DNA from: Chromohalobacter beijerinckii
GTDB taxonomy: Bacteria > Pseudomonadota > Gammaproteobacteria > Pseudomonadales > Halomonadaceae
NCBI RefSeq assembly: GCF_023061185.1
Contig: NZ_JAKGAK010000005.1
Span: 62,001 to 126,000 of the forward strand
DNA: 64,000 nucleotides
Direction: 5' to 3'
Shown here: one piece after another, positions 1 through 64,000 of the stretch
How positions within the stretch are numbered: the stretch's first letter is position 1
Layout: every line of letters begins with the position of its first letter
The notes under the pieces: generated by a model
What the model was told of the DNA's origin: nothing
The model's input: the letters and a program-made list of their open reading frames with translations, nothing else
The model's database searches: none
Made by a program: the position numbers and the translations under genes

Positions 1-43
1 CTTGCAGGGACTTGAGGTCGTTAACATATGCCGCTTTCGCCAT
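1..43 (-). CDS. DUF1249 (YqiB-like) protein, N-terminal fragment
   Basis: Only the first 14 codons are in the window, reading MAKAAYVNDLKSLQ. The ATG follows an AAGGAGG-type ribosome site that overlaps the end of nudF, 3 bases away, so the two genes look co-transcribed. In related gammaproteobacteria the gene after nudF is a DUF1249 protein followed by cpdA. The identification rests on that neighbourhood, because the visible peptide is too short to assign alone. Confidence 0.45.
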   Translation of the reverse strand, partial: MAKAAYVNDLKSLQ

Positions 44-46
44 CCT

Positions 47-676
47 CTACCTCCTTGCCCGTAGCGAGGCACGCTCACGCACCAACCAGTTCAAAGCGAT
101 CAGGGACATCGCGTTATCGATGACGCCTTGCTCGAGCAGTGCCCAGGTCTGGGCAAAGCTCAGTACGTGGACTTGAATATCTTCATTCTCGCTCTCGAGA
201 CCGTGCACGCCCCCCACACCGTGGCTATCCACCAGCCCGCAGAACAACGTGACCCGCTCGGTGCACGCGCCGGGGCTCGGATAGTACGTATACAGCTCGA
301 TCAATTCGTCGATCGTACAGCCCGCTTCTTCCATGGATTCACGGCGGGCGACCTCGGCACTGGTCTCGCCTGCGTCGACCAGCCCCGCCACGGGCTCCAG
401 CTTCCAGGGGCTTAACGGATCGTCCAACGCACCGGCACGTATCTGTTCGACGTGCACCACGCAATCACGTTGCGGATCGTAAAGCAGCACGCCGACCGCA
501 TCGTGGCGCACATGGACTTCACGGAGCACCCGTTCGCTCCACTGACCATCAAAACGACGATGCCGATAATGACGCCGCTCGAGACTGAAGAATCCCGACT
601 GCAGCGTTTCATCGAAGCGTTCCTCGACCGACTCATGCGCGTAACGCGGCGTATAGGGATGAGCCTGTTCAGTCAT
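47..676 (-). CDS. nudF: ADP-ribose pyrophosphatase (NUDIX hydrolase)
   Basis: 209-residue NUDIX hydrolase that would cleave ADP-ribose to AMP and ribose 5-phosphate in the cytosol. The Nudix box is readable (G-L-V-D-A-G-E-T, then A-R-R-E-S-M-E-E-A-G). The downstream YYPSPGACTERVTLF stretch and the C-terminal ENEDIQVHVLSF segment are typical of the NudF/TrgB branch. I chose the ATG at 676 because AGGAGG lies 6 bases upstream; a longer reading adds 33 residues unlike the family. It is followed directly by a DUF1249-like gene, as in E. coli and Pseudomonas nudF neighbourhoods. Confidence 0.9.
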   Translation of the reverse strand: MTEQAHPYTPRYAHESVEERFDETLQSGFFSLERRHYRHRRFDGQWSERVLREVHVRHDAVGVLLYDPQRDCVVHVEQIRAGALDDPLSPWKLEPVAGLVDAGETSAEVARRESMEEAGCTIDELIELYTYYPSPGACTERVTLFCGLVDSHGVGGVHGLESENEDIQVHVLSFAQTWALLEQGVIDNAMSLIALNWLVRERASLRARR

Positions 677-802
677 GACGCCTCCTGACAATAAAGCCAT
701 GCACGAGGCGACACGGTGCAAGGCGCGTCGTCCCGATACACGGGCACAATGCGCCTCATTATCCCGACGCGGCATGGCAATGCCAACCGCGCCGGCGCTC
801 TT

Positions 803-1486
803 CTATGACAATTCGTCCAATAGCCGCCGCGCTTTCTCTCGCAACGCCTCGTCAGAATCGCGCCCCTCGCGAGCCTGGCCATCGACGGCCTGCTGCGCGT
901 GGCGACGTGCCTCAGCGCGGCGCCCCTCGTCACGGAGATACGTGGCATAGAAGTAATGAGTGTCGATGCCATCGCCGCGAATTTCCAGCGCGCGACTCAG
1001 CAGTTCACCGGCCTTGTCGTCATCGCCGAACGACACTGGCCAGCCCGGCGCACGATCGTACAGCGCCCCCAGCGTCACATAGGCGGCGCCATCATCTCCG
1101 CGCGGATCGAGCTCGATGGCACGTTCCAGCGCCTTGCGTGCACGCTTCGCCAGATCAAGCGCGCCAAGGCCGCCCTTGGCCTTGGCGTACGAAGCAAGAA
1201 TAATTCCCTCGGCCGTTAACACATGTGCGTTGTCAGGGTGCGCCTCGGCGAGCCCATCGGCTTCTTCCGCCAGGCTTGCCAGCGCTTTTTCCTGTGCCGC
1301 GCCCTGCATGCCATACTCTACATTCCCCCAGCGCGACATCAGCGGATACACACCATCCGGCGAGGCGTCGGCCCAGGCCAGAGCGCTACTGAGCACGCCG
1401 ATCAACGCGGCGCACAAGACAACATAAAGACGTGCCGGAACGAGACAGCGTCGGCGGCGTGCTCCTTCAACATAACGAACCTGCAT
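803..1486 (-). CDS. Secreted tetratricopeptide-repeat protein
   Basis: 227 residues. The N-terminus is basic, then has a hydrophobic stretch (about residues 19-38) ending near ALA-WA, so it is probably exported to the periplasm. The rest is helical with TPR-like spacing (KARKALERAIELDPRGDDGAAYVTLGALYD and a second unit around HYFYATYLRDEGRRAEARRHAQQAV). An AGGAGG site precedes the ATG. Such proteins usually scaffold other proteins; nothing here points to a specific partner. It stands alone, divergent from greB. Confidence 0.65.
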   Translation of the reverse strand: MQVRYVEGARRRRCLVPARLYVVLCAALIGVLSSALAWADASPDGVYPLMSRWGNVEYGMQGAAQEKALASLAEEADGLAEAHPDNAHVLTAEGIILASYAKAKGGLGALDLAKRARKALERAIELDPRGDDGAAYVTLGALYDRAPGWPVSFGDDDKAGELLSRALEIRGDGIDTHYFYATYLRDEGRRAEARRHAQQAVDGQAREGRDSDEALREKARRLLDELS

Positions 1487-1683
1487 GGCGACCTCCTGGC
1501 ATGCTGCACCATTGCGATGATGGATATGTTCACTCGCCCTAAAATGTAACGAACGTTTGAATTAATCGCTAAGTCGATTCGTCGTAGTTCGAAGTATAGT
1601 GCCGACAAGCCCCGCACCAGCAGCGGGGTTGGCGTACCGGCAAGGCTTGCGTAGGGTATGCATTCCACGCTCTGGAGGTAGGC

Positions 1684-2223
1684 ATGAAAGGCCGCAACAT
1701 GACCCGCTGGCGCGATCCTGCCAAGGACCCGCGCCAGGAAAAGAAGAGCCCGCTGATCACGGCACAGGGCTATGCCCGACTCAAGGGCATCCATGAGCAT
1801 CTTTCCCGCGTCAAGCGCCCCGCGCTTTCCACCAAGGTCGGCGAAGCCGCCGCCCAGGGGGACCGCAGCGAGAACGCCGACTACACCTATAACAAGAAAG
1901 AGCTCAACCGCGTCCTCGCGCGTATCCGCTATCTCGGCAAACGCCTGGATGAGGTTCAAGTCGTCGACCGCCTACCCGCCGACACTTCACGGGTATACTT
2001 CGGCGCCTATGTCACGCTCGAGGACGAACACGGCGAGGAGCTGGCGATCCGCATCGTGGGCCACGACGAAACCGACACCGACAAACATTGGGTCAGCGTC
2101 GACGCCCCGCTCGCTCGCGCCTTGTTGGGCAAAGGGCTCGACGAAGACGTCACCGTCAACGCCCCAGCCGGCGACACTACTTACGTGATTACGGACATCG
2201 CCTACGCCGATCCCGATGCCTAA
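1684..2223 (+). CDS. greB: Transcription elongation factor GreB
   Basis: 179 residues. It rescues backtracked RNA polymerase by stimulating cleavage of the nascent transcript. The N-terminal coiled-coil carries the GDRSENADYTYNKKELNR tip motif whose acidic residues reach the polymerase active site, and the C-terminal FKBP-like domain follows (YVTLEDEHGEELAIRIVG). The basic start and length fit GreB rather than GreA. GGAGG lies 5 bases before the ATG. The gene is followed by a 161-bp MITE-like repeat rather than an obvious hairpin terminator. Confidence 0.95.
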   Translation: MKGRNMTRWRDPAKDPRQEKKSPLITAQGYARLKGIHEHLSRVKRPALSTKVGEAAAQGDRSENADYTYNKKELNRVLARIRYLGKRLDEVQVVDRLPADTSRVYFGAYVTLEDEHGEELAIRIVGHDETDTDKHWVSVDAPLARALLGKGLDEDVTVNAPAGDTTYVITDIAYADPDA

Positions 2224-2239
2224 TCTCTGAAAAGTGCCT

Positions 2240-2400
2240 CGGATGCGCTGAATAAATCGTCGAGCAGAATGAATCGGAACGGCGCCCCGTCGCAAGGCGC
2301 CCGGAGCACAGAAGGCGAGACATAACATGGGGTTAGGCGAGCCTTCGAGCACCGCGTAACGCGGCGATTCGTCTGTGCAGACATTTATGCAGTGCTTCCC
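2240..2400. mobile_element. MITE-like element related to the resident IS5-family copy
   Basis: 161 bp between greB and rsmC with imperfect terminal inverted repeats: 14 of the outer 18 positions match, and similarity continues to about 37 bp. The right end (GGGAAGCACTGCATAAAT when read inward) matches the right end of the IS at 7611-8837 at 16 of 18 positions. There is no coding capacity. The element abuts the TAG stop of rsmC, so insertion left that gene intact. No clear duplication is visible on the left side, which suggests an old or decayed copy. Confidence 0.65.
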
Positions 2401-3395
2401 TAGCGCTTGATGGCGCGGTATATACGAAACCGCCGATCATCGGCGAGCACCGTAAAGTCACCGAAGGTTTCTTCCAGCAAGCGGGGGTACGGCAGAAAGG
2501 CGTTGGCCACCAGGATCAGACTGCCCCCCCGAACCAGTTTGCCAGGCGCCTCGCGTATCAAGCGCGCTGCCGGGCCGTAGTCGATGGCACGCTCCTGATG
2601 AAAAGGCGGGTTACTGACGATGGCGTCGAATTTTCCCGTCACTTCGCTGTAGACATCGCTCTGCCACGCCTCCCCCGCCAGCCGATTGGCTGCGAGTGTG
2701 CGACGTGTCGCAGCCACCGCGAAGGCGTTGAGATCCACCGCCGAGACGTTTGCGCCTCGTGCGCCGAGCCAGGCAGCGAGAATACCGTCACCACACCCCA
2801 TATCGAGCAAGTGACGCCCCGCCGGGTCGCCGAGGCCACTGGGCAGTGTCTCGAGCAACAAGCGCGTGCCGTCATCGAGCTTGCCATGGCCGAATACGCC
2901 GGGATGGCTCGCCACGCTGAGTCCCGCGGCCTCGAACGTGGTCCAGGCCGCCTCTGGCGACAGCGATAACGGTGCCGTGCGCGTGGCGTACAGCGTACAA
3001 CGCCGTGCGCTATCCACCTTGCGGCACCCGAGCCCCAGGGCGGCCAGCGATTTGAGCACACGCTTGACGCCCCCTTGATGCTCGCCGACGACCTGCAGCG
3101 GCGTACCTTCGGGCAACACCGCGCACAACGCCAGCAGCCACCACTCACCTAGCGCATGCGTCTTGGGCCAGAACAATACGGCCCCCTCGACCGGCGCTTC
3201 CAGCACCGGCGCGAGGCCGTCGTACACCCGGCTCCCACGCGCCCGCCAGGCCTGACAAATCGTCGCATCCGCGCTCCACACGCTGCCGCCGTTCGTTTCC
3301 AGCCAGGCATCGTGAGGCGGCGCGACCCACAACCAATCGCGATACTCGTGGGACTGACGGGCAAGCAACTGGCAAGAGGGCGTCTCCGCACTCAT
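2400..3395 (-). CDS. rsmC: 16S rRNA m2G1207 methyltransferase
   Basis: 331 residues. SAM-dependent enzyme methylating G1207 of 16S rRNA in the 30S subunit. It has the two-domain RsmC architecture: a degenerate N-terminal methyltransferase-like half and a catalytic C-terminal half with the SAM loop LLDMGCGDGILAAWLG and the NPPFH motif that positions the target base. The start at 3395 overlaps the cmoM stop in an ATGA, indicating translational coupling; longer readings run into cmoM. The stop TAG lies at the edge of a MITE-like repeat. Confidence 0.92.
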   Translation of the reverse strand: MSAETPSCQLLARQSHEYRDWLWVAPPHDAWLETNGGSVWSADATICQAWRARGSRVYDGLAPVLEAPVEGAVLFWPKTHALGEWWLLALCAVLPEGTPLQVVGEHQGGVKRVLKSLAALGLGCRKVDSARRCTLYATRTAPLSLSPEAAWTTFEAAGLSVASHPGVFGHGKLDDGTRLLLETLPSGLGDPAGRHLLDMGCGDGILAAWLGARGANVSAVDLNAFAVAATRRTLAANRLAGEAWQSDVYSEVTGKFDAIVSNPPFHQERAIDYGPAARLIREAPGKLVRGGSLILVANAFLPYPRLLEETFGDFTVLADDRRFRIYRAIKR

Positions 3396-4168
3396 GACAC
3401 GGTCTCCGGTTTGTACAGGGTGTAATGCAGATAACGCCCTAGACGCCAGTGCGGTTCCTGCTGGCAATAACGGCGCTCGAGTTCGATGATCTTCTCGAGC
3501 TGCTCCGGCGCGGGATGGCGCTCCGCTAGGTAATCGTGGAAGATGCGCACGCCCGTCACCGACTCGATCGACAAGCCTTCCGCCGCACTCCATGCGCGTA
3601 TTTGGGCATCGGTGAGCGGCGAGATCGGCGTCAGGCGCTGGCGTTTCCCGAGCCCTTCCAGCCGATCATCGAGCACCTTGTCCAAGTTGCCCTTGATCAC
3701 GTTGGAGAACCGCAACGCATCGCGATTGAAGACCATCACCGACAGGTACCCGCCAGGCGCCAGCAGCGTGGCGAGTTGTGCGAAGGCCGCCTGGGGCGCT
3801 GCCAACCACTCCAAGACCGCGTGGCACACGATCAGCCCCCACGGCCCCGGCGCGCGTTCGGGCAGTGTCTGCCAGGTGGCATCGACGGGCGTGACGGCCA
3901 GATCGCCCATGCCCGCGATGGCACGTTCACGCATGTCCCGCGAGGGCTCGACCATGGTGACCGCATGGCCACGTTGCGCCAGCCACATGCTCATCTGGCC
4001 CAGGCCGGCGCCCACATCCAGCACGGGCCGCCCATCGGCGGGCAATTCGCGCGGTAACACGTGTTCCAGAACCGCCAAACGAATCGCACCGCGCGGCGTG
4101 CCGTAGAGGCCGCGTTCAAACTTGTCGGCCAAGCCGTCGAAAATGCGGTCGTGGGTGACCAATGACAT
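3392..4168 (-). CDS. cmoM: tRNA 5-carboxymethoxyuridine methyltransferase
   Basis: 258 residues. SAM-dependent methyltransferase that converts cmo5U34 to mcmo5U34 in tRNA wobble positions. The SAM-binding loop is LDVGAGLGQMSMWLAQRGH, followed by the family blocks ICHAVLEWLAAP, VMVFNRDALRFSNVIKGN, VRIFHDYL and ERRYCQQEP, which match E. coli CmoM (formerly SmtA) closely. It is first in a two-gene operon with rsmC, sharing a 4-base overlap, so both products act on translation RNAs. Confidence 0.93.
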   Translation of the reverse strand: MSLVTHDRIFDGLADKFERGLYGTPRGAIRLAVLEHVLPRELPADGRPVLDVGAGLGQMSMWLAQRGHAVTMVEPSRDMRERAIAGMGDLAVTPVDATWQTLPERAPGPWGLIVCHAVLEWLAAPQAAFAQLATLLAPGGYLSVMVFNRDALRFSNVIKGNLDKVLDDRLEGLGKRQRLTPISPLTDAQIRAWSAAEGLSIESVTGVRIFHDYLAERHPAPEQLEKIIELERRYCQQEPHWRLGRYLHYTLYKPETVS

Positions 4169-4428
4169 CCCCTAACTATCCAGCGTTTTCTAAAATGTCG
4201 GCGATTGAAGACACTTTTCCACTCAAAGCCTGGCACTGGAATGTAAAAAAGGAGTAGTCTAGCGTTACTGCCTGTATGCCTCCAGCCCAGACCAGACGGG
4301 GCTTTCACGCACGGTGCATGGCGTCGACTCAACACGCATAACGCCACTTGATCGCGCGCCGGCCGGTGGCCGGCGAAATAGCTGCCATTCCCACGCCTTC
4401 GCGTGGATGTCGTAGAGGACACGAGACC

Positions 4429-6897
4429 TTGGCCCCACATATCTTGCCTCCGTCGCTGACCGAGTTGCTGGAAGTATCAGGCATTGCACTCACGATTGCC
4501 GATGGTGAACAGCCTGGCTGCCCCCTGATATTCGTCAACAAGGGCTTCGAGCAACTCACCGGCTATGATCGCGAGGAAGTGCTGGGACGCTCATGCCGCC
4601 TGCTGCAGACGGTCGACCTTGCCCCCGAGGCGAGTCATTGCCTGCGTCGCGCCATCGAACACCGCACCCCGGTGACGATGACCCATGAAAACCGTCGCAA
4701 GGATGGCTCGCGATACGATAACGAGCTCACGTTGGCACCCTTGTACAGCCGCGACGGTCACTGCTATCTGGTCGGCGTGCAGCGCGATGTCAGCCAACGG
4801 CTGCGCCCGCGAACGCGCTGGCGACACCAGAGCCGCCTGCTCGATCGACTCAACGCCCAGGTGCCCGGTGTGCTGTTCCACTACCGGCAGGCCCCCGACG
4901 GTCGCGGTGACTTCCCTCACGTCAGTGAACGCCTGGCCGATTACTGCGGTCTCGAGCGCATGGCATTGACGCCCGACGCCGAATGCTTCTTCTCCCGGAT
5001 CGAGGACGACGATCGCACGCGACTGCGTGTCTCGCTGACATCCTCCGCCACCTCGCTGCGGTTATGCCAGGTCGTCTTTCGCTATCATCATCCCACTCGC
5101 GGGCTACGCTGGCTGGAATGCTCCGCCGTGCCTACCCGCTTGTCCAACGGCGGCACGCTGTGGCACGGCTATTTGACCGATGTCACCGCGCGCAAGCTCG
5201 CCACGGAACGCATGGCGCTGGCCGAAACGGTCTTCGACAGCACCCACGACGGCATTCTCGTGACCGATGCCGACAAGCGCATCATCGACGTCAATCCCGC
5301 TTTCACGAAGCTCACCGGCTACAGTGCCGACGAAGCCCTGGGACGCAAGCCGCACCTGCTGTCCTCGGGCAAGCACGATGCGAACTTCTACCACGACCTG
5401 TTCGCCACGGTGCATCAGCAAGGCTACTGGACAGGCGATATCTGGAATGTGCGCAAGGATGGCCGCCAGTTGATCGAAAACGCCACCATTTCGGCGATCC
5501 ACGATGCCGACGGCACCATCACGCACTATATCTCCGTCTTTCGCGACATCACCCAAAAGCACCTGAAGCAGGCGCGCCTGGAACGACGCGCGATTTACGA
5601 CCCGCTCACGGGCCTGTTCAATCGCGAACACTTCGGCGATGCACTGGAAAACCTGCTCTCCGGACTTTCCTACACCGGCATCGGGATCGCCGTCCTGTTC
5701 ATCGACCTCGACGACTTCAAGCCGGTCAACGACACCTATGGCCATGCCGCCGGCGATGACGCCCTCGTGACCATCGCCCAACGGCTCAAGCAACAGACGC
5801 GCAGCACCGACCTGGTCGCCCGTCTGGGCGGCGACGAATTCGTCATCGCACTGGCAGGCATACGCAGCGCGGAAAAGGCCGAGAAAGTCGCCTTGAAGAT
5901 CCTCGACGACCTGATCAGCCCCATCAACCTGCGCAACGAGCAAAGCATCACGCTCTCGGCCTCCGTGGGGGTCGCCTATACCGACGACAGCCGCTTTGCC
6001 CCGGACGCCCTGATCGCCGCCGCCGACAGCGCGATGTACGAAGCCAAGAGTCGTGGCAAGAATCAGGTCGCCATCACCGAGCATCAGCAGGCCAACGGCG
6101 ACGATCTCTACACCCGACTACAGACCGCGCTGGACGACGGTGAGCTGGCCCTTTTCTATCAGCCGATTCTCTCGTTGAACGACGGGCGCATCGTCAGCTT
6201 CGAGGCCCTGGTGCGCTGGTACCACCCCGAGCAGGGCTTGCTCGCGCCGCATCATTTCATCGACATCGTCAATCACTCGTCCCTGCAGCGTGCCTATAGT
6301 GCCTGGCTGGTCAACCAGGCCGCGCATACCGTACAGCGCTTTCAGGCACGCGACATGGCGGTCACCGTCAGCATCAACGTGACGCGCGACCAGGTCGAAT
6401 CCGGCCAGCTCGCCGACGACATGGCACAGGCTCGGGAACGCCACGCCCTCGCTTCGCCCTTTCTCAACGTGGAAGTGGTGGAAACCGCCCAGTTCCACGA
6501 CATCGACCTGGCGTACAACCAGCTTCAGCATGCCCGTCGACTCGGCGCGCAAATCGCCCTCGACGACTTCGGCTCCGGCGTATCCTCGCTGACATATGCC
6601 AGCCAGCTCCCCATCGACATCGTGAAGATCGACCAGGCGGTGATTCGCCGCCTCGCCGAGCGTCCCCAGCAACGCCGCTACGTCAGCGGCATCATCGACA
6701 TGGCGCATGCCATGCAACGCATAGTACTCGCCGAGGGCGTCGAAACGCCTGAGCAGCTCGAGGTCCTGCGTCAAATGGGCTGCGACATGGCACAGGGCTT
6801 CCTTATCGGGCATCCCATGCCAAGCGAAGAACTCGAAGCACACTATCTGGCCGGCACGGCCCAACTCCTCTATCCACTCGCGTTACAGGCACAATAA
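4429..6897 (+). CDS. LOV-PAS-PAS-GGDEF-EAL protein, putative blue-light c-di-GMP enzyme
   Basis: About 822 residues, cytosolic, no membrane segment. Order: LOV-type PAS, a PAS_3-like domain, a PAS/PAC, GGDEF, EAL. The LOV core has GRSCRLLQ, with the photoactive cysteine encoded at 4594-4596, and keeps the flavin-contact residues in NRRKDG, YDNELTLAP and GVQRDV. The cyclase has an intact GGDEF and an RSTD inhibitory site five residues upstream. The EAL half has FEALVRW, DDFGSG, VKID and EGVET, so it should be a working phosphodiesterase. Start uncertain: TTG at 4429 has AGAGGA nine bases upstream; an in-frame TTG at 4348 adds 27 residues but has no ribosome site. It stands alone upstream of a tRNA gene. 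Confidence 0.88.
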   Translation: MAPHILPPSLTELLEVSGIALTIADGEQPGCPLIFVNKGFEQLTGYDREEVLGRSCRLLQTVDLAPEASHCLRRAIEHRTPVTMTHENRRKDGSRYDNELTLAPLYSRDGHCYLVGVQRDVSQRLRPRTRWRHQSRLLDRLNAQVPGVLFHYRQAPDGRGDFPHVSERLADYCGLERMALTPDAECFFSRIEDDDRTRLRVSLTSSATSLRLCQVVFRYHHPTRGLRWLECSAVPTRLSNGGTLWHGYLTDVTARKLATERMALAETVFDSTHDGILVTDADKRIIDVNPAFTKLTGYSADEALGRKPHLLSSGKHDANFYHDLFATVHQQGYWTGDIWNVRKDGRQLIENATISAIHDADGTITHYISVFRDITQKHLKQARLERRAIYDPLTGLFNREHFGDALENLLSGLSYTGIGIAVLFIDLDDFKPVNDTYGHAAGDDALVTIAQRLKQQTRSTDLVARLGGDEFVIALAGIRSAEKAEKVALKILDDLISPINLRNEQSITLSASVGVAYTDDSRFAPDALIAAADSAMYEAKSRGKNQVAITEHQQANGDDLYTRLQTALDDGELALFYQPILSLNDGRIVSFEALVRWYHPEQGLLAPHHFIDIVNHSSLQRAYSAWLVNQAAHTVQRFQARDMAVTVSINVTRDQVESGQLADDMAQARERHALASPFLNVEVVETAQFHDIDLAYNQLQHARRLGAQIALDDFGSGVSSLTYASQLPIDIVKIDQAVIRRLAERPQQRRYVSGIIDMAHAMQRIVLAEGVETPEQLEVLRQMGCDMAQGFLIGHPMPSEELEAHYLAGTAQLLYPLALQAQ

Positions 6898-6963
6898 AGG
6901 CGCCCGAAGCATGCCATGGGTTTATCCCGAGTCCCTGGACGCTTATAATGCCCACCCCGCCAC

Positions 6964-7040
6964 GCCCCCGTAGCTCAGCTGGATAGAGCAATCCCCTCCT
7001 AAGGGATAGGTCATAGGTTCGAACCCTATCGGGGGCGCCA
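6964..7040 (+). tRNA. tRNA-Arg (anticodon CCT)
   Basis: 77-nt cloverleaf. Acceptor arms GCCCCCG and CGGGGGC pair perfectly; D-arm GCTC/GAGC; anticodon stem ATCCC/GGGAT with loop CTCCTAA giving anticodon CCT; T-arm ATAGG-TTCGAAC-CCTAT; the CCA end is encoded. It reads AGG codons. The IS-bearing segment with an unrelated small secreted gene lies directly downstream, a common position for inserted DNA, though no direct repeat of the tRNA end was seen. Confidence 0.97.
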
Positions 7041-7234
7041 TCGCAAGGCACGCCAATACCGCATTTCTCCTCATCTTGACGGGCTCCGCTCCATCTGCCC
7101 TCGCCCTCAGCCAAGACCGAGGCCAGCGCCGACAGTCGAAGGCCAGTAGAACGCCGTTTGCCGATGCGGAAACGCATCGCGCTGGTTCCTTGCGGACGTC
7201 GCCCGGCTTTGCGCCAGGCGCTTTCTGACAAGGA

Positions 7235-7591
7235 TTAATCGGAGTGGGAGTTGATGAAGCTATCAACGACCTTGCCGGACTCCTGAACCCTGTCACAGAG
7301 CTCAGGTGATGGCTGCTGCTCGGGATTCTCTTCCAAGCTTTCCAGCTCCGCGTAGATGCTCTCGTAGTCATATCGCTCACGAAGTGCCTCGAACTCGCTT
7401 CGATACTTTTCGAGAACCGACTCTGGGTCATCGACCCCCTCCAGAAACGCAAGGAAAGAGGCTCGCTTCTCCATCATTGATGATCGAATGCCATCCCGAC
7501 TGCATTCGATATCAGCGGCGCTGTCAGGCGCCGAGACGAAGGAAATCGCCATGGTCACGATCACGGCACCCACCGGCCAAAAAGTGTTCAT
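7235..7591 (-). CDS. Small secreted protein of unknown function
   Basis: 118 residues, family not recognised. A hydrophobic N-terminus (TFWPVGAVIVTMAISFVSA) looks like a signal peptide, followed by an acidic, helical region with two cysteines (near IECSRD and ELCDRV) that could form a disulfide. A CAGGGGTG stretch precedes the ATG. The IS5-family element begins only 19 bases upstream of the start codon, so the native promoter has probably been separated from the gene. Confidence 0.55.
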   Translation of the reverse strand: MNTFWPVGAVIVTMAISFVSAPDSAADIECSRDGIRSSMMEKRASFLAFLEGVDDPESVLEKYRSEFEALRERYDYESIYAELESLEENPEQQPSPELCDRVQESGKVVDSFINSHSD

Positions 7592-7610
7592 GTCACACCC
7601 CTGATTGTTA

Positions 7611-8837
7611 GGGAATCGCTGATCAATTCGTCTCTGAGCGGTTGAAGGGCTCAGAGTGGCACAACCATCGCGTCAGCGATCATTTTCTGACCACCTCAGG
7701 GGGTCCGTTTCCCTGCCAGGCGGATTATCCGGCTGGCAGGGCAGATTCAAGGCGCACTGGCCCCATCAACTTGGCCCTCGCATCGTGTCGCCAGCACCAG
7801 GTTGGCCAGCCCGAACAGGCTGAAGAGTTGCGCCTGGTTCTTGGCCAGCCCCTTGTAGCGCGTTTTGCGGTAGCCGAAGAGGTTCTTGATGACATGAAAC
7901 GGGTGCTCGACCTTGGCACGGATGCTGGCCTTGGCCTTTTCGAATGCCAGCAGCAGCGTTTTCATGGGGCTGCCGTCCATCTTCTTGATGGCGCCGCGCT
8001 TGGCGGCCACGCAGCATTTGGAATCCGGAGCATCCTTCTCTTCGTCGAGATGTTTCCACATGCCGGTGTAGCCCGCATCGCCGTATACCCGTTTGTCATC
8101 CTCCCGGACCAGAGCGCCGGCCATGGTGACATCGGCAACGTTGGCCGAGGTCGCGGCGACGCTGTGAGTCAGTCCGGTGACGGCATCGACGCCGATATGG
8201 GCCTTCATCCCGAAGTACCACTGGTTGCCCTTCTTGGTCTGTTTCATCTCTGGATCGCGCTGCTTGATCTTGTTCTTGGTGGAAGGGGCGGCCGCCACGA
8301 TGGTGGCGTCGACGATCGTGCCCTCGCGCATGAATAACCCTTTCTCGGCCAGGTGGGCGTTGATCTCCTCGAAGATCCGCTGGGTCAGGGCATGCTTCTC
8401 CAGCAAGTGGCGGAAACGCAGCAGCGTGGTCGCGTCCGGCACGCTCTCGATGGTCAAGTCGACACCCACGAAGTCGCGCATCGCCTGGCTATCGTAGATG
8501 GCATCTTCAAGTGCCTCGTCGGCGAGCGCATACCACTGCTGCAGGAAGTAGATCCGCAGCATGCGCTCCAGGCCGATGGGCGGACGGCCGCGCTTGCCCG
8601 TTGCGTTCGGGAAGTAAGACGGCGACAGCGCGTCGATGAGCCGTTGCCAAGGCACCAGCGCCTCCATCTGGGTCAGGAACCGCTCGCGGCGGGTCACCTT
8701 TTTCTTGTTCTGGTATTCGGCTTGGGCGAACGAGATCTGCTTCATCGGGTAGCTCGGTCAGGTGGTGACAGGGTAGCCAGATTCTACCCCGCCGATGGCG
8801 ATCAGGCAGCTGCGGCGGGATTTATGCAGCGTTTCCC
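7611..8837 (-). mobile_element. Complete IS5-family insertion sequence
   Basis: About 1227 bp. The terminal inverted repeats begin GGGAATCGCTG on the left and, read inward, GGGAAACGCTG on the right. The ends are flanked by TA on both sides (TTAG/CTAA contexts), consistent with the YTAR target preference of IS5-group elements. It carries one intact transposase gene and lies between a porin terminator and a small secreted gene. Confidence 0.88.
7747..8745 (-). CDS. IS5-family transposase
   Basis: 332 residues with the DDE chemistry of the IS5 group. The N-terminal helical domain carries SYFPNATGKRGRPPIGLERM. The three acidic positions are readable in GTIVDATIVAAAPS, KRVYGDAGYTGMW and RAKVEHPFHVIKNLFGYRKT, the last being the Y-(2)-R-(3)-E-(6)-K-like signature block. 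It is full length without frameshift, so the element may still be active. The gene fills most of the IS and is transcribed toward the tRNA. Confidence 0.95.
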   Translation of the reverse strand: MKQISFAQAEYQNKKKVTRRERFLTQMEALVPWQRLIDALSPSYFPNATGKRGRPPIGLERMLRIYFLQQWYALADEALEDAIYDSQAMRDFVGVDLTIESVPDATTLLRFRHLLEKHALTQRIFEEINAHLAEKGLFMREGTIVDATIVAAAPSTKNKIKQRDPEMKQTKKGNQWYFGMKAHIGVDAVTGLTHSVAATSANVADVTMAGALVREDDKRVYGDAGYTGMWKHLDEEKDAPDSKCCVAAKRGAIKKMDGSPMKTLLLAFEKAKASIRAKVEHPFHVIKNLFGYRKTRYKGLAKNQAQLFSLFGLANLVLATRCEGQVDGASAP

Positions 8838-8872
8838 TAAAAAGTATCAAACTTTACGGATACTCATTAAAA

Positions 8873-8897
8873 AAGCCGGCTCGCAATGAGCCGGCTT
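8873..8897 (-). terminator. Rho-independent terminator of the porin gene
   Basis: GC-rich stem GCCGGCTC/GAGCCGGC with a 5-base loop, flanked by an A-run on the left and a T-run on the right, so it can act in both directions. It sits 44 bases after the porin stop codon. An AGTATC...GATACT inverted repeat lies between it and the IS. Confidence 0.9.
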
Positions 8898-8940
8898 CGT
8901 TTTTTTGTGCGACCTTCAAGATCGCTGGGGCATCGACAGC

Positions 8941-10098
8941 TTAGAAGCTGTAGAGAGCGCCCACAGTGACACCGTCACCGAAGTCGTTTTCACGGTCGTA
9001 CTGTGCGTACTCGATGAAAGTGTACATCGCCGGAGACAGGTTGTACGTCGCGCCAAGCACGAATTCGTTGAAGCTGTCATCGCCGTCATAAGAACCAGCC
9101 TGGGTAATATTGTGCCCACCCGCACCGGCAGGAGCTCCCGCCGCATTAGTATAGCCAGACGGATTGGCCACAGCAGCAACTTCTTGGTCGGCATCAACGT
9201 ACTGGTAAGACCCGTAAAGGTCACCGAAGCCGTAGCCATAGCGAGCGCCCAGGGCATAGCGCATGATATCGCCGCTTTCACCGTCGTAATCGACGTCGGT
9301 GTTTTCGACCTTGGCGGAAACTCGCAGTGCGTCCATGGTGTACTGAGCATTCAAGCCATACGCCTTGGCTTCAATGTCACTATTACCAGGTGTTGTGCTT
9401 TCCAGGTCATAGTTATCGAGGGTGTCATAAACGCCCGCGATGGAGAACGCACCAGCAGTATACTTCAGACCACCGAAGAAGCCAGCGTTAGAGCCTTGGT
9501 TTTCGTAGCCCGCAGCGTCGAATTCGCCTTCAGCATCACCCTTGTACTGTGCGCCGACAGCAAACTGCAAGCCACCCAGTGACGGCGAAACGTACTGGAC
9601 CTTATCGCCTTCACGGTCTGCGGAGGCATCCAGGCCATCATCGCCATATACGTTACCGAGATCGCTGGTGGAGTCGGAAACGTCGAAGTATTCGTTGTTG
9701 GAGATCGGGTCTTGGACCCAGTCGTCAATCAGCGGATCCCAGGAACCGACACGGGCATCACCGAAGTTGCCCTTCAAGCCCAAGTATGCCTGGTCGCCAG
9801 TATCGATGCCGCCGCCGATTTTTTCTTCATCGGCATTGTGCTCGAATTCGGCCTTGAAGTAGCCGGTCAGGCCCGGGTTGATGATGTGCTGACCGGAGAA
9901 GCCGATGGTGGAGCCGTTGTCGAACAGCTCGTCTTCAGAGTTACCGTCAATATTATCGACGGATTTGTAGGCAATCTGAATGTTGCCGTACAGGTCGAGT
10001 TGAGTGCCGTCCTGATTATAGACAGTGGCAGCTTGTGCAACACCAACGGAGGCGCCCAGGGCACCGGCAACGGCAGTCGCTAAGAGTGTCTTTTTCAT
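8941..10098 (-). CDS. Outer-membrane general porin
   Basis: 385 residues. The signal peptide MKKTLLATAVAGALGASVGVAQA is followed by a mature protein starting ATVYNQDGTQLDLYGNIQIA, a classic opening for Gram-negative trimeric porins. Alternating beta-strand patterns run to a terminal aromatic (GVTVGALYSF), the signal for outer-membrane assembly. It is highly acidic, rich in D and E, as expected of a halophile surface protein. A weak AAGGAA site precedes the ATG; an upstream reading adds 15 residues before the signal peptide and is unlikely. Likely a major porin under its own promoter and terminator. Confidence 0.92.
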   Translation of the reverse strand: MKKTLLATAVAGALGASVGVAQAATVYNQDGTQLDLYGNIQIAYKSVDNIDGNSEDELFDNGSTIGFSGQHIINPGLTGYFKAEFEHNADEEKIGGGIDTGDQAYLGLKGNFGDARVGSWDPLIDDWVQDPISNNEYFDVSDSTSDLGNVYGDDGLDASADREGDKVQYVSPSLGGLQFAVGAQYKGDAEGEFDAAGYENQGSNAGFFGGLKYTAGAFSIAGVYDTLDNYDLESTTPGNSDIEAKAYGLNAQYTMDALRVSAKVENTDVDYDGESGDIMRYALGARYGYGFGDLYGSYQYVDADQEVAAVANPSGYTNAAGAPAGAGGHNITQAGSYDGDDSFNEFVLGATYNLSPAMYTFIEYAQYDRENDFGDGVTVGALYSF

Positions 10099-10246
10099 CG
10101 CGATAAGTTCCTTAACTAGCTTACTGTTCGATCGTGTCTGCAAATGCAGTCGGCTTTCGGCCCGGCTTGTTTATTCAACGGTTTGCCTAGACAACACCGC
10201 GACGAGTCCGTAAAGCCTTGTTGTTATCCAATGCTCGCAAGGAAAC

Positions 10247-10276
10247 CTTATACCGGTCTTTTGGAGAACGCAACAA
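10247..10276 (-). promoter_or_regulatory. Candidate sigma-70 promoter for the porin gene
   Basis: Reading the minus strand, TTGTTG is followed after 18 bases by TATAAG, about 150 bases before the porin start codon. The fit to consensus is moderate; no other candidate in the leader is clearly better. Confidence 0.35.
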
Positions 10277-10526
10277 GAAAAAAACACTGTTTTCCTTCCG
10301 CGCTTCCTGTCGATTCGGTCAAGATCATCTCCCCCGCGAGCCGGCCTCGAAAGGCCTGAGAGCCACTCTACGCCACCAATATGACATTGGCGTGACGTCA
10401 GCGACGCACTCATCTTTACGATTCAAGGCTCTCTCTGGCAAGAGGCAATCCGCAACAACGGCATGTTTTACTACAAAAGTCGCATAATGCGGAGATAACT
10501 CCCGATCGATACTAGGAACAGGGCAA

Positions 10527-10555
10527 TAAAAAAGGGGGCTTGCGCCCCTCTTTTT
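10527..10555 (-). terminator. Terminator after the ProQ-domain gene
   Basis: The stem GGGGGC/GCCCCT with a TTGC loop is flanked by six A on one side and five T on the other, so it can end transcripts from either strand. It lies about 20 bases downstream of the ProQ-domain gene stop. Confidence 0.8.
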
Positions 10556-10574
10556 CAATACTTTCATCCGAGTG

Positions 10575-11381
10575 TCATCGACCATGCTTGGCGAGCAGCT
10601 GGCTCAACTTGCGCTCCAACTGTTCGGATTCCTTGTGCTCGTTGCGCTGCTTTTGCTGTTTCTTCTGCTTCTTCGTGAGCTCATCGAGCTGCTTGCGGGC
10701 GTGGCGAGCCTCACCCTCGGTCACGGTGCCTGCCGCCTGGCCGTCGAGGTCCACTCGCGTCACCTCGGCACGTACCGCCTTGAGGTAACGCGGCAAATGC
10801 ACATAGCACGCCAGGGCGCGACGCACGAGCTTCTCCGGCCAGGGCTCGCGCGCCACCAGATCGAGATGAATGCCCGTCTTGAGCGGCTGAGTATGGCCCT
10901 TGAAGAAGGTTTCCGGATAGCGCTGGTACCACTGCGCCAGCAACGACTGGGGAGAAGGCGACTCATGTTCCGCACCCAGCGCCAGGTTTGCCTGCGGAGT
11001 TTCACTCTCGGCGCGGCTAGCGGTTTTGCTTTGATCGTCTGACGGAGAGGTAGCGGCGGAAGACGAATGATCTTCGGTGGCCTCTCCCGTCGGCCGACGC
11101 GGGCCACGAAACGCGATAGGCCCCAGCCCTCTGGCTTTCGCGCCAGCGTCGGGCAACTCCGCCTGGGTGGCGGGCGTCTCGGTCTCGTCGGGCTCCAACT
11201 CGGCAAGCGCCAGGAGGCGCTCACGCAGGGCACGGTTTTCCGACTCGAGCGCCGAGACCTGCCCACGAGCGGCCTCGAGGTTGGCCCGACAGGCCTCGGC
11301 TTGATGTTCCAATGCCCTGAACAGGGCGTCTGCGTGGTCGGTCAGCAAGGCGTGCACTCCCTGATTGCCTTGAACAAACAC
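10575..11381 (-). CDS. ProQ/FinO-domain RNA-binding protein
   Basis: 268 residues. A coiled-coil-like N-terminus (about 1-70) and a low-complexity acidic/serine linker (about 70-145) precede the ProQ/FinO fold (about 148-225), readable as RYPETFF, QPLKTGIHLDLV, LPRYLKAV and TRVDLDG. A basic lysine-rich tail follows (LTKKQKKQQKQRNEHKESEQL), typical of RNA chaperones that bind structured sRNAs and mRNA 3' ends. The start at 11381 is GTG; no strong ribosome site is visible, so the N-terminus is uncertain. The domain order (linker first, domain last) differs from E. coli ProQ. Confidence 0.8.
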   Translation of the reverse strand: MFVQGNQGVHALLTDHADALFRALEHQAEACRANLEAARGQVSALESENRALRERLLALAELEPDETETPATQAELPDAGAKARGLGPIAFRGPRRPTGEATEDHSSSAATSPSDDQSKTASRAESETPQANLALGAEHESPSPQSLLAQWYQRYPETFFKGHTQPLKTGIHLDLVAREPWPEKLVRRALACYVHLPRYLKAVRAEVTRVDLDGQAAGTVTEGEARHARKQLDELTKKQKKQQKQRNEHKESEQLERKLSQLLAKHGR

Positions 11382-11487
11382 TGGGCCTCGAAGCGTCTGC
11401 GTAGTGATTTAACACCGATACGGCAGACAGGCCCGGCCCATGCGGGCTACCGGGTAAGTCTGTGCCAGCTTCGCCGCGCTGGCAACC

Positions 11488-12024
11488 TCATCGCCGTTCG
11501 TAATGCACGAAGGCGTAGTCGGGCTTGCCGTCGCCGCCCTGCCCCGGCACGCGCTGGGTTTCCTGCCAATGCGCCGTGTCGAACGCGGGAAACCAGGCGT
11601 CGCCTTGCACGGATACATCGACCTCGGTTAGGTAAAGTCGCGTCGCGCAGGGCAAAGCTGCAGTGAAGATTTCGCCACCGCCGATCACGCAGATATCCTC
11701 GACGCCCTCGATGATGGCCTGGCTATCGGCCATTTCGAGAGCACTGGCCAGATCATGACAAACGCTGATTCCGTCATGGGAATAGCCACGATCACGCGTC
11801 ACAACGATATTGAGCCGTCCGGGAAGCGGCCTGCCGATGGACTCGAACGTCTTGCGCCCCATGACCAGCGGCTTATTCATGGTCACGGCCTTGAAGAACT
11901 TGAGGTCTTCCGGCAGATGCCACGGCAGTTTGTTATCGACACCGATGACACGTTCCCGCGACATCGCTGCCACCAGTGCAATGGGCACCACCGTATCGAC
12001 ACAGGCGTTCGTGGGCTCGCTCAT
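11488..12024 (-). CDS. folA: Dihydrofolate reductase
   Basis: 178 residues. Reduces dihydrofolate to tetrahydrofolate with NADPH. Family blocks include [20 protein letters not shown] (active-site loop), LPEDLKFFK with the catalytic acidic residue region, [17 protein letters not shown] and VIGGGEIF. It overlaps the thyA stop by 4 bases (ATGA), so the two are translationally coupled: ThyA makes dihydrofolate, which FolA recycles. Confidence 0.95.
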
Positions 12025-12815
12025 ACGGCCACCTCCGCTTTGATATGCGGATGCGGATCATAATCTTCGATGGCAATATCATCGAAGGTGAAATCGAACA
12101 CATCCGTGATCTCAGGGTTGAGCACCAGGCGCGGGCGCGGACGTGGCGCGCGACTCAATTGAAGGTGCGCCTGGTCAAGATGATTGAGGTAGAGATGTGC
12201 ATCGCCCAGGGTATGGATGAACTCACCCGGGACCAGATCGCATGCCTGCGCGACCATATGAGTCAGCAATGCATAGCTGGCGATGTTGAATGGCACCCCA
12301 AGGAAGATGTCGGCGCTGCGCTGGTACAGCTGGCACGATAGCCGACCATCGGCAACATAGAACTGAAACAAGGCATGGCACGGCGGCAGCGCCATGTCAT
12401 CGACCAATGCGGGATTCCAGGCGGAGACGATCAGCCGGCGCGAATCGGGGTTACGCTTGATCTGCTCGACGACATTGGCGATCTGATCGACGTGTCCGCC
12501 ATCCGGGCGCGGCCAACTGCGCCACTGGTAACCATAAACGGGCCCCAGATCGCCGTTTTCGTCGGCCCATTCGTCCCAGATACGGACCCGGTTTTCCTTG
12601 AGGTAGGCAATGTTGGTGTCACCACGCAGGAACCACAGCAGCTCATGGATGATGGAGCGCAAGTGGAGCTTCTTGGTGGTCACCAGCGGGAAGCCGTCGG
12701 CCAGATCGAAGCGCATCTGATGACCGAAAACGCTGCGCGTCCCGGTCCCGGTGCGGTCACTTTTTTCCACGCCATTGTCGAGCACATGGCGCATCAAATC
12801 GAGATAAGGCTGCAT
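12021..12815 (-). CDS. thyA: Thymidylate synthase
   Basis: 264 residues, the usual ThyA length. Converts dUMP to dTMP using methylenetetrahydrofolate. The catalytic cysteine sits in [13 protein letters not shown]. Other signatures are [28 protein letters not shown] and [21 protein letters not shown] chose the ATG at 12815 ([12 protein letters not shown]) because it matches the family N-terminus; a longer reading adds 21 atypical residues. Order lgt-thyA-folA on one strand is common in gammaproteobacteria. Confidence 0.96.
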
Positions 12816-12878
12816 GTCATCCGAACGTTGAACGATGAAGGCGCGGCATTGCCACGCCGGAATTGGACACCTGGCCAC

Positions 12879-13685
12879 TCACGCTGTCGGCGGCGCTTCT
12901 CGCGCGTCGTCGACCGGCTGCCGACGCGACCAGGACATCAAGGCGATGCCGGCCAAGGCCATGGGCACGGTCAACAATTGGCCCATCGTCAGCCAGCCGA
13001 AGGCGATGAAACCTAGCTGTGGGTCGGGCTGACGCACGAACTCGACCGAGAAGCGAAACACCGCGTAAAGCAACAGGAACAGGCCGGATATCATACCACG
13101 GCGACGCGGCCGGCTAGAGACCCACCACAGCACGACGAACATCACCACGCCTTCCAGCGCGAACTCATAAAGCGGCGAGGGATGACGTCCCTCGGGACCC
13201 AGACCAGGGTACACCAGCGCCCAGGGCACATCGGTCACACGCCCGGGTAATTCATGATTGATGAAGTTGCCGATGCGTCCGGCCCCCAGGCCAATCGGCA
13301 CCATCGGCGCCACGAAATCGGTCAGCTGGAAAAACGCCAAGCGATGCTTACGCGCGAACAAGCCAGCGGCAATCAAGACACCGACCAAGCCGCCATGGAA
13401 GCTCATTCCGCCATCCCAGACCTGGAAGATCCATAACGGATCGGCCATCAGGCGTTCGAAACCATAGAAAATCGCATATCCTACGCGTCCCCCGAGAACG
13501 ACCCCCAGCGCCCCATAGAACAACAAGTCCCCGATATCATCGGGCTTGAGACCGATGCGGGCGGCGCGCTTGCGCCCCAGCCACCAGGCCCCCACGAAGC
13601 CAATGACATACATCAGCCCGTACCAATGCACCTTGAAGGGCCCCAAGGCGATGGCGATGGGGTCTATATCGGGGTAACTGAGCAT
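12879..13685 (-). CDS. lgt: Prolipoprotein diacylglyceryl transferase
   Basis: 268 residues, inner-membrane enzyme that attaches diacylglycerol to the lipobox cysteine of prolipoproteins. About seven membrane segments. The signature GAGRIGNFINHELPGR, the HGGL motif in MSFHGGLVGV and HPSPLYEF are all present. The start at 13685 (MLSYPDIDP) has AAGGAG 6 bases upstream and matches family N-termini. First of the lgt-thyA-folA group. Confidence 0.96.
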   Translation of the reverse strand: MLSYPDIDPIAIALGPFKVHWYGLMYVIGFVGAWWLGRKRAARIGLKPDDIGDLLFYGALGVVLGGRVGYAIFYGFERLMADPLWIFQVWDGGMSFHGGLVGVLIAAGLFARKHRLAFFQLTDFVAPMVPIGLGAGRIGNFINHELPGRVTDVPWALVYPGLGPEGRHPSPLYEFALEGVVMFVVLWWVSSRPRRRGMISGLFLLLYAVFRFSVEFVRQPDPQLGFIAFGWLTMGQLLTVPMALAGIALMSWSRRQPVDDAREAPPTA

Positions 13686-13770
13686 GCGTACTCCTTGCAT
13701 ACGTTCTGGTCGGCGTGGGCCCGACACCTTACGACAGCCGCTGCCGGGCGGCAACGACACACAGCATCGG

Positions 13771-15825
13771 CTACGTCTCGGGCGTATCGCCGTTGCCCAC
13801 CCAACGGCGCACCATCGCCACCAAATCACCGGGACGGTAAGGCTTGGCCAGGCAGTCATCCATGCCCGCCTGCAGAAAGGCTTCACGATTGGTTTGCGTG
13901 ACATTGGCGGTCAACGCCACCAGCACGCTGGCATGCCGCCTCGCCAGCCGACGCTCCAACCGACGCCAGCGACGACTGGTTTCCATGCCGTCGAGAGTCG
14001 GCATGTAGATGTCCATGAATACCAGATCGAACGATTGACGCTCGGCCAGCGCTAGCGCCTCCTCACCGTTCGTAGCGGTCTCGACATGACACCCCTGGCG
14101 CTCGAGTACGCTACATGCCAGCAGCGTATTGACGGGGCCATCATCGACGACTAGCACCCGGGGGCTCGCATCGCTTGAATGCGTATCGACCGCCGGCTTT
14201 TCCTCCGTCAAGGTATCGAGCAATAGCATGGCGTCTTCCAGCCGTCGCCGTAGCGCCTCCCACTGCGGCGGGCGATGAGGCGCATCGCCCTCGGGGGGCG
14301 AGGTCAGCGTATTAACGCAGGCTTCGAGTTCTTGGCGCAGGTGTGACAGATAGCCCGTCTTGAGACGTGCATCCTCACGCGCCTGATCACGGGCGAGGCG
14401 CAAGCGATGCAAGGTTTCGCCGGCCTCGGTCTGATCGATTAACCCCCAGACGGAGTGTTCACCACGCACGGCCAAGCATTCGAGACGATATTCACGCGCT
14501 CCTCCTCCCGCATCGCTCACCTGTACCCGGCGCCGTTGCTCGTCAACGAGCCGCGGCTTCAACCACTCGGTCAACAGAATGTCGCGCAATACCTCAGGGC
14601 GCTCGCCGAGCAACCTTGCCAAGGTAGGATTCAGCGTAACGATGGCGTCGCCGTCGGTGAGCAAGGCCGGTAGTTGCAGTGTATTGAGCCACGCCGGCAT
14701 GTCCCACGCATCGTTCAATGCGCGCGTGCCCAATTGCGGTTCGAGACGCGTCAATAGCGCATTCAAGGTAGAGGGCGAAACGGCGGTGATGTCCGGCGCA
14801 TCGCCCTGCGGACGGGGGAGCCAGCCTTTGAGCCTACCCAGCGCGGCCTGCCAGGCGTCCTCCTCGCGTTGCAACCGCCAATAGAGCACGGTCACGAAGC
14901 CTGCGAAGATCAGCACATTGCCGAGAATCAAGCCGATACTCAGCCATGGCAGCGCTTTCTGCCAGGCACTGTCGTCGGGCAGGCTCAGGCGACTCACCAG
15001 CCGCCAACCGGTGCTGGGCAGCGTGTCCCAGATCAGAGCCTGGCGGCCCTCCTCTAGCCACTGCATGCCATAACGCCCTGCGGCGTCCGGCAACACGCGG
15101 GAGGCTTCATCGCGCATCAAGGCATTCCCGGCGCTGTCGATCAGCCAGTGTTCCCCCATGTTGCCCGTCTCATCGCGAATCAAACGCTTCAACCGCGGTA
15201 GGGAGATTTCCATCCCCACCCGCGCGAGGTAACGCTCATTCCACATGACATCATGAGTGGCGACCAGACGTCCCGATGGTGCTTGCGCCTCGGTCCACCA
15301 AGTCACGTCTTCCACATCGCCAGGGACGGGCTCTCGCTGATATGGGGGAAGGCTGCTATCGATATCGTCCTGCAACTCGGGGACGCTGAACTCGCGCATG
15401 TCCACCGGCAAGACAAAGAGGCGAGTGACCAAGGCATCCATGCCGTCATAGTCATCGAGCAGCCTCGTCAGCCGCCGCTGGGTATCGTCGTGCGACAGCA
15501 CGGCCGGCAGTCCCGGAGCCATACTCGGGGAGGACGAAGCATGCTCTTCCATCGACTGAAGGATGCGCCGCGAGCCACGCGCAAGCATCACCAGATGCTG
15601 CTGTTGAGCGGTCAAGCGAGCGTCCAACTGGCGCGCGTAGACACTGTGCGAGGCCTGTAGACGCGCCAGCGCGTTTTCCGATTCACGACGGTCGCTCGCC
15701 TGCCAGATTAATGCCCCGGCGCCCAGGCACACCAACGTGAAGCCTATCTCGGCCAGCAACAACGGCCACAGCAACGCTTTCCAGCGCGAACGCTGGGGGC
15801 TCGAAGGAGTCGCGGCTTTGTGCAT
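13771..15825 (-). CDS. Membrane sensor with C-terminal receiver domain, lacking a kinase core
   Basis: About 684 residues. A membrane segment (roughly 23-43), a large periplasmic sensor region (about 44-300, Cache-like), a second membrane segment (IGLILGNVLIFAGFVTVLYW), a PAS-like region, then a helical stretch, and a C-terminal receiver (VLVVDDGPVN, phospho-acceptor in FMDIYMP, ALTAN, LAKPY). The helical stretch aligns with a dimerisation region (LKTGYLSHLRQELE) but the phosphorylated histidine is replaced by Q and no ATPase domain follows. It therefore looks like a hybrid kinase that lost its catalytic module. Start: ATG at 15825 chosen; ATGs at 15882 and 15903 are also in frame. Confidence 0.72.
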   Translation of the reverse strand: MHKAATPSSPQRSRWKALLWPLLLAEIGFTLVCLGAGALIWQASDRRESENALARLQASHSVYARQLDARLTAQQQHLVMLARGSRRILQSMEEHASSSPSMAPGLPAVLSHDDTQRRLTRLLDDYDGMDALVTRLFVLPVDMREFSVPELQDDIDSSLPPYQREPVPGDVEDVTWWTEAQAPSGRLVATHDVMWNERYLARVGMEISLPRLKRLIRDETGNMGEHWLIDSAGNALMRDEASRVLPDAAGRYGMQWLEEGRQALIWDTLPSTGWRLVSRLSLPDDSAWQKALPWLSIGLILGNVLIFAGFVTVLYWRLQREEDAWQAALGRLKGWLPRPQGDAPDITAVSPSTLNALLTRLEPQLGTRALNDAWDMPAWLNTLQLPALLTDGDAIVTLNPTLARLLGERPEVLRDILLTEWLKPRLVDEQRRRVQVSDAGGGAREYRLECLAVRGEHSVWGLIDQTEAGETLHRLRLARDQAREDARLKTGYLSHLRQELEACVNTLTSPPEGDAPHRPPQWEALRRRLEDAMLLLDTLTEEKPAVDTHSSDASPRVLVVDDGPVNTLLACSVLERQGCHVETATNGEEALALAERQSFDLVFMDIYMPTLDGMETSRRWRRLERRLARRHASVLVALTANVTQTNREAFLQAGMDDCLAKPYRPGDLVAMVRRWVGNGDTPET

Positions 15826-15919
15826 TCCCAACCCTGCTCGTGACGATGCAGCGAGTGTACGCGCTCGCTTACCGGCTGTCATGGCACGTGCGGGCCTCGG
15901 CATGGCGCGTTACGCTGGA

Positions 15920-16060
15920 CTCTGTCCGAAAACTGGCTGCGCTCGACCATACTGCGTTAAAAATCGGCTCAAAGTACTCATTTACACCCCGTAAACTCCG
16001 TCTTTTCGCCGATTTTTGCCTTGTCTGGCCTTCGCTCGCCGACTTTTCAGACAAAGCCTA
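15920..16060. repeat. Palindromic dispersed repeat, copy A
   Basis: 141 bp beginning TCTGTCCGAAAACTG and ending CAGACAAAGCCTA, with arms GTTAAAAATCGGC and GCCGATTTTTGCC and the central block CATTTACACCCCGTAAAC. The same sequence, inverted and with about 35 extra bases, occurs at 22445-22620. It can fold into a long hairpin, and the ends are inverted repeats around TGTCTGAAAA. No coding content. It fills most of the gap between the receiver-containing sensor and the TANGO2-like gene. Confidence 0.85.
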
Positions 16061-16119
16061 ACGCCACTGCCTGCACGGTTGCAGGTCAACGATGACTATT
16101 TAGGCGAGGGAAATATGAC

Positions 16120-16902
16120 ATGTGTTTGATCGTCTTCGACTGGCGCCCAGGCAGCGACACGCCCCTGCGTCTAGCCGCCAACCGTGATGAAACTCACGCC
16201 CGCCCGACACAAGCGCTGGCCGCATGGCCGGACGCACCAACCCTGGTCGGCGGTCGTGATCTACGTGCCGGCGGCACGTGGTTAGCGGCATCGCAAACGG
16301 GACGCCTCGCGGCAGTGACCAATGTCCGCGATGCGTACGCTACAGCGCCGCCCTCACCACCCAGCCGAGGCGCCCTGCCTTACCAGGCGCTGACGCACGA
16401 AGCGCCGCTCGCCTGGCTCGAGACCCTCGCGGCGGGCGAGGCGCAGGCCTATGCCTGGTTCAATCTGCTCTATTGTGACGGCGTCACGCTCGTGCATGTT
16501 CACCATGGCCCGGCAGGCACGACGCTCGCCCGGGTTTCGCCCGGTGTGCATGGTCTTTCCAATGCCACCCTGGATACCCCCTGGCCGAAAGTCATCCGCG
16601 CACGGGACGGCTTCGAGCGTGCACTGACGCAGCCCGCGTGGCAGGCGCCCGCGCTGGAGACGATGCACGATACCCGGTCGGCGCCGACATCGGAGCTACC
16701 GGATACCGGCGTGGGCATGGAAATGGAACGCTTCCTATCACCGATCTTCATTCGCGGGGAGCGCTACGGCACTCGCGCCACGACGCTCGTGGAATGGCGC
16801 CCCACCGGCATCGAGCTACAGGAATCACGCTTCGGCCCGAACGGCATCGAGTACGACAGTCACCGATATTCACTCGCCCTGACGGACGCCACTCAATCCT
16901 GA
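16120..16902 (+). CDS. NRDE/TANGO2-family protein
   Basis: 260 residues. Opens with MCLIVFDWRPG and has the family signature AANRDETHARPT and GGTWLA near residues 20-60. The N-terminal cysteine, exposed after methionine removal, and the NRDE motif resemble Ntn-hydrolase-type folds. Eukaryotic TANGO2 and bacterial relatives have been linked to haem trafficking; the bacterial role is still loosely defined. It is convergent with ptsP. Confidence 0.85.
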   Translation: MCLIVFDWRPGSDTPLRLAANRDETHARPTQALAAWPDAPTLVGGRDLRAGGTWLAASQTGRLAAVTNVRDAYATAPPSPPSRGALPYQALTHEAPLAWLETLAAGEAQAYAWFNLLYCDGVTLVHVHHGPAGTTLARVSPGVHGLSNATLDTPWPKVIRARDGFERALTQPAWQAPALETMHDTRSAPTSELPDTGVGMEMERFLSPIFIRGERYGTRATTLVEWRPTGIELQESRFGPNGIEYDSHRYSLALTDATQS

Positions 16903-16947
16903 CGACTCATTATCAAACGGCCCCGCGACAGCGCACGCCACCAGGAC

Positions 16948-19209
16948 TCAGTCATCGGGGGGCAGTAAATGTGCCAGCTTCCATTCGCCCATACGCTGGC
17001 GAAGGTGCGCCCGCACCGCCGCGGTGGTGGGCAACGCCAGCGTTTCGTCGAGCAGCGTCCGCGTGTCTGCAAGGGAAACACGCCGGATCGCCGCGCGCAC
17101 GCGAGACAAGCTAGGGGCATTCATGGATAGCGCCTCGAAGCCCATCCCCATCAGCAGCAAGGCACCCGCGGGATCGCCTGCCAGCTCGCCGCATACCGAG
17201 GCTGGCACCTGCAAGCGTCGCGACTCGCTGGCGAGATGCGATAAGGCGCCCAGCACGGCTGGATGGCAGGCATCGTAGAGGCTCGCCACACGAGGATTGT
17301 TGCGATCTACCGCCAGCAGGTATTGGGTGAGATCGTTACTGCCCACCGAGAAGAAATCGACACGGGCGGCCAACGCATCGAGCTGATAAAGCGTTCCCGG
17401 CACCTCGATCATTACTCCCACCTGAGGGCGCGCCAGCTTGACGCCCTCCTCGATCAGTTCCCGCTGGGCCCGGTCGATGAGCTTGAGCGCGGTATCGACT
17501 TCTTCGATGCTCGAGATCATCGGCAACAGGATGCAAAGATTGTCGAGCCCCACCGAGGCACGCAGCATGGCACGCAACTGAACCATCAACACTTCCGGAT
17601 GATCGAGCGTCACGCGGATCCCGCGCCATCCCAAGAAGGGGTTGGCCTCGTCGATGGGAAAGTACGGCAGATCCTTGTCGCCACCGATATCTAGCGTGCG
17701 CATCACCACCGGCAACGGCGCGAAACTCTCGAGCTGATCGCGGTAAAGCCGTGTCTGCTCCTGCTCGCTGGGGAAGCGTTCATTCATCATGAACGGCACT
17801 TCGGTGCGATAAAGGCCCACGCCACTGACCCGCGACTTGAGAGACGCCACAGCCTCTACGGCTAGCCCCGTGTTGACCATCAAGGGCATGTAGTACCCGT
17901 CGGAGGTTTCGCTAGGACGGTCCTGCTCATGCTCGAGGACCTCGCTGAGCGCCTTCTCCTCGGCGATCAAGGTCTCGTAATGGTGCTCGCGCTCGGCATC
18001 CGGGCGCACGAACAACCGACCGCGATGGCCGTCGAGAATCGCCCGGGCGCCGTTGAGCCTCGGCAAGGGTAAATCAACCATCCCCAGCACGGTGGGAATG
18101 CCCATTGCGCGCGCCAGAATAGCGACATGCGAGGTACTCGAACCACGAATCGATACCAGCCCCACCAACTTGTCGCGTGGTACCTCGCCCAGCGATGCCG
18201 CACTCAATTCATCGCCGATCAGGATGGTCTGCTCGGGGAACGTATCCGGTGTACGCGGGCTATCTTCCTGCAGGTGGGCGAGCACGCGGCGCCCCAGATC
18301 GCGGATGTCGGCGGCTCGCTCACGCAAATAATTGTCGTCGACACGCTCCAGGTACTGCACATGACGCTTGACCACATCGGCTAGAGCACCGGGCGCCCAC
18401 TGACCTTCGCGAATGCGCTTCTCGACCTCTTGCCCCAGCGCCGCGTCGCCCAGCATTTGCTGATAGGCATCGAACAGGGCCACTTCCTGCGCCGAGATAC
18501 GCTTGACCAAGCGTGCCGCCGCGACGCCAATTTCCTGGCGAACATTAGCGATCGCTTCGTGCAGGCGGGTGATTTCGGCCTCGATATCGGTGGGAATCAG
18601 GTCCGGCACGCTGTTGAGGTCAGCCGGTGGCATCAGTACCACTAATTCCCCCACCGCCATGCCGGGCGACGCCGCGACGCCGGAGAACATCGCCTGGCCA
18701 TCGGCTTGGGTCGGGCGGGTCAGCGTACCCGTGGCCATGGCGTGCGCCAGCACACCGGCCAACTGCGCCGCCATGGTAATCAGGAACGCTTCCTCGCCTT
18801 CGTCGAAACGACGCATGGCCTGTTGCTGCACGACCAACACCCCGAGCATGCGCCGCTGATGAATGATCGGCACACCGAGAAAGCTCGAAAAGCGCTCCTC
18901 GCCAGTTTCGGCAAAATAGCGGAAATACGGATGCGACGGTGCGTCCTCAAGGTTGAGAGGCTCCTCGCGCTGACCGACCAGCCCGACCAGGCCCTCGCCC
19001 AGCGGCATGCTGACCTGCCCCACCGCCTGAGTACGCAAGCCCAGGGTATCCATGAGCACCAAGCAATCGCGCTCAGCATCGAACAGATAAACAGAGCACA
19101 CATCGGTGCGCATCGCCTTGCGGATTCGGCGCACCATGGTCGCCAGCGCGGCCTCAAGACTACGCGCGCCGTTGACTTCCTGGATGATGCGTCGGAGAAC
19201 GTCTAGCAT
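16948..19209 (-). CDS. ptsP: Phosphoenolpyruvate-protein phosphotransferase PtsP (EI-Ntr)
   Basis: 753 residues. First enzyme of the nitrogen PTS, moving phosphate from PEP to NPr. An N-terminal GAF domain (about 1-155, TDVCSVYLFD...GEGLVGLVG) is followed by the EI region with the phospho-histidine in GSSTSHVAILARAMG, and the PEP-binding barrel (GLYRTEVPFM, FLGWRGIR, SVGSNDLTQYLLAVDRNN, the catalytic cysteine in ASVCGELAGDP). Complete and typical. It lies just downstream of rppH on the same strand, as in Pseudomonas. Confidence 0.96.
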   Translation of the reverse strand: MLDVLRRIIQEVNGARSLEAALATMVRRIRKAMRTDVCSVYLFDAERDCLVLMDTLGLRTQAVGQVSMPLGEGLVGLVGQREEPLNLEDAPSHPYFRYFAETGEERFSSFLGVPIIHQRRMLGVLVVQQQAMRRFDEGEEAFLITMAAQLAGVLAHAMATGTLTRPTQADGQAMFSGVAASPGMAVGELVVLMPPADLNSVPDLIPTDIEAEITRLHEAIANVRQEIGVAAARLVKRISAQEVALFDAYQQMLGDAALGQEVEKRIREGQWAPGALADVVKRHVQYLERVDDNYLRERAADIRDLGRRVLAHLQEDSPRTPDTFPEQTILIGDELSAASLGEVPRDKLVGLVSIRGSSTSHVAILARAMGIPTVLGMVDLPLPRLNGARAILDGHRGRLFVRPDAEREHHYETLIAEEKALSEVLEHEQDRPSETSDGYYMPLMVNTGLAVEAVASLKSRVSGVGLYRTEVPFMMNERFPSEQEQTRLYRDQLESFAPLPVVMRTLDIGGDKDLPYFPIDEANPFLGWRGIRVTLDHPEVLMVQLRAMLRASVGLDNLCILLPMISSIEEVDTALKLIDRAQRELIEEGVKLARPQVGVMIEVPGTLYQLDALAARVDFFSVGSNDLTQYLLAVDRNNPRVASLYDACHPAVLGALSHLASESRRLQVPASVCGELAGDPAGALLLMGMGFEALSMNAPSLSRVRAAIRRVSLADTRTLLDETLALPTTAAVRAHLRQRMGEWKLAHLLPPDD

Positions 19210-19316
19210 GGGCGTTTCTTCTTGTTGTCGTCACGACGTGCGTGCGACGGTTGATCTGGGGCGAACGTGACGCGTAGCGCCAAGCCGGGACGCATAGGCA
19301 GGAGACACGCCTGCGG

Positions 19317-19820
19317 TTAGCATGGCCCCTCTTCGTTCGCCAAGCGATGAACGCGCGGCGCCAGTTCCCGCAAGGCGCGACGATAGACTTCACGCTTGAA
19401 AGGCACGACTTGCCCCAGCGGATACCAGTAACTCACCCACCGCCAGCCATCGAACTCCGGCTTAGGGGTGGAATCCACGCAAACCCGGCTATCTCGGCAC
19501 CGAATCTTGAGCAGGAACCACTTCTGTTTCTGACCGATACATATCGGCCTCGAATGCGTTCTCACCATGCGTCGTGGGAGACGGTAGCGCAGCCATCCGC
19601 GCGTACAGGCAAGGATCTCGACATCCTCCGGCGTCAAGCCGATCTCTTCCTCGAGCTCCCGATACAATGCCTGTTCCGGTGTCTCATGCGCCTTGATTCC
19701 TCCTTGCGGAAATTGCCACGCATTTTGTCCCACACGACGCGCCCAGAGCAGCTGTCCACTGCGGTTGGCAATGATGATGCCAACGTTGGGCCTGAAGCCG
19801 TCAGCGTCGATCACGGACAT
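19317..19820 (-). CDS. rppH: RNA 5'-pyrophosphohydrolase
   Basis: 167 residues. NUDIX enzyme that removes pyrophosphate from mRNA 5' ends and so starts RNase E decay. The N-terminus [19 protein letters not shown] matches the family and fixes the start at 19820, although AAGG is very close to the ATG. The Nudix box is [22 protein letters not shown], with GQKQKWFLL and the C-terminal [10 protein letters not shown] also characteristic. Followed by ptsP, divergent from a HAD phosphatase gene; this trio is conserved in Pseudomonas. Confidence 0.95.
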
Positions 19821-19978
19821 CACCTTAATGAATATTCGTTGAGGCCATTCTTCCACAAAGCCAGAAAGCGCATCAATACGCCTTGTGGTGGGCAACATTC
19901 AGTAACTCTGCGATAATCCACCTTCTTTTACGCCGCACGCAATCTCCTGTTCACCCAGCACGATGCAAGGAGTCCTCC

Positions 19979-20635
19979 TTGAGCCTGGCGATCTTCGATC
20001 TCGACAATACCCTACTGGACCTCGACAGCGACCATGCCTGGGGCGAATTCCTCATCGAGCAAGGCGCCGTCGACGCGACGACCTATCGCGACGCCAACGA
20101 GCGCTTCTACCAAGATTACCAGAGCGGCGATCTCGATATCATGGCGTACCTGGCCCTGGCACTACAGCCATTAGCCGAGAACACACCGGAACAACTAGCC
20201 GCCTGGCATCAACAGTTCATGGCCAGCAAGATCGAGCCGCACATTCTGACGCGCGGAGAAGAACTGCTGGCACGCCATCGCGCCAAAGGCAATCGGCTAT
20301 TGATCATCACCGCTACCAACCGCTTCATCACCGGCCCCATCGCCGAACGCCTGGGTGTGGATGACCTGATCGCCGTCGAGCCCGAGATCGATGCCGGCCG
20401 CTACACAGGTCGCGTGGTGGGCACCCCGAGTTTCCGCGAAGGCAAGGTGACGCGCTTGGACACCTGGCTCGCCGAGGAAGACGTCACCCTCGACGGCGCC
20501 TGGTTCTACAGCGACTCGCACAACGACCTGCCTCTCCTAGAACGCGTCGACCATCCCGTCGCCGTCGATCCCGACGATGCCCTTCGTGAGACAGCCGAGC
20601 AACGTGGCTGGCGCATCATCAGCCTGCGTGATTGA
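19979..20635 (+). CDS. HAD-IB family hydrolase (SerB-like phosphatase)
   Basis: 218 residues. HAD signatures: nucleophile motif AIFDLDNTLLD, motif II in LLIITATNRF, motif III lysine around FREGKVTRL and motif IV FYSDSHNDLPLLE. The fold is that of phosphoserine-phosphatase-like IB enzymes; substrate unknown. The start is TTG at 19979, because AAGGAG is placed six bases before it; an ATG 96 bases upstream overlaps rppH and lacks a site. Divergent from rppH-ptsP, the same arrangement as in Pseudomonas. Confidence 0.87.
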   Translation: MSLAIFDLDNTLLDLDSDHAWGEFLIEQGAVDATTYRDANERFYQDYQSGDLDIMAYLALALQPLAENTPEQLAAWHQQFMASKIEPHILTRGEELLARHRAKGNRLLIITATNRFITGPIAERLGVDDLIAVEPEIDAGRYTGRVVGTPSFREGKVTRLDTWLAEEDVTLDGAWFYSDSHNDLPLLERVDHPVAVDPDDALRETAEQRGWRIISLRD

Positions 20636-20746
20636 GGGTACCTCGATCCTACAGCCTATATAGAAGACGCCAAAGGGATCCCTTATGGCTTTATCATTAG
20701 TCATAATGTCGAGCTTGGGAAGGCAGTATTTCCGCGTCAAAAGCGT

Positions 20747-20752
20747 TATAAT
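20747..20752 (+). promoter_or_regulatory. mqo: Candidate -10 box for mqo
   Basis: A perfect TATAAT lies 84 bases before the mqo start codon. No good -35 hexamer is found at the right distance, so the promoter may need an activator. Confidence 0.4.
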
Positions 20753-20835
20753 GCAACGCAGAATTCCATCGCGCCGGTCGCAGTTCGAGATGCCGTTCGC
20801 CGGCTGACCGACGCACCTTCTCAAGGGCTATGTGA

Positions 20836-22362
20836 ATGGTTGGCACGCATATGGATGAGTCAGTAGACATCGTACTCGTGGGTGCAGGCGTTATGAGCGC
20901 CACGCTCGCGACACTGCTTCACGAGCTAGAGCCGGAGGCACGCATCGAGATCATCGAGCGTCTCGACACCACTGCCAGCGAAAGCTCGTTTGCCTGGAAC
21001 AACGCCGGCACTGGCCATGCCGGCTTGTGCGAACTCAACTATACGCCCCGCGCCGAGGACGGCTCGATCGTGCTCGACAAGGCCATCCACACGAACACCT
21101 TGTTCGAGGAATCCAAGCAGCTATGGAGCTACTTGGTCGAAAAAGGCAACCTCGGCGATCCGGCGCGCTTCGTGCACCCGGTACCCCACATGAGCTTCGT
21201 GCGCGGCGCAGATGACGTACGCTTCCTGCGCGACCGCTACCATGCCATGCGCGAGCATCCGTGTTTCGAGGGAATGGAATACACTGAAGAGCGCAGCGTC
21301 ATCGGCCAATGGGCGCCGCTGCTGCTGGATGGACGTGAGGGCGACGAACCGTTGGCCGCGACACGCGTCGCTGGCGGTACCGATGTCGACTTCGGCGCTT
21401 TGACGCGCCAGCTCCTCGACCGCCTCGAAGAAAAGCCCGACGAGCAGGTACGCATCACCACGGGCCAAACGGTCGAGGATCTAGACCGCAACGACGATGG
21501 CAGTTGGACTCTCAAGGTCACAGGCAACGACAACACCAAGCGCACCCTGCGTGCACGCTTCGTGTTCCTGGGCGCCGGCGGTGCCTCATTGCATCTACTG
21601 CAGAAAAGCGGCATTCCCGAAGGCAAGGGCTACGCAGGTTTCCCGGTCAGCGGTCAGTGGCTGCGTTGCGACAAGCCTGAAATCGTCTCCCGGCATCACG
21701 CCAAGGTCTACAGCAAAGCCCCCATCGGCGCGCCGCCGATGTCGGTACCGCACCTGGACACACGCAACGTCGACGGCACGCCCTCGCTCTTGTTCGGGCC
21801 CTTCGCCGGTTTCACTACCAAGTTCCTGAAGACCGGCTCAGTGTTGGATCTGGTCAAGTCTGTGCGCTCGTCCAACGTGACCTCGATGCTCTCGGTCGCG
21901 CGCGATAACTTTAGCCTGGTCAAATACCTTCTTGATCAGGTACGGCTCTCCCATGAGCAGCGCGTCGACGAGCTGCGCGCCTTCTATCCCACGGCGAAGA
22001 GCGAAGATTGGCGCCTCGAGATCGCCGGCCAGCGCGTTCAGGTCATCAAGAAGGACCCGGAAAAAGGCGGCGTGCTGCAATTCGGCACCGAGGTCGTTGC
22101 TGCCAGCGACGGTTCGCTCGCGGCGCTTCTCGGCGCCTCGCCGGGCGCCTCCACCGCCACCTCGATCATGATCAATCTCGTCGAACAGTGCTTTCCCGAG
22201 AAATTTGCCAGCGACGCTTGGCAGCAGCGCCTGCATGAACTCGTGCCCGCGCGCGCCGATACCCTGGCCGATCACGGCGAGCTACTGCGCAAAGTACGTC
22301 ACCGCACGCACACCACGCTCAAGCTCGCCGACGCGCAGCCCACCCCAGCACCTGTAGCCTAA
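20836..22362 (+). CDS. mqo: Malate:quinone oxidoreductase
   Basis: 508 residues. FAD-dependent peripheral membrane enzyme that oxidises malate to oxaloacetate and passes electrons to quinone. The dinucleotide fold is DIVLVGAGVMSATLATLL, with family blocks SSFAWNNAGTGHAGLCELNY, GGTDVDFGALTRQL, FLGAGGASLHLLQKSGIPE and LLGASPGASTATSIM. Preceded by AAGGGCT about 9 bases upstream and followed by a strong terminator, so it is a single-gene unit. Confidence 0.96.
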   Translation: MVGTHMDESVDIVLVGAGVMSATLATLLHELEPEARIEIIERLDTTASESSFAWNNAGTGHAGLCELNYTPRAEDGSIVLDKAIHTNTLFEESKQLWSYLVEKGNLGDPARFVHPVPHMSFVRGADDVRFLRDRYHAMREHPCFEGMEYTEERSVIGQWAPLLLDGREGDEPLAATRVAGGTDVDFGALTRQLLDRLEEKPDEQVRITTGQTVEDLDRNDDGSWTLKVTGNDNTKRTLRARFVFLGAGGASLHLLQKSGIPEGKGYAGFPVSGQWLRCDKPEIVSRHHAKVYSKAPIGAPPMSVPHLDTRNVDGTPSLLFGPFAGFTTKFLKTGSVLDLVKSVRSSNVTSMLSVARDNFSLVKYLLDQVRLSHEQRVDELRAFYPTAKSEDWRLEIAGQRVQVIKKDPEKGGVLQFGTEVVAASDGSLAALLGASPGASTATSIMINLVEQCFPEKFASDAWQQRLHELVPARADTLADHGELLRKVRHRTHTTLKLADAQPTPAPVA

Positions 22363-22379
22363 AAATACGCACCTCCATG

Positions 22380-22414
22380 AAAAGCGCCTCGATCCAGGAG
22401 ATCGAGGCGCTTTT
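22380..22414 (+). terminator. Rho-independent terminator of mqo
   Basis: A perfect 14-bp stem, AAAAGCGCCTCGAT paired with ATCGAGGCGCTTTT, around a 7-base loop, 17 bases after the mqo stop. The A and T flanks allow function in both orientations. Confidence 0.93.
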
Positions 22415-22444
22415 CATGTACGGCCAAAGAACGCGTAGAAGCGC

Positions 22445-22620
22445 TAGGCACTGTCTGAAAAGTCGACGAGCGAAGGTCAGACAAGGCAAAAATCAGCGAA
22501 AACGGACCGGGCTGGCGCACCAGTTTACGGGGTGTAAATGAGCACTTTGATCGGACTCGCGCCCGAGCTGATTTTTAACGCAGTATGGCCGAGCGCAGAC
22601 AGTTTTCAGACAATGCCTAA
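22445..22620. repeat. Palindromic dispersed repeat, copy B
   Basis: 176 bp, inverted relative to copy A at 15920-16060. Ends TAGGCACTGTCTGAAAA and, read inward from the other side, TTAGGCATTGTCTGAAAA are inverted repeats. Arms share AAAAATCAGC/GCTGATTTTT and the centre has GTTTACGGGGTGTAAATGAG. It is longer than copy A by about 35 bases in the arms. The right terminus supplies the TAG stop codon of pgpA. Confidence 0.87.
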
Positions 22621-23090
22621 TGCAGCCAGAACCACAGATGCATGGTGCTCCAGGCATACACGCCAGCAAGGACATCATCGAACATGATCCCGAAGCCCCC
22701 AGCCACGTGGCGATCCACCCAGCGGATCGGCCACGGCTTGATGATATCGAACATGCGAAACACCACGAAGCCCCACAGCGCTGCCTCCCACGAAAAGGGA
22801 ACCGCCGCCATGGTCAGCCAATAGCCGACGAACTCGTCCCAGACAATGCCAGAATGATCGTGAACGCCCAGGTCGCGCGAGGTCTTTTCGCACAGCCAAA
22901 TGCCCAGGATCGAGGCCACACCCACCAACCCCAGGTACCAATCGAGAGGTAGTCCCGACAATAGCCAATAGAAAGGGATTGCGGCCAATGTACCGAAAGT
23001 GCCCGGCGCGAAGGGGATCGCCCCGCTTCCTAGGCCAAACGCCAGAAAATGGGTCGGGCGGCGCCAGACGCTGCGCGGTGAGCGATTCAT
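22617..23090 (-). CDS. pgpA: Phosphatidylglycerophosphatase A
   Basis: 157 residues, inner-membrane enzyme that dephosphorylates phosphatidylglycerol phosphate. Family blocks are FGLGSGAIPFAPGTFGTLAAIP, HDHSGIVWDEFVGYW and FRMFDIIKPWPIRWVD, and several hydrophobic helices are visible. The start at 23090 overlaps the thiL stop by 4 bases. The TAG stop falls inside the end of a dispersed repeat, so the C-terminus (MHLWFWLH) may have been altered by insertion. Confidence 0.93.
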   Translation of the reverse strand: MNRSPRSVWRRPTHFLAFGLGSGAIPFAPGTFGTLAAIPFYWLLSGLPLDWYLGLVGVASILGIWLCEKTSRDLGVHDHSGIVWDEFVGYWLTMAAVPFSWEAALWGFVVFRMFDIIKPWPIRWVDRHVAGGFGIMFDDVLAGVYAWSTMHLWFWLH

Positions 23091-24046
23091 GGCCCGCCTC
23101 CCGTGAAATGCTGCCATCCTGCGCCCTTAAATGTCTCGGGAATCCCTCTGATACCGGGCTCGGCGACGACATGTCCGATCTCGGTCAACGTGACATTACA
23201 GTCGGCACAGCGTCGCTGAGCCTCTTCCCAGGCCGTGTCAGGCACGCTGATCAGAAGCTGATAATCGTCCCCGCCGTTCAGCGCGGCATGCAAGGCGCCT
23301 TCGCTACCCAGCGTCATCTCCAGCGTCGGCGCCAGGGGAATACACGCCGGGTCAAGGCTAGCCCCCACGCCCGAGGCGTGACATAGATGCCCGAGATCGG
23401 CCAGCAGGCCATCGGAAATATCCAGTGCCGCCGAGGCTAACCCCCGCAGTGCACGCCCCGCCTCGAGCTGAGGCGTTGGCGTCAAGTAGGCCGCCAGCAA
23501 GGGATCCTCGAGGTCATGGCCGCCGGCCTGCCACATGCGCAGACCGCCATGACCACCCCCCAGCGCACCAGTCACCGCCAGGCGCTCTCCTGGCATGGCG
23601 CCACTTCGCCGCAGCGCCTGCCCAACCGGCACATCACCGATCACCGTGACAGCGATGGATAGAGTACCACGCGTGACGTCGCCACCGATCAAGGGCGTCG
23701 ACATACGTTGGCCAAGCTCGAGAAAACCTTGAGCGAAGCGCTCAAGCCACGCGGGATCGCCATGCGTCAGCGTCAGAGCCATCAGACAGCCGCGCGGTCG
23801 CGCCCCCATTGCCGCTAGATCGGAAAGGGCGACGGCCAGCGCACGGTGCCCAATGGCTTCGGGCGGCGCATCGCCAGGGAAATGCACGTCGGCCACCGAC
23901 GTGTCCACGCTCATGGCAAGCTCGGTCCCTGCAGCGGGACTTAGCAGCGCGCAGTCGTCGCCGGGCCCCAGCGTAATACCGGAGATTGGTAGGGACTGAT
24001 CGGGCGTCGCGAAATAACGCGCGATGATGTCGAATTCACCCAACAT
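23087..24046 (-). CDS. thiL: Thiamine-monophosphate kinase
   Basis: 319 residues. Phosphorylates thiamine monophosphate to the active diphosphate. Motifs: ITLGPGDDCALL (metal/ATP binding), SVDTSVADVHFP, ALAVALSDLAAMGA, LIGGDVTRG and LDISDGLLADL. I chose the ATG at 24046 (MLGEFDIIARYF) because it matches the family and begins 1 base past the nusB stop; a longer reading runs into nusB. Part of the ribH-nusB-thiL-pgpA operon. Confidence 0.94.
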   Translation of the reverse strand: MLGEFDIIARYFATPDQSLPISGITLGPGDDCALLSPAAGTELAMSVDTSVADVHFPGDAPPEAIGHRALAVALSDLAAMGARPRGCLMALTLTHGDPAWLERFAQGFLELGQRMSTPLIGGDVTRGTLSIAVTVIGDVPVGQALRRSGAMPGERLAVTGALGGGHGGLRMWQAGGHDLEDPLLAAYLTPTPQLEAGRALRGLASAALDISDGLLADLGHLCHASGVGASLDPACIPLAPTLEMTLGSEGALHAALNGGDDYQLLISVPDTAWEEAQRRCADCNVTLTEIGHVVAEPGIRGIPETFKGAGWQHFTGGGP

Positions 24047-24047
24047 G

Positions 24048-24548
24048 TCAACGACGACGCGCAGCGACCTCAGTACTCCGCAAGCGGCTCGCCAGCTTGT
24101 CGAGAATACCGTTGACGTACTTGTGGCCATCGGTGGCACCGAAACCCTTGGCCAATTCGATGCCTTCGTTGATCACCACGCGATACGGCACCTCAAGGCG
24201 ATACTTGAGCTCATAGGCGCCCAGCCGGAGAATCGCCAACTCGATACGGTCAAGATCCTCGAGGCGGCGGTCGAGCAGCGGCGCGATGGTTTTGTCGATG
24301 GCTTCGCGGTCGCCGGCCACGTTGTGCAGCAACTCATGAAACAACGCCAGGTCGGCGATGCCCATGACCTTGTGCCAGTTTTCGTGATCCTCAAGATCTT
24401 CATCGGCGATTTGCGCGCGAAACTCCGACTCCACCGCCGTGATCGACTTGCCGGTCATCTGCCATTGGTAGAGACCCTGCACCGCCAGCTCACGCGCCGC
24501 GCGGCGCGCTTCCTGGGCCGGGGTCGCATCACGGGGTGATTGGCTCAT
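24048..24548 (-). CDS. nusB: Transcription antitermination factor NusB
   Basis: 166 residues, all-helical protein that binds boxA RNA with NusE/S10 in rRNA antitermination. Family features: [41 protein letters not shown] and [30 protein letters not shown]. Overlaps the ribH stop by 4 bases, in the conserved ribH-nusB order. Confidence 0.96.
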
Positions 24549-25027
24549 GCTTCTCCCCCCATGCGTTTGAACAGCGAGACCATTTCCATCGCTGCCATCG
24601 CCGCCTCGGCACCTTTGTTACCGGCCTTGGTGCCGGCGCGCTCGATGGCCTGGTCGATGGAGTCGACGGTCAGCACCCCGTTAGCGATGGGAGTGTTCAG
24701 CTCCAGCTGCAAACTGCTCATGGCACTGTTGCAATTGCCCGCCACGTAGTCGAAATGTGGCGTCCCTCCGCGAATCACCGCTCCCAGAGCAATGACGGCA
24801 TGCGGCTGGAGAACCTGCACGGCGCGTTTGACGGCCAAGGGCAGTTCCCAGGCGCCTGGCACATGGATGATATCGACGTTTTCTTCGTCCACGCCGTGGC
24901 GCACGAGGCTGTCCACTGCCCCTTCCACCAGGCTATCGACCACGTGATGATTGAAGCGGCCCACGACGATGACATAACGGCCATCGACATCGGTGTAGCC
25001 ACCCTCGACTTGAGAGATCGGTTGCAT
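24545..25027 (-). CDS. ribH: 6,7-dimethyl-8-ribityllumazine synthase
   Basis: 160 residues. Condenses the ribityl-pyrimidine with the 4-carbon unit made by RibB to give lumazine; normally forms icosahedral capsids. Motifs: [50 protein letters not shown] and the [23 protein letters not shown] block. The start at 25027 matches family N-termini; a longer reading adds 13 residues. It follows ribBA and precedes nusB. Confidence 0.95.
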
Positions 25028-25215
25028 TGTCAAATCCCGGGTCTGAATGCGCGACACTTCGCGCACGATATATCAGCTGTGTCAGTGCATGCCAGTGAAG
25101 CGATCACTTACTTCAACATGGCGCATGGTATCACCACCGCCGAGGTGCGCTTTTCTTCACCGACACGCGCGGCCGCCAGCGCCCCTATGGCCCGGCGGTC
25201 GGATGAATGAAAGAC

Positions 25216-26376
25216 TTATTCTACCGGCTGGTCGCTCTCGGGGGTATCGCCACCCACGCGCTCGACGACCTCGAGGTCGAAGCCGGACAACGCAGAAAAC
25301 TTCCACGGCGAGCTCAAAAGGCGCATTTGCCCGACGCCTAATTGGCGCAAAATCTGCGATCCGGTGCCGATGGTCAGATAGTTACCTGCACCATCGGAGG
25401 CACTGGAGCGCGGCGCCGGCTTACGCGACAGCAGCACGTCGAGCTGATCCTTGAGGTCGAGACGCGGCCGGCCATCGTCGAGCAGCACGAAGACCCCAGC
25501 CTCAGCTTCGGCAATCTGGGCCAAGGCGCTGGACGCCGTCCAACTATGGCTCTCCGGCTTACTCAGCATCAGCAGATCACGCAACGTATCGGCAATATGC
25601 ACACGCACGGTGGTCGGCGTCTCGCTGTGCGGCACGCCCTTCACCAGCGCCAGATGATGAGCGTTCTGAATACGATCGTGGAAGACGTGTAGCGTCAACT
25701 CACCGAATGCCGTGTCGACGACCGTACGCTCAACTTCCTCGACGGTGCGCTCGTGATGGATGCGGTAGTGGATCAGATCGGCGATCGTGCCGACCTTGAT
25801 GCCGTGCTCGACGGCGAAACGCTCCAATTCGTCGCGGCGCGCCATGCTGCCATCGTCGTTCATTACCTCGCAGATCACACCGCTGGCCTCGAACCCGGCC
25901 ATGGCCGACAGATCGCAAGCGGCTTCGGTATGTCCCGCACGACGCAGTACGCCGCCCGGCTCGGCCATCAGCGGAAAGATATGCCCGGGCTGGACGATAT
26001 CCGCCGCGACGGCGTCGCGCGCCGCTGCTGCGCGCACGGTACGCGCGCGATCAGAGGCGGAAATCCCCGTGGAGACACCGCGTGCAGCCTCGATAGAGAC
26101 GGTGAACTTGGTACCGAAACCGGAACCGTTGTCGCGCACCATCAAAGGCAATTCGAGACGCTCGCAGCGCTCACGGGTCATCGGCAGGCAAATCAAGCCC
26201 CGCGCGTGGCGGGCCATGAAGTTGATATGCTCGGCCTCGACGCACTCGGCGGCCATGATGATATCGCCTTCGTTCTCGCGATCCTCATCGTCCATGAGTA
26301 TGACCATCTTGCCCTGACGAATGTCTTCGACAATGGCTTCGATGGAGGCCAAGCCCTGTTTGGATGAAAGCGCCAT
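25216..26376 (-). CDS. ribBA: 3,4-dihydroxy-2-butanone 4-phosphate synthase with degenerate GTP cyclohydrolase II-like domain
   Basis: 386 residues. The N-terminal RibB half (about 1-205) is complete: [77 protein letters not shown]. The C-terminal half resembles GTP cyclohydrolase II but has none of the zinc-binding cysteines, so only the butanone phosphate reaction is likely; such fusions are common in gammaproteobacteria, which carry a separate RibA. Start at 26376 has GGAG upstream. In many relatives a riboflavin synthase gene lies between ribD and this gene; here the gap is only 175 bases with no gene. Confidence 0.93.
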
Positions 26377-26551
26377 GGTGTCTCCGCTGCTCGTCTCGTA
26401 CGCCGATACGGTCTTGTCGTCGGCGCCGTCAAAGGTGTGTCGTGGTGTCACGACGCGGGCGTCGTTACTCTTCGACACCCAGTCAGGTCGGCACCCAGAG
26501 TACCTGCAAGCGCGCTTGTGCGCCAGTGGCAGCATACATGCGATTGCCGCT

Positions 26552-27721
26552 TCAGGCGCTGTCGGAGGCGGCGGGTTTTGACGCCAAAGGGCGCGCGACG
26601 ATGCGCCAATCGCGCCCCACAGCGCGGATATCGTCGATGTGCAATGGACGCTGCTGTGCCATGCGTTCGAGCCCCGGTAACGCGAACAGTGGGCGTGCCT
26701 CACCTCCCAAGAGCGTGGGTGCCACGAATAGGTGCATCTCATCGATGGCGCCGATATCAAGCATGGCACCGGCCAGTGTCGCGCCGGTTTCGAGCAGCAC
26801 CTCGTTGCATTGCTCTCGCTCCGCCAGATACGCCAGCAGGGCACGTAGATCGACGCGTCCTTCGGCCGCCTCGGGCAGGACGAGCACCTCGGCCCCGGCC
26901 TCTTCCAACGTCGCGCGGCGCGCCTCGTCCGACGAGACGGTCGCTACTAAAGTACGCCCCGATTCACGCAAGCACGCCGCCGCCACCGGCAATCGCAGCC
27001 GCGAGTCGACCACGACACGCAAGGGCTGGCGCTCGGCGATCGCATCCCCTTCGTCCAGCTCGAGCTGCGCGGAACGCACCGTGAGGCGCGAGTTGTCGAA
27101 AATGACAGAATCGACTCCGGTCATCACTGCACTCGAGCGCGCCCGTAGGCGTTGCACCTCGGTACGCGCGCTCCCTCCAGTGATCCATTGCGACTCCCCG
27201 CTGGCCATGGCGGTGCGACCGTCCAGGCTCATCGCCATCTTAAGGCGTACGAACGGCATTCCCTCGCGCATGCGCTTCACGAAACCGACATTGAGCGCCT
27301 CGGCATCGGCCTCCAGGCAACCCACCTCAACCTCGATGCCTGCCTCACGCAGCATTGCCACACCACGCCCAGCCACCTGCGGATTGGGATCGACCATGGC
27401 GATGACGACACGGCGAACACCGGCGTCGATCAACGCCCGGGCACAAGGCGGTGTGCGACCATGATGCGAGCAAGGTTCCAACGTGACATAGACCGTGGCG
27501 CCTCGCGCCGCCTCGTCAGCGGCGCGCAAGGCGTGAACCTCGGCATGCGGGCCACCGGCGTAGGCGTGATACCCCTCACCGACGATTCGCCCCCCATTGA
27601 CCACGACGCAGCCGACGCGCGGATTGGGATGGGTGGTATAGCAGCCTCGTCGGGCGAGTTGCAGCGCGCGCGCCATGCACACTTCGTGAGATAGCGCCGG
27701 CACGGCGGCGTCCTGTGTCAT
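26552..27721 (-). CDS. ribD: Bifunctional riboflavin deaminase/reductase RibD
   Basis: 389 residues. An N-terminal zinc deaminase (about 1-150; PHAEVHAL and PCSHHGRTPPCARAL give the zinc ligands) and a C-terminal reductase (about 155-375; FVRLKMAMSLDGRTAMASGES and LLETGATLAGAML). Together they turn the GTP-derived pyrimidine into the ribitylamino intermediate. Start at 27721 is near the nrdR stop (54 bases), in the conserved nrdR-ribD order. Confidence 0.95.
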   Translation of the reverse strand: MTQDAAVPALSHEVCMARALQLARRGCYTTHPNPRVGCVVVNGGRIVGEGYHAYAGGPHAEVHALRAADEAARGATVYVTLEPCSHHGRTPPCARALIDAGVRRVVIAMVDPNPQVAGRGVAMLREAGIEVEVGCLEADAEALNVGFVKRMREGMPFVRLKMAMSLDGRTAMASGESQWITGGSARTEVQRLRARSSAVMTGVDSVIFDNSRLTVRSAQLELDEGDAIAERQPLRVVVDSRLRLPVAAACLRESGRTLVATVSSDEARRATLEEAGAEVLVLPEAAEGRVDLRALLAYLAEREQCNEVLLETGATLAGAMLDIGAIDEMHLFVAPTLLGGEARPLFALPGLERMAQQRPLHIDDIRAVGRDWRIVARPLASKPAASDSA

Positions 27722-27775
27722 GGGCCACTCCTAATGGATCACTTCTTGAGCGATTCGCGTCGGTACGTATCGAGA

Positions 27776-28261
27776 TCAGCGCTGATCGTTATCGTCGGGC
27801 ACAAAGCTGGGCTCTTGCGCCAAGCGGTCGATTTCGGCGCGAAACTCGTCGAGGTCCTGGAAGCGTCGATAGACGGAGGCGAAGCGGATGTAGGCGACTT
27901 GATCGAGCCGTTTCAGCGAACGCATGACCTCCTCGCCGATCTCGCGCGCCTCCAATTCACGCTCACCACGGGCACGCAGACGCTGACGGATACGCTCGAC
28001 CGCCGCCTCGATGGATTCGGCACTGACCGGGCGTTTTTCCAATGCGCGTAACATGCCGGCGCGCAACTTGCGCTCATCGAAGGTTTCCCGCGAGCCGTCG
28101 CCCTTGATCACGCGAGGCATGACCAGCTCCGCCGTCTCGTAGGTGGTGAAGCGTTCGCCGCAGTCATTGCACTGGCGGCGCCGACGCACCTGATCCCCTT
28201 CGGCCACGAGGCGCGAATCGGTCACCTTGGTGTCATACTTTCCACAAAAGGGGCAGTGCAT
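27776..28261 (-). CDS. nrdR: Ribonucleotide reductase repressor NrdR
   Basis: 161 residues. Zinc-ribbon ([18 protein letters not shown]...[17 protein letters not shown]) plus ATP-cone ([21 protein letters not shown]...), the standard NrdR layout; it represses nrd operons in response to dATP. I chose the ATG at 28261 since family members begin MHCPFCG. An ATG at 28321 with a GGGGGAC site would add 20 residues and cannot be excluded. First gene of the riboflavin cluster. Confidence 0.95.
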
Positions 28262-28449
28262 CGTGGCGCGTCCGCGGTTGAGTATCGAGAATGAGTCGTT
28301 GTCATTGAGATTGCTCGACATTGTAGCCTGTCCCCCCGCCACGCGGAAACTCGCTTGCGCACTGCCGCTAGGCCGACCAAGCTCATGAGGCTGCTTGCGT
28401 TTCCGCATTTGCCAAGCATGCTTTCAAGGCATCCCTAGGAGATAAGCCA

Positions 28450-28698
28450 ATGGGCATCATTGCATGGATCGTCTTCGGTCTGCTGGCCGGTATTGTCGCC
28501 AAACTGATCATGCCGGGGCGCGATCCCGGTGGCATGATCATCACCATGATCATCGGAATCCTCGGGGCCATCGTTGGAGGATGGGTCGGCACCGCGCTGG
28601 GCTTCGGTACGGTGGATGGCTTCAACTTCGGCAGTTTCGTCATCGCCGTACTCGGCGCCATCATCCTGCTGGGACTTTACCGTATCGTGAAGAAATGA
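28450..28698 (+). CDS. GlsB/YeaQ/YmgE-family stress-response membrane protein
   Basis: 82 residues with three hydrophobic helices and glycine-rich turns (MGIIAWIVFGLLAGIVAKLIMPG, GGMIITMIIGILGAIVGGWVG, FGSFVIAVLGAIILLGLYRI), the hallmark of this family of small inner-membrane proteins found under acid, envelope or osmotic stress. GGAG lies eight bases before the ATG. It precedes the glucosylglycerate phosphorylase gene, which fits an osmotic-stress setting, though a hairpin separates the two. Confidence 0.9.
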   Translation: MGIIAWIVFGLLAGIVAKLIMPGRDPGGMIITMIIGILGAIVGGWVGTALGFGTVDGFNFGSFVIAVLGAIILLGLYRIVKK

Positions 28699-28714
28699 CC
28701 TTTGCCGTCTCCGT

Positions 28715-28739
28715 ACACGCCGGCCACCCGCCGGCGTGT
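28715..28739 (+). terminator. Hairpin after the YeaQ-like gene
   Basis: A perfect 10-bp stem ACACGCCGGC/GCCGGCGTGT around a 5-base loop, 16 bases after the stop. There is no T-run, so it may protect the 3' end or be a weak terminator. Confidence 0.5.
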
Positions 28740-28813
28740 CGCGCATGGCACGACTCCTGCAACAGCAACGATAATGTCGACGTGCGAGCCACCGATTCTC
28801 ACGAGGACCATCG

Positions 28814-30616
28814 ATGCCCCACCCTATCCCCCCAGCCCCTCAGACCGAACTCGATGAAGCCGCTTTCACCGCGCGCGCCAAGGCACGTTTGGACGAGATT
28901 TACGGACCGCGCGCCGATGAAGTGTTACGCCGCCTGCAACGCCTGATATCGCACCAACGTGACGCAATTCCCGAACGCTCGCGTCCATTATGGAGCGAAC
29001 GCGATCAGTTACTGATCACCTATGGCGATCTACTGCTCGACGGCGAGCGGCCACCGCTGCAAGTGCTCGACGAGTTTCTCGAGACACGCCTCGCGGGCAC
29101 CTTCAGCGGCGTTCACGTGCTGCCTTTCTTCCCTTGGAGCAGCGACGATGGCTTCTCGGTGATCCATTATCGCGAGGTCAACCCCACGCTAGGCGACTGG
29201 GAAGACATCCGCCGCCTGACACGGCACGGCGACTTGATGGTCGATCTGGTCATCAATCACGTCTCGCGGGAATCGCTGTGGTTCGTCGACTACCTGGCCG
29301 GCACCCAGCCGGGGCGCGACTACTTCATCGAAATGGACCCGAACACCGACCTATCGAATGTCACCCGGCCCCGCAGCTCGCCGCTGTTGGTGCCCGTTTC
29401 CACGCGTCGTGGGACACGCTATCTATGGGCGACATTTTCCGAGGATCAGATCGATCTCAACTTCGCCAATCCCGATGTGCTCATCGAGTTTATCGGCATC
29501 ATGCTCTACTACGTGGAACAAGGCGCGCGCATCATCCGCCTCGATGCCATCGCCTACCTGTGGAAGAAAATCGGCACTTCGTGCATCCACCTACCGGAAA
29601 CCCATGCCGTGGTCCGGCTGCTACGCGCCGTGCTCGATCACCTCGCCCCCGGCACGCTGCTGATCACCGAAACCAACGTGCCGCACCGCGAGAACATGAG
29701 CTACTTCGGCCTCGAACGACTCGACGACACCACTACGTCGGACGTGCCCGCGCACCCCGACGAAGCGCACATGATCTACCAGTTCACGCTGCCACCACTG
29801 CTGGTGCATACGCTCACTAGCGGCGATGCCACGGCGCTGGAAGCCTGGGCACGCAGCCTTCCTGCGTTGCCGCCCGGTTGCACCTATTTCAACTTCACCG
29901 CCAGCCACGACGGCATCGGCGTACGCGCGCTGGAAGGACTTTTACCGCCCCACGAGATCGACGCCATGCTCGAGCTCATGCACCGCTTCGGCGGGTATGT
30001 GAGCATGAAGGCCAACGCCGATGGCAAGGACACGCCTTACGAGGTCAACATCACCTACTTCGATGCGCTACGCGGCACACGTCGCGGCGCCGATCCGTGG
30101 CAGGTGGAACGTTTCTTGTGCAGCCAACATTTGATGCTCGCGCTGCAGGGCGTGCCGGGCATCTACTTTCATTGCCTGACCGCCACGCTCAATGACCACG
30201 AAGGCGTCGAGCGCAGCGGACAGTTGCGTACCATCAACCGTCGGCGCTGGCAGAAGGAAGCCCTCGACGAACTTCTCGATAGCCGCAATACGCCCACGCG
30301 AGAGGTGTTCATGGCATTGCGCCGGCGCCTCAAGCTACGCGCTCAGGAGCCCTGCTTTCATCCCCAGGTCGAGCAGCACATCGTCGACACACCGCCGACG
30401 CTGTTCGCCGTGCAGCGAGGCCCGCTGGCCGATGGGCGTCGCCTGCTCGCGGTCTACAACGTCACCGACAAACGCCAGCCACTGCCCTTGCCCGACCTCG
30501 ACGAAGACGGCTGGTACGATCTGCTTGCCGATGCGCCCTGGGATGCGCAGGCCCCGCGTGAACTGCGCCCCTATCGCAGCTTGTGGCTGGTGCAACGGCC
30601 TGGCACACCGCCATAG
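28814..30616 (+). CDS. Glycoside phosphorylase GH13_18, probable glucosylglycerate phosphorylase
   Basis: 600 residues, cytosolic. Sucrose-phosphorylase-type barrel: HVLPFFPWSSDDGFSVIHY, DLVINHVS, nucleophile aspartate in IIRLDAIAYLWKK, acid/base glutamate in LLITETNVPHRENMSYFG, and third acidic residue in FTASHDGIG. GTSCIHLPETHAVV and ETNVPH fit the glucosylglycerate branch (E. coli YcjM-like) better than true sucrose phosphorylases. It would release glucose 1-phosphate and glycerate from glucosylglycerate. The synthesis genes lie at 45634-47738, so the cell could both store and recover this solute. Substrate inferred from motifs and context. Confidence 0.82.
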   Translation: MPHPIPPAPQTELDEAAFTARAKARLDEIYGPRADEVLRRLQRLISHQRDAIPERSRPLWSERDQLLITYGDLLLDGERPPLQVLDEFLETRLAGTFSGVHVLPFFPWSSDDGFSVIHYREVNPTLGDWEDIRRLTRHGDLMVDLVINHVSRESLWFVDYLAGTQPGRDYFIEMDPNTDLSNVTRPRSSPLLVPVSTRRGTRYLWATFSEDQIDLNFANPDVLIEFIGIMLYYVEQGARIIRLDAIAYLWKKIGTSCIHLPETHAVVRLLRAVLDHLAPGTLLITETNVPHRENMSYFGLERLDDTTTSDVPAHPDEAHMIYQFTLPPLLVHTLTSGDATALEAWARSLPALPPGCTYFNFTASHDGIGVRALEGLLPPHEIDAMLELMHRFGGYVSMKANADGKDTPYEVNITYFDALRGTRRGADPWQVERFLCSQHLMLALQGVPGIYFHCLTATLNDHEGVERSGQLRTINRRRWQKEALDELLDSRNTPTREVFMALRRRLKLRAQEPCFHPQVEQHIVDTPPTLFAVQRGPLADGRRLLAVYNVTDKRQPLPLPDLDEDGWYDLLADAPWDAQAPRELRPYRSLWLVQRPGTPP

Positions 30617-30653
30617 GCTTGCCGACGCGCGTCGTGCTGGTTACTGTACGCGT

Positions 30654-30772
30654 GGAGATGGCATTCCTCCCGTCGTCATCGGCGTCCGAAACACGGCGCC
30701 CATCGCGACAAACCGCCTGGCATCGGCACCACATCGCCGACGCGTTCTCGCCAGTGCTAATGATGCCTGCCA
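30654..30772 (+). promoter_or_regulatory. Fluoride riboswitch (crcB motif)
   Basis: The P1 hairpin GGAGATGGCATTCCTCC (30654-30670) is the standard proteobacterial crcB-motif opening. The second conserved half is AAACCGCC (30710-30717) and GTGCTAATGATGCCTG (30754-30769). The loop GGCAT can pair with ATGCC to form the pseudoknot, and CTGGC/GCCAG close the 3' stem. Between the halves is about 40 bases that itself folds: GTCG/CGAC enclosing GGCG-CCG/CGGCGCC. The crcB start codon is 108 bases downstream, so fluoride should switch on this exporter operon. An ACGCAC/GTGCGT hairpin follows directly and may be part of the expression platform. Confidence 0.85.
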
Positions 30773-30880
30773 ACGCACTCGAGGTGCGTCGTGCGCAGGT
30801 ATTCACGGTTATTTCTTTCAGCCTCGCCGCCCCCGCACGCCCACCTCGTTGATCATTCTCAATTGCGAGGAATCGAACGC

Positions 30881-31279
30881 ATGTGGTTTTCCATCGTGGC
30901 GATCGGCGCCGGTGCAGCGCTCGGCGCCAACCTACGCTGGCTACTGGGAATATGGCTCAACGCCCTCTTCCCCTCGATCCCCCCCGGCACCTTGGCCGCC
31001 AACTGGCTAGGCGCCTGGCTGATCGGCCTTTCCATCGCCTTCTTCGCCCAGTTGCCGCATCTCTCCCCCGAGTGGCGCCTATTCGTGGTAACTGGCTTTT
31101 TAGGGGCGTTGACGACCTTCTCGACTTTTTCTGCCGAGATGTTCACTAACCTGCAGGCCGGGCGTTACCTCATGGCATTATCGGGCATCGCCGTGCACGT
31201 ACTCGGCTCGTTGGTCATGACCGGCGTAGGCATCGCCACCTTCGGTGCCCTCAAACACCTGACGGGAGTCTTGAAATGA
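30881..31279 (+). CDS. crcB: Fluoride ion channel CrcB/Fluc
   Basis: 132 residues, four membrane helices, inner membrane. Family motifs: [50 protein letters not shown] (the conserved fluoride-pore phenylalanines and T/S track). It exports fluoride passively as a dual-topology dimer. GAGG lies ten bases before the ATG at 30881. A fluoride riboswitch sits in its leader and it overlaps the DUF190 gene by 4 bases. Confidence 0.95.
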
Positions 31280-31602
31280 GCGAATGGCAACACGGCTACG
31301 AAGTCATCTTCATGGCGCCAGAGTCGCGTCGTCACCATGGCAAACCCGTCATCGACGCCGTGGCCGAACACGCCAAGACGCTGGGCATCGAACGCATGAC
31401 GCGCCGCACGGCCAGTGAAGGCACTGGTGCCGACGGGCGCACGCATTCGGCGCATTTCTTCGAATTGGCCGACCGGCCCATCGAACTCCTCTTCGTGCTG
31501 GATAAGACGCTGACCGAGCGTCTTATCGACGCCGTCGACCAGGCTGGCATCGACGTCTTCGTGCTCCGCCGCGAGGTGAATTACGCCCAGTTGGGGGGAT
31601 AG
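31276..31602 (+). CDS. DUF190 family protein
   Basis: 108 residues. Matches DUF190 ([41 protein letters not shown]), a PII-like fold often encoded beside crcB. Its start overlaps the crcB stop in an ATGA, so it is under the same fluoride riboswitch. Its role is not established; the pairing suggests modulation or sensing in fluoride export. Confidence 0.85.
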
Positions 31603-31604
31603 CG

Positions 31605-32129
31605 TTAAACTGCCACCAGCGCGAAGCCGGCATTTTGCAGCGCGATGCCCACCGTCATGCCAGACTGCGCCAGTTCGATATCGGCCAGCAGGGTATCGCG
31701 GGCAAATCCCTGACCGTGCCAGGCTTGCGGACACACCATGACGCCGACGCCTTCGCGCTGAAGCGCCTCGATCAACACGCGGTTGGGATTGTTCGAGGCG
31801 TCCGGCAATCCGTAATGACGCGCATAGGCGGCATCCTCGAGCAGGCACGGCGTCGCTGCTCCTGAAACGAGGACGATCATGTGGCGACGCTCGGCCGGCA
31901 CGTCGGCCGCCGCGAACAGGTTCACCGCGCGCACGGCGCGCAGCAGCCCGGCATTCGCCATGGCCGCCTGCGCGCTGGGCGTCGTCCACTGGAACAGCGC
32001 CCGGTAGGTGCCATGCGCCAGCGGCAACCACTGGGCCTCTTCTTGCCCGGCGAGCGGCACCTCGTCGATGGGCGACGGCGAGGTGCTCGGTGGTTGTCGT
32101 GATATCCAGTCATTCCACCCTGTCGTCAT
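31605..32129 (-). CDS. DsrE-like family protein
   Basis: 174 residues, cytosolic. The region from about 70 to the end resembles COG1416 DsrE-like proteins: VNLFAAADVPAERRHMIVLV, NPNRVLIEALQREGVGVMVC and LAQSGMTVGIALQNAGFALV. The cysteine in VGVMVCPQA sits where the sulfur-carrying residue is found in DsrE proteins. GAGGGG four bases before the ATG supports the start. It is convergent with the DUF190 gene, with only 2 bases between the stops. Assignment is by fold-level resemblance. Confidence 0.6.
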   Translation of the reverse strand: MTTGWNDWISRQPPSTSPSPIDEVPLAGQEEAQWLPLAHGTYRALFQWTTPSAQAAMANAGLLRAVRAVNLFAAADVPAERRHMIVLVSGAATPCLLEDAAYARHYGLPDASNNPNRVLIEALQREGVGVMVCPQAWHGQGFARDTLLADIELAQSGMTVGIALQNAGFALVAV

Positions 32130-32280
32130 ATCGCCCCTCCCACGGATTGCAATCACACCACTTCAGCGCGTTGCCGCTCGCTTGGCAAGCGCCGCGACAT
32201 GCTGACATGCATCGCTCTTAATGCTCGGCTAATCCCATGCCGTTATGCTAGGCGCCATCTCGTCACCCGTATGGACTATC

Positions 32281-34197
32281 ATGATTCACGCTTCGCGCCG
32301 GCCAATATGCCATTTTCGCTCCCTAAGCCATGGGCTCGCAGCCTGTCTGGCCGCGCTCATGCTCGTCTTCGCCACCCCGGCCTTCGCCGAATCGCCGTTT
32401 GCCAGCCAAGACGACTTCCTCTCCGCCGAGCAGGCTTTCTCGTTGTCGGTATCGCGCGATGACGGCACGCTCATCGCCGAGTGGGACATCGCGCCAGAGT
32501 ATTACCTGTATCGGCATCGCTTCAGCGTCGAGACCGAAGATGGCCCGGTGGATGTCGAGCTGCCGAAGGGCGAGACCATCGAGGACGACTATTTCGGTCG
32601 CTCAGAGGTCTACCATCATCAGGTGGCATTGCGTGCCGCGCTGGGCGACGCCGAGCAGGTGACGCTGACTTGGCAAGGCTGTGCCGAAGCCGGACTGTGT
32701 TATCCGCCGCAGCACCGAACCTTCGATGCCGACACGCTCGCCGCCAGCAGCGAAGCGGATAGCGCCAACACCACGGATAATGCGCGTGACACTGCCTTCG
32801 AGCCCGGCACCGATGACGCGGCAAACTCGAGCGATGCATCGCCCCCCTCCGATGCCACTCAAGCCGACGATCAACGCCTCGCATCCCAGCTGGCCGACGC
32901 CCGGCTGGGATGGGTGCTGCTGGCTTTCTTCGGCATGGGGTTGCTGCTGACCTTCACGCCTTGCGTGCTGCCCATGGTGCCGATACTTTCCAGTCTCATC
33001 GTGGGTGCCACACGCGGCGGCCGGCCACGCATGCGTGACGGTGCCGTGCTCTCGCTCGCCTACATATTGCCCATGGCCACGACGTATGCAGCGTTGGGTG
33101 TCGCGGCGGCGCTGGCCGGGGCCAACCTGCAGATGCTGTTCCAAGCGCCTATCTTCATCGCCAGCTTCGCCGTGCTTTTCGTGCTGCTTGCCCTGGCGAT
33201 GTTCGGCGTGTTCGAGCTGACGTTACCCCAAGGGTTACGTACCCGGCTCGATGCACGCCTGGAACGCCAACGCAGCGGGCGTCTCAAAGGCGCGGCCATC
33301 ATGGGCGTACTCTCGGCATTACTGGTCGGCCCCTGCATGACGGCACCGCTGGCCGGGGCCCTGCTTTACATCGCCGAAAGCGGCAATGCCTGGCAAGGCG
33401 GCCTGGCCCTGTGGTCATTGGGGCTGGGGATGGGCGCTCCCTTGTTCGCAGTAGGACTGCTCGGGCCGCGAATTCTGCCGCGCCCCGGGGCGTGGATGAC
33501 TCGCGTACGCGCTATCTTCGGCTTCGTATTGTTGGGCATGGCGATATGGTTCGCGGCACGCATCCTGCCCCCTGCGCTGGAGATGGCCGCCTGGGGTGCT
33601 CTGTTCATCGGCCTCGCCCAGGCCACCTGGGCAACGACACATGCACTGCACGACGCGCTGAAGGTGCTGGGACGCAGCCTGGCCACGATCCTCGGTGTAT
33701 GGGGGATTCTCATGCTCGTCGGCGCGGCGGGAGGCCAACATGATCCGTTGCGGCCCTTGGCAGACTTCACGGGCAGCGGCGGCCCGCATGGCACTGAGAC
33801 ATCCTCGACACTCAGCTTCGAGACCGTCGACGACCGCGACGCGTTGAACGCGCGTCTCGAGGAGGCAGCAGCACAGCAACGTCAGACACTCGTGGAATTC
33901 ACCGCCGACTGGTGCATCAGTTGCGAGGTCATCGAGGAAGAAGTGTTCGGCGATGCACGCGTGCAAGCGGCACTGGAAAACGTGCAACTTCTACGCATCG
34001 ACGTTACCGACAACGACGCCGCAGATCAGGCCATCATGCAGACGCTGGGCGTTGTCGGCCCACCCACCTTACTGCTTTACGGCGCCGATGGCCGCGAACG
34101 TCGAGACAACCGCATCGTGGGTGAATTGAGTGCGGAAGAGTTCCTTGAACGCCTCGGCTCCACACGTACAGCAATCGCGACGCAGGAAGGGGCATGA
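32281..34197 (+). CDS. dsbD: Thiol:disulfide interchange protein DsbD
   Basis: 638 residues. Signal peptide, then the periplasmic alpha domain (QGCAEAGLCYPP cysteines), eight-helix membrane domain with the redox cysteines in FTPCVLPMVPI and LVGPCMTAPLAG, and a C-terminal thioredoxin domain (FTADWCISCEVIEEEV). It carries electrons from cytosolic thioredoxin to periplasmic DsbC/DsbG. The linker between alpha and membrane domains is unusually rich in D, S and A. Start: ATG at 32281 gives a normal signal peptide; another at 32245 adds 12 residues. First of a three-gene redox operon. Confidence 0.93.
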   Translation: MIHASRRPICHFRSLSHGLAACLAALMLVFATPAFAESPFASQDDFLSAEQAFSLSVSRDDGTLIAEWDIAPEYYLYRHRFSVETEDGPVDVELPKGETIEDDYFGRSEVYHHQVALRAALGDAEQVTLTWQGCAEAGLCYPPQHRTFDADTLAASSEADSANTTDNARDTAFEPGTDDAANSSDASPPSDATQADDQRLASQLADARLGWVLLAFFGMGLLLTFTPCVLPMVPILSSLIVGATRGGRPRMRDGAVLSLAYILPMATTYAALGVAAALAGANLQMLFQAPIFIASFAVLFVLLALAMFGVFELTLPQGLRTRLDARLERQRSGRLKGAAIMGVLSALLVGPCMTAPLAGALLYIAESGNAWQGGLALWSLGLGMGAPLFAVGLLGPRILPRPGAWMTRVRAIFGFVLLGMAIWFAARILPPALEMAAWGALFIGLAQATWATTHALHDALKVLGRSLATILGVWGILMLVGAAGGQHDPLRPLADFTGSGGPHGTETSSTLSFETVDDRDALNARLEEAAAQQRQTLVEFTADWCISCEVIEEEVFGDARVQAALENVQLLRIDVTDNDAADQAIMQTLGVVGPPTLLLYGADGRERRDNRIVGELSAEEFLERLGSTRTAIATQEGA

Positions 34198-35018
34198 CGG
34201 CCCTCGACCGCAGCGTGGCCATCGGACCGCTGGCGCTCAGCCTCGGCCAATTATTGCTTGTCTTCGCGCTAGCCGTTGCTATCGTCACCGGCGCCTTGGT
34301 CGGGCGTCGACAACGCATCGGTGTCAGCGACACCCTCTTTACATTAGTCTTCGTCGCCCTCGTCGGCGCGCGCCTGGTGTTCATCGTGCGCTACTGGGAT
34401 TCCTACGATTCCCTGTGGGCCATGCTCGACATCCGTGACCGTGGCTTCGACCCATGGGGCGGGCTTGCCGCCGCCTTGGTCTACTGTGGTTGGCGACTAT
34501 GGCGCGCACCTTTCCAGCGTCGCGCTTTGAGTGCCGCACTGCTGGCCGGCGCTCTCACCTGGGCGGGGGCAGTCTATGCTCTGGTCAAGCTTGACGAGGA
34601 TGGGCATAGCGCTTTACCCAAGACGTCGCTGATGACAATCGACGGCGCTGCCACCGACCTCCCTGCCCTACAAGACGATCAACCCTTGGTAGTAAATCTC
34701 TGGGCTAGCTGGTGCCCGCCCTGCAGGCGCGAGATGCCGTTGCTCGCCGATACGCAGCAGCGCCGTGACGATGTCACCTTCGTGTTCGTCAATCAGGGCG
34801 AGGCTCGCCAGGTCATCCGTCACTACCTGGACGACGAATCCCTCGATCTCGATAACGTGCTACGCGACGAGACGCTGGCGCTCGGAGAGCACGTCGGTGT
34901 CAAAGCGATGCCCACTACCTTGTTCTATGACGCCGATGGCCGCTTGGTCGACACGCATTTCGGCGAACTCTCGCAAGCCACCTTGAAACACGCCTTGTCA
35001 CGCCTGACTCCACCTTAA
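34194..35018 (+). CDS. Membrane-anchored TlpA-like thioredoxin
   Basis: 274 residues. The N-terminal half (about 15-135) has several hydrophobic helices; the C-terminal half is a periplasmic TlpA/ResA-type domain with NLWASWCPPCRREMPLL and the cis-proline in VKAMPTTLFYD. The fused membrane region is more than a simple anchor. It overlaps dsbD by 4 bases and precedes dsbG, so DsbD probably keeps it reduced. Confidence 0.85.
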   Translation: MTALDRSVAIGPLALSLGQLLLVFALAVAIVTGALVGRRQRIGVSDTLFTLVFVALVGARLVFIVRYWDSYDSLWAMLDIRDRGFDPWGGLAAALVYCGWRLWRAPFQRRALSAALLAGALTWAGAVYALVKLDEDGHSALPKTSLMTIDGAATDLPALQDDQPLVVNLWASWCPPCRREMPLLADTQQRRDDVTFVFVNQGEARQVIRHYLDDESLDLDNVLRDETLALGEHVGVKAMPTTLFYDADGRLVDTHFGELSQATLKHALSRLTPP

Positions 35019-35031
35019 TAGGAGAATCCGC

Positions 35032-35799
35032 ATGTCTTTGATCGCATGCACCATACGCCTAGGTCTCATCAGTGCTCTCGCCTTGGCTGCCACGCCCGCC
35101 TGGAGCCAGCCCGAGAACCTGCCCGCACCCGTCGAAGCACTCGTCGATCAAGGATTGACAGTGCACGAACGCTTCGAGGCCCCCGATGGCCTGACAGGTT
35201 ACGCCGCTAGCGCGCAAGGCCAGCCGGTGGCGATCTATGTCACCGAAAGCGGCCAGCACGCCATCGTCGGCAACCTTGTCGATGCCGAAGGCAACAACCT
35301 GTCGAGCGAGCCGCTCGAGGAATTCGTCAAGGGACCGCAGAACGCCGCCGTGTGGCAACGCCTCGAGGACAGTCATTGGATCCTCGACGGCAGCAGCGAC
35401 GCCCCGCGCACGGTGTACGTCTTCACCGACCCCAACTGCCCATACTGCAAAAGCTTCTGGGACGCCGCACGCCCCTGGGTCGAGGCCGGTGACGTCCAGC
35501 TGCATCACATCATGGTTGGTGTTCTCAAGTCGGATAGCCCCGCCAAGGCAGCCACACTGCTGGGCGCCGACGATCCCGTAGCCGCCTTCACGGCACACAA
35601 TCGCGGCGACGAGGTGGCCCCGTCCGCACAACCGGCCGATATCGAGCAGCAAGTTCAGGACAACAACACCCTCATGCGCGAGCTGAACCTTCGGGGTACA
35701 CCGGCGATCGTCTATCATCAGGACGGCAAGCTAGAGGTTGCTCAGGGAATGCCAGACGAGGAAAAAATGCGCGCCGTCATGGGCTCGCCACGCCCCTGA
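35032..35799 (+). CDS. dsbG: Periplasmic disulfide isomerase/reductase DsbG
   Basis: 255 residues. Signal peptide to about ATPAWSQ, an N-terminal dimerisation domain, then a thioredoxin fold with FTDPNCPYCKSFW as the CPYC active site and LRGTPAIVYHQDGK carrying the cis-proline. It protects single cysteines from sulfenylation or isomerises disulfides, fed by DsbD. GGAG is eight bases before the ATG, 13 bases after the tlpA-like gene. Confidence 0.88.
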   Translation: MSLIACTIRLGLISALALAATPAWSQPENLPAPVEALVDQGLTVHERFEAPDGLTGYAASAQGQPVAIYVTESGQHAIVGNLVDAEGNNLSSEPLEEFVKGPQNAAVWQRLEDSHWILDGSSDAPRTVYVFTDPNCPYCKSFWDAARPWVEAGDVQLHHIMVGVLKSDSPAKAATLLGADDPVAAFTAHNRGDEVAPSAQPADIEQQVQDNNTLMRELNLRGTPAIVYHQDGKLEVAQGMPDEEKMRAVMGSPRP

Positions 35800-35824
35800 T
35801 CACCCGCATCAGGTGACACGAGAA

Positions 35825-37147
35825 TCAGACCTGTGGCAGCTTCATGCACACCTCGAAGCCGCCGCTTGCAGGGTGCTGAAATTGCAGTTCGCCACTGGCA
35901 CGTTCTGCAATCGCGGCCGTGATCGCAAGCCCTAGACCACTACCCGATGTAGCCGAATGCCGCCAAAAGCGCTCGGTGACATGAGCAAGCGCCTCATCGG
36001 GCACGCCCGACCCTTGGTCGTGCACGCGTAGCTCAACCCACGCGGTGGCGTTCGTCTCATGCGTCGCCAAGTCTACGTCCAACGTCACCGGCAAACCGGC
36101 CGGGCCATGCTTGAGCGCGTTGTCGAGTACGTTACGCAGCGCCGTGGCGGCCAGTTCCAGCGACACTCCCACGCGCGCATCCGGGAGTTTAGCCGGGACG
36201 ACGATACGAGCAGGCTCTTGCGTATCGCGCACGGCGCTACGGACGATATCGGCCACTGTCGCACCGTCTGTCTCGTGCTGCACCCCGGCGCCCTCGATAC
36301 GCGCCAGGGCCAGCAATTGATCGAGCGTGGCGGCCAAGCGCTGGGTCCCCTGCTCGGCATGCACGACGGCCTGGCGAATCGCATCGCCCTCTACGCGTCG
36401 CGCGACCTGAAGGTGCGTCTTGACGGCGGTCAGCGGTGTCCGCAGCTCATGCGCGGCAGCATCGGTGAAGCGCTGTTCACGATGAATGGCAGCACGCATG
36501 CGCTCCAACAGGGCGTTGAGCGTGGCGATCAACGGATGCAGTTCACGGGGCAGGCCGGTAGCCGTCACCGGCGAGAGATCATCACGGTGCCGGCGGCTCA
36601 GCGCCTCGCGCCACCCATCGAGCGGCCGCAAGGCACGCCGGGTCCCCCACCACAGCACGCCCCCGCTGATTACCAGCGCCACCGCGAAGGGCACGACCAC
36701 CAGCGCTAGGATATCGCGCATCAGACTACGCCGTTCCGTCACGCGGTCGGCGGTGGTGATCGTCACGCCATCGCGTATCAGCGTATAGACACGCCAGTCC
36801 TCACCCTCGCGCTGCCGATAGGAATAACCCGGCTGGCCCACATCGAGGATCGCGGCCATGTTCGTATGCGTACGTGCCAGCACTTGGCCCTGCGCGGACG
36901 TCACCTGACAGGCGACGCCCTTTAGCGGTGCCACGATGGACGCCCGCCGCGTCTCATCAGCCGCCCAGCTGTCCTCAGGCAATCGCGCCATCAGGCCCGC
37001 GACCATGTTCGCCGACTGTGCGAGGCGGCGGTCGAGCGTACGCTCCACCTCATCGTTGAGGCCCCACCACAGCCAGGCCGCCGCCAGGCTCCAAGTGACC
37101 GTCAAGGTCACGCCGAGTATCACCAGCAAGCGCGTCTTGAGGCTCAT
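35825..37147 (-). CDS. Sensor histidine kinase of an OmpR-type system
   Basis: 440 residues. Two membrane helices (about 7-30 and 145-167) flank a short periplasmic sensor with one cysteine (near residue 80, LKGVACQVTS). The HisKA box is AAHELRTPLTAVK, and the ATPase has NVLDNALKHG, VHDQGSGVP and GSGLGLAI. QseC/PmrB-like domain order. It overlaps its regulator by 4 bases and ends the sulfide operon, so its signal may be linked to sulfur species; that is inference. Confidence 0.9.
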   Translation of the reverse strand: MSLKTRLLVILGVTLTVTWSLAAAWLWWGLNDEVERTLDRRLAQSANMVAGLMARLPEDSWAADETRRASIVAPLKGVACQVTSAQGQVLARTHTNMAAILDVGQPGYSYRQREGEDWRVYTLIRDGVTITTADRVTERRSLMRDILALVVVPFAVALVISGGVLWWGTRRALRPLDGWREALSRRHRDDLSPVTATGLPRELHPLIATLNALLERMRAAIHREQRFTDAAAHELRTPLTAVKTHLQVARRVEGDAIRQAVVHAEQGTQRLAATLDQLLALARIEGAGVQHETDGATVADIVRSAVRDTQEPARIVVPAKLPDARVGVSLELAATALRNVLDNALKHGPAGLPVTLDVDLATHETNATAWVELRVHDQGSGVPDEALAHVTERFWRHSATSGSGLGLAITAAIAERASGELQFQHPASGGFEVCMKLPQV

Positions 37148-37845
37148 CGCGATGCCACCGATGAGGCATCCGCCTCCGCCAGAGCCTCGGCCGTGCCGAG
37201 ACGATAACCGAGGCCACGGACCGTCTCGATCACGGCCGGCGCCACTTTGCGGCGGAGATGATGGATGTGAACGTTGAGCGCATTGCTCTCCACCTCGTCG
37301 TCGAGGCCGTAGAGACTATCGCGCAGTTGATTCGCGCTCAGCACGCTGCCCGGCGACTGCAGGAAGGTCTCCAGCAGCACCAGTTCCCGCCGCGACAGCG
37401 TGACAGGGTGCCCCCGCCAGGTGACCTGGCGCGTCTGAGGGTCGAGCCGCAACGCGCCATGGACGATACACGGATGGGCCCGGCCACCCGCGCGACGCAG
37501 TAACGCATGCAATCGCGCCACCAGTTCGTCGAGATCGAAGGGCTTGACCAGATAATCGTCGGCGCCGGCATCGAGCCCCGCGATGCGGTCGCTGACGGCA
37601 TCGCGGGCGGTCAGCACCAATACCGGCACGCGTTTGCCGGCCTCGCGCCATTCCTCGACCAGCGTCAACCCATCGCCATCGCGAAGACCGCGGTCGAGTA
37701 CCACGATATCGCTCGTCACGACCTGCAGGGCATGACGCGCCGCTGCCATCGAGGCGACGGTATCGACCGCCCACCCATGGCTCTCCAGCCCCGCGCGAAT
37801 ACCGGCCGCCACCAGTTCATCGTCCTCAACGAGAAGCACATGCAT
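37144..37845 (-). CDS. OmpR-family response regulator
   Basis: 233 residues. Receiver with acidic pocket LLVEDDELV, phosphorylated aspartate in IVVLDRGLRDGDG, and the lysine in YLVKPFDL; winged-helix DNA-binding domain with LSRRELVLLETFL and VHIHHLRRKV. It lies 13 bases after the YeeE/YedE gene and overlaps the kinase gene, so it belongs to the same operon as the sulfide genes. Confidence 0.93.
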   Translation of the reverse strand: MHVLLVEDDELVAAGIRAGLESHGWAVDTVASMAAARHALQVVTSDIVVLDRGLRDGDGLTLVEEWREAGKRVPVLVLTARDAVSDRIAGLDAGADDYLVKPFDLDELVARLHALLRRAGGRAHPCIVHGALRLDPQTRQVTWRGHPVTLSRRELVLLETFLQSPGSVLSANQLRDSLYGLDDEVESNALNVHIHHLRRKVAPAVIETVRGLGYRLGTAEALAEADASSVASR

Positions 37846-37858
37846 GTATTGTTTCCCC

Positions 37859-38272
37859 TCAATGACGCGAGTTCATTCGCCGGGCCAGCCACCATCCCGC
37901 TATCAACGTCACGATGAATGCCGCCAGCGGCCAGCTCAGCCCCGAAAGCGAGGCGACCGCCGGCCCCGGACAATACCCCGAGAGCCCCCAGCCGATGCCG
38001 AAAAGCGCCGCACCGCCTAGCAGCCGAATATCGAGGTCACGGCGGGTGGGCAGCTGAAACCGGGATTCGAACAGCGGCGTTTGGCGTCGCCAGACCAGCC
38101 GGTAACCGATGAACGTGGTAACGACCGCACCGCCCAGAACGAAGATCAGGGTCGGATCCCAGGCGCCGGCGACATCGAGAAAACCGATGACCCGCGCTGG
38201 ATCGGTCATGCCGCTGATCGCCAGGCCGAGACCGAACGTGAGCCCTGCCAGATAGCCTGCCAGCATTTTCAT
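37859..38272 (-). CDS. YeeE/YedE-family membrane protein, second half
   Basis: 137 residues, about four membrane helices. Motifs LAGLTFGLGLAISGMTDPARVIGFLD and FGIGWGLSGYCPGPAVASLS are typical of the C-terminal half of split YeeE/YedE (thiosulfate-uptake-like) transporters; the cysteine in GYCPGPA is the conserved one. Overlaps its partner by 4 bases. Substrate likely a sulfur species. Confidence 0.87.
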   Translation of the reverse strand: MKMLAGYLAGLTFGLGLAISGMTDPARVIGFLDVAGAWDPTLIFVLGGAVVTTFIGYRLVWRRQTPLFESRFQLPTRRDLDIRLLGGAALFGIGWGLSGYCPGPAVASLSGLSWPLAAFIVTLIAGWWLARRMNSRH

Positions 38273-38727
38273 GGCGCGCCTCCCAGCCAGTGACGCGACA
38301 CGAACACGGTCAGCATGGCAACCAGTACGAAGACGAGCGTTGCGGCCATCGACCGGGGCGACAGACGCGCCAACCCGCAGACCCCGTGCCCGCTGGTGCA
38401 GCCGCTGCCCAGACCGGTGCCCAACCCGACCAGCAGGCCGGCGATCAACATTGTCGTCAGCCCGCTCGCCGGAGCACCGATCATCGCCCCGCTGTCACCC
38501 GCCACATTGCCCCAACCCAGGCCGGACAGCATCAAAAGTCCCGGTCCAGAGACGAGGCCCAGTAGGAAAGCGACACGCCAGGGCCTGTCCCTGCCGCGCT
38601 CGAAAACCAGCCCGGAAAGAATCCCGCTGATACCGGCGACCCGTCCCAGCAGCCCCATGAGCAGAGTGGCGGAAAGTCCGATCAGGACCCCGCCCAGCAA
38701 CCCCTGCAACGCACTCATCGATTCCAT
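38269..38727 (-). CDS. YeeE/YedE-family membrane protein, first half
   Basis: 152 residues, about four membrane helices. LMGLLGRVAGISGILSGLV and the signature GLGSGCTSGHGVCGLARLS mark the N-terminal half of split YeeE/YedE proteins, in which cysteines are thought to pass sulfur compounds across the membrane. Its stop overlaps the start of the second half in an ATGA. Lies 54 bases after the SulP gene. Confidence 0.87.
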   Translation of the reverse strand: MESMSALQGLLGGVLIGLSATLLMGLLGRVAGISGILSGLVFERGRDRPWRVAFLLGLVSGPGLLMLSGLGWGNVAGDSGAMIGAPASGLTTMLIAGLLVGLGTGLGSGCTSGHGVCGLARLSPRSMAATLVFVLVAMLTVFVSRHWLGGAP

Positions 38728-38781
38728 CTCATTCCTCTTGATGTTGTCTCCACCATGACTGTCTAAACCAGCTATCGCGTC

Positions 38782-40575
38782 TCAACCGGCTGTCGCCGAA
38801 TGCCCGGGGCCGGGCGATTCGATACAGGGATGGCTCAATGGCGCCGCCCCGCGGCCATGCAGCTCGCACCAGGCATCGAAGGTGCTCAGAAAGACCCGGC
38901 CATTGAGCGTTTCGAGCAGTTCGGTACGACTCAATCGATCCATCACCGGTCCTTTTACTTCGGCGAGATGCAGCCCGATCCGCCGGTCCCGAAGACGCCG
39001 ATTGAGCGCTTCGAGACTCGCCAATGCCGTCGCATCGATGACATTGATCGCCTGGCAGGCCAGCACTAGATCCCGCGGCGGAGGATCGCGATTGACCACC
39101 GCCGTGATCAGGTCTTCCAGGTGGCGAACGTTGGCAAAATAAAGGCTCTCGTCGACGCGCAGAATGGCGACACTGACGTCGGTTTCCACGGCATGGCGAC
39201 GGACGTTGCGAAAATGCTCGGTGCCGGGGATGCGGCCGACTTCCGCGCTGTGCGGCCGACTGGTGCCATAAAGATGCAACGCCAGCGACATGGCGACACC
39301 GACCAAGATGCCCACGTCCACACCCAGCATCAGTGTCGCCAGCGCGGTCGCCGACATGGCGATGCCCTCGCCACGGGCATAGCGCCAGACACGCTTGAAT
39401 GCCGCCAGATCGACCAGCGACACGGTGGCGATAACGATGGTCGCCGCCAGCGTTCCCATCGGCAATTGTCGCAGCCAGGGCGACAGAAACAGCATGGCCA
39501 ACGCGATGCCCACGGCGGTGAAAGCACTGGAGGCCGGGGTGCGGGCACCGGCATCGAAGTTGACCACGGAACGGGAGAAGCCGCCGGTGATCGGCATGCC
39601 GCCGGTGAACGAAGCTGCCAGGTTGGCTCCGCCCAGCCCGATCAGTTCCTGGTCCGGGTCGACGCGTTCGCCGCGGCGCACCGCCAGCGCTTGCGCCACC
39701 GACACCGACTCCACGTAGCCGACGATGCTGATCAGTACTGCCGAGCCGATCAGTGATCGCCACAGCGCTGGCTCCCAGTCGGGCAGGGTCAAAGGTGGCA
39801 GTCCGGCGGGAATCTCACCGATGACGGCGACACCATTACCGAGCCATCCCGCCGCACCGGCCACCAACGTCGCCAGCACGATGGTGGCGATCGGCGCCAG
39901 CTTGACCAGCACGCCCGCCACTCTAGTCGGCACCCGGCAGCGTTCCAGCGCGGATTTGCCCCACCGCCGTACCCACCACAACACCAGAAGCGAGCCCAGC
40001 CCGATGCTCATCGTCGGTGGACTGACATCCTCCAGCACGGAAGGTAGCTGAGACACCAGGGCCGGCAGCGTCGAGCCCGACAGATCGACTCCAAGTAGCT
40101 GCTTGAGCTGACTCGCCGCGATCAGAACGCCCGAGGCGCTGACGAAACCAGTCATCACCGGGTGACTCAAGAAGTTGACCAGAAACCCCAGCCGGCAGAG
40201 CCCCATGATCAGCAGAATGCCACCGGAAAGCAGCGCCAGTACCAAGGCCGCGGCGATATAGTCCTGCGATCCCGATTCGGCTACCTGCGACAATGCCGAT
40301 GCCGTCATCAACGAGACGACCGCCATCGGTCCCACCGACAACGTCGTGCTGGTCCCCAACAGCGTGTACACCACCAGCGGCACGAGGCTCGCGTACAACC
40401 CCACCACCGGGGGAAGTCCCGCCAGCATCGCGTAGGCCAGTGCCTGCGGAATCAGCATCAGCGCCACGATGACGGCCGCCAGCAGATCCTCGCCCAGCCA
40501 TTGGCCGTTGTAGCGCCGACCCCAGTCGAGAACCGGCAGCCAGCGTGCCAGCCCGCCCCTGTACTGCTGATTCAT
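38782..40575 (-). CDS. SulP-family anion transporter with STAS domain
   Basis: 597 residues. The membrane part (about 1-430) has the SulP N-terminal block LMLIPQALAYAMLAGLPPVVGLYASL and multiple helices; the C-terminal STAS domain (about 455-570) includes VDESLYFANVRHLEDLI and INVIDATALASLEALNRRL, with the usual conserved aspartate region. Probable role is sulfate or sulfite transport, or bicarbonate in some relatives. It follows sqr by 61 bases in the sulfide operon, suggesting removal of oxidised sulfur. Confidence 0.92.
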   Translation of the reverse strand: MNQQYRGGLARWLPVLDWGRRYNGQWLGEDLLAAVIVALMLIPQALAYAMLAGLPPVVGLYASLVPLVVYTLLGTSTTLSVGPMAVVSLMTASALSQVAESGSQDYIAAALVLALLSGGILLIMGLCRLGFLVNFLSHPVMTGFVSASGVLIAASQLKQLLGVDLSGSTLPALVSQLPSVLEDVSPPTMSIGLGSLLVLWWVRRWGKSALERCRVPTRVAGVLVKLAPIATIVLATLVAGAAGWLGNGVAVIGEIPAGLPPLTLPDWEPALWRSLIGSAVLISIVGYVESVSVAQALAVRRGERVDPDQELIGLGGANLAASFTGGMPITGGFSRSVVNFDAGARTPASSAFTAVGIALAMLFLSPWLRQLPMGTLAATIVIATVSLVDLAAFKRVWRYARGEGIAMSATALATLMLGVDVGILVGVAMSLALHLYGTSRPHSAEVGRIPGTEHFRNVRRHAVETDVSVAILRVDESLYFANVRHLEDLITAVVNRDPPPRDLVLACQAINVIDATALASLEALNRRLRDRRIGLHLAEVKGPVMDRLSRTELLETLNGRVFLSTFDAWCELHGRGAAPLSHPCIESPGPGHSATAG

Positions 40576-40636
40576 GGTTTACCAGCCTCGTTATCCTAAC
40601 CTTGTCGTGAACTATGATTCATGCAAGGTGCAGCGT

Positions 40637-41905
40637 TCAGAAGCGGCGCTGCGGTTTGGCCAACCACTCATGCCCCTTGAGCATCAGGTTCCAGTAGATG
40701 AAAGGGAGCTGCTGGGCTTTGATGCTCCAGCCGAGCTTGGTTGGCCGTGTGGCCTGGTTGATCCAGGAGGGGAAGGTCGGTTGCAACTGGCCACCGTAAC
40801 CGAACTCCGCCAGCACCACGCGGCCACGTTCGACCGTCAACGGGCAGGCGCCATACCCTGGGTAGCCGGAGGGCATCGGCTTGCCATCGAGTGACGCGAC
40901 CAGATTGTCCGCCACTACCGGCGCCTGCTTGCGCACGGCGGCGGCCGTCTTGGCATTGCCAGTGCCGCTGGCATCGCCGAGACCGAAGACATCGCTGAAG
41001 CGGTTGTGCTGGAGAGTGTCGGCGTCCAGGTCGAGCCAGCCGCCCTCGTTGGCCAGCGGCGATTCGCGCACCAGCCGTGGGGCACACTGAGGGGGAACGA
41101 CGTGAAGCATGTCGAAATCGGTCTCGATCTCTTCGCTACCGTCCTCGCTCGTGACGCGAAAACGCGCTTTCTGGGCCGGGCCGTCCACGGCGACGAGGTT
41201 CTGCTGGAACTGCTTGTGGATGCCGTAGCGCTGCACGTAATCATCCAGTGCCGGCACGAAGTCGGAGACGCCGAACATCACACCGCCGGCATTGTGGAAG
41301 TGAACGTCGATATTGTTCAGAACGCCCTGCTTCTCCCACTCATAACAGGAGAGATACATCGCCTTCTGTGGCGCACCGGCACACTTGATCGGCATCGGTG
41401 GCTGGGTGAAAAGCGCCTTGCCACCTCGCATTGCCTGAACCAGCGACCAGGTGTATGGCGCCAGATCAAACCGATAGTTAGACGTCACGCCATTCTTGCC
41501 CAGCGTCTCCTCGAGGCCATCGATCGCTTGCCAGTCGATCTCAAGGCCCGGCGCGACCACCAGTGCCCGGTAGCCGAGTGCTGAACCGTCACCCAGCACG
41601 ACCTGGCGGGAATCCGGCAACAGCCGCTCTGCAGCGGTCTGGTGCCAAGTCACGAAGCTCGGTATCACCGAGCGCATTGAACGCCGGGTCTGCTCCGGGG
41701 TGAATACGCCCCCGCCGACCAGCGTCCAGCCGGGCTGGTAGAAGTGATCCTGCGCGGGCTCAACGATAGCGATATCGAGATCTGAACGGCGTTTGTGCAG
41801 ACTCGAGGCGACCGCGATGCCTCCCGCCCCACCGCCAATGATGACGATGTCATGGCGTTTGTCGTTCTCGGTCTTCGTTTCGTCCACGACTGTCGATTCG
41901 TTCAT
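40637..41905 (-). CDS. sqr: Sulfide:quinone oxidoreductase (type II-like)
   Basis: 422 residues, FAD enzyme at the inner-membrane surface that oxidises sulfide to persulfide/polysulfide with quinone. The FAD motif is DIVIIGGGAGGIAVASSLHKR. The active-site cysteine lies in PPMPIKCAGAPQKAMYLSCYEW, a block shared with mitochondrial SQOR, and a further conserved cysteine is in YGACPLTVERG. VFGLGDASGTGNAKTAAAVRKQ is the second FAD-binding block. The start at 41905 has GGGAG upstream. It follows the persulfide-dioxygenase-like gene. Confidence 0.92.
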   Translation of the reverse strand: MNESTVVDETKTENDKRHDIVIIGGGAGGIAVASSLHKRRSDLDIAIVEPAQDHFYQPGWTLVGGGVFTPEQTRRSMRSVIPSFVTWHQTAAERLLPDSRQVVLGDGSALGYRALVVAPGLEIDWQAIDGLEETLGKNGVTSNYRFDLAPYTWSLVQAMRGGKALFTQPPMPIKCAGAPQKAMYLSCYEWEKQGVLNNIDVHFHNAGGVMFGVSDFVPALDDYVQRYGIHKQFQQNLVAVDGPAQKARFRVTSEDGSEEIETDFDMLHVVPPQCAPRLVRESPLANEGGWLDLDADTLQHNRFSDVFGLGDASGTGNAKTAAAVRKQAPVVADNLVASLDGKPMPSGYPGYGACPLTVERGRVVLAEFGYGGQLQPTFPSWINQATRPTKLGWSIKAQQLPFIYWNLMLKGHEWLAKPQRRF

Positions 41906-41963
41906 GACTAACTCCCGTTGGTAGATTCGGCGCGGCGCGGTATAGCCTGACGACGGCGCCTTC

Positions 41964-42887
41964 TCACTCCCATGCCGCGCCTTCGAGGGCATCGAGCGGG
42001 AATTTCAGATAGCGCTTGCCGTTGCTCTCCGGCTCGGGAAGCCGCCCACCGAGGATGTTGACCTGCAACGCGTGCAGGATCAGCTTCGGCATCGGTAATT
42101 CGCTGTCGCGGCGGTTGCGCAGCTCGACGTATTCGGCTTCGCTGCTCTCGCCGAGCCGATGCTTGTTGGTCTCGCGCTGCTCGCGCACGGTGCTTTCCCA
42201 CTGCGGCTCGCGGCCATCGGGCATGTAGTCGTGACCGGTGAACAGACGCGTCTCATCGGGCAGCGCCAGGATCGCCTGGATCGAGTTCCAAAGCTGATGC
42301 GCGCTGCCGCCGGGGAAGTCGGCGCGGGCGGTGCCGAAATCGGGCTGGAACAGCGTGTCGTGAACGAAGGCGGCATTGCCGATCACGTAGGTGATCGATG
42401 CCAGCGTATGGCCCGGCGAGTGCATCACGCGGCAATCGATCTCGCCCAGCGTAAAGGTATCCCCGTCGTCGAACAGACGATCCCACTGGCTGCCGTCGTC
42501 CTTCAGGTCCGGCCAGTTGTAGATTTCCTTCCACAACGCCTGGACTTGGGTCACCGGCCCGCCGATAGCGGTAGGGGCGCCGGTTTTTTCATGCAGATAG
42601 CGTGCGGCGGAAAAGTGATCCGCGTGCGGGTGGGTATCCAGAATCCAATCGATCTCGAGCCCTTCGCGCTCGACATACGCCAGCAACTCGTCGGCCTGAT
42701 GGGTCGCCGTGGCGCCGGACTTCTCGTCGAAGTCGAGCACCGGATCGATGATCGCGCAGTGCCGCGTGGCGGGGTCGCTGACGACATACTGAATGCTGAA
42801 GGTACGCGGGTCGAAAAAGCCTGCGACATCCGGCTGGCCGGACCTCTTTCCGCGTGACAAGGCAAAGGTTTTCATTGCGTTCGTCAT
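41964..42887 (-). CDS. MBL-fold persulfide dioxygenase-like hydrolase
   Basis: 307 residues. The metal-binding motif is LDTHPHADHFSAARYL, with further ligands in MHSPGHTLASI and HDTLFQPDFGTARADFPGG, and RLFTGHDYMP. These match the Blh/ETHE1-like branch that oxidises glutathione persulfide to sulfite. First gene of the operon, 58 bases before sqr, so products pass from SQR to this enzyme. No rhodanese domain is fused or adjacent. Confidence 0.88.
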   Translation of the reverse strand: MTNAMKTFALSRGKRSGQPDVAGFFDPRTFSIQYVVSDPATRHCAIIDPVLDFDEKSGATATHQADELLAYVEREGLEIDWILDTHPHADHFSAARYLHEKTGAPTAIGGPVTQVQALWKEIYNWPDLKDDGSQWDRLFDDGDTFTLGEIDCRVMHSPGHTLASITYVIGNAAFVHDTLFQPDFGTARADFPGGSAHQLWNSIQAILALPDETRLFTGHDYMPDGREPQWESTVREQRETNKHRLGESSEAEYVELRNRRDSELPMPKLILHALQVNILGGRLPEPESNGKRYLKFPLDALEGAAWE

Positions 42888-42904
42888 CGCCTCCCTAGTG
42901 CTTG

Positions 42905-42946
42905 AACGTTACACTCAGGATAACGCATTTATTGTTCTAACGTTAT
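42905..42946 (-). promoter_or_regulatory. Candidate operator of the sulfide operon
   Basis: Repeated AACGTT sites at 42905-42910 and within the palindrome TAACGTTA at 42938-42945, plus an inverted pair ATAACG (42920-42925)/CGTTAT (42941-42946), in AT-rich DNA just before the first gene. The arrangement suits a dimeric repressor, but the protein is not identified and no consensus was matched. Confidence 0.4.
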
Positions 42947-42994
42947 ACTTTTTTGCTATATAAAGGCGCACCGCATTATATCCCGCTATTAAAA

Positions 42995-43166
42995 GGTTCG
43001 TCGCACTTTGCCGGGAAATGCGGCACAGATCATCGCGAACAAGTTCGCTCCCACGACCCCCGCCGGTTAGCTTGTCCCTGTGGGAGGGAATTCATTCCCG
43101 ATAGCGGTTGTTTCTCAATCCTGCCGCCCAGGGGCCTTACCGTTTCACGCCGATCTGCGAAGAACC
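42995..43166. mobile_element. ISL3-like MITE with nested REP pair, copy 1
   Basis: 172 bp bounded by GGTTCGTCGCA and, read inward from the right, GGTTCTTCGCA. It is flanked by an exact 8-bp duplication TATTAAAA (42987-42994 and 43167-43174). Eight-base AT-rich duplications and GGTTC-type ends are features of the ISL3 family. Inside are two inverted REP motifs (CGCGAACAAGTTCGCTCCCA and TGTGGGAGGGAATTCATTCC). It has a homologous copy at 58083-58242. It occupies the middle of the 474-bp gap between the sulfide operon and the ABC transporter genes. Confidence 0.85.
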
Positions 43167-43361
43167 TATTAAAACCAGCAATAACGATCGGCACGGCACC
43201 GGAAAGTACCGTGGGATGCACAAAAACAAAAAGGAATATAAAATGTTGCTATTATTCTCTATCGGACTATTTAAGCTACACTCATCGCTAAACGACGCGT
43301 CTCACTACCGGGCTCGTCGCTTAAGAGTTGCGCTTTCCGCCTTACCCGTTAGGAGCCGACC

Positions 43362-44120
43362 ATGACACTAAGCCAAATCGCCAAATTTGCCCTGACCGGC
43401 CTTGCCTTGAGTGCAATCGCCGCAACCGCGCATGCCGACACCTTGCGTGTCGGCATGTCGGGCGGTTATTACCCCTTCACCTTCGTCGAGCAGGATGAGC
43501 TGAAAGGCTTCGAGGTCGACGTCATGAACGCCGTGGGCGAGCAGATCGGCGACGAGATCGAGTTCGTCACCGCGAGTTTCTCGGGTTTGGCGGGCATGCT
43601 GGATTCCGGGCGCATCGACACCATCGCCAATCAGATCACCATCACCCCCGAGCGCAAGGCCAAATACGCCTTCACGCAGCCCTATGTGTATGACGGGGCA
43701 CAGGTCGTGGTGCGTGAGGGCAACGACGCCATCCAGGGAGTCGAGGATCTCAAGGGCAAGACCGTCGCCGTCAACCTCGGTTCCAACTACGAGCAGTTGC
43801 TGCGCGAACTGCCCTACGCGGACGAGATCGACATCAAGACCTACGACTCCAACATCGAGCAGGATGTCGCCCTGGGGCGCGCCGACGCCTTCGTCATGGA
43901 CCGCGTCAGCGCTACCCAGGTGATCAAGGACAAGCCCTTGCCGCTGCAGCTCGCCGGCCAGCCGTTCTCGCGTATCGAAAACGCCCTGCCCTTCCGTGAT
44001 GACAAGGCCGGACGCGCCCTGCGCGATCGTGTCGATGAGGCCCTCGCCGAGCTGCGCGAGAACGGCACCCTGACGCAAATCTCCGAGAAGTGGTTCGGTA
44101 CCGACATCACCCAACCATGA
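43362..44120 (+). CDS. Amino acid ABC transporter, periplasmic binding protein
   Basis: 252 residues. Signal peptide cleaved near AHA-D, then the SBP_bac_3 fold: LRVGMSGGYYPFTFVEQDELKGFEVDVMNAV, TITPERKAKYAFTQPYVYDG and LGRADAFVMDRVSA. Resembles cystine/polar amino acid binding proteins, which would fit the neighbouring sulfur genes, but the ligand cannot be read from sequence. AGGAG lies eight bases before the ATG. Confidence 0.9.
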   Translation: MTLSQIAKFALTGLALSAIAATAHADTLRVGMSGGYYPFTFVEQDELKGFEVDVMNAVGEQIGDEIEFVTASFSGLAGMLDSGRIDTIANQITITPERKAKYAFTQPYVYDGAQVVVREGNDAIQGVEDLKGKTVAVNLGSNYEQLLRELPYADEIDIKTYDSNIEQDVALGRADAFVMDRVSATQVIKDKPLPLQLAGQPFSRIENALPFRDDKAGRALRDRVDEALAELRENGTLTQISEKWFGTDITQP

Positions 44121-44181
44121 TGCCATGCTCCATGCCACGGCCGAGACGCTCCTCGGCCGTGTGCTTTCAGGCGACCCAATC

Positions 44182-44856
44182 ATGCACGTTCTCGATCTCG
44201 ACTACATGCTGGGGTTGTTGCCGATTTTACTCGGCTATCTACCGCTGACATTGGAAATGGCCGGCGCCGGGATGGTTGCGGCGCTGGTACTGGCCTGCCT
44301 GCTGGCCGTCGTACGCGTGCAGCGCATGCCGGGGCTCAACGCCCTGGCCATGCTGTTCATTTCCTTCTTTCGCGGCACGCCGCTGCTGGTGCAACTGTTC
44401 CTGTTCTATTACGGTTTACCGCAAATTCTGACCTTCCTGGTCGCGATCAACGGCATCACCGCTACCATCCTGGGGCTGACCCTGCACTTTTCTGCCTACA
44501 TGGCGGAATCGATCCGCGCCGCCATCGTCGGCGTCGACCGCAGCCAGACCGAGGCGGCGCTGTCCATCGGCATGACCCAGGGGCAGCTCATGCGTCGCAT
44601 CGTGCTCCCCCAGGCGACGCGTGTGGCCACGCCCACGCTGATGAACTATTTCATTGACATGATCAAGGCCACGTCCCTGGCATTCACGCTGGGCGTCACA
44701 GAACTGATGGGCGCGACGCAGAAAGAGGCGGCAGGCAGCTTCCTCTATTTCGAGGCGTTCCTGATGGTGGCCGTCATCTACTGGGTGGTGGTGGAACTCT
44801 TGTCCTGGCTACAACGACGGCTGGAAAAACGTCTCAACCGGGCCTATCAACGATGA
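44182..44856 (+). CDS. Amino acid ABC transporter, permease
   Basis: 224 residues, about five membrane helices. [19 protein letters not shown] and the coupling loop [25 protein letters not shown] are the HisM/GlnP-type permease signatures. The start at 44182 ([11 protein letters not shown]) fits family length and has a weak AGGCGA upstream; an ATG at 44125 would add 19 residues. Central gene of a three-gene transporter operon. Confidence 0.9.
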
Positions 44857-45602
44857 TCGCACTCAACGGCATCACCAAACGCTTCGGCGCGCATACCGTC
44901 TTCGAGAACATCGACCTGACGCTGGAGCAAGGCGAGATCATCGTCGTCATAGGCCCGTCGGGCACCGGTAAGTCGACGCTTCTACGCTGCATCAATTATC
45001 TTGAAACGCCCGACGCCGGGCGCCTCACGGTGGGCAATCTCAGCCTCGATGCCAAGCACGCCACACGCCGGGAGATTCTCGCGCTACGCCGGCGTACGGC
45101 GTTCGTATTCCAGAACTACGCCTTGTTCGCCAACAAGACCGCGCTGGACAACATCTGCGAAGGCATGATCGTCGTCGATGGCCTCTCCAAAGCAGAAGCA
45201 CATGCCCGAGGGCGCGAGATTCTCGAACGCATCGGTCTCGCCGACAAGGCCAATGCATATCCAGCATCGCTATCAGGCGGCCAACAGCAACGCGTAGGCA
45301 TCGGGCGTGCGATGGCCGCCAAGGCGGAAGTCATCCTCTTCGATGAGCCGACTTCCGCACTCGACCCGGAGTGGGTCGACGAGGTGCTTGCCCTGATGAA
45401 GCACCTCGCCCTGGAGCGCCAGACCATGATCGTAGTCAGCCACGAGATGCAATTCGCCCGCGAAGTCGCTGACCGCGTGGTGTTCATGGACGAAGGCCGC
45501 ATCATCGAACAAGGCCCGCCCGACGAGCTTTTCACCAACCCCCAGGACGAACGCACGCAACGCTTTTTGCGCAAGGTGCTGGCCAACAACCCCATCGTTT
45601 GA
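44853..45602 (+). CDS. Amino acid ABC transporter, ATP-binding protein
   Basis: 249 residues, complete polar amino acid transport ATPase: Walker [11 protein letters not shown]-loop FQNYALF, signature [16 protein letters not shown], Walker [15 protein letters not shown] and the switch histidine in [10 protein letters not shown]. Starts within the permease stop codon (4-base overlap), so all three transporter genes are coupled. Confidence 0.94.
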
Positions 45603-45633
45603 GTCGGATGCGGCCAGGTGCCTGGGCGGCGGG

Positions 45634-46854
45634 TTACACCTGGCCCTGGTTGTCGAGTTCCACGGCCTCGTACATGCGCTCCTTGAGGTCGTGGATCGCC
45701 GCGCTTACCCGGTTCCAACTGGGAATGAACGGCTTGTCGCGAGGCGATTCGAGAAACGAGGCGCCCGCCTCGAGGATGTTGGCGGTGAAAAGCTCCACGG
45801 CCTGTTCCTCGCTGTGACGGTCGAGCGCCAGGCCATTCATGCGCGCGTCGTTGTCGTAGGCCTCGATCAGATCCAGCGCGGTGCGATAGTAGGTTGCCTT
45901 GATGGTGCGAAAGGTCTCGGAGTGGATGGGCACGCCCAATGTCGCCAGCTTGCGGAACATGGCCTTGGCGATGTCCAGGCTCATGCGGTTGAGGCCGCCG
46001 CTCGGGTCGTCCTGGGAGACAGGCTGATGCTTGTGATCGTAGGCATCGGCGATGTCCACCTGGCACAGCCGCTTGGTCGAGTGGTTGCGGTGAACCTCCG
46101 ATAGCACGCCGATCTCCAGCCCCCAATCGCTGGGAATGCGGATGCCGTCGAGCACATCGGCACGCATCGAGAACTCTCCCGAGAGCGGATACCGATAGCT
46201 ATCCAGATATTCCAGGTACGGCAGCGGCCCGAAGACCATCTTCAACGCGCGGATCAACGGGGTCACCATCAGCCGCGCGACACGCCCGTTGAGCTTGCCG
46301 TCAGCCACCCGCGAGTAATAGCCCTTGCAGAACTCGTAGTTGAACTGCGGATTGGCGACCGGATACAGCAGCCGCGCCAGCATGCCGCGGTCATAGGTCA
46401 CGATATCGCAATCGTGCAGCGCTACCGCTTCCGTGCGCGCAGAAGCCAGCACATAACCGCTGCAGTACCACACGTTACGTCCCTTGCCGGGCTCCTGCGG
46501 CGCTAGGTCGAGGGCGTTCAACTCGGCATCCAGCGCCGACAGACGCGGGCCATCGTTCCACAAAATGCGGTGATGCTGCGGCAGGCGCGAGAAGAATTCA
46601 CGGGCGCGCAAGAACTGGTCACGATCGGCGCGATCCAGCCCGATCACGATCTCCGAGAGATACGGCACCTGCGCCAGTTCATCGACGATATTCGACAACG
46701 CAGGCCCCTCGAGTTCGGAGAACAGCGAGGGCAGTATCAAGCCCATCGGCCGGCGCTTGGAAAACCTCATCAAATCGGCTTCCAAGGCTTCCACCGGGCG
46801 CTGGGTAAGATTATGAAAGGTGGTGACGATACCGTTCTGGTAGAAATCGCTCAT
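45634..46854 (-). CDS. gpgS: Glucosyl-3-phosphoglycerate synthase (GT81)
   Basis: 406 residues. GT-A glycosyltransferase with metal motif in AVALHDCDIVTYDRGML, plus LILPSLFSELEG, GLDRADRDQF and the acceptor block YLDSYRYPLSGEFSMRADVLDGIRIPSDWGLEIGVL. It transfers glucose from a nucleotide sugar to 3-phosphoglycerate, the first step to glucosylglycerate. The start at 46854 overlaps the phosphatase stop by 4 bases, giving a two-gene pathway. Confidence 0.88.
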   Translation of the reverse strand: MSDFYQNGIVTTFHNLTQRPVEALEADLMRFSKRRPMGLILPSLFSELEGPALSNIVDELAQVPYLSEIVIGLDRADRDQFLRAREFFSRLPQHHRILWNDGPRLSALDAELNALDLAPQEPGKGRNVWYCSGYVLASARTEAVALHDCDIVTYDRGMLARLLYPVANPQFNYEFCKGYYSRVADGKLNGRVARLMVTPLIRALKMVFGPLPYLEYLDSYRYPLSGEFSMRADVLDGIRIPSDWGLEIGVLSEVHRNHSTKRLCQVDIADAYDHKHQPVSQDDPSGGLNRMSLDIAKAMFRKLATLGVPIHSETFRTIKATYYRTALDLIEAYDNDARMNGLALDRHSEEQAVELFTANILEAGASFLESPRDKPFIPSWNRVSAAIHDLKERMYEAVELDNQGQV

Positions 46855-47738
46855 CGTGACGTGCCCTCCTGGGGAGTCTTGTCTTCGGACGTCGCATCCA
46901 TGCAGGTCTGCCACCAGTCGGCGATGCCCTCAGCCCAACCGTCGGGGCCGGGTTGCCGGGTGCGGAAGAGTGGTGCTTCAGTGGCAACATTGACCGTCGC
47001 AGCATGCTTGCCGCGCACCAGTATCGGGTGATCGACGGCCTCGAGCAGGCTGATATCGTTGGGTCCATCGCCCAGCCCCACGGTCGCGGGCCTGACACCA
47101 CGTAGCGCCGTATAACGCTCGACCAGCCAGCGCAGCGACTGGCCCTTGTCGACCGCCCCCATCACATGCCAGAAGCGCCCACCCCGAGTCAGCCGCAAGC
47201 CATCGCTTTCCAGGGCCCGTCGAAAGCGCGCCAGCGCGGCCTCGTCGTCGTCCCATATCAACGGCTCGCTGCCTTCGCGGGCCAACGCTTGACGCGCTTT
47301 GTCGGCACTCAGCGAAGTCAACTCGCACAGCGTCTCGAGGGACAATTCCGCCATGCTGCGAAAGCGCACGCCCAGCCGCTCACGCAACACGTCGAGCCGT
47401 CTGCGGATGAACCCTATATCCAGCGACGGCGTCTTGACGATCAATCCACCCGGCGCGGCGGGGTCACGATCCAGCCGAGCATGTTGCCAACGCGCCGGCA
47501 ATCCGATCACCGCGCCGTTCTCGGCGATGAACGGGGTTGCCGTGAGCCCCAGTTCATTGCGCAGGGCCAGTAGTTCCTCGCGGGTCTTGCTGGTCGTGGG
47601 AATCACCGCGACATCGGCCTCGGCAAGCCGAGTCAACCAGGCGGCGGCGGGTTGCCACGTATAACTGTCGTGGTCGAGTAGCGTGCCATCCAAATCGGTG
47701 AACACCAGCCACGGCGTATGCGAAACCGACTGCGTCAT
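46851..47738 (-). CDS. Glucosyl/mannosyl-3-phosphoglycerate phosphatase (HAD-IIB)
   Basis: 295 residues. HAD motifs: WLVFTDLDGTLLDHDSYTW (nucleophile), VIPTTSKTREELLAL, and GLGDGPNDISLLEAVDHPILV. The MpgP/YedP family removes phosphate from mannosyl- or glucosyl-3-phosphoglycerate; the adjacent gpgS makes glucosyl the likely substrate. The product glucosylglycerate is an osmoprotectant, often used under nitrogen shortage. First gene of the pair. Confidence 0.87.
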   Translation of the reverse strand: MTQSVSHTPWLVFTDLDGTLLDHDSYTWQPAAAWLTRLAEADVAVIPTTSKTREELLALRNELGLTATPFIAENGAVIGLPARWQHARLDRDPAAPGGLIVKTPSLDIGFIRRRLDVLRERLGVRFRSMAELSLETLCELTSLSADKARQALAREGSEPLIWDDDEAALARFRRALESDGLRLTRGGRFWHVMGAVDKGQSLRWLVERYTALRGVRPATVGLGDGPNDISLLEAVDHPILVRGKHAATVNVATEAPLFRTRQPGPDGWAEGIADWWQTCMDATSEDKTPQEGTSR

Positions 47739-47925
47739 GAGCCTTCTCCCCTTGGCACCGCCTCACATGTCCTGGAATGCGCCACACGATCTCGATGCGA
47801 TCATGAAAGGTGCTCTTCAGATGAAGGTAGCACGGATCGTGCCACCCTCTGATAAGCAACCCTGCGAGCCCGGCCACCAAGGACTCATGCACGCGTCGCA
47901 ACGGTGCATTGCCTTCCTCCAGGCA

Positions 47926-47969
47926 CAAAAATGCCCCGTCGCAGCGCATCTAATGCACTACAACGGGGC
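47926..47969 (-). terminator. Rho-independent terminator of dgoK
   Basis: Stem GCCCCGT/ACGGGGC with an inner pairing TGCAT-ATGCG region, followed on the minus strand by ATTTTTG. It starts 31 bases after the dgoK stop and closes the dgo operon. Confidence 0.75.
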
Positions 47970-47999
47970 GTATAAAGCCTTAGCCTTGGGCAGAACGCG

Positions 48000-48911
48000 T
48001 TACTCGGCGTGATGATGTTCGGCAATCACCGCCAACCCGGCGAGCGTCGCCGCATCGCTATCCAGCGGCGTGACCTCAAGACCGGCCGTTTCGAGCGCCA
48101 GCGTATAAGGACGCCGTAACGCCTCGGCGCCGATCAACAGCAAGCGCTCGAGATCGGGACGCGCGGCGCGCATCGCACGGACTTCCTCACCGATCAACAC
48201 CCCGGAGATGAAGCTGCCTACCTGCTCGGCATACAGACCGCGATAGAGGTGTCGGCTGCGCGCCTCGAATAGCGCATGCAGCACGCCGTCCTCGCTATGG
48301 GCACGCGCCAGTCCCTGGCGAAATGCACCTTCATCGAACGGCGCGTCATCGCGGGCGGGTTCGCCCGGCAGGGTATGGAAGCGTACCGCATGGTAAAGCT
48401 CGCCGGTCATCAGCGTGGTGAAGGCCGTCAGGCGACCATCGCGTAGTCGCGCCCACTTGCTGTGGGTGCCGGGCAGGCAGCAGTCGGCGTCGAAGACGCC
48501 CGCCAGCGCCAGGGCACCAAATGCCTGAACCTCTTCACCGCGCATGACGTCACAGTGCGTCTCATCGACGTGCTTCACGCCCGGCACAATCCAGGTGTTT
48601 TCCAACCCCGGTGCGGCCACGACATGGGCGGCGAGATCACGCCCCGAGACGGGCAAATCGAGCTGCGGTGCCTCACTCCAGCCGCGCTTGGAACCGACCA
48701 TGCCCGCCAGATAGACGGGCACCCGACCGCCTTCTCGCCAATCGCCGACTTGAGCCTGGCAGTAATGCGGAAACTCAGCGGTTTCCAGCGCCTTGAGCCC
48801 TGCCTCGCTACGCCGCGACTCGAGGCAGGCACCGCTTTGCCGATCGACTAGAAACGCCCGAAAATTGCTGGTGCCCCAGTCGATGACGATCAGTCGCTGC
48901 TCGGCGCTCAT
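48000..48911 (-). CDS. dgoK: 2-dehydro-3-deoxygalactonokinase
   Basis: 303 residues. Phosphorylates KDGal in the DeLey-Doudoroff pathway. ASKHA-type phosphate motif LIVIDWGTSNFRAFLVD, with LAGMVGSKRGW, IVPGVKH, CLPGTHSKWA and FISGVLIGEE as family blocks. The start at 48911 overlaps the dgoA stop by 4 bases. Last gene of the operon. Confidence 0.94.
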   Translation of the reverse strand: MSAEQRLIVIDWGTSNFRAFLVDRQSGACLESRRSEAGLKALETAEFPHYCQAQVGDWREGGRVPVYLAGMVGSKRGWSEAPQLDLPVSGRDLAAHVVAAPGLENTWIVPGVKHVDETHCDVMRGEEVQAFGALALAGVFDADCCLPGTHSKWARLRDGRLTAFTTLMTGELYHAVRFHTLPGEPARDDAPFDEGAFRQGLARAHSEDGVLHALFEARSRHLYRGLYAEQVGSFISGVLIGEEVRAMRAARPDLERLLLIGAEALRRPYTLALETAGLEVTPLDSDAATLAGLAVIAEHHHAE

Positions 48912-49594
48912 TGATCGCCCTCGTGCTCGAACAATTCGGTCATGGTGTAGAGTTCCTCGAGCCGCCGCCATTCGGCGACGAGCTCGCGCGCGACCTCGCC
49001 CACCTCGACGGCGCTGCGCCCGGGACGGTAAAGGTTGCTCCCAAAACCGAAACCACGAATGCCCACGCCATGCCAATCCGACATGTTGCTCTTGTCGATA
49101 CCGCCGACGGCGAATACCGGTAGTTCCGGGGGCAGGATCGCACTGATATCCTTGAAGTAGCCGGTGCCCAGACGCCCGGCCGGGAACAGCTTGAGCGCCG
49201 TAGCACCGGCACGCGCCGCGCTCAACGCCTCACTCGGCGTCATGCAGCCGACCAGCGGCGCCAGCCCCTGCTCGACACCGGCACGAATCACCTCGGGGTC
49301 GCTGTTGGGAGTGACCATCAACGGGGCGTCAAGACGCGCCAGTTCGGCTGTATCAGTGGCCTCCAGCACCGTACCGGCGCCCACCAGCACATGCTCAGGG
49401 CAACGTGCCGCAACGCGTTCGATACTCTTCCACGGCAAGGGAGAGTTGAGCGGGATCTCGATCAGACGAAACCCCGCCTCGACCAACTCGTCGAAGACCT
49501 TATCGATTTCTTCGGGGCGGATACCACGTAGAATCGCCACCAGCGGCAATTCCCTGAGTGCCGCGTCGAGCGCGGCGCGTTGTGTCTCGTTCAT
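48908..49594 (-). CDS. dgoA: 2-dehydro-3-deoxy-6-phosphogalactonate aldolase
   Basis: 228 residues, class I aldolase with the KDPG-aldolase fold. Splits KDPGal to pyruvate and glyceraldehyde 3-phosphate. Motifs: LVAILRGIRPEEI, LIEIPLNSP, VGAGTVL, and the Schiff-base lysine in ATALKLFPAGRLG. AAAGGAGG before the ATG at 49594 fixes the start. It follows dgoD after a 588-base REP array. Confidence 0.94.
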   Translation of the reverse strand: MNETQRAALDAALRELPLVAILRGIRPEEIDKVFDELVEAGFRLIEIPLNSPLPWKSIERVAARCPEHVLVGAGTVLEATDTAELARLDAPLMVTPNSDPEVIRAGVEQGLAPLVGCMTPSEALSAARAGATALKLFPAGRLGTGYFKDISAILPPELPVFAVGGIDKSNMSDWHGVGIRGFGFGSNLYRPGRSAVEVGEVARELVAEWRRLEELYTMTELFEHEGDQ

Positions 49595-49629
49595 AAAGCC
49601 TCCTTTACCACACCTAGAGAGCGTACCGT

Positions 49630-50180
49630 CGGGAACAAGTTCCCTCCCACAAGACCACCAAGGCCAGGAGCTGGTGGGGTCATCATCAGGAACAAGCCTC
49701 CTCTCCCACAAGATCCTCGAAGACGGGGTTCGTGGGAGCGAATTTATTCGCGATGCAGTTGGCTCAAAGCCTCCGCGATCGGGAACAAGTTTCCTCCCAC
49801 AAAAACCACCAAGGCCAGGAGCTGGTGGGGCCATCATCAGGAACAAGTCCCCTCCCACAAGATCCTCGAAGCTGGGGTTCGTGGGAGCGAATTCATTCGC
49901 GATGCAGTTGGCTCAAAGCCTCCGCGATCGGGAACAAGTTCCCTCCCACACAACCACCAAGGCCAGGAGCTAGTGACCATCATCGGGAACAAGTTCCCTC
50001 CCACAAGACCACCAAGGCCAGGAGCTGGTGGGACCATCATCAGGAACAAGCTGCCTCTCCCACAAAAACCACCAAGGCCAGGAGCTGGTGGGACCATCAT
50101 CGGGAACAAGCCCCCTCCCCCACAAGACCACCAAGGCCAGGAGCTGGTGGGACCATCATCGGGAACAAGTTCCCTCTCAC
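49630..50180. repeat. Tandem REP array inside the dgo operon
   Basis: About eight units of roughly 55-60 bases, each beginning CGGGAACAAGTTCCCTCCCA and continuing with CAAGACCACCAAGGCCAGGA and GCTGGTGGG. Two units carry instead an inverted partner, GTGGGAGCGAATTTATTCGC followed by GATGCAGTTGGCTCAAAGCC. The array fills nearly all of the 588-base gap between dgoD and dgoA and must be transcribed with them. It can form a row of hairpins. Confidence 0.93.
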
Positions 50181-50182
50181 CA

Positions 50183-51331
50183 TTACCACTCGGCGATGGA
50201 GCCATCTTCATGCGTCCACACCGGGTTGCGCCAGCGATGGCCCACCTTGGCGCGCTCCTCGACGAATTCCTCGTCGATCTCGACTCCCAGGCCGGGCCCT
50301 TCGGGAATCGCGCTGAAGCCATCGGTGATGGCCAGCGCGGATTTGTCGACCAGGTAATCCAGTACATCGTTATCACGATTGTAGTGGATGCCCATGCTCT
50401 GCTCCTGGATGAACGCATTGTGGTTCACCGCGTCCACGTGCAACGACGCGGCCAGCGTCAACGGCCCCAGCGGGCAATGTGGCGCCAGCGCAACATCGTG
50501 ACACGACGCCAGCGAGGCAATCTTCATGCCCTCGCTGATGCCGCCGCAGTGCGAGAGATCGGGCTGGACGATATCCACCATGCCCTCCGCCAGTAGGTCG
50601 CGGAATTGGTAGCGCGTATGCAACCGTTCTCCGGTGGCGATGGGGTAACCAAGTCCGGTGGCGATGTGCTTGAGGCTAGGCAGATGCTCGGGCAGCACAG
50701 GTTCCTCGACGAACATCGGGTGATAGGGCTCCAGCTCGCGCATCAGCACCTTGGCCATGGGACGATGCACGCGCCCGTGAAAGTCGATGGCGATGCCCAC
50801 GTCCGGGCCCACCACCTCGCGCGCCTCGGCGACCCGCGCCACGGCCTCGTCGATCTTGCGGTGCGAATCGACGATCTGCATTTCCGGCGTGCCATTCATC
50901 TTGAACGCCGTGAATCCCTTGTCGACCAAGGCCTTGGCGCCAGCCCCCACGTCGCTGGGACGGTCGCCGCCGGTCCAGGCGTACATGCGCATCTTGTCGC
51001 GCACCTTGCCGCCCAGCAGCTGATAGACGGGCACACCGAGATCGCGCCCCTTGAGGTCCCAAAGCGCCTGATCGATCCCGGCGATGGCACTCATCAGGAT
51101 AGGACCGCCACGATAGAAACCCGCACGGTACATCGTGTCCCAAAGGTATTCGATACGGTGCGGATCCTGGCCAACCAGGTAGTCGGCGAGTTCGTGCACT
51201 GCCGCCTCGACGGTGGCCGCGCGTCCTTCCACGACCGGCTCGCCCCAGCCGTAGCATCCCTCATCGGTTTCGATCTTGAGGAACAGCCAACGCGGCGGTA
51301 CTTGCCAGGTCTTGAGCTGGGTAATCTTCAC
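50183..51331 (-). CDS. dgoD: D-galactonate dehydratase
   Basis: 382 residues, exactly the known DgoD length. Enolase-superfamily enzyme that dehydrates galactonate to KDGal. Metal ligands lie in [18 protein letters not shown] and [13 protein letters not shown]; catalytic region [19 protein letters not shown]-terminal cap [24 protein letters not shown]. The start is GTG at 51331 with GGAG seven bases upstream. Transcribed first after dgoR. Confidence 0.95.
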
Positions 51332-51368
51332 GAGAGGTCTCCTTGTCGATGCAAAAGTGATGACACGC

Positions 51369-52151
51369 TCACCGCCCGTCGGGGGTGGCGCCGCCAAGTG
51401 GGGATAATGAAGGCAGGTTCGTCGGGGATTCGGCGATACCCAGATCCTGCCCGGTGCGCTCGAGGACCGCCAAGGCACACGCTTGCGCCCGTTCCGGCTG
51501 ACGCAGACGAATCGCTTCCATCACCTTACGGTGGCGCTCCATGCTGTCGGCGAGCTCATCGGCGCTCTGGTTGGAACGCTGGACCAGCACCGTGATCGTG
51601 GGCCTCAGCACATGACTGAGCTGCGTCCACACAACGTTGTGTGTCGCGGCGAAAATCGCCTCGTGGAAGGCCACATCGTAATCGTCGTGGGAGCGCCCTT
51701 CCCAACAGTGATCGGGCGTCTCGAGACTCCGCGTCATGCCGTCGTAGGCCTGCTCGATGGCCAGCAGATCCGTCGCTGTGGCGGCGGTTGCCGCCAGGTA
51801 CGCTACGAAAGGTTCGACGGCTACACGGAAGGCATAGATTTCACGCTGGAAGCGTGGATTGGGCTCGGCATAGCGCGCCATCCACTCGGTCACTCGCGGA
51901 TCGAGCATGTGCCACTGGGTCAGCTCCCGTACCCGCGTACCCTGACCTGAAATACGTACCAACAGTCCCGCCGAGACTAAGTTCTGCAAGACGCTACGCA
52001 CCGTGCTGCGACTGACACCATACGTCTCGCAGAGATCCAGCTCGCGGGGAATCAAATCACCGGGTGCATAACGGCCACTGAAAATCGCCTCGGCCAACGA
52101 CTCGGCGATATCGGGTCGTGCCGTGGTACCGGAAAGTGAAGAGGGGCGCAT
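51369..52151 (-). CDS. dgoR: GntR/FadR-family regulator of galactonate use
   Basis: 260 residues. Winged-helix N-terminus ([31 protein letters not shown]) and an all-helical FCD ligand-binding domain ([33 protein letters not shown] with metal ligands, [11 protein letters not shown]). The position upstream of dgoD on the same strand supports a DgoR-like repressor of galactonate genes. Two palindromes lie just upstream of its start. Confidence 0.88.
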
Positions 52152-52168
52152 AAACGGCTCCGCCTGCC

Positions 52169-52201
52169 TTGTTGGACAAATTTACCTCTATGTCCGACAT
52201 A
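52169..52201. promoter_or_regulatory. Probable DgoR operator pair
   Basis: Two palindromes stand ahead of dgoR: TTGTTGGACAA (52169-52179) and TATGTCCGACATA (52189-52201), centred about 21 bases apart, two helical turns. The spacing and TTGT-ACAA form suit a FadR-type GntR dimer and suggest autoregulation of the operon. Confidence 0.6.
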
Positions 52202-52251
52202 GGATCCAGCATTCATTGTCACCGCGCCTTTAGACATTGGTGGATAGCCGC

Positions 52252-54291
52252 CTAGCCGGCGTACCAGTGCACGCAATTGCGTCCCGCGTTCTTGGCCGCA
52301 TAGAGGCCTTCGTCGGCACGCTTGATGGCCGGCTCCAGAGACGCTTCGTCGGGGGCGACGCGCGCCACGCCCAGCGAGGCAGTGTAGGCCAGACGAACTG
52401 TCGCAACGACGTCGGTCTCTATCTCGACCGGCGTGGCCGAGACGGCCAGACGCAACCGCTCGGCGACCTGCATGGCCTGCTCGGGAGCCGTGTCGGGTAA
52501 CAGGACGATGAACTCCTCACCGCCCATACGACACAGGATGTCTCCCTCGCGTAACTGTGTACGCGCGGTATCGGCGAAGGACTGCAGCACCAGATCGCCC
52601 ACATCATGGCCGTGAGTGTCGTTGATGCGCTTGAAGTGATCCAGGTCGATGACGATCAGGCTCAGTGACGTTCCGCGACGGCATGCCCGCGCCATTTCCT
52701 TGGCCGCCTGCCCCTTCAGGTAGCGTCGATTCCACAACCCGGTCAACGGATCGACCATAGCCTGCTCGGCCAGGCGCGCCTCGAGCTGCTTGCGCTCGCT
52801 CAGATCGAATACCGTGGCACGGGAATATTGAAAGCACCCTTCGATGACTTGGGCGGTGGCCTGAATGACCACCGGTAGCCGGGTACCGTCACGGCACATG
52901 AGCACACACTCCGCGCCCCCTTCCTGCCCCGCGCTCAGCACGCCCCGAAACGCATCGTCGAACGCTGCACGCGTATCGGGGGTCACGAAATCGCGATAAT
53001 GCCATTTGTCGATCACCTCATCGACCCGATAACCCAGCCACTCCAGCTCGGTGCGGTTGATCTTCACGATACGGCCATCGCTATCCAGCGAATGATAGCC
53101 ACAGGGCGCATTCTCATAGAGATCCTGTACCTCGCCGGCATACTGCTGCGATTCCCTGGAGAGATGCTGGGCTTCGCGGGAAAACTCCATCGCTTGGCGA
53201 CGCAAGTAACGTTGGCGATGCAGGCTGAGCACCCACAGCACCCCCACGATCACTGAAAGCAGATAGATAAGCCCGAGCACCGCGATTTGCCAGGGACTCT
53301 CCGCCAGCAAGCCAGCCAAGCTGGGGCGCGGCACCACGATCCCCAGCTGCCAGGGTTGAGATGCCGGTGGGGTGACGATCGTACCCGCCTTGTTGCTCTC
53401 GGCAGCCGTGCGAATATCCTGCGTGCGGAATAGCAAGAGATCGTCATCCAGCAATATCTCGCCCTGCAGTTGGGAAGAGAGATCGTGCCAGACCTTGGGA
53501 TAGCGATCCGCGAGGGAATCACCGAAGCGAAGCCCTTCCTCGGTGTTGGGCAGCAGCCATTTGCCCTGATCATCCACCATGACGGCCCGCACTCCTTCGC
53601 CGCTGTCGATGGCATGCGGAAGGCTCGCCGTGAGGTAATGCCAATCCAGGGTAAACAACAGCATCCCCAAACGTTGGCCGTTCTGACCAAATACCGGCGT
53701 GGCGATATCGATCACCGCCGTAGTGACCGTCTTGCCCTCCCGACGGCTCTCCCCGAGGCGGGGGGCGGAAATATAGAGCCCCCGGGGCGGCAAGCGCTTC
53801 GTACCACGGAAAACTCCCGTCTGAGCGTACCGGGTACCTGTCGGGTACGGCAGCAGGCGCGAGCCAGCCTCAAGAAGCTCTTCGCCGGTCGTGTCGATGA
53901 GCACTAGACGTGTATAGCGACCGAAATGGGTCACCAGGGTTTCGAGCATGGCGGCCAATTGTTCCAGGGTGTCTTCCCGATCCTTGAGTGCCACGCCCTC
54001 CCGCACATTGCGCAGATGGCGTCGCAATATCGGCAGTTCGGCCACCGCCAGCACCTGGTTGAAGCTCTCGTTCATGTCGTGCAATAGAGCATCGTATTCG
54101 GCGTTCAACAGCGTCGTCGCACCATGGCGACTGCTGTCGAGGCGTGCCTCCAAGTGAGTCCGGAAAATCGGGTACAGCATGGCCGTAACCAACAGAAGGG
54201 GCACGATGGTCGCGATGACCAGGCGTGCCCCGAGCGTCTTCAAGCGCATCATGGGAAATAATCGCAATCGGCGGCGGACGATGCCCGTCAC
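52252..54291 (-). CDS. Membrane diguanylate cyclase with Cache and PAS domains
   Basis: 679 residues. Two membrane helices (about 22-43 and 340-362) enclose a dCache-like periplasmic sensor (DTTGEELLEAGSRLL, VDDQGKWLLPN). A cytosolic PAS (about 395-515, ENAPCGYHSLDSDGRIVKINR) and a GGDEF domain with intact GGEEF and an REGD inhibitory site five residues before it follow. It should make c-di-GMP with product inhibition. The start GTG at 54291 has AAGGAAGG just before it; ATGs at 54252 and 54249 are alternatives. Confidence 0.9.
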   Translation of the reverse strand: MTGIVRRRLRLFPMMRLKTLGARLVIATIVPLLLVTAMLYPIFRTHLEARLDSSRHGATTLLNAEYDALLHDMNESFNQVLAVAELPILRRHLRNVREGVALKDREDTLEQLAAMLETLVTHFGRYTRLVLIDTTGEELLEAGSRLLPYPTGTRYAQTGVFRGTKRLPPRGLYISAPRLGESRREGKTVTTAVIDIATPVFGQNGQRLGMLLFTLDWHYLTASLPHAIDSGEGVRAVMVDDQGKWLLPNTEEGLRFGDSLADRYPKVWHDLSSQLQGEILLDDDLLLFRTQDIRTAAESNKAGTIVTPPASQPWQLGIVVPRPSLAGLLAESPWQIAVLGLIYLLSVIVGVLWVLSLHRQRYLRRQAMEFSREAQHLSRESQQYAGEVQDLYENAPCGYHSLDSDGRIVKINRTELEWLGYRVDEVIDKWHYRDFVTPDTRAAFDDAFRGVLSAGQEGGAECVLMCRDGTRLPVVIQATAQVIEGCFQYSRATVFDLSERKQLEARLAEQAMVDPLTGLWNRRYLKGQAAKEMARACRRGTSLSLIVIDLDHFKRINDTHGHDVGDLVLQSFADTARTQLREGDILCRMGGEEFIVLLPDTAPEQAMQVAERLRLAVSATPVEIETDVVATVRLAYTASLGVARVAPDEASLEPAIKRADEGLYAAKNAGRNCVHWYAG

Positions 54292-54558
54292 ACCTTCCTT
54301 GGCGCGGTAGCCAGGGGCAGCCAGCAGCGCAAATTCGGCATGTATCGCCTCGGACCAGCGATACTCTTCTGTTCACGAGGCAATAGTATACCTGACGTAA
54401 GCCTAGCGTTACTCTCTGAAAAGCAATGTTCCACTATTGTCGCAGGCACACCCCGTCCGACCGGTCGGTTTTCGGGCATGTCGAATACCAGGCGCCAGCC
54501 CATTGCCGGATGTTTCCTCGCCATGACGTCGCCCCAGCGCAGCTCATGGCGACCCATC

Positions 54559-55467
54559 TCATGCCCGCATCGATGTCAGGCACACGCGCAAGGCTTCACG
54601 CCAGTGCGGCATTGCGATACCGAAGGCCGTTTGCAGGCGTTGGGTCGAGAGTCGCGAATTGAGAGGCCGACGTGCCGGCTGCGGATACGCACTGGAGGGA
54701 ATCGCCTCAACACTGGGCAATGCCGTCGCTTCCAGCAGCCCCAGATTCGCAGCCTCCTCGAAAATCGCCTGGGCGAAACCGCACCAACTCACGCTATCCG
54801 ACGCGCTCAGATGATAGACACCCGACAGTTGCGCATCCCATGCCTGGCGACGCCATTCGAATAGTGCCAGGGCCGTGACGTCGGCAATCGTCGCGGCCCA
54901 CGTCGGTGCGCCGACCTGGTCGTCGATAATACGCAGGTGATCGCGTTCGGCGGCCAAGCGCAGCATGGTCCGAACGAAGTTGCGGCCATGGGCGGCATAC
55001 ACCCAGCTAGTGCGTAGCACCAGGGAACGTCCCCCGGCATCGGCAATCGCCTGCTCTCCCGCCAGCTTGGAGCGGCCGTATTCTCCCAGCGGCCCCGTCG
55101 CATCATGTTCCGCAAACGGCGCCTCTCCCGACCCATCGAAAACGTAATCCGTCGAGTAATGTACCAGCGGCATGTCATGGCGAGCGCAGGCCTGGGCGAT
55201 CTCCGCCACCGCCTCGGCATTGATGCGGCGCGCCAGAGCCGGCTCTTCCTCGGCGCGGTCGACCGCTGTATAGGCCGCTGCATTGACAACCATGCCGGGC
55301 TCATAACGCGCGATCATCTCCTCCGCAGCCCCCGGGACCGACAGATCGCATTCCGCGCGAGTCAAGGCAACGCCCTGACCCAGCGGCTGCAAGGCACGAC
55401 ACAACTCGCGCCCGACCTGCCCCCCCGCACCCAACAGTAACCATTCGGGGCGTGTCGGCTCACTCAT
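54559..55467 (-). CDS. rmlD: dTDP-4-dehydrorhamnose reductase
   Basis: 302 residues. Last step to dTDP-L-rhamnose. NAD(P) motif LLGAGGQVGRELCRAL, VNAAAYTAVDRAE, catalytic YSTDYVFDG, YGRSKLAGEQAI with the YxxxK pair, and LRTSWVY. It overlaps rmlC by 4 bases in the operon order B-A-C-D. Confidence 0.95.
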   Translation of the reverse strand: MSEPTRPEWLLLGAGGQVGRELCRALQPLGQGVALTRAECDLSVPGAAEEMIARYEPGMVVNAAAYTAVDRAEEEPALARRINAEAVAEIAQACARHDMPLVHYSTDYVFDGSGEAPFAEHDATGPLGEYGRSKLAGEQAIADAGGRSLVLRTSWVYAAHGRNFVRTMLRLAAERDHLRIIDDQVGAPTWAATIADVTALALFEWRRQAWDAQLSGVYHLSASDSVSWCGFAQAIFEEAANLGLLEATALPSVEAIPSSAYPQPARRPLNSRLSTQRLQTAFGIAMPHWREALRVCLTSMRA

Positions 55468-56009
55468 TCGAACACCTCCGCCTCATGGAACGCTGCACCG
55501 GCCAAGTCCTTGTCCGACAACGTCAGCCCTGGCACATCCGGCCAAGCGACCGCCAACTCGGGATCGTCGTAGCGAATGCTGCGCTCAGAGGCGGGATGGT
55601 AATAAGCAGTGGTCTTGTACAGAAAGTCGGCACTCTCGGAAAGCACCACGAAACCATGCCCGAAGCCCTCCGGCACCCACAATTGGCGGTGGTTTTCCGC
55701 GGATAACTCCACACCGACCCAACGCCCGAAATGCGCGGAAGAACGGCGCAAATCCACCGCTACATCGAACACCCGACCATGGGTGACCCGTACCAGTTTG
55801 CCTTGCGGTTGCTCGAGCTGGTAATGCAGCCCGCGCAGCACCCCCTGGCGCGAGCGCGAGTGGTTATCCTGCACGAAATCCCGCTTGCAACCGGTGGCCT
55901 CCTCGAACGCACGCTGGTTGAAGCTTTCCATGAAGAAGCCCCGCTCGTCGCCGAACACCTTCGGCTCGAGGATCACAACCTCCGGCAGCGCCGTTTCGAT
56001 GGTTTTCAT
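55464..56009 (-). CDS. rmlC: dTDP-4-dehydrorhamnose 3,5-epimerase
   Basis: 181 residues, cupin-fold epimerase. Signatures: [36 protein letters not shown] (catalytic histidine), [15 protein letters not shown] and FLYKTTAYY. Overlaps rmlA and rmlD by 4 bases each. Confidence 0.95.
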
Positions 56010-56896
56010 GCGCGTTGCCTCCCTTCCTTCACCAGACGCTGCAAATATTGTCCATAGCCACTCTTGGCCAACGGCGCTGCCAACGCCAGCAGCTGTTCAT
56101 CACCAATCAACCCTCGGCGCCAGGCGATTTCCTCAGGGCAGCACGCCTTCAGCCCCTGGCGATGTTCGATGGTGGCGATGAAGTTGGACGCCTCCATCAG
56201 CGACTCGTGGGTACCGGTATCCAGCCAAGCGAAACCGCGCCCCATGATCTCCACATTGAGATCGCCACGTTCGAGGTACAGCCGGTTGATATCGGTGATT
56301 TCCAGTTCGCCCCGCGCGGAAGGGGTCAACGACTCGGCCATCTCGACCACGTCACCGTCATAGAAATACAGGCCCGTCACGGCATAGTTCGACTTGGGCT
56401 CGGCCGGTTTTTCTTCCAAGGAGGTGGCCCGCCCCTGGGCATCGAAATCCACCACGCCGTAACGCTCGGGATCATGTACATGGTAGGCGAACACGCTCGC
56501 TCCATGCGGACGCGCCATGGCGCTGTCGAGCAACGGCTTCAGATCGTGCCCGTAGAAGATATTGTCGCCCAACATCAAGCAACTGGGCGCGCCATCGAGA
56601 AAGTCTTTGGCGATGATAAAAGCCTGAGCCAAACCATCCGGCGACGGCTGCACCGCGTATTGCAGTGATACGCCCCATTGCGACCCATCGCCGAGCAACT
56701 GCTCGAAACGCGGCGTATCCTGCGGGGTCGAAATGATCAACACTTCGTCGATCCCCGCCATCATCAACGTCGCCAACGGATAATAAATCATCGGCTTGTC
56801 GTGCACCGGCAACAGCTGCTTGGAAACCGCCAACGTGACCGGATGCAAGCGCGTTCCGGAGCCACCCGCCAAAATAATGCCTTTACGTTTCATCAT
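56006..56896 (-). CDS. rmlA: Glucose-1-phosphate thymidylyltransferase
   Basis: 296 residues. Couples dTTP with glucose 1-phosphate. The nucleotide motif [16 protein letters not shown] is at the start, followed by [31 protein letters not shown] and [22 protein letters not shown], and [12 protein letters not shown] near the end. Separated from rmlB by 21 bases. Confidence 0.96.
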
Positions 56897-56917
56897 CTCG
56901 AATCCTTGAAGCGTCGT

Positions 56918-58018
56918 TCATTCCTTCGCCTGGGCCTCGGCGCTCGGCGTCTGCTCGCCGTAATGGCGCCGAGTCCACTCGCGGTACGCGCCACTGGTCA
57001 CGTCGGTGATCCAGGCGTCGTTGTCCAGATACCACTGCACGGTCTTGCGCAAGCCGCTTTCGAATGTTTCACGCGGGCGCCAGCCCAGCTCACGCTCGAT
57101 CTTGCCGGCATCGATGGCATACCGCAGGTCATGGCCCGGGCGGTCCTTGACGTAGGTGATCAACTCCGCGTATCGCGTCACGCCCGCCGGATGCTCGGGG
57201 GCCAGCTCTTCCAGCAAGGCACAGATATGTTCGACCACCTCGAGGTTGCGATACTCGTTATGACCGCCGATGTTGTAGGTTTCACCCACACGCCCCGATT
57301 CGAGGACCGTCACCAGCGCACGCGCGTGATCTTCGACATACAGCCAATCCCGAATTTGACTGCCATCGCCATAGACAGGCAAGGGCTTACCCGCCCGAGC
57401 GTTGAGAATCATCAAGGGAATGAGTTTTTCGGGAAAATGGTACGGGCCGTAGTTATTCGAGCAGTTCGTCACCAGTACCGGCAGGCCAAAGGTACGATAC
57501 CAGGCACGCACCAAATGATCGGACCCCGCCTTGCTCGCGGAATAAGGCGAGCTTGGCGCGTAGGGCGTTTCCTCAGTGAACAGTCCCGTCGGCCCATCAA
57601 GGTCGCCGTAGACCTCATCGGTCGAGACATGGTGAAAGCGAAACGCAGCGCGGCGCGGCGCATCCAGTCGCTCATAGTACTCACGCGCCACTTCGAGTAG
57701 CACGCCCGTCCCCACCAGGTTGGTCTGGATGAAATCCGCCGGCCCATGGATGGAACGGTCGACATGCGACTCCGCCGCCAGATGCATGACGGCCTCCGGC
57801 TGGTGCCGCGCGAACACCTCGCGCAACGCCTCGGCATCGCCGATATCCACACGCTCGAAGGCATAACGCTCGCTGTCCGCCGCCTCGCCCAGCGACGCCA
57901 GGTTACCCGCATAGGTCAATGCATCGACATTGACCACGGCATGCTCGGTCTCGGCGATCACATGCCGAATCACCGCCGACCCGATGAAGCCGGCGCCCCC
58001 CGTGACTAGGATCTTCAT
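56918..58018 (-). CDS. rmlB: dTDP-glucose 4,6-dehydratase
   Basis: 366 residues, extended SDR enzyme and first gene of rml[23 protein letters not shown] binds [29 protein letters not shown] and [15 protein letters not shown] carry the catalytic T-D-E and YxxxK residues; [18 protein letters not shown] is a typical block. The operon supplies dTDP-rhamnose for surface glycans, but no glycosyltransferases follow in the window. Confidence 0.96.
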
Positions 58019-58082
58019 TGTGGTATCCGCTGCTGTTAAAACCGCCCTAGTCTACGGCGTAGGCCTCCACGGTCAAAGTAAA

Positions 58083-58242
58083 GGTTCATCGCACTTTGCC
58101 GGGAAACGCGGCCCAGATCATCGCGAACAAGTTCGCTCCCACAGCCCCCTGTCAGTTGGCTTGTCCTTGTGGGAGGGAATTGATTCCCGATAGCGGTAAG
58201 CATGGTGGGGCCCTGTCATTTCACGCTGATCGGCGATGAACC
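58083..58242. mobile_element. ISL3-like MITE with nested REP pair, copy 2
   Basis: 160 bp bounded by GGTTCATCGC and, read inward from the right, GGTTCATCGC: ten identical terminal bases. Flanking octamers AAAGTAAA (58075-58082) and AACGTAAA (58243-58250) match at 7 of 8, a decayed target duplication. It is homologous throughout to 42995-43166, including the internal REP pair. Lies upstream of rmlB, within its likely promoter region. Confidence 0.85.
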
Positions 58243-58285
58243 AACGTAAACGCCTGTTTACCACCAAGGCCCCACGACCACCACC

Positions 58286-59722
58286 TCACGCCTCGAACGT
58301 GAGGCTAGCGCCGAACAGCATGGAAAGGTCATCTGCGTTGACGCCAGTGAGCGCCACGCTTTCTCCACTGGGCACGGCAGAAGTGAGTGGGGGCTCCTCG
58401 ACCAGGGTCGCCGCCTCCAGAAAGTCGACGAACGTCAGCGAGCCCCCATTCTGGAAGTCCAACGCCATATCGATACCGCCATCCTTCGAGGCGGAAGCCC
58501 GCGGGCCGTTATCGTCAAAGCGCACCGCATCGACCCGCAGGGCCAGGGCCGCGACATCCTCGACGCCGCTGAATCGCAACGCATCCTCACCGGGGCCAAC
58601 GTCAGCGGCGTTGCCATCCGCTCCCGCGGCCACGAACCCGAGCAGCGAATCGTCGCCGTCCGCACCGAGGGTGTACGTCAAGATATCGATGTCGGTCTCA
58701 CCAGCGGAAAAATCGACCCAATCGTCACCCTCGCCGGGCGTCACCCACTGGTCGCCAACGCTCGTGATGATGCGGTCATCGCCCGCGCCCCCCGTGATCA
58801 GGAAACCGTTGTCCGGCGCGATGAAGGTATTGCCTTCGTCGCTCAGGCGGAACTCCTCCACATAGTTATAGGCACCGTGCTGCAGATGCGACTCATCGGC
58901 AAGGTCGATCCGACCGGCATCGCTAAACACGACCGTTTCATGCCCCGGGGTATTCGCGACACCCGCGTTGATATCCGTGAAGGCGCGATACTGTGCCGAT
59001 GTCATGGTGACGGTCGCCCCATCCTCGATGTTTAGCCGTGCCGGATCGAGCAGCGTCAGGCCACTGGTATCCGCGCCATCTCCGAGGCCGAGCTCGAAAG
59101 ACGTCTCGATCTCGGGCAATGTCGTGGGCACCACTGCATCGCCATCGATCGTCATGTCGGCGAACGTCGCCCCCGGCTCGACCTCAGCCCCAGCAGCCAC
59201 CGACGCCACCACCGTTGCCACCGGCAACTCACCGGCCACGACATCGACTGTCTCGACCCCGTCATCGCCGGGGGCTGGCGCCGGCATGGCGGTGCTGCCA
59301 TCGCTGTATACCGCCTCGCGAGACGCCTCGTACTGGCCGAACTTGATCCAATGCTCATAACCGCTGGCCAAACTCCCGCTGGCCACGGCCTCGGCGACAT
59401 CCGGATTGGCGGCCAAATAGGCACTTCCGTCGAACCCCGTCGCCACGTCTTGATACGCCGCACTGGGTGCACGCCCCTCCGCTGCGCCATGCGCCAGGAA
59501 GTGCGCGAACGGCCCGACGATACCGGCAGCGACGGCATCGGCTACGTCCGGGTTCGCCTCCAGGTATTCGCTGGTGTCGAACACCGCATTGGGATTGCGC
59601 CCCTCGGCCGCACCATATGTTTCGTAATGCCACTTGGCACCAGGGATGGCGCCTGCCGTCACCGCAGCCGCGACGTCGGGATTTTGCTCAAGGTAATACG
59701 CCGTATCGAAACGCAATGACAT
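58286..59722 (-). CDS. Acidic secreted protein with N-terminal NPDVA repeats
   Basis: 478 residues. Three repeats near the N-terminus share YLxxNPDVAxAV followed by HxxxxGxxEGRxP-like text (starting near residues 9, 47 and 98). The rest is strongly acidic, with beta-helix-like segments and one clear calcium-type turn, GGAGDDRI. There is no Sec signal, and the C-terminus ends LFGASLTFEA, short and hydrophobic as in type I secretion substrates. The family occurs in extracellular or S-layer-associated proteins; the function is unknown. The start at 59722 has AGGAG seven bases upstream. Confidence 0.7.
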   Translation of the reverse strand: MSLRFDTAYYLEQNPDVAAAVTAGAIPGAKWHYETYGAAEGRNPNAVFDTSEYLEANPDVADAVAAGIVGPFAHFLAHGAAEGRAPSAAYQDVATGFDGSAYLAANPDVAEAVASGSLASGYEHWIKFGQYEASREAVYSDGSTAMPAPAPGDDGVETVDVVAGELPVATVVASVAAGAEVEPGATFADMTIDGDAVVPTTLPEIETSFELGLGDGADTSGLTLLDPARLNIEDGATVTMTSAQYRAFTDINAGVANTPGHETVVFSDAGRIDLADESHLQHGAYNYVEEFRLSDEGNTFIAPDNGFLITGGAGDDRIITSVGDQWVTPGEGDDWVDFSAGETDIDILTYTLGADGDDSLLGFVAAGADGNAADVGPGEDALRFSGVEDVAALALRVDAVRFDDNGPRASASKDGGIDMALDFQNGGSLTFVDFLEAATLVEEPPLTSAVPSGESVALTGVNADDLSMLFGASLTFEA

Positions 59723-59876
59723 CACGGGCTCCTGGATCATGCACAGATAAAACATCGGTATATGATGTTATCGGCCTACAAGCCGCTTGCTTGAGTCATG
59801 CCAGGAGCACAAGAACGCAGCCGCAAGCAAGCGATCAAGGCGTGCCGGGCCTATCGGGCCCATCAAGCGAGGCCCT

Positions 59877-60266
59877 GGATTCCCTCCCACAAGGACAAGC
59901 TAACCGGCAGGGGCTGTGGGAGCGAATTTATTCGCGATGCAGTTGGCTCGAAGCCTCCGCTATCGGGAACAAGTTCCCTCCCACACGGACAGAACCATCA
60001 GGACAAGCTAACCGGCAGGGGGTGCGGGAGCGAATTTATTCGCGATGCAGTTGGCTCGAAGCCTCCGCTATCGGGAACAAGTTCCCTCCCACACGGACAG
60101 AACCATCAGGACAAGCTAACCGGCAGGTGCTGTGGGAGCGAATTTATTCGCGATGCAGTTGGCTCGAAGCCTCCGCTATCGGGAATCAATTCCTCCCACA
60201 CGGACAGAACCATCAGGGCAAGCTATCGGCAGGGGGGCTCTTTGTGGGAGCGAACTTGTTCGCGAT
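59877..60266. repeat. REP array with 108-bp tandem period
   Basis: Three near-identical 108-base steps (GGGAACAAGTTCCC at 59965 and 60073, GGGAATCAATTCC at 60181) plus partial ends. Each contains two inverted REP motifs, TGTGGGAGCGAATTTATTCG and CGGGAACAAGTTCCCTCCCA, joined by CAGTTGGCTCGAAGCCTCCG and by GGACAAGCTAACCGGCAGG. It fills most of the 646-base space upstream of the NPDVA-repeat gene; nothing else is seen there apart from about 100 flanking bases. Confidence 0.95.
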
Positions 60267-60368
60267 GACCTGTGCCGCATTTATCAGGGCCGTTTTCATG
60301 CCGCGAGGCAGGTGCACTCGCGGCATAAACGCCGCACAGGGCGTCACAGCGATATAGCACAGCTACCT

Positions 60369-60881
60369 TCAGGAATGGTTGGCGGCCCGCCAGTAACCTA
60401 TCGATTGCTCCGACACCACGCCTTGGGTGGTACCGATCTCGATCATCGCCTGCTGGAAGGCCGCCGCCAGCTCGGGCTGCTGGCAAAGGTGCAGGCTGCG
60501 AATGATTCGCGAGATGCGCAGGTGGTTATGCCCGCCGCGCTTCAGCCAGATGTGCTCGCGCATGTTCAACTCGGGCAACGCCTCGATGACGAGCGCCCGA
60601 CGCGTCAGCCCGAAGAACGTCAGCATCACATCCAGCGAGCGGCGTTGATTGGCCCGCAACGCCTCGTCTTGGGCGAAGGCGGTACGGTCGGCCTCGCCCA
60701 GCAGCGGCGCAAAGCCGTTGAAACGCCCCGCCTCGGGAATCGGAAACAGCCACTGGACGTAGTCGTGGGTATGCTCCAGCCAGAAAGGCGACAGCGCCCA
60801 GATATCTTCCAGGGTGCGCCCCTTGTGATCGCCGGCTTCGCCGCGATAAAACGCGATCAAGGGCGTTGCCGACTCGCTCAT
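60369..60881 (-). CDS. OGFr-domain protein
   Basis: 170 residues. Closely resembles the conserved region first named from the opioid growth factor receptor: LIAFYRGEAGDHKGRTLEDIWA, HDYVQWLFPIPEAGRFN and ALRANQRRSLDVMLTFFGL. Bacterial copies have no known receptor role. Start: ATG at 60881 with GGGCGG upstream; a TTG at 60968 would overlap the SapC-family stop by 4 bases and add 29 residues. Downstream partner of the SapC-family gene. Confidence 0.78.
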   Translation of the reverse strand: MSESATPLIAFYRGEAGDHKGRTLEDIWALSPFWLEHTHDYVQWLFPIPEAGRFNGFAPLLGEADRTAFAQDEALRANQRRSLDVMLTFFGLTRRALVIEALPELNMREHIWLKRGGHNHLRISRIIRSLHLCQQPELAAAFQQAMIEIGTTQGVVSEQSIGYWRAANHS

Positions 60882-60964
60882 TGCACCGCCCTTCCCGTCA
60901 TTCGCATACCACCACTTCGTAGTCTTCCGCAGGTTATCCAGCCGCGTGCGGTCATGCGGGGTCC

Positions 60965-61726
60965 TCAACTATCGAAATCGAAGGTCAGTTCTTCATCGTC
61001 GCCGAAGAAGTTATCGAGGTTTTCTTCGACAGGCGCCTTGCCCGAGTTCACGCGGGCAAGCCGGGTCAGTAGGTGCGATTGAGAAAGCGACAGATTGACG
61101 GCATAAGCAATTGGCAGTGCCTGGGCCTTTCTCAACGCCAGGAAGGCCTCGTCGTCCAGCTCGGCCAGGGCGCGCTCATCGACCATGTGCAGACCGGGGA
61201 CAGACATGCCCAACTGGCTCTGGAGCGCTTCGGGCCAGGGCGTGATCACGCCTGCCCGCTGCAGGGCCGAGAGGGCGTCGCGGGTGCGCTGACGTTTGCC
61301 GTGGTTGGCCTTGAGCGTAGCGATGACCTCGGCGGTGCGGCCGCTCGGCTGGTCTTCGGCATCGAAGAACGGCTCGCCCTCCTCGTCGCCCAGCAGGCCG
61401 CTGTCGCGCTCGAAGGTGACGAGACTCTTCTCGCCGACCTGCGCCACCGCGAACGGCCAGGTGGCGAGCCACTGCGGACGATAATGCCCCAACCACTGGC
61501 CTTGCTTGATGAACAGATTGTGGCCCGGCTCCAGGCCACACACGCCGACCAATTGCCACTCGCGGCCTTGCTTGACCAACGCCAGCGGCATGCTGGCGGC
61601 TGCCTTGGCCATTTCCCCCGCGTGCAGCGGCAAAAGGACCGTCTCGGCGGCGAAGCTGAGATCAATGGGTGGGTGCCAGGTAAGCCCCCAGCACTCCTTG
61701 GGACTGATGACCAGCGGGTTGGGCAT
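60965..61726 (-). CDS. SapC-family protein
   Basis: 253 residues. Matches the SapC family: FAAETVLLPLHAGEMAKAAASMPLALV, GLEPGHNLFIKQGQWLGHYRPQWLATWPFAV and DEAFLALRKAQALPIAYAVNLSLSQ. SapC was named from an S-layer locus of Campylobacter, and family members often neighbour secreted proteins. The C-terminus is acidic (FFGDDEELTFDFD). The start at 61726 has AAGGAG five bases upstream; a GTG two codons earlier is possible. Lies near the NPDVA-repeat gene on the same strand. Confidence 0.78.
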   Translation of the reverse strand: MPNPLVISPKECWGLTWHPPIDLSFAAETVLLPLHAGEMAKAAASMPLALVKQGREWQLVGVCGLEPGHNLFIKQGQWLGHYRPQWLATWPFAVAQVGEKSLVTFERDSGLLGDEEGEPFFDAEDQPSGRTAEVIATLKANHGKRQRTRDALSALQRAGVITPWPEALQSQLGMSVPGLHMVDERALAELDDEAFLALRKAQALPIAYAVNLSLSQSHLLTRLARVNSGKAPVEENLDNFFGDDEELTFDFDS

Positions 61727-61732
61727 GAGCAC

Positions 61733-62099
61733 TCCTTGTCTGTGGTTCGTTGAGCGGCCCTAGTGTGCCACACACCGGCCCGCGATGGGCCGGTGATGAA
61801 CGGCCTCATTGCAGCGGAGGAATCGCCGCCACGGCATCGCGCAGCCGTTATACCTATCTGAGCCGGGAGCGCTTGTTCGACGCGTTGGAGGCGGTGCCGT
61901 TGATGGGGCACACGGGCTCTGACGCTGCTGAATCGATGCGATCCACGCGGCATCAAACAAGCTTTAAATTTTTATATAACCATTTAAATAATAGTCTATT
62001 TTTTACTTTTACGTGACGCCTAGGTTGTCGTATTTTTGCCTTTCTAAGGCGCAGGATATAGAGTATCTAAAGCCATTATTCGGCTGCTGGAGGTGTTGT
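61733..62099. other. AT-rich boundary region without a supported gene
   Basis: The first part holds a 9-bp GC hairpin CACCGGCCC/GGGCCGGTG (61773-61795). From about 61960 to 62015 the DNA becomes strongly AT-rich, with ATTTAAAT-type inverted repeats and T-runs, unlike the rest of the window. It probably carries the promoter and autoregulatory site of the AbiE-like pair. A base-composition break like this suggests transferred DNA. Confidence 0.55.
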
Positions 62100-62516
62100 A
62101 TGAGCACGAAAACCCTCGAATACCGCATACGCGAAAAGATCCGCAAAAGCCGCCGGACAGTGTTTCTGCGTGATGACTTCGCGGCGCTGGGCGGTTACGA
62201 CCAGGTCGGACGGTCGCTGCGGCAGCTGGAAACTCAGGGTCGGCTAGTACGGATCGGCCAGGGGCTGTACGCCAAGGCGCGTCCGAACCGCATCACTGGC
62301 AAACCAATGCTTGCAGCGCCGGGAGGCTTTGATCAAGTCGCCAAGGAGGCACTGAACCGGCTGGGCGTGCAGTGGGAACCGGCCAGTGCGGAAAAAGCCT
62401 ATCAGGCAGGTAGCACGCAGATCCCGGCGCGTGTGGTGGTCAAGGTGAAAGGGCCGTTCCAGCGCCGCATTGCCTACGGGAGATACCGCCTGGGTATCGA
62501 GCGTGCTTCGGCGTGA
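62100..62516 (+). CDS. AbiEi-like antitoxin (DUF6088 type)
   Basis: 138 residues. Winged-helix N-terminus (LEYRIREKIRKSRRTVFLRDDFAALGGYDQVGRSLRQLETQGRLVRIGQGLYAKAR), typical of transcriptional antitoxins of type IV AbiE systems, followed by a region ending in KVKGPFQRRIAYGRYRLGIER. GGAGG lies five bases before the ATG at 62100. Its stop overlaps the toxin-like gene start in GTGA. Antitoxins of this class also repress their own promoter. Confidence 0.75.
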   Translation: MSTKTLEYRIREKIRKSRRTVFLRDDFAALGGYDQVGRSLRQLETQGRLVRIGQGLYAKARPNRITGKPMLAAPGGFDQVAKEALNRLGVQWEPASAEKAYQAGSTQIPARVVVKVKGPFQRRIAYGRYRLGIERASA

Positions 62517-63136
62517 GGATTGAACCAGGGTTCTTTCCTGATGTGGCCGATGCGTTGGGCATCGATAGCCCGGCTATCGTGGAAAAGGATGTCTATGCCG
62601 TACAGCTACTGAGCCTTCTTTCGGGGCTTCGCTCGGAGACATTTGAGCTGGTGTTTGCGGGTGGCACCGTGGCCTTCCCGGTGAGTTCGCTGTATGCCGA
62701 TATCCGGGAACTACCCCCTGAGGTGGCATCCTTTCCGGTGATCAGTTTGCATGCCACGATCAGTGAAAAGCTGGTGGCGTTGCTTCGCCGCACTGCCCAT
62801 GTCAATCGTGACTCTTCCCGCAAAGACGATGAGACGCTGGTCCGGCACGTCTACGACCTTCACATGGTGACCTCGTCCGGTTATGACGTGGCGGCGTTAC
62901 GTATCTTGGTCCGTGAGGTTATTCAAACGGATGCGGCGCAGTTCGGGAATCAATATGCGTACTTTCTTGCAGCCCCGATTGCCGAGCTTCTGCATGGCCT
63001 TGAATGCTTGCGTACCCATCCTATCCATCAAGCCCGATACGAGCGTTTTATCGGTCCGTTGGTATATCACGAGGCCACTGCATCTTGGGAGGAGGCCTTG
63101 CAGACGGTTATCAAACTGGCTCATCAGCTGCTTTAA
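62513..63136 (+). CDS. AbiEii-like toxin with internal deletion of the catalytic core
   Basis: 207 residues; GTG start. The N-terminus (IEPGFFPDVADALGIDSPAIVEKDVYAVQLLSLL) and C-terminal half (FPVISLHATISEKLVALLRRTA, DDETLVRHVYDLHMV) match nucleotidyltransferase AbiEii/AbiGii toxins. After FELVFAGGT the family normally continues into a D-x-D metal-binding stretch. Here the reading jumps straight to VAFPVSSLYADI, so about 100 residues appear to be missing, in frame. The protein probably lacks nucleotidyltransferase activity. Typical members are about 300 residues. Confidence 0.72.
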   Translation: MRIEPGFFPDVADALGIDSPAIVEKDVYAVQLLSLLSGLRSETFELVFAGGTVAFPVSSLYADIRELPPEVASFPVISLHATISEKLVALLRRTAHVNRDSSRKDDETLVRHVYDLHMVTSSGYDVAALRILVREVIQTDAAQFGNQYAYFLAAPIAELLHGLECLRTHPIHQARYERFIGPLVYHEATASWEEALQTVIKLAHQLL

Positions 63137-63194
63137 TAGCCGCCGCCTGCGGCGCTTTATGCTGTTTAGGCGGCCTAGCCTGGGCCAGTGGTGA

Positions 63195-63917
63195 TTATTC
63201 ACTCATTATGTTCTCGACTAGCCAGTCCGCCAGATGGCTGGGTGCCCATAAAGGCCGGGGGCTGCCGGTCCGCTTGCCCATGGCGGTATCCTTCAGCAAT
63301 CCCCTGGCATGCAGCCGACTGGCAGCATTCAGCAGTAAGGGCAAGGGCACCTCGGGTAACCAGTGCGACGCCGACGGCACCTCCTTATCGGCATGCTCCT
63401 CTACGTCTGGGATGTCTGGTACCTGGAAAACCCGCATGGGTTTCGCATCGCCCACGCCCTCGGCACTCGTAACAGTAGATAAAAGAAGATGGATATCCAC
63501 GTCCTGCAAGCCGGCGATGATGTCGATAGCCGCTTGCGTTTCATCCACGTCGATATCGCCTCGAACCCCCTGTGCCAAACCATTCGCCAACCAAGCGATC
63601 TTGCGTTGATCCCTCGCTTTGATCGAAGCTTCGAGAGTCATGAGAACCAGGTCATGCAAGGTCTCATCATCCAGTCGCGCCTTGCCCAAGGACTCCAGGC
63701 TGCCAAGGCGCTTTTCCAGCCCTACCAGTAGTGTCTCGATACGCCGTATCTGAATGTCCGTGGCGTGCCCCGTCAACCAGGCACTGACAGGTGCCGCGTA
63801 GGGAATCAGCGACAAAACGTCGGATAGCTTACTGCCCTTGTAAGCGAGGCACACCTCATTGAGCGTGCTGATAACGGCATCGCTGGCACATGAAAGGTTT
63901 CGTGTTCCCAGGTTCAT
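63195..63917 (-). CDS. Hypothetical protein
   Basis: 240 residues, family not recognised. No signal peptide; a mild hydrophobic patch near residues 31-50 (LSDVLSLIPYAAPVSAWLTG). The middle is helical and charged (IQIRRIETLLVGLEKRLGSL), and the C-terminus resembles a winged-helix-like end (NAASRLHARGLLKDTAMGKRTG). GAGAGG nine bases before the ATG supports the start. It is convergent with the AbiE-like remnant and may belong to the same acquired segment. Confidence 0.55.
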   Translation of the reverse strand: MNLGTRNLSCASDAVISTLNEVCLAYKGSKLSDVLSLIPYAAPVSAWLTGHATDIQIRRIETLLVGLEKRLGSLESLGKARLDDETLHDLVLMTLEASIKARDQRKIAWLANGLAQGVRGDIDVDETQAAIDIIAGLQDVDIHLLLSTVTSAEGVGDAKPMRVFQVPDIPDVEEHADKEVPSASHWLPEVPLPLLLNAASRLHARGLLKDTAMGKRTGSPRPLWAPSHLADWLVENIMSE

Positions 63918-64000
63918 TCAGGCAAGCCTCTCGTATTCTAGCCATCCAGTAGTAAGGGGTAGCATTCTAGCTAGTAGCAACAGGCACCGGCTTACAGGCT

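Follow-up and report, generated by a model that had tools for sequence, protein, structure and literature searches.

The gene and its domains

Does a protein encoded in this halophile genome allow blue light to act on c-di-GMP? The question is raised by an open reading frame at 4429–6897 on the + strand of the window (the whole stretch of DNA analysed, 64,000 nucleotides), which encodes a Chromohalobacter protein of 822 amino acids and which we judge to be a real gene.

4429..6897, + strand: gene for the LOV-PAS-PAS-GGDEF-EAL protein, 822 aa (sequence, Pfam, orthologs)
4414..4419, + strand: AGAGGA, 9 nt upstream of the TTG codon and probably the ribosome-binding site (sequence; orthologs)

The TTG start lies at the same place in all nine intact Chromohalobacter orthologs and is preceded by AGAGGA in eight of them; one ortholog of the nine carries a stop codon 4 codons upstream. 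A Pfam search delineates an EAL domain (residues 563–796; 3.8e-60), a GGDEF domain (residues 388–546; 9.5e-45) and three stretches matching the PAS_3 model, in agreement with the two further PAS domains that the first-pass annotation had placed between LOV and GGDEF. This arrangement is not a chance one, since the LOV part matches the PDB with an E-value of 2e-22 and the domain order is also met in other genera. From the AF2 model of the full-length protein no reliable arrangement of the domains can be drawn (pTM 0.43). Literature searches on LOV photoreceptors in Chromohalobacter and on LOV domains and blue light in Halomonas gave no description of the protein. Sequence, fold and orthologs all support the presence, in this halophile genus, of a LOV protein whose GGDEF and EAL motifs are both intact.

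The LOV domain and its flavin site

4480..4803, + strand: LOV domain (residues 18–125, bounds set by us; PDB, AF2, Foldseek)
4591..4593, + strand: codon of S55, at the oat LOV2 N449 position (alignment)
4594..4596, + strand: codon of the photoactive cysteine C56, which is C450 in oat LOV2 (sequence, PDB alignment)
4690..4692, + strand: codon of N88, oat LOV2 N482, predicted flavin contact (alignment)
4720..4722, + strand: codon of N98, oat LOV2 N492, predicted flavin contact; Ser in 7/9 intact Chromohalobacter orthologs (alignment)
4780..4782, + strand: codon of the signal-relay glutamine Q118, which is Q513 in oat LOV2 (alignment)

The best PDB match of the LOV part is 8c05, a LOV-activated diguanylate cyclase (82 bits). 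Comparison of a predicted structure with LOV folds had been proposed in the first-pass annotation as a check; an AF2 model of the domain (pLDDT 78.3) returns LOV entries for all 50 of the Foldseek matches listed, so that the fold part of the claim stands unrefuted. The cysteine motif GRSCRLLQ, with C56 inside it, and the Asn, Asn and Gln said to hold the flavin (N88, N98 and Q118) are in place as announced. The domain presents the Arg, Gln, Asn, Asn and Gln by which the flavin site of a LOV photoreceptor is recognized (R57, Q60, N88, N98 and Q118), and R73 besides: with equivalents assigned by offset from C450, we take R57, Q60, R73, N88, N98 and Q118 to be R451, Q454, R467, N482, N492 and Q513 of oat LOV2. 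The PDB match, the key residues and the Foldseek matches rule out a generic PAS domain mistaken for LOV. An internal contrast is provided by the third PAS domain of the same chain, which has no LOV cysteine motif and whose best single stretch scores 51 bits against the PDB, compared with 82 bits for the LOV domain.

The residue directly before the cysteine departs from the usual asparagine: residue 55 is a serine. This serine is shared by 23 of the 33 LOV-bearing rows of the family alignment and by none of 29 comparison LOVs (Asn in 27, Asp in two), a set found by LOV similarity (E <= 1e-15) and used for residue 55 only. We rejected these 29 as a yardstick of LOV erosion, because selection by LOV similarity hides eroded LOVs. 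In oat LOV2 recovery is sped up by V416T, as it is by replacing N449 with serine. For N449S an adduct lifetime of 0.99 s is reported, no faster dark recovery having been published before 2023 (PMC10751770), so that we do not take S55 to disqualify the domain as a LOV, and by analogy the adduct of the window protein is expected to be short-lived (seconds). The same report describes no flavin binding when N449 is replaced by A, I, K or T (PMC10751770), from which flavin binding may be weak with S55. Opposing the prediction of a fast cycle, the residue of the window protein that matches oat N414 is an alanine (A20), and the N414A mutation is reported to slow recovery (PMC3903614).

The GGDEF and EAL domains

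5590..6066, + strand: GGDEF domain (residues 388–546), motif GGDEF at 467–471 (Pfam, alignment)
5800..5811, + strand: RxxD I-site (R458–D461), five residues before GGDEF (sequence, alignment)
6115..6816, + strand: EAL domain (residues 563–796), EAL motif at 592–594 (Pfam, alignment)

Both enzyme motifs, RxxD included, prove to be as intact as was first claimed. Among positions that we chose as catalytic, a single cell departs in the GGDEF domain (14 positions in 35 rows, 1/490) and a single one in the EAL domain (15 positions in 35 rows, 1/525), in each case in a LOV-less paralog row; positions 542 and 798, which are variable and which we do not regard as catalytic, and six further columns of the EAL and GGDEF regions that hardly vary were left uncounted. 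Outside this count, the loop-6 consensus of EAL domains, DFGTGYSS (from 61 rows), differs from the family in that its Tyr is V, I or M in all 35 rows. To judge from the sequence, both enzyme sites look competent. The linker from the Asp of the third PAS domain to the Leu of the GGDEF DxLT motif is 21 residues long in 35/35 rows, as in the short-linker class of LOV-GGDEF proteins (PMC10396304).

The integrity of the GGDEF and I-site residues raises the question of whether light mainly alters c-di-GMP synthesis, the protein being a light-regulated diguanylate cyclase rather than a phosphodiesterase. The linker length would suit this, since light activation of short-linker LOV-GGDEF cyclases is reported to be on the order of 15-fold (PMC10396304), and a LOV-GGDEF fragment from Mesorhizobium loti is described as losing its activity in blue light (PMC9098866). 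Yet the EAL residues are equally conserved, and SL2, the closest characterized LOV-GGDEF-EAL protein, is reported to be a phosphodiesterase (PMC8846402). We therefore consider a light-regulated cyclase unlikely.

The inner PAS domains

4807..5193, + strand: middle PAS domain (residues 127–255, PAS_3-like; Pfam, alignment)
5206..5562, + strand: third PAS domain (residues 260–378, PAS_9; Pfam, PDB search, alignment)
5428..5430, + strand: codon of W334, which aligns with the Trp that coordinates FAD in NifL; 35/35 rows (alignment)
5446..5448, + strand: codon of N340, which aligns with the Asn that coordinates FAD in NifL; 34/35 rows (alignment)

The middle PAS domain is found in all nine Chromohalobacter rows and in none of the 26 others of the 35-row alignment. 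Its best PDB match is weak (E 0.19), and a search of the genome at E <= 1 gave no second copy of it. Of the four domains compared, the third PAS domain is the richest in invariant columns (46%, versus 6% for the LOV domain in 33 rows). It resembles flavin-binding PAS domains, the best single stretches being those of MmoS (51.1 bits), NifL (50.1 bits) and the LOV domain 7yx0 (50.0 bits); the lower whole-chain E-value of MmoS stems from two PAS stretches. On these scores the third PAS domain is no nearer to the FAD type of NifL and MmoS than to a LOV domain.

This resemblance, with W334 and N340 conserved almost throughout, could mean that the flavin of the LOV domain, of the third PAS domain or of both reports redox state or oxygen and that light is incidental, as proposed for the PASd domain of RmcA. 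That domain is described as devoid of the cysteine and nevertheless linked to light and phenazine effects (PMC8846402), and the enzyme residues are kept in those orthologs that lack the photoactive cysteine. However, the near-equal scores place the third PAS domain no closer to the FAD type, a Pseudomonas PAS domain with the same Trp and Asn is reported to have bound no FAD (PMC10874727), and C56 is kept in the window protein. A flavin redox or oxygen sensor thus seems to us quite improbable.

Possible LOV erosion beside a conserved enzyme in the Halomonadaceae

The PAS-GGDEF-EAL part is present in 34 of 275 Halomonadaceae genomes (E <= 1e-165), with neighbour genes in common at 19 of the 21 loci checked; the genes called rsmC, cmoM and greB are presumptive identifications from Pfam matches. 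Conservation differs along the chain: 2 of 1015 cells depart at the catalytic positions, versus 34 of 165 at five core LOV residues. All five are kept in 17 of the 33 LOV-bearing rows, the window protein among them, and at least one is missing in the other 16. The photoactive Cys is absent in 4/33 rows, and the Gln at the Q118 position, kept in the window protein, is His in 4/33. The LOV domains of altered rows show 43.2% identity and those of intact rows 54.1%, a difference of which about 5 of 11 points may follow by construction, since the label itself rests on the five residues. Within Chromohalobacter, where most copies have Ser at the N98 position, the LOV site is whole in two of the nine intact ones, the window protein and its nearest relative, and one of the ten genomes holds a deletion remnant only.

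Among the nine Chromohalobacter copies dN/dS is 0.147 for LOV (bootstrap 95% 0.091–0.211), 0.063 for GGDEF and 0.070 for EAL. The LOV domain is therefore under purifying selection, with a dN/dS well below 1. A short LOV encoded in the same ten genomes, taken as a within-genus control for erosion, has seven key residues identical in 10/10; we do not claim that the dN/dS of our LOV exceeds that of the short LOV, which holds in 94.4% of bootstraps only.

Some copies have no LOV domain, and we rejected the idea that they lost it in place. In genomes G098 and G121, where they were mapped, they sit between cmoM and rsmC, and G062 has a match like them; G098 and G062 also carry a LOV-bearing copy close by, and the two LOV-less copies used form a separate long branch in the tree. 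Because of this own locus, the nearby LOV-bearing copies and the long branch, we take them as paralogs and exclude them from the LOV counts. The second copy of G062 is not among the rows, and the first copies of G062 and G098, identical in the core, are both counted. Three paralogs in the flanks of the loci (L051, L052 and L057; 30–36% identity) were left out.

A tentative scenario, which we hold to be possible but somewhat short of probable, is that a single light-sensing c-di-GMP enzyme has been losing its light sense repeatedly in the Halomonadaceae, with enzyme and inner PAS domain intact. Erosion would have begun with the change of Asn to Ser beside the Cys, turning the LOV domain into a fast sensor that responds to bright light only or binds flavin weakly; the Asn pair, the Gln or the Cys would then have been dropped in several lineages, Chromohalobacter would have gained its extra PAS domain, and related species would form a series from working to dead sensor. 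Counts of changes on the family tree cannot tell gain from loss.

The same observations could also describe a sensor that is already vestigial, whose LOV domain folds and aids dimerization while light is irrelevant in the lineage and the third PAS domain governs the enzyme. The core residues and cysteines missing across the family, N98S and the remnant in Chromohalobacter, the dN/dS of LOV relative to GGDEF and EAL, and the invariance of the third PAS domain next to the LOV domain are all in its favour. It sits poorly with the whole LOV site of the window protein and its nearest relative and with the selection acting on the domain. Moreover, when flavin-ring residues of oat LOV2 other than the Cys were replaced by inert groups, the photocycle is reported to have persisted (54 s for N492A), although the same work failed to produce N482A and N492Q, probably because these variants do not bind FMN (PMC3903614). 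We regard a vestigial sensor as fairly unlikely.

Proposed mechanism

On balance we lean towards a soluble receptor through which blue light modulates the turnover of c-di-GMP, and it is plausible that light sets c-di-GMP levels. Blue light would excite FMN in the LOV domain and, by the chemistry of the family, C56 would form a thioether adduct with the flavin. The signal would leave through Q118 and the LOV sheet for the C-terminal helix, pass the inserted middle PAS domain and the conserved third one, which may itself contribute redox or flavin input, and arrive at the GGDEF-EAL pair by way of a helix whose length is constant (the 21 residues observed). The expected net output is a phosphodiesterase activity altered by light, in a direction at which we can guess only, with GGDEF as a second activity or a regulator in the manner of SL2. 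SL2 is reported to hydrolyse c-di-GMP in blue light (PMC8846402). With a short-lived adduct, the receptor would respond to sustained bright light and would keep no record of a flash. Against the proposal, two truncated LOV-GGDEF constructs of LOV-GGDEF-EAL proteins are reported to have shown no cyclase activity regulated by light (PMC10396304). The possibly weak flavin binding with S55, N98S and the remnant in Chromohalobacter, the loop-6 Tyr replaced throughout the family and the AF2 model of the full-length protein count against it as well.

Significance and comparison with known systems

The LOV-GGDEF-EAL architecture is well known and common: by one account, GGDEF or GGDEF plus EAL domains are found in about 18% of bacterial LOV proteins (PMC4844311). 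The window protein is a mostly ordinary example of it with a testable evolutionary twist. Its function would link light to c-di-GMP in salt-loving bacteria and hence, we infer, to attachment and motility. Most of the orthologs share a gene neighbourhood, and with their enzyme residues conserved and their LOV domain varying by degrees they form a useful comparative series. On it one can test whether LOVs in which the Asn pair, Gln or Cys is missing remain able to signal, whether a fast photocycle follows from a natural Ser at the N449 position, and in what way photosensory input can disappear while the enzyme stays.

DosP of Escherichia coli, which provides the top Foldseek matches of the full-length model, with a large rmsd, has the order PAS-GGDEF-EAL like the window protein; it differs in being a haem-based oxygen sensor with no LOV domain. 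RmcA of Pseudomonas aeruginosa also joins several PAS domains to a GGDEF-EAL pair, and PDB entry 5m3c (PA0575, which we take to be RmcA) is among the best Foldseek matches. Its fourth PAS domain is described as LOV-like and devoid of the Cys (PMC8846402), unlike the window LOV. The closest sequence match of that LOV lies with MsLadC and the LOV-activated diguanylate cyclases (8c05). MsLadC itself is assigned to the 35-residue linker class and not to the short-linker class, whose 21-residue sensor-GGDEF linker the window protein shares, and the LadC set was selected for a single LOV directly followed by a C-terminal GGDEF (PMC10396304), whereas here two PAS domains intervene and an EAL domain follows. 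SL2 of Synechococcus elongatus combines, like the window protein, LOV, GGDEF and EAL in one chain with the canonical Cys (PMC8846402); the window protein, known here from its sequence, adds two PAS domains between LOV and GGDEF and a Ser at residue 55. Finally, the M. loti protein WP_140774521.1 resembles this family as a LOV-GGDEF-EAL protein with a departure in the LOV site, reported as Gln to Met (PMC9098866), a Gln that the window protein keeps.

The gene and its domains

The gene under study encodes a multidomain protein.

4429-6897, + strand: LOV–PAS–PAS–GGDEF–EAL gene, 822 aa
Residues 388-546: GGDEF domain (Pfam)
Residues 563-796: EAL domain (Pfam)

Pfam also places PAS stretches N-terminal to the GGDEF domain, and the motif positions of both enzyme domains are intact, which bears out the first-pass annotation of complete GGDEF and EAL motifs with two further PAS domains in between. 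Below its cut-off, NCBIfam links the protein to DibA and its residues 11-142 to the YtvA blue-light family. The TTG start position is common to all nine intact Chromohalobacter orthologs, with AGAGGA 5′ of it in eight; the ninth has a stop codon four codons 5′ of the start. The nearest named ortholog found, at 95% identity, is from Chromohalobacter israelensis.

The genome contains 19 GGDEF matches (18 over the cut-off), ten EAL matches and no BLUF match. Within the window, a second strong GGDEF match lies at 52276-52761 (−) in a 706-aa frame (E = 8.4e-48), and a 710-aa ORF at 13771-15903 (−) has only a C-terminal response-regulator receiver as its Pfam match. A DDE transposase at 7747-8745 (−) is probably part of a recently moved element, since it lies in a 1232-bp stretch with 99.8% identity to a second Chromohalobacter genome (G064), compared with 87% for the flanking DNA.

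The first domain is a LOV domain with an unusual Ser55

By the available sequence and model tests, the first domain is a LOV domain, as had been proposed. A LOV-activated diguanylate cyclase, 8c05, heads its PDB sequence matches (E = 2e-22; the matched stretch scores 82 bits), and LOV photoreceptors come next among the best 60 of 142. The suggested structure comparison gave the same answer: an 18-row alignment gave an AF2 model (pLDDT 78.3, pTM 0.73) whose best 50 of 533 Foldseek matches at E ≤ 0.001 are LOV entries. The 8c05 structure superposes at 2.1 Å over 117 columns; many other matches give 7-9 Å over 128-143 columns, ends included. The claimed photoactive cysteine and Asn, Asn and Gln are present as C56, N88, N98 and Q118, and sequence comparison makes these, with R57, Q60 and R73, the counterparts of flavin-site residues in known LOVs.

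The sole departing position is residue 55, a serine (oat LOV2 N449, in a numbering that we assume from the offset from C450). The family alignment took 35 of the 36 listed matches, 33 with a LOV domain and two LOV-less paralogs. Residue 55 in the 33 is S in 23, A in 3, N in 2, P in 2, and D, R and G in one each; where the LOV site is otherwise whole (17 rows) it is S in 15 and N in 2. A LOV search across 329 genomes of the phylum gave matches in 46 at E ≤ 1e-15, and the 29 comparison loci (excluding that of the window) carry N in 27, D in 2 and S in none. By analogy with oat LOV2 N449S, Ser55 is predicted either to speed the photocycle or to weaken flavin binding. A20, at the oat N414 position, would pull against a fast photocycle; oat LOV2 N414A recovers more slowly, according to an excerpt of PMC3903614.

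Enzyme residues are kept while LOV residues vary

Across all 35 rows, only one of 490 cells departs at 14 chosen GGDEF positions and one of 525 at 15 chosen EAL positions, both in LOV-less paralogs and none among the 33 LOV-bearing rows. Every row has V, I or M where the wider consensus places the Tyr of EAL loop 6. At C56, Q60, N88, N98 and Q118, 34 of 165 cells depart in the LOV-bearing rows. All five residues are kept in 17 of these 33 ('intact'), the Cys in 29, both Asn in 18 and the Gln of strand I in 29. On a core tree with six open forks, the minimum is at least five changes for the intact/altered label, three for Cys, four for the Asn pair and two for Gln. Outside Chromohalobacter, LOV identity to the query is 54.1% in 15 intact rows versus 43.2% in nine altered rows; between the same sets there is no drop in the third PAS (65.6/66.2%), GGDEF (59.4/60.1%) or EAL domain (49.7/51.5%).

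Nine of ten Chromohalobacter genomes examined carry the full gene; N98 is kept in two of these (the window genome and G064) and is Ser in seven. The tenth genome, G100, lacks the DNA corresponding to window positions 4539-6265 and 6792-6914, and what is left of its EAL part has a frame change: this copy is a deletion remnant. All ten genomes also encode a short LOV protein with its seven key residues kept, so at least one LOV protein exists there besides this type.

L079 (stretch of G100, contig C274), 4097-4841: LOV-gene deletion remnant; LOV start adjoins a late EAL stretch
L080 (stretch of the window genome, contig C45), 4984-5466: short stand-alone LOV, about 144 aa, motif DCRFLQ, key residues kept; about 29 kb past the window end

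Table. Pairwise dN/dS in the nine Chromohalobacter genomes with the full gene (range from 1000 codon bootstraps)
LOV domain: 0.147 (0.091-0.211)
Middle PAS: 0.208 (0.130-0.294)
Third PAS: 0.084 (0.047-0.133)
GGDEF: 0.063 (0.038-0.092)
EAL: 0.070 (0.049-0.095)
Short LOV, same genomes: 0.084 (0.045-0.144)

These values place the LOV domain under purifying selection that is weaker than on the enzyme domains: over 99% of bootstraps place its dN/dS above those of GGDEF and EAL, and only 94.4% place it above that of the short LOV.

The inner PAS domains and the linker

The middle PAS is present in all nine Chromohalobacter rows and in none of the other 26. It looks like a clean module, because the 18 residues from its terminal Asp to the Phe of the third PAS in the window protein equal the LOV Asp-to-Phe spacing in 18 of 24 LOV-bearing rows outside Chromohalobacter (14 residues in the other six, all from one group of relatives, g19). 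Invariant columns over the 33 rows amount to 46% in the third PAS, 35% in GGDEF, 26% in EAL and 6% in LOV. The best single PDB stretches for the third PAS are MmoS (51.1 bits), NifL (50.1) and a LOV (50.0), near-equal scores that point to a flavin-PAS-like domain without favouring an FAD type. Trp334 is found in 35/35 rows and Asn340 in 34/35. The available part of PMC10874727 describes the Trp and Asn aligned with these as coordinating FAD in NifL, and a Pseudomonas PAS with both residues for which FAD binding was not found. The linker between the third PAS and GGDEF is 21 residues in 35/35 rows, the length in short-linker LOV–GGDEF cyclases as given in a portion of PMC10396304.

Orthologs and gene neighbourhood

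A search with the PAS–GGDEF–EAL part gave matches at E ≤ 1e-165 in 34 of 275 Halomonadaceae genomes (8 of 24 genera); among 390 sampled genomes of the order, five match at 1e-140, every one from Halomonadaceae. We checked the neighbours of 21 loci in 20 genomes, of which 18 came from one set and three from another (one of them a repeat), and cmoM and rsmC adjoin the gene at 19. Neither was found within the 13-14 kb examined beside the two loci of group g10 (L051 in G244 and L052 in G161). Both of these orthologs retain the Asn that precedes the Cys, and they are possibly relocated or recombined copies.

The LOV-less PAS–GGDEF–EAL paralogs (L053 in G098 and L054 in G121; 601- and 615-aa frames) are flanked by cmoM and rsmC. 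G098 also has a LOV-bearing copy nearby, and none was found in the 13 kb examined in G121. Another LOV protein type occurs in Vreelandella/Halomonas (L130, L134 and L135); a simple pattern search found an EAL motif in two of the three and a GGDEF motif in none.

Proposed working and comparison with known systems

The LOV domain would bind FMN and form an adduct at C56; the signal may then pass through the PAS relay and change the rate of the PDE and/or the DGC. A full-length AF2 model (pLDDT 85.2, pTM 0.43) does not fix the domain arrangement, and its best Foldseek matches (DosP, PA0861, PA0575 and MorA) have large r.m.s.d.s. The best precedent is SL2, a LOV–GGDEF–EAL PDE active under blue light, as described in part of PMC8846402. 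A Mesorhizobium loti LOV–GGDEF–EAL fragment lacking the Gln is a blue-light-repressed cyclase in the accessible text of PMC9098866, which advises caution, as altered LOVs can still signal.

The architecture is of a kind already known: GGDEF, or GGDEF and EAL together, is found in about 18% of bacterial LOV proteins, according to an extract of PMC4844311. Judged from sequence, what appears new is the Ser55 of the family, the PAS inserted in Chromohalobacter and the gradation of the LOV domain among orthologs; these set the protein apart from what would otherwise be an ordinary member of this kind.
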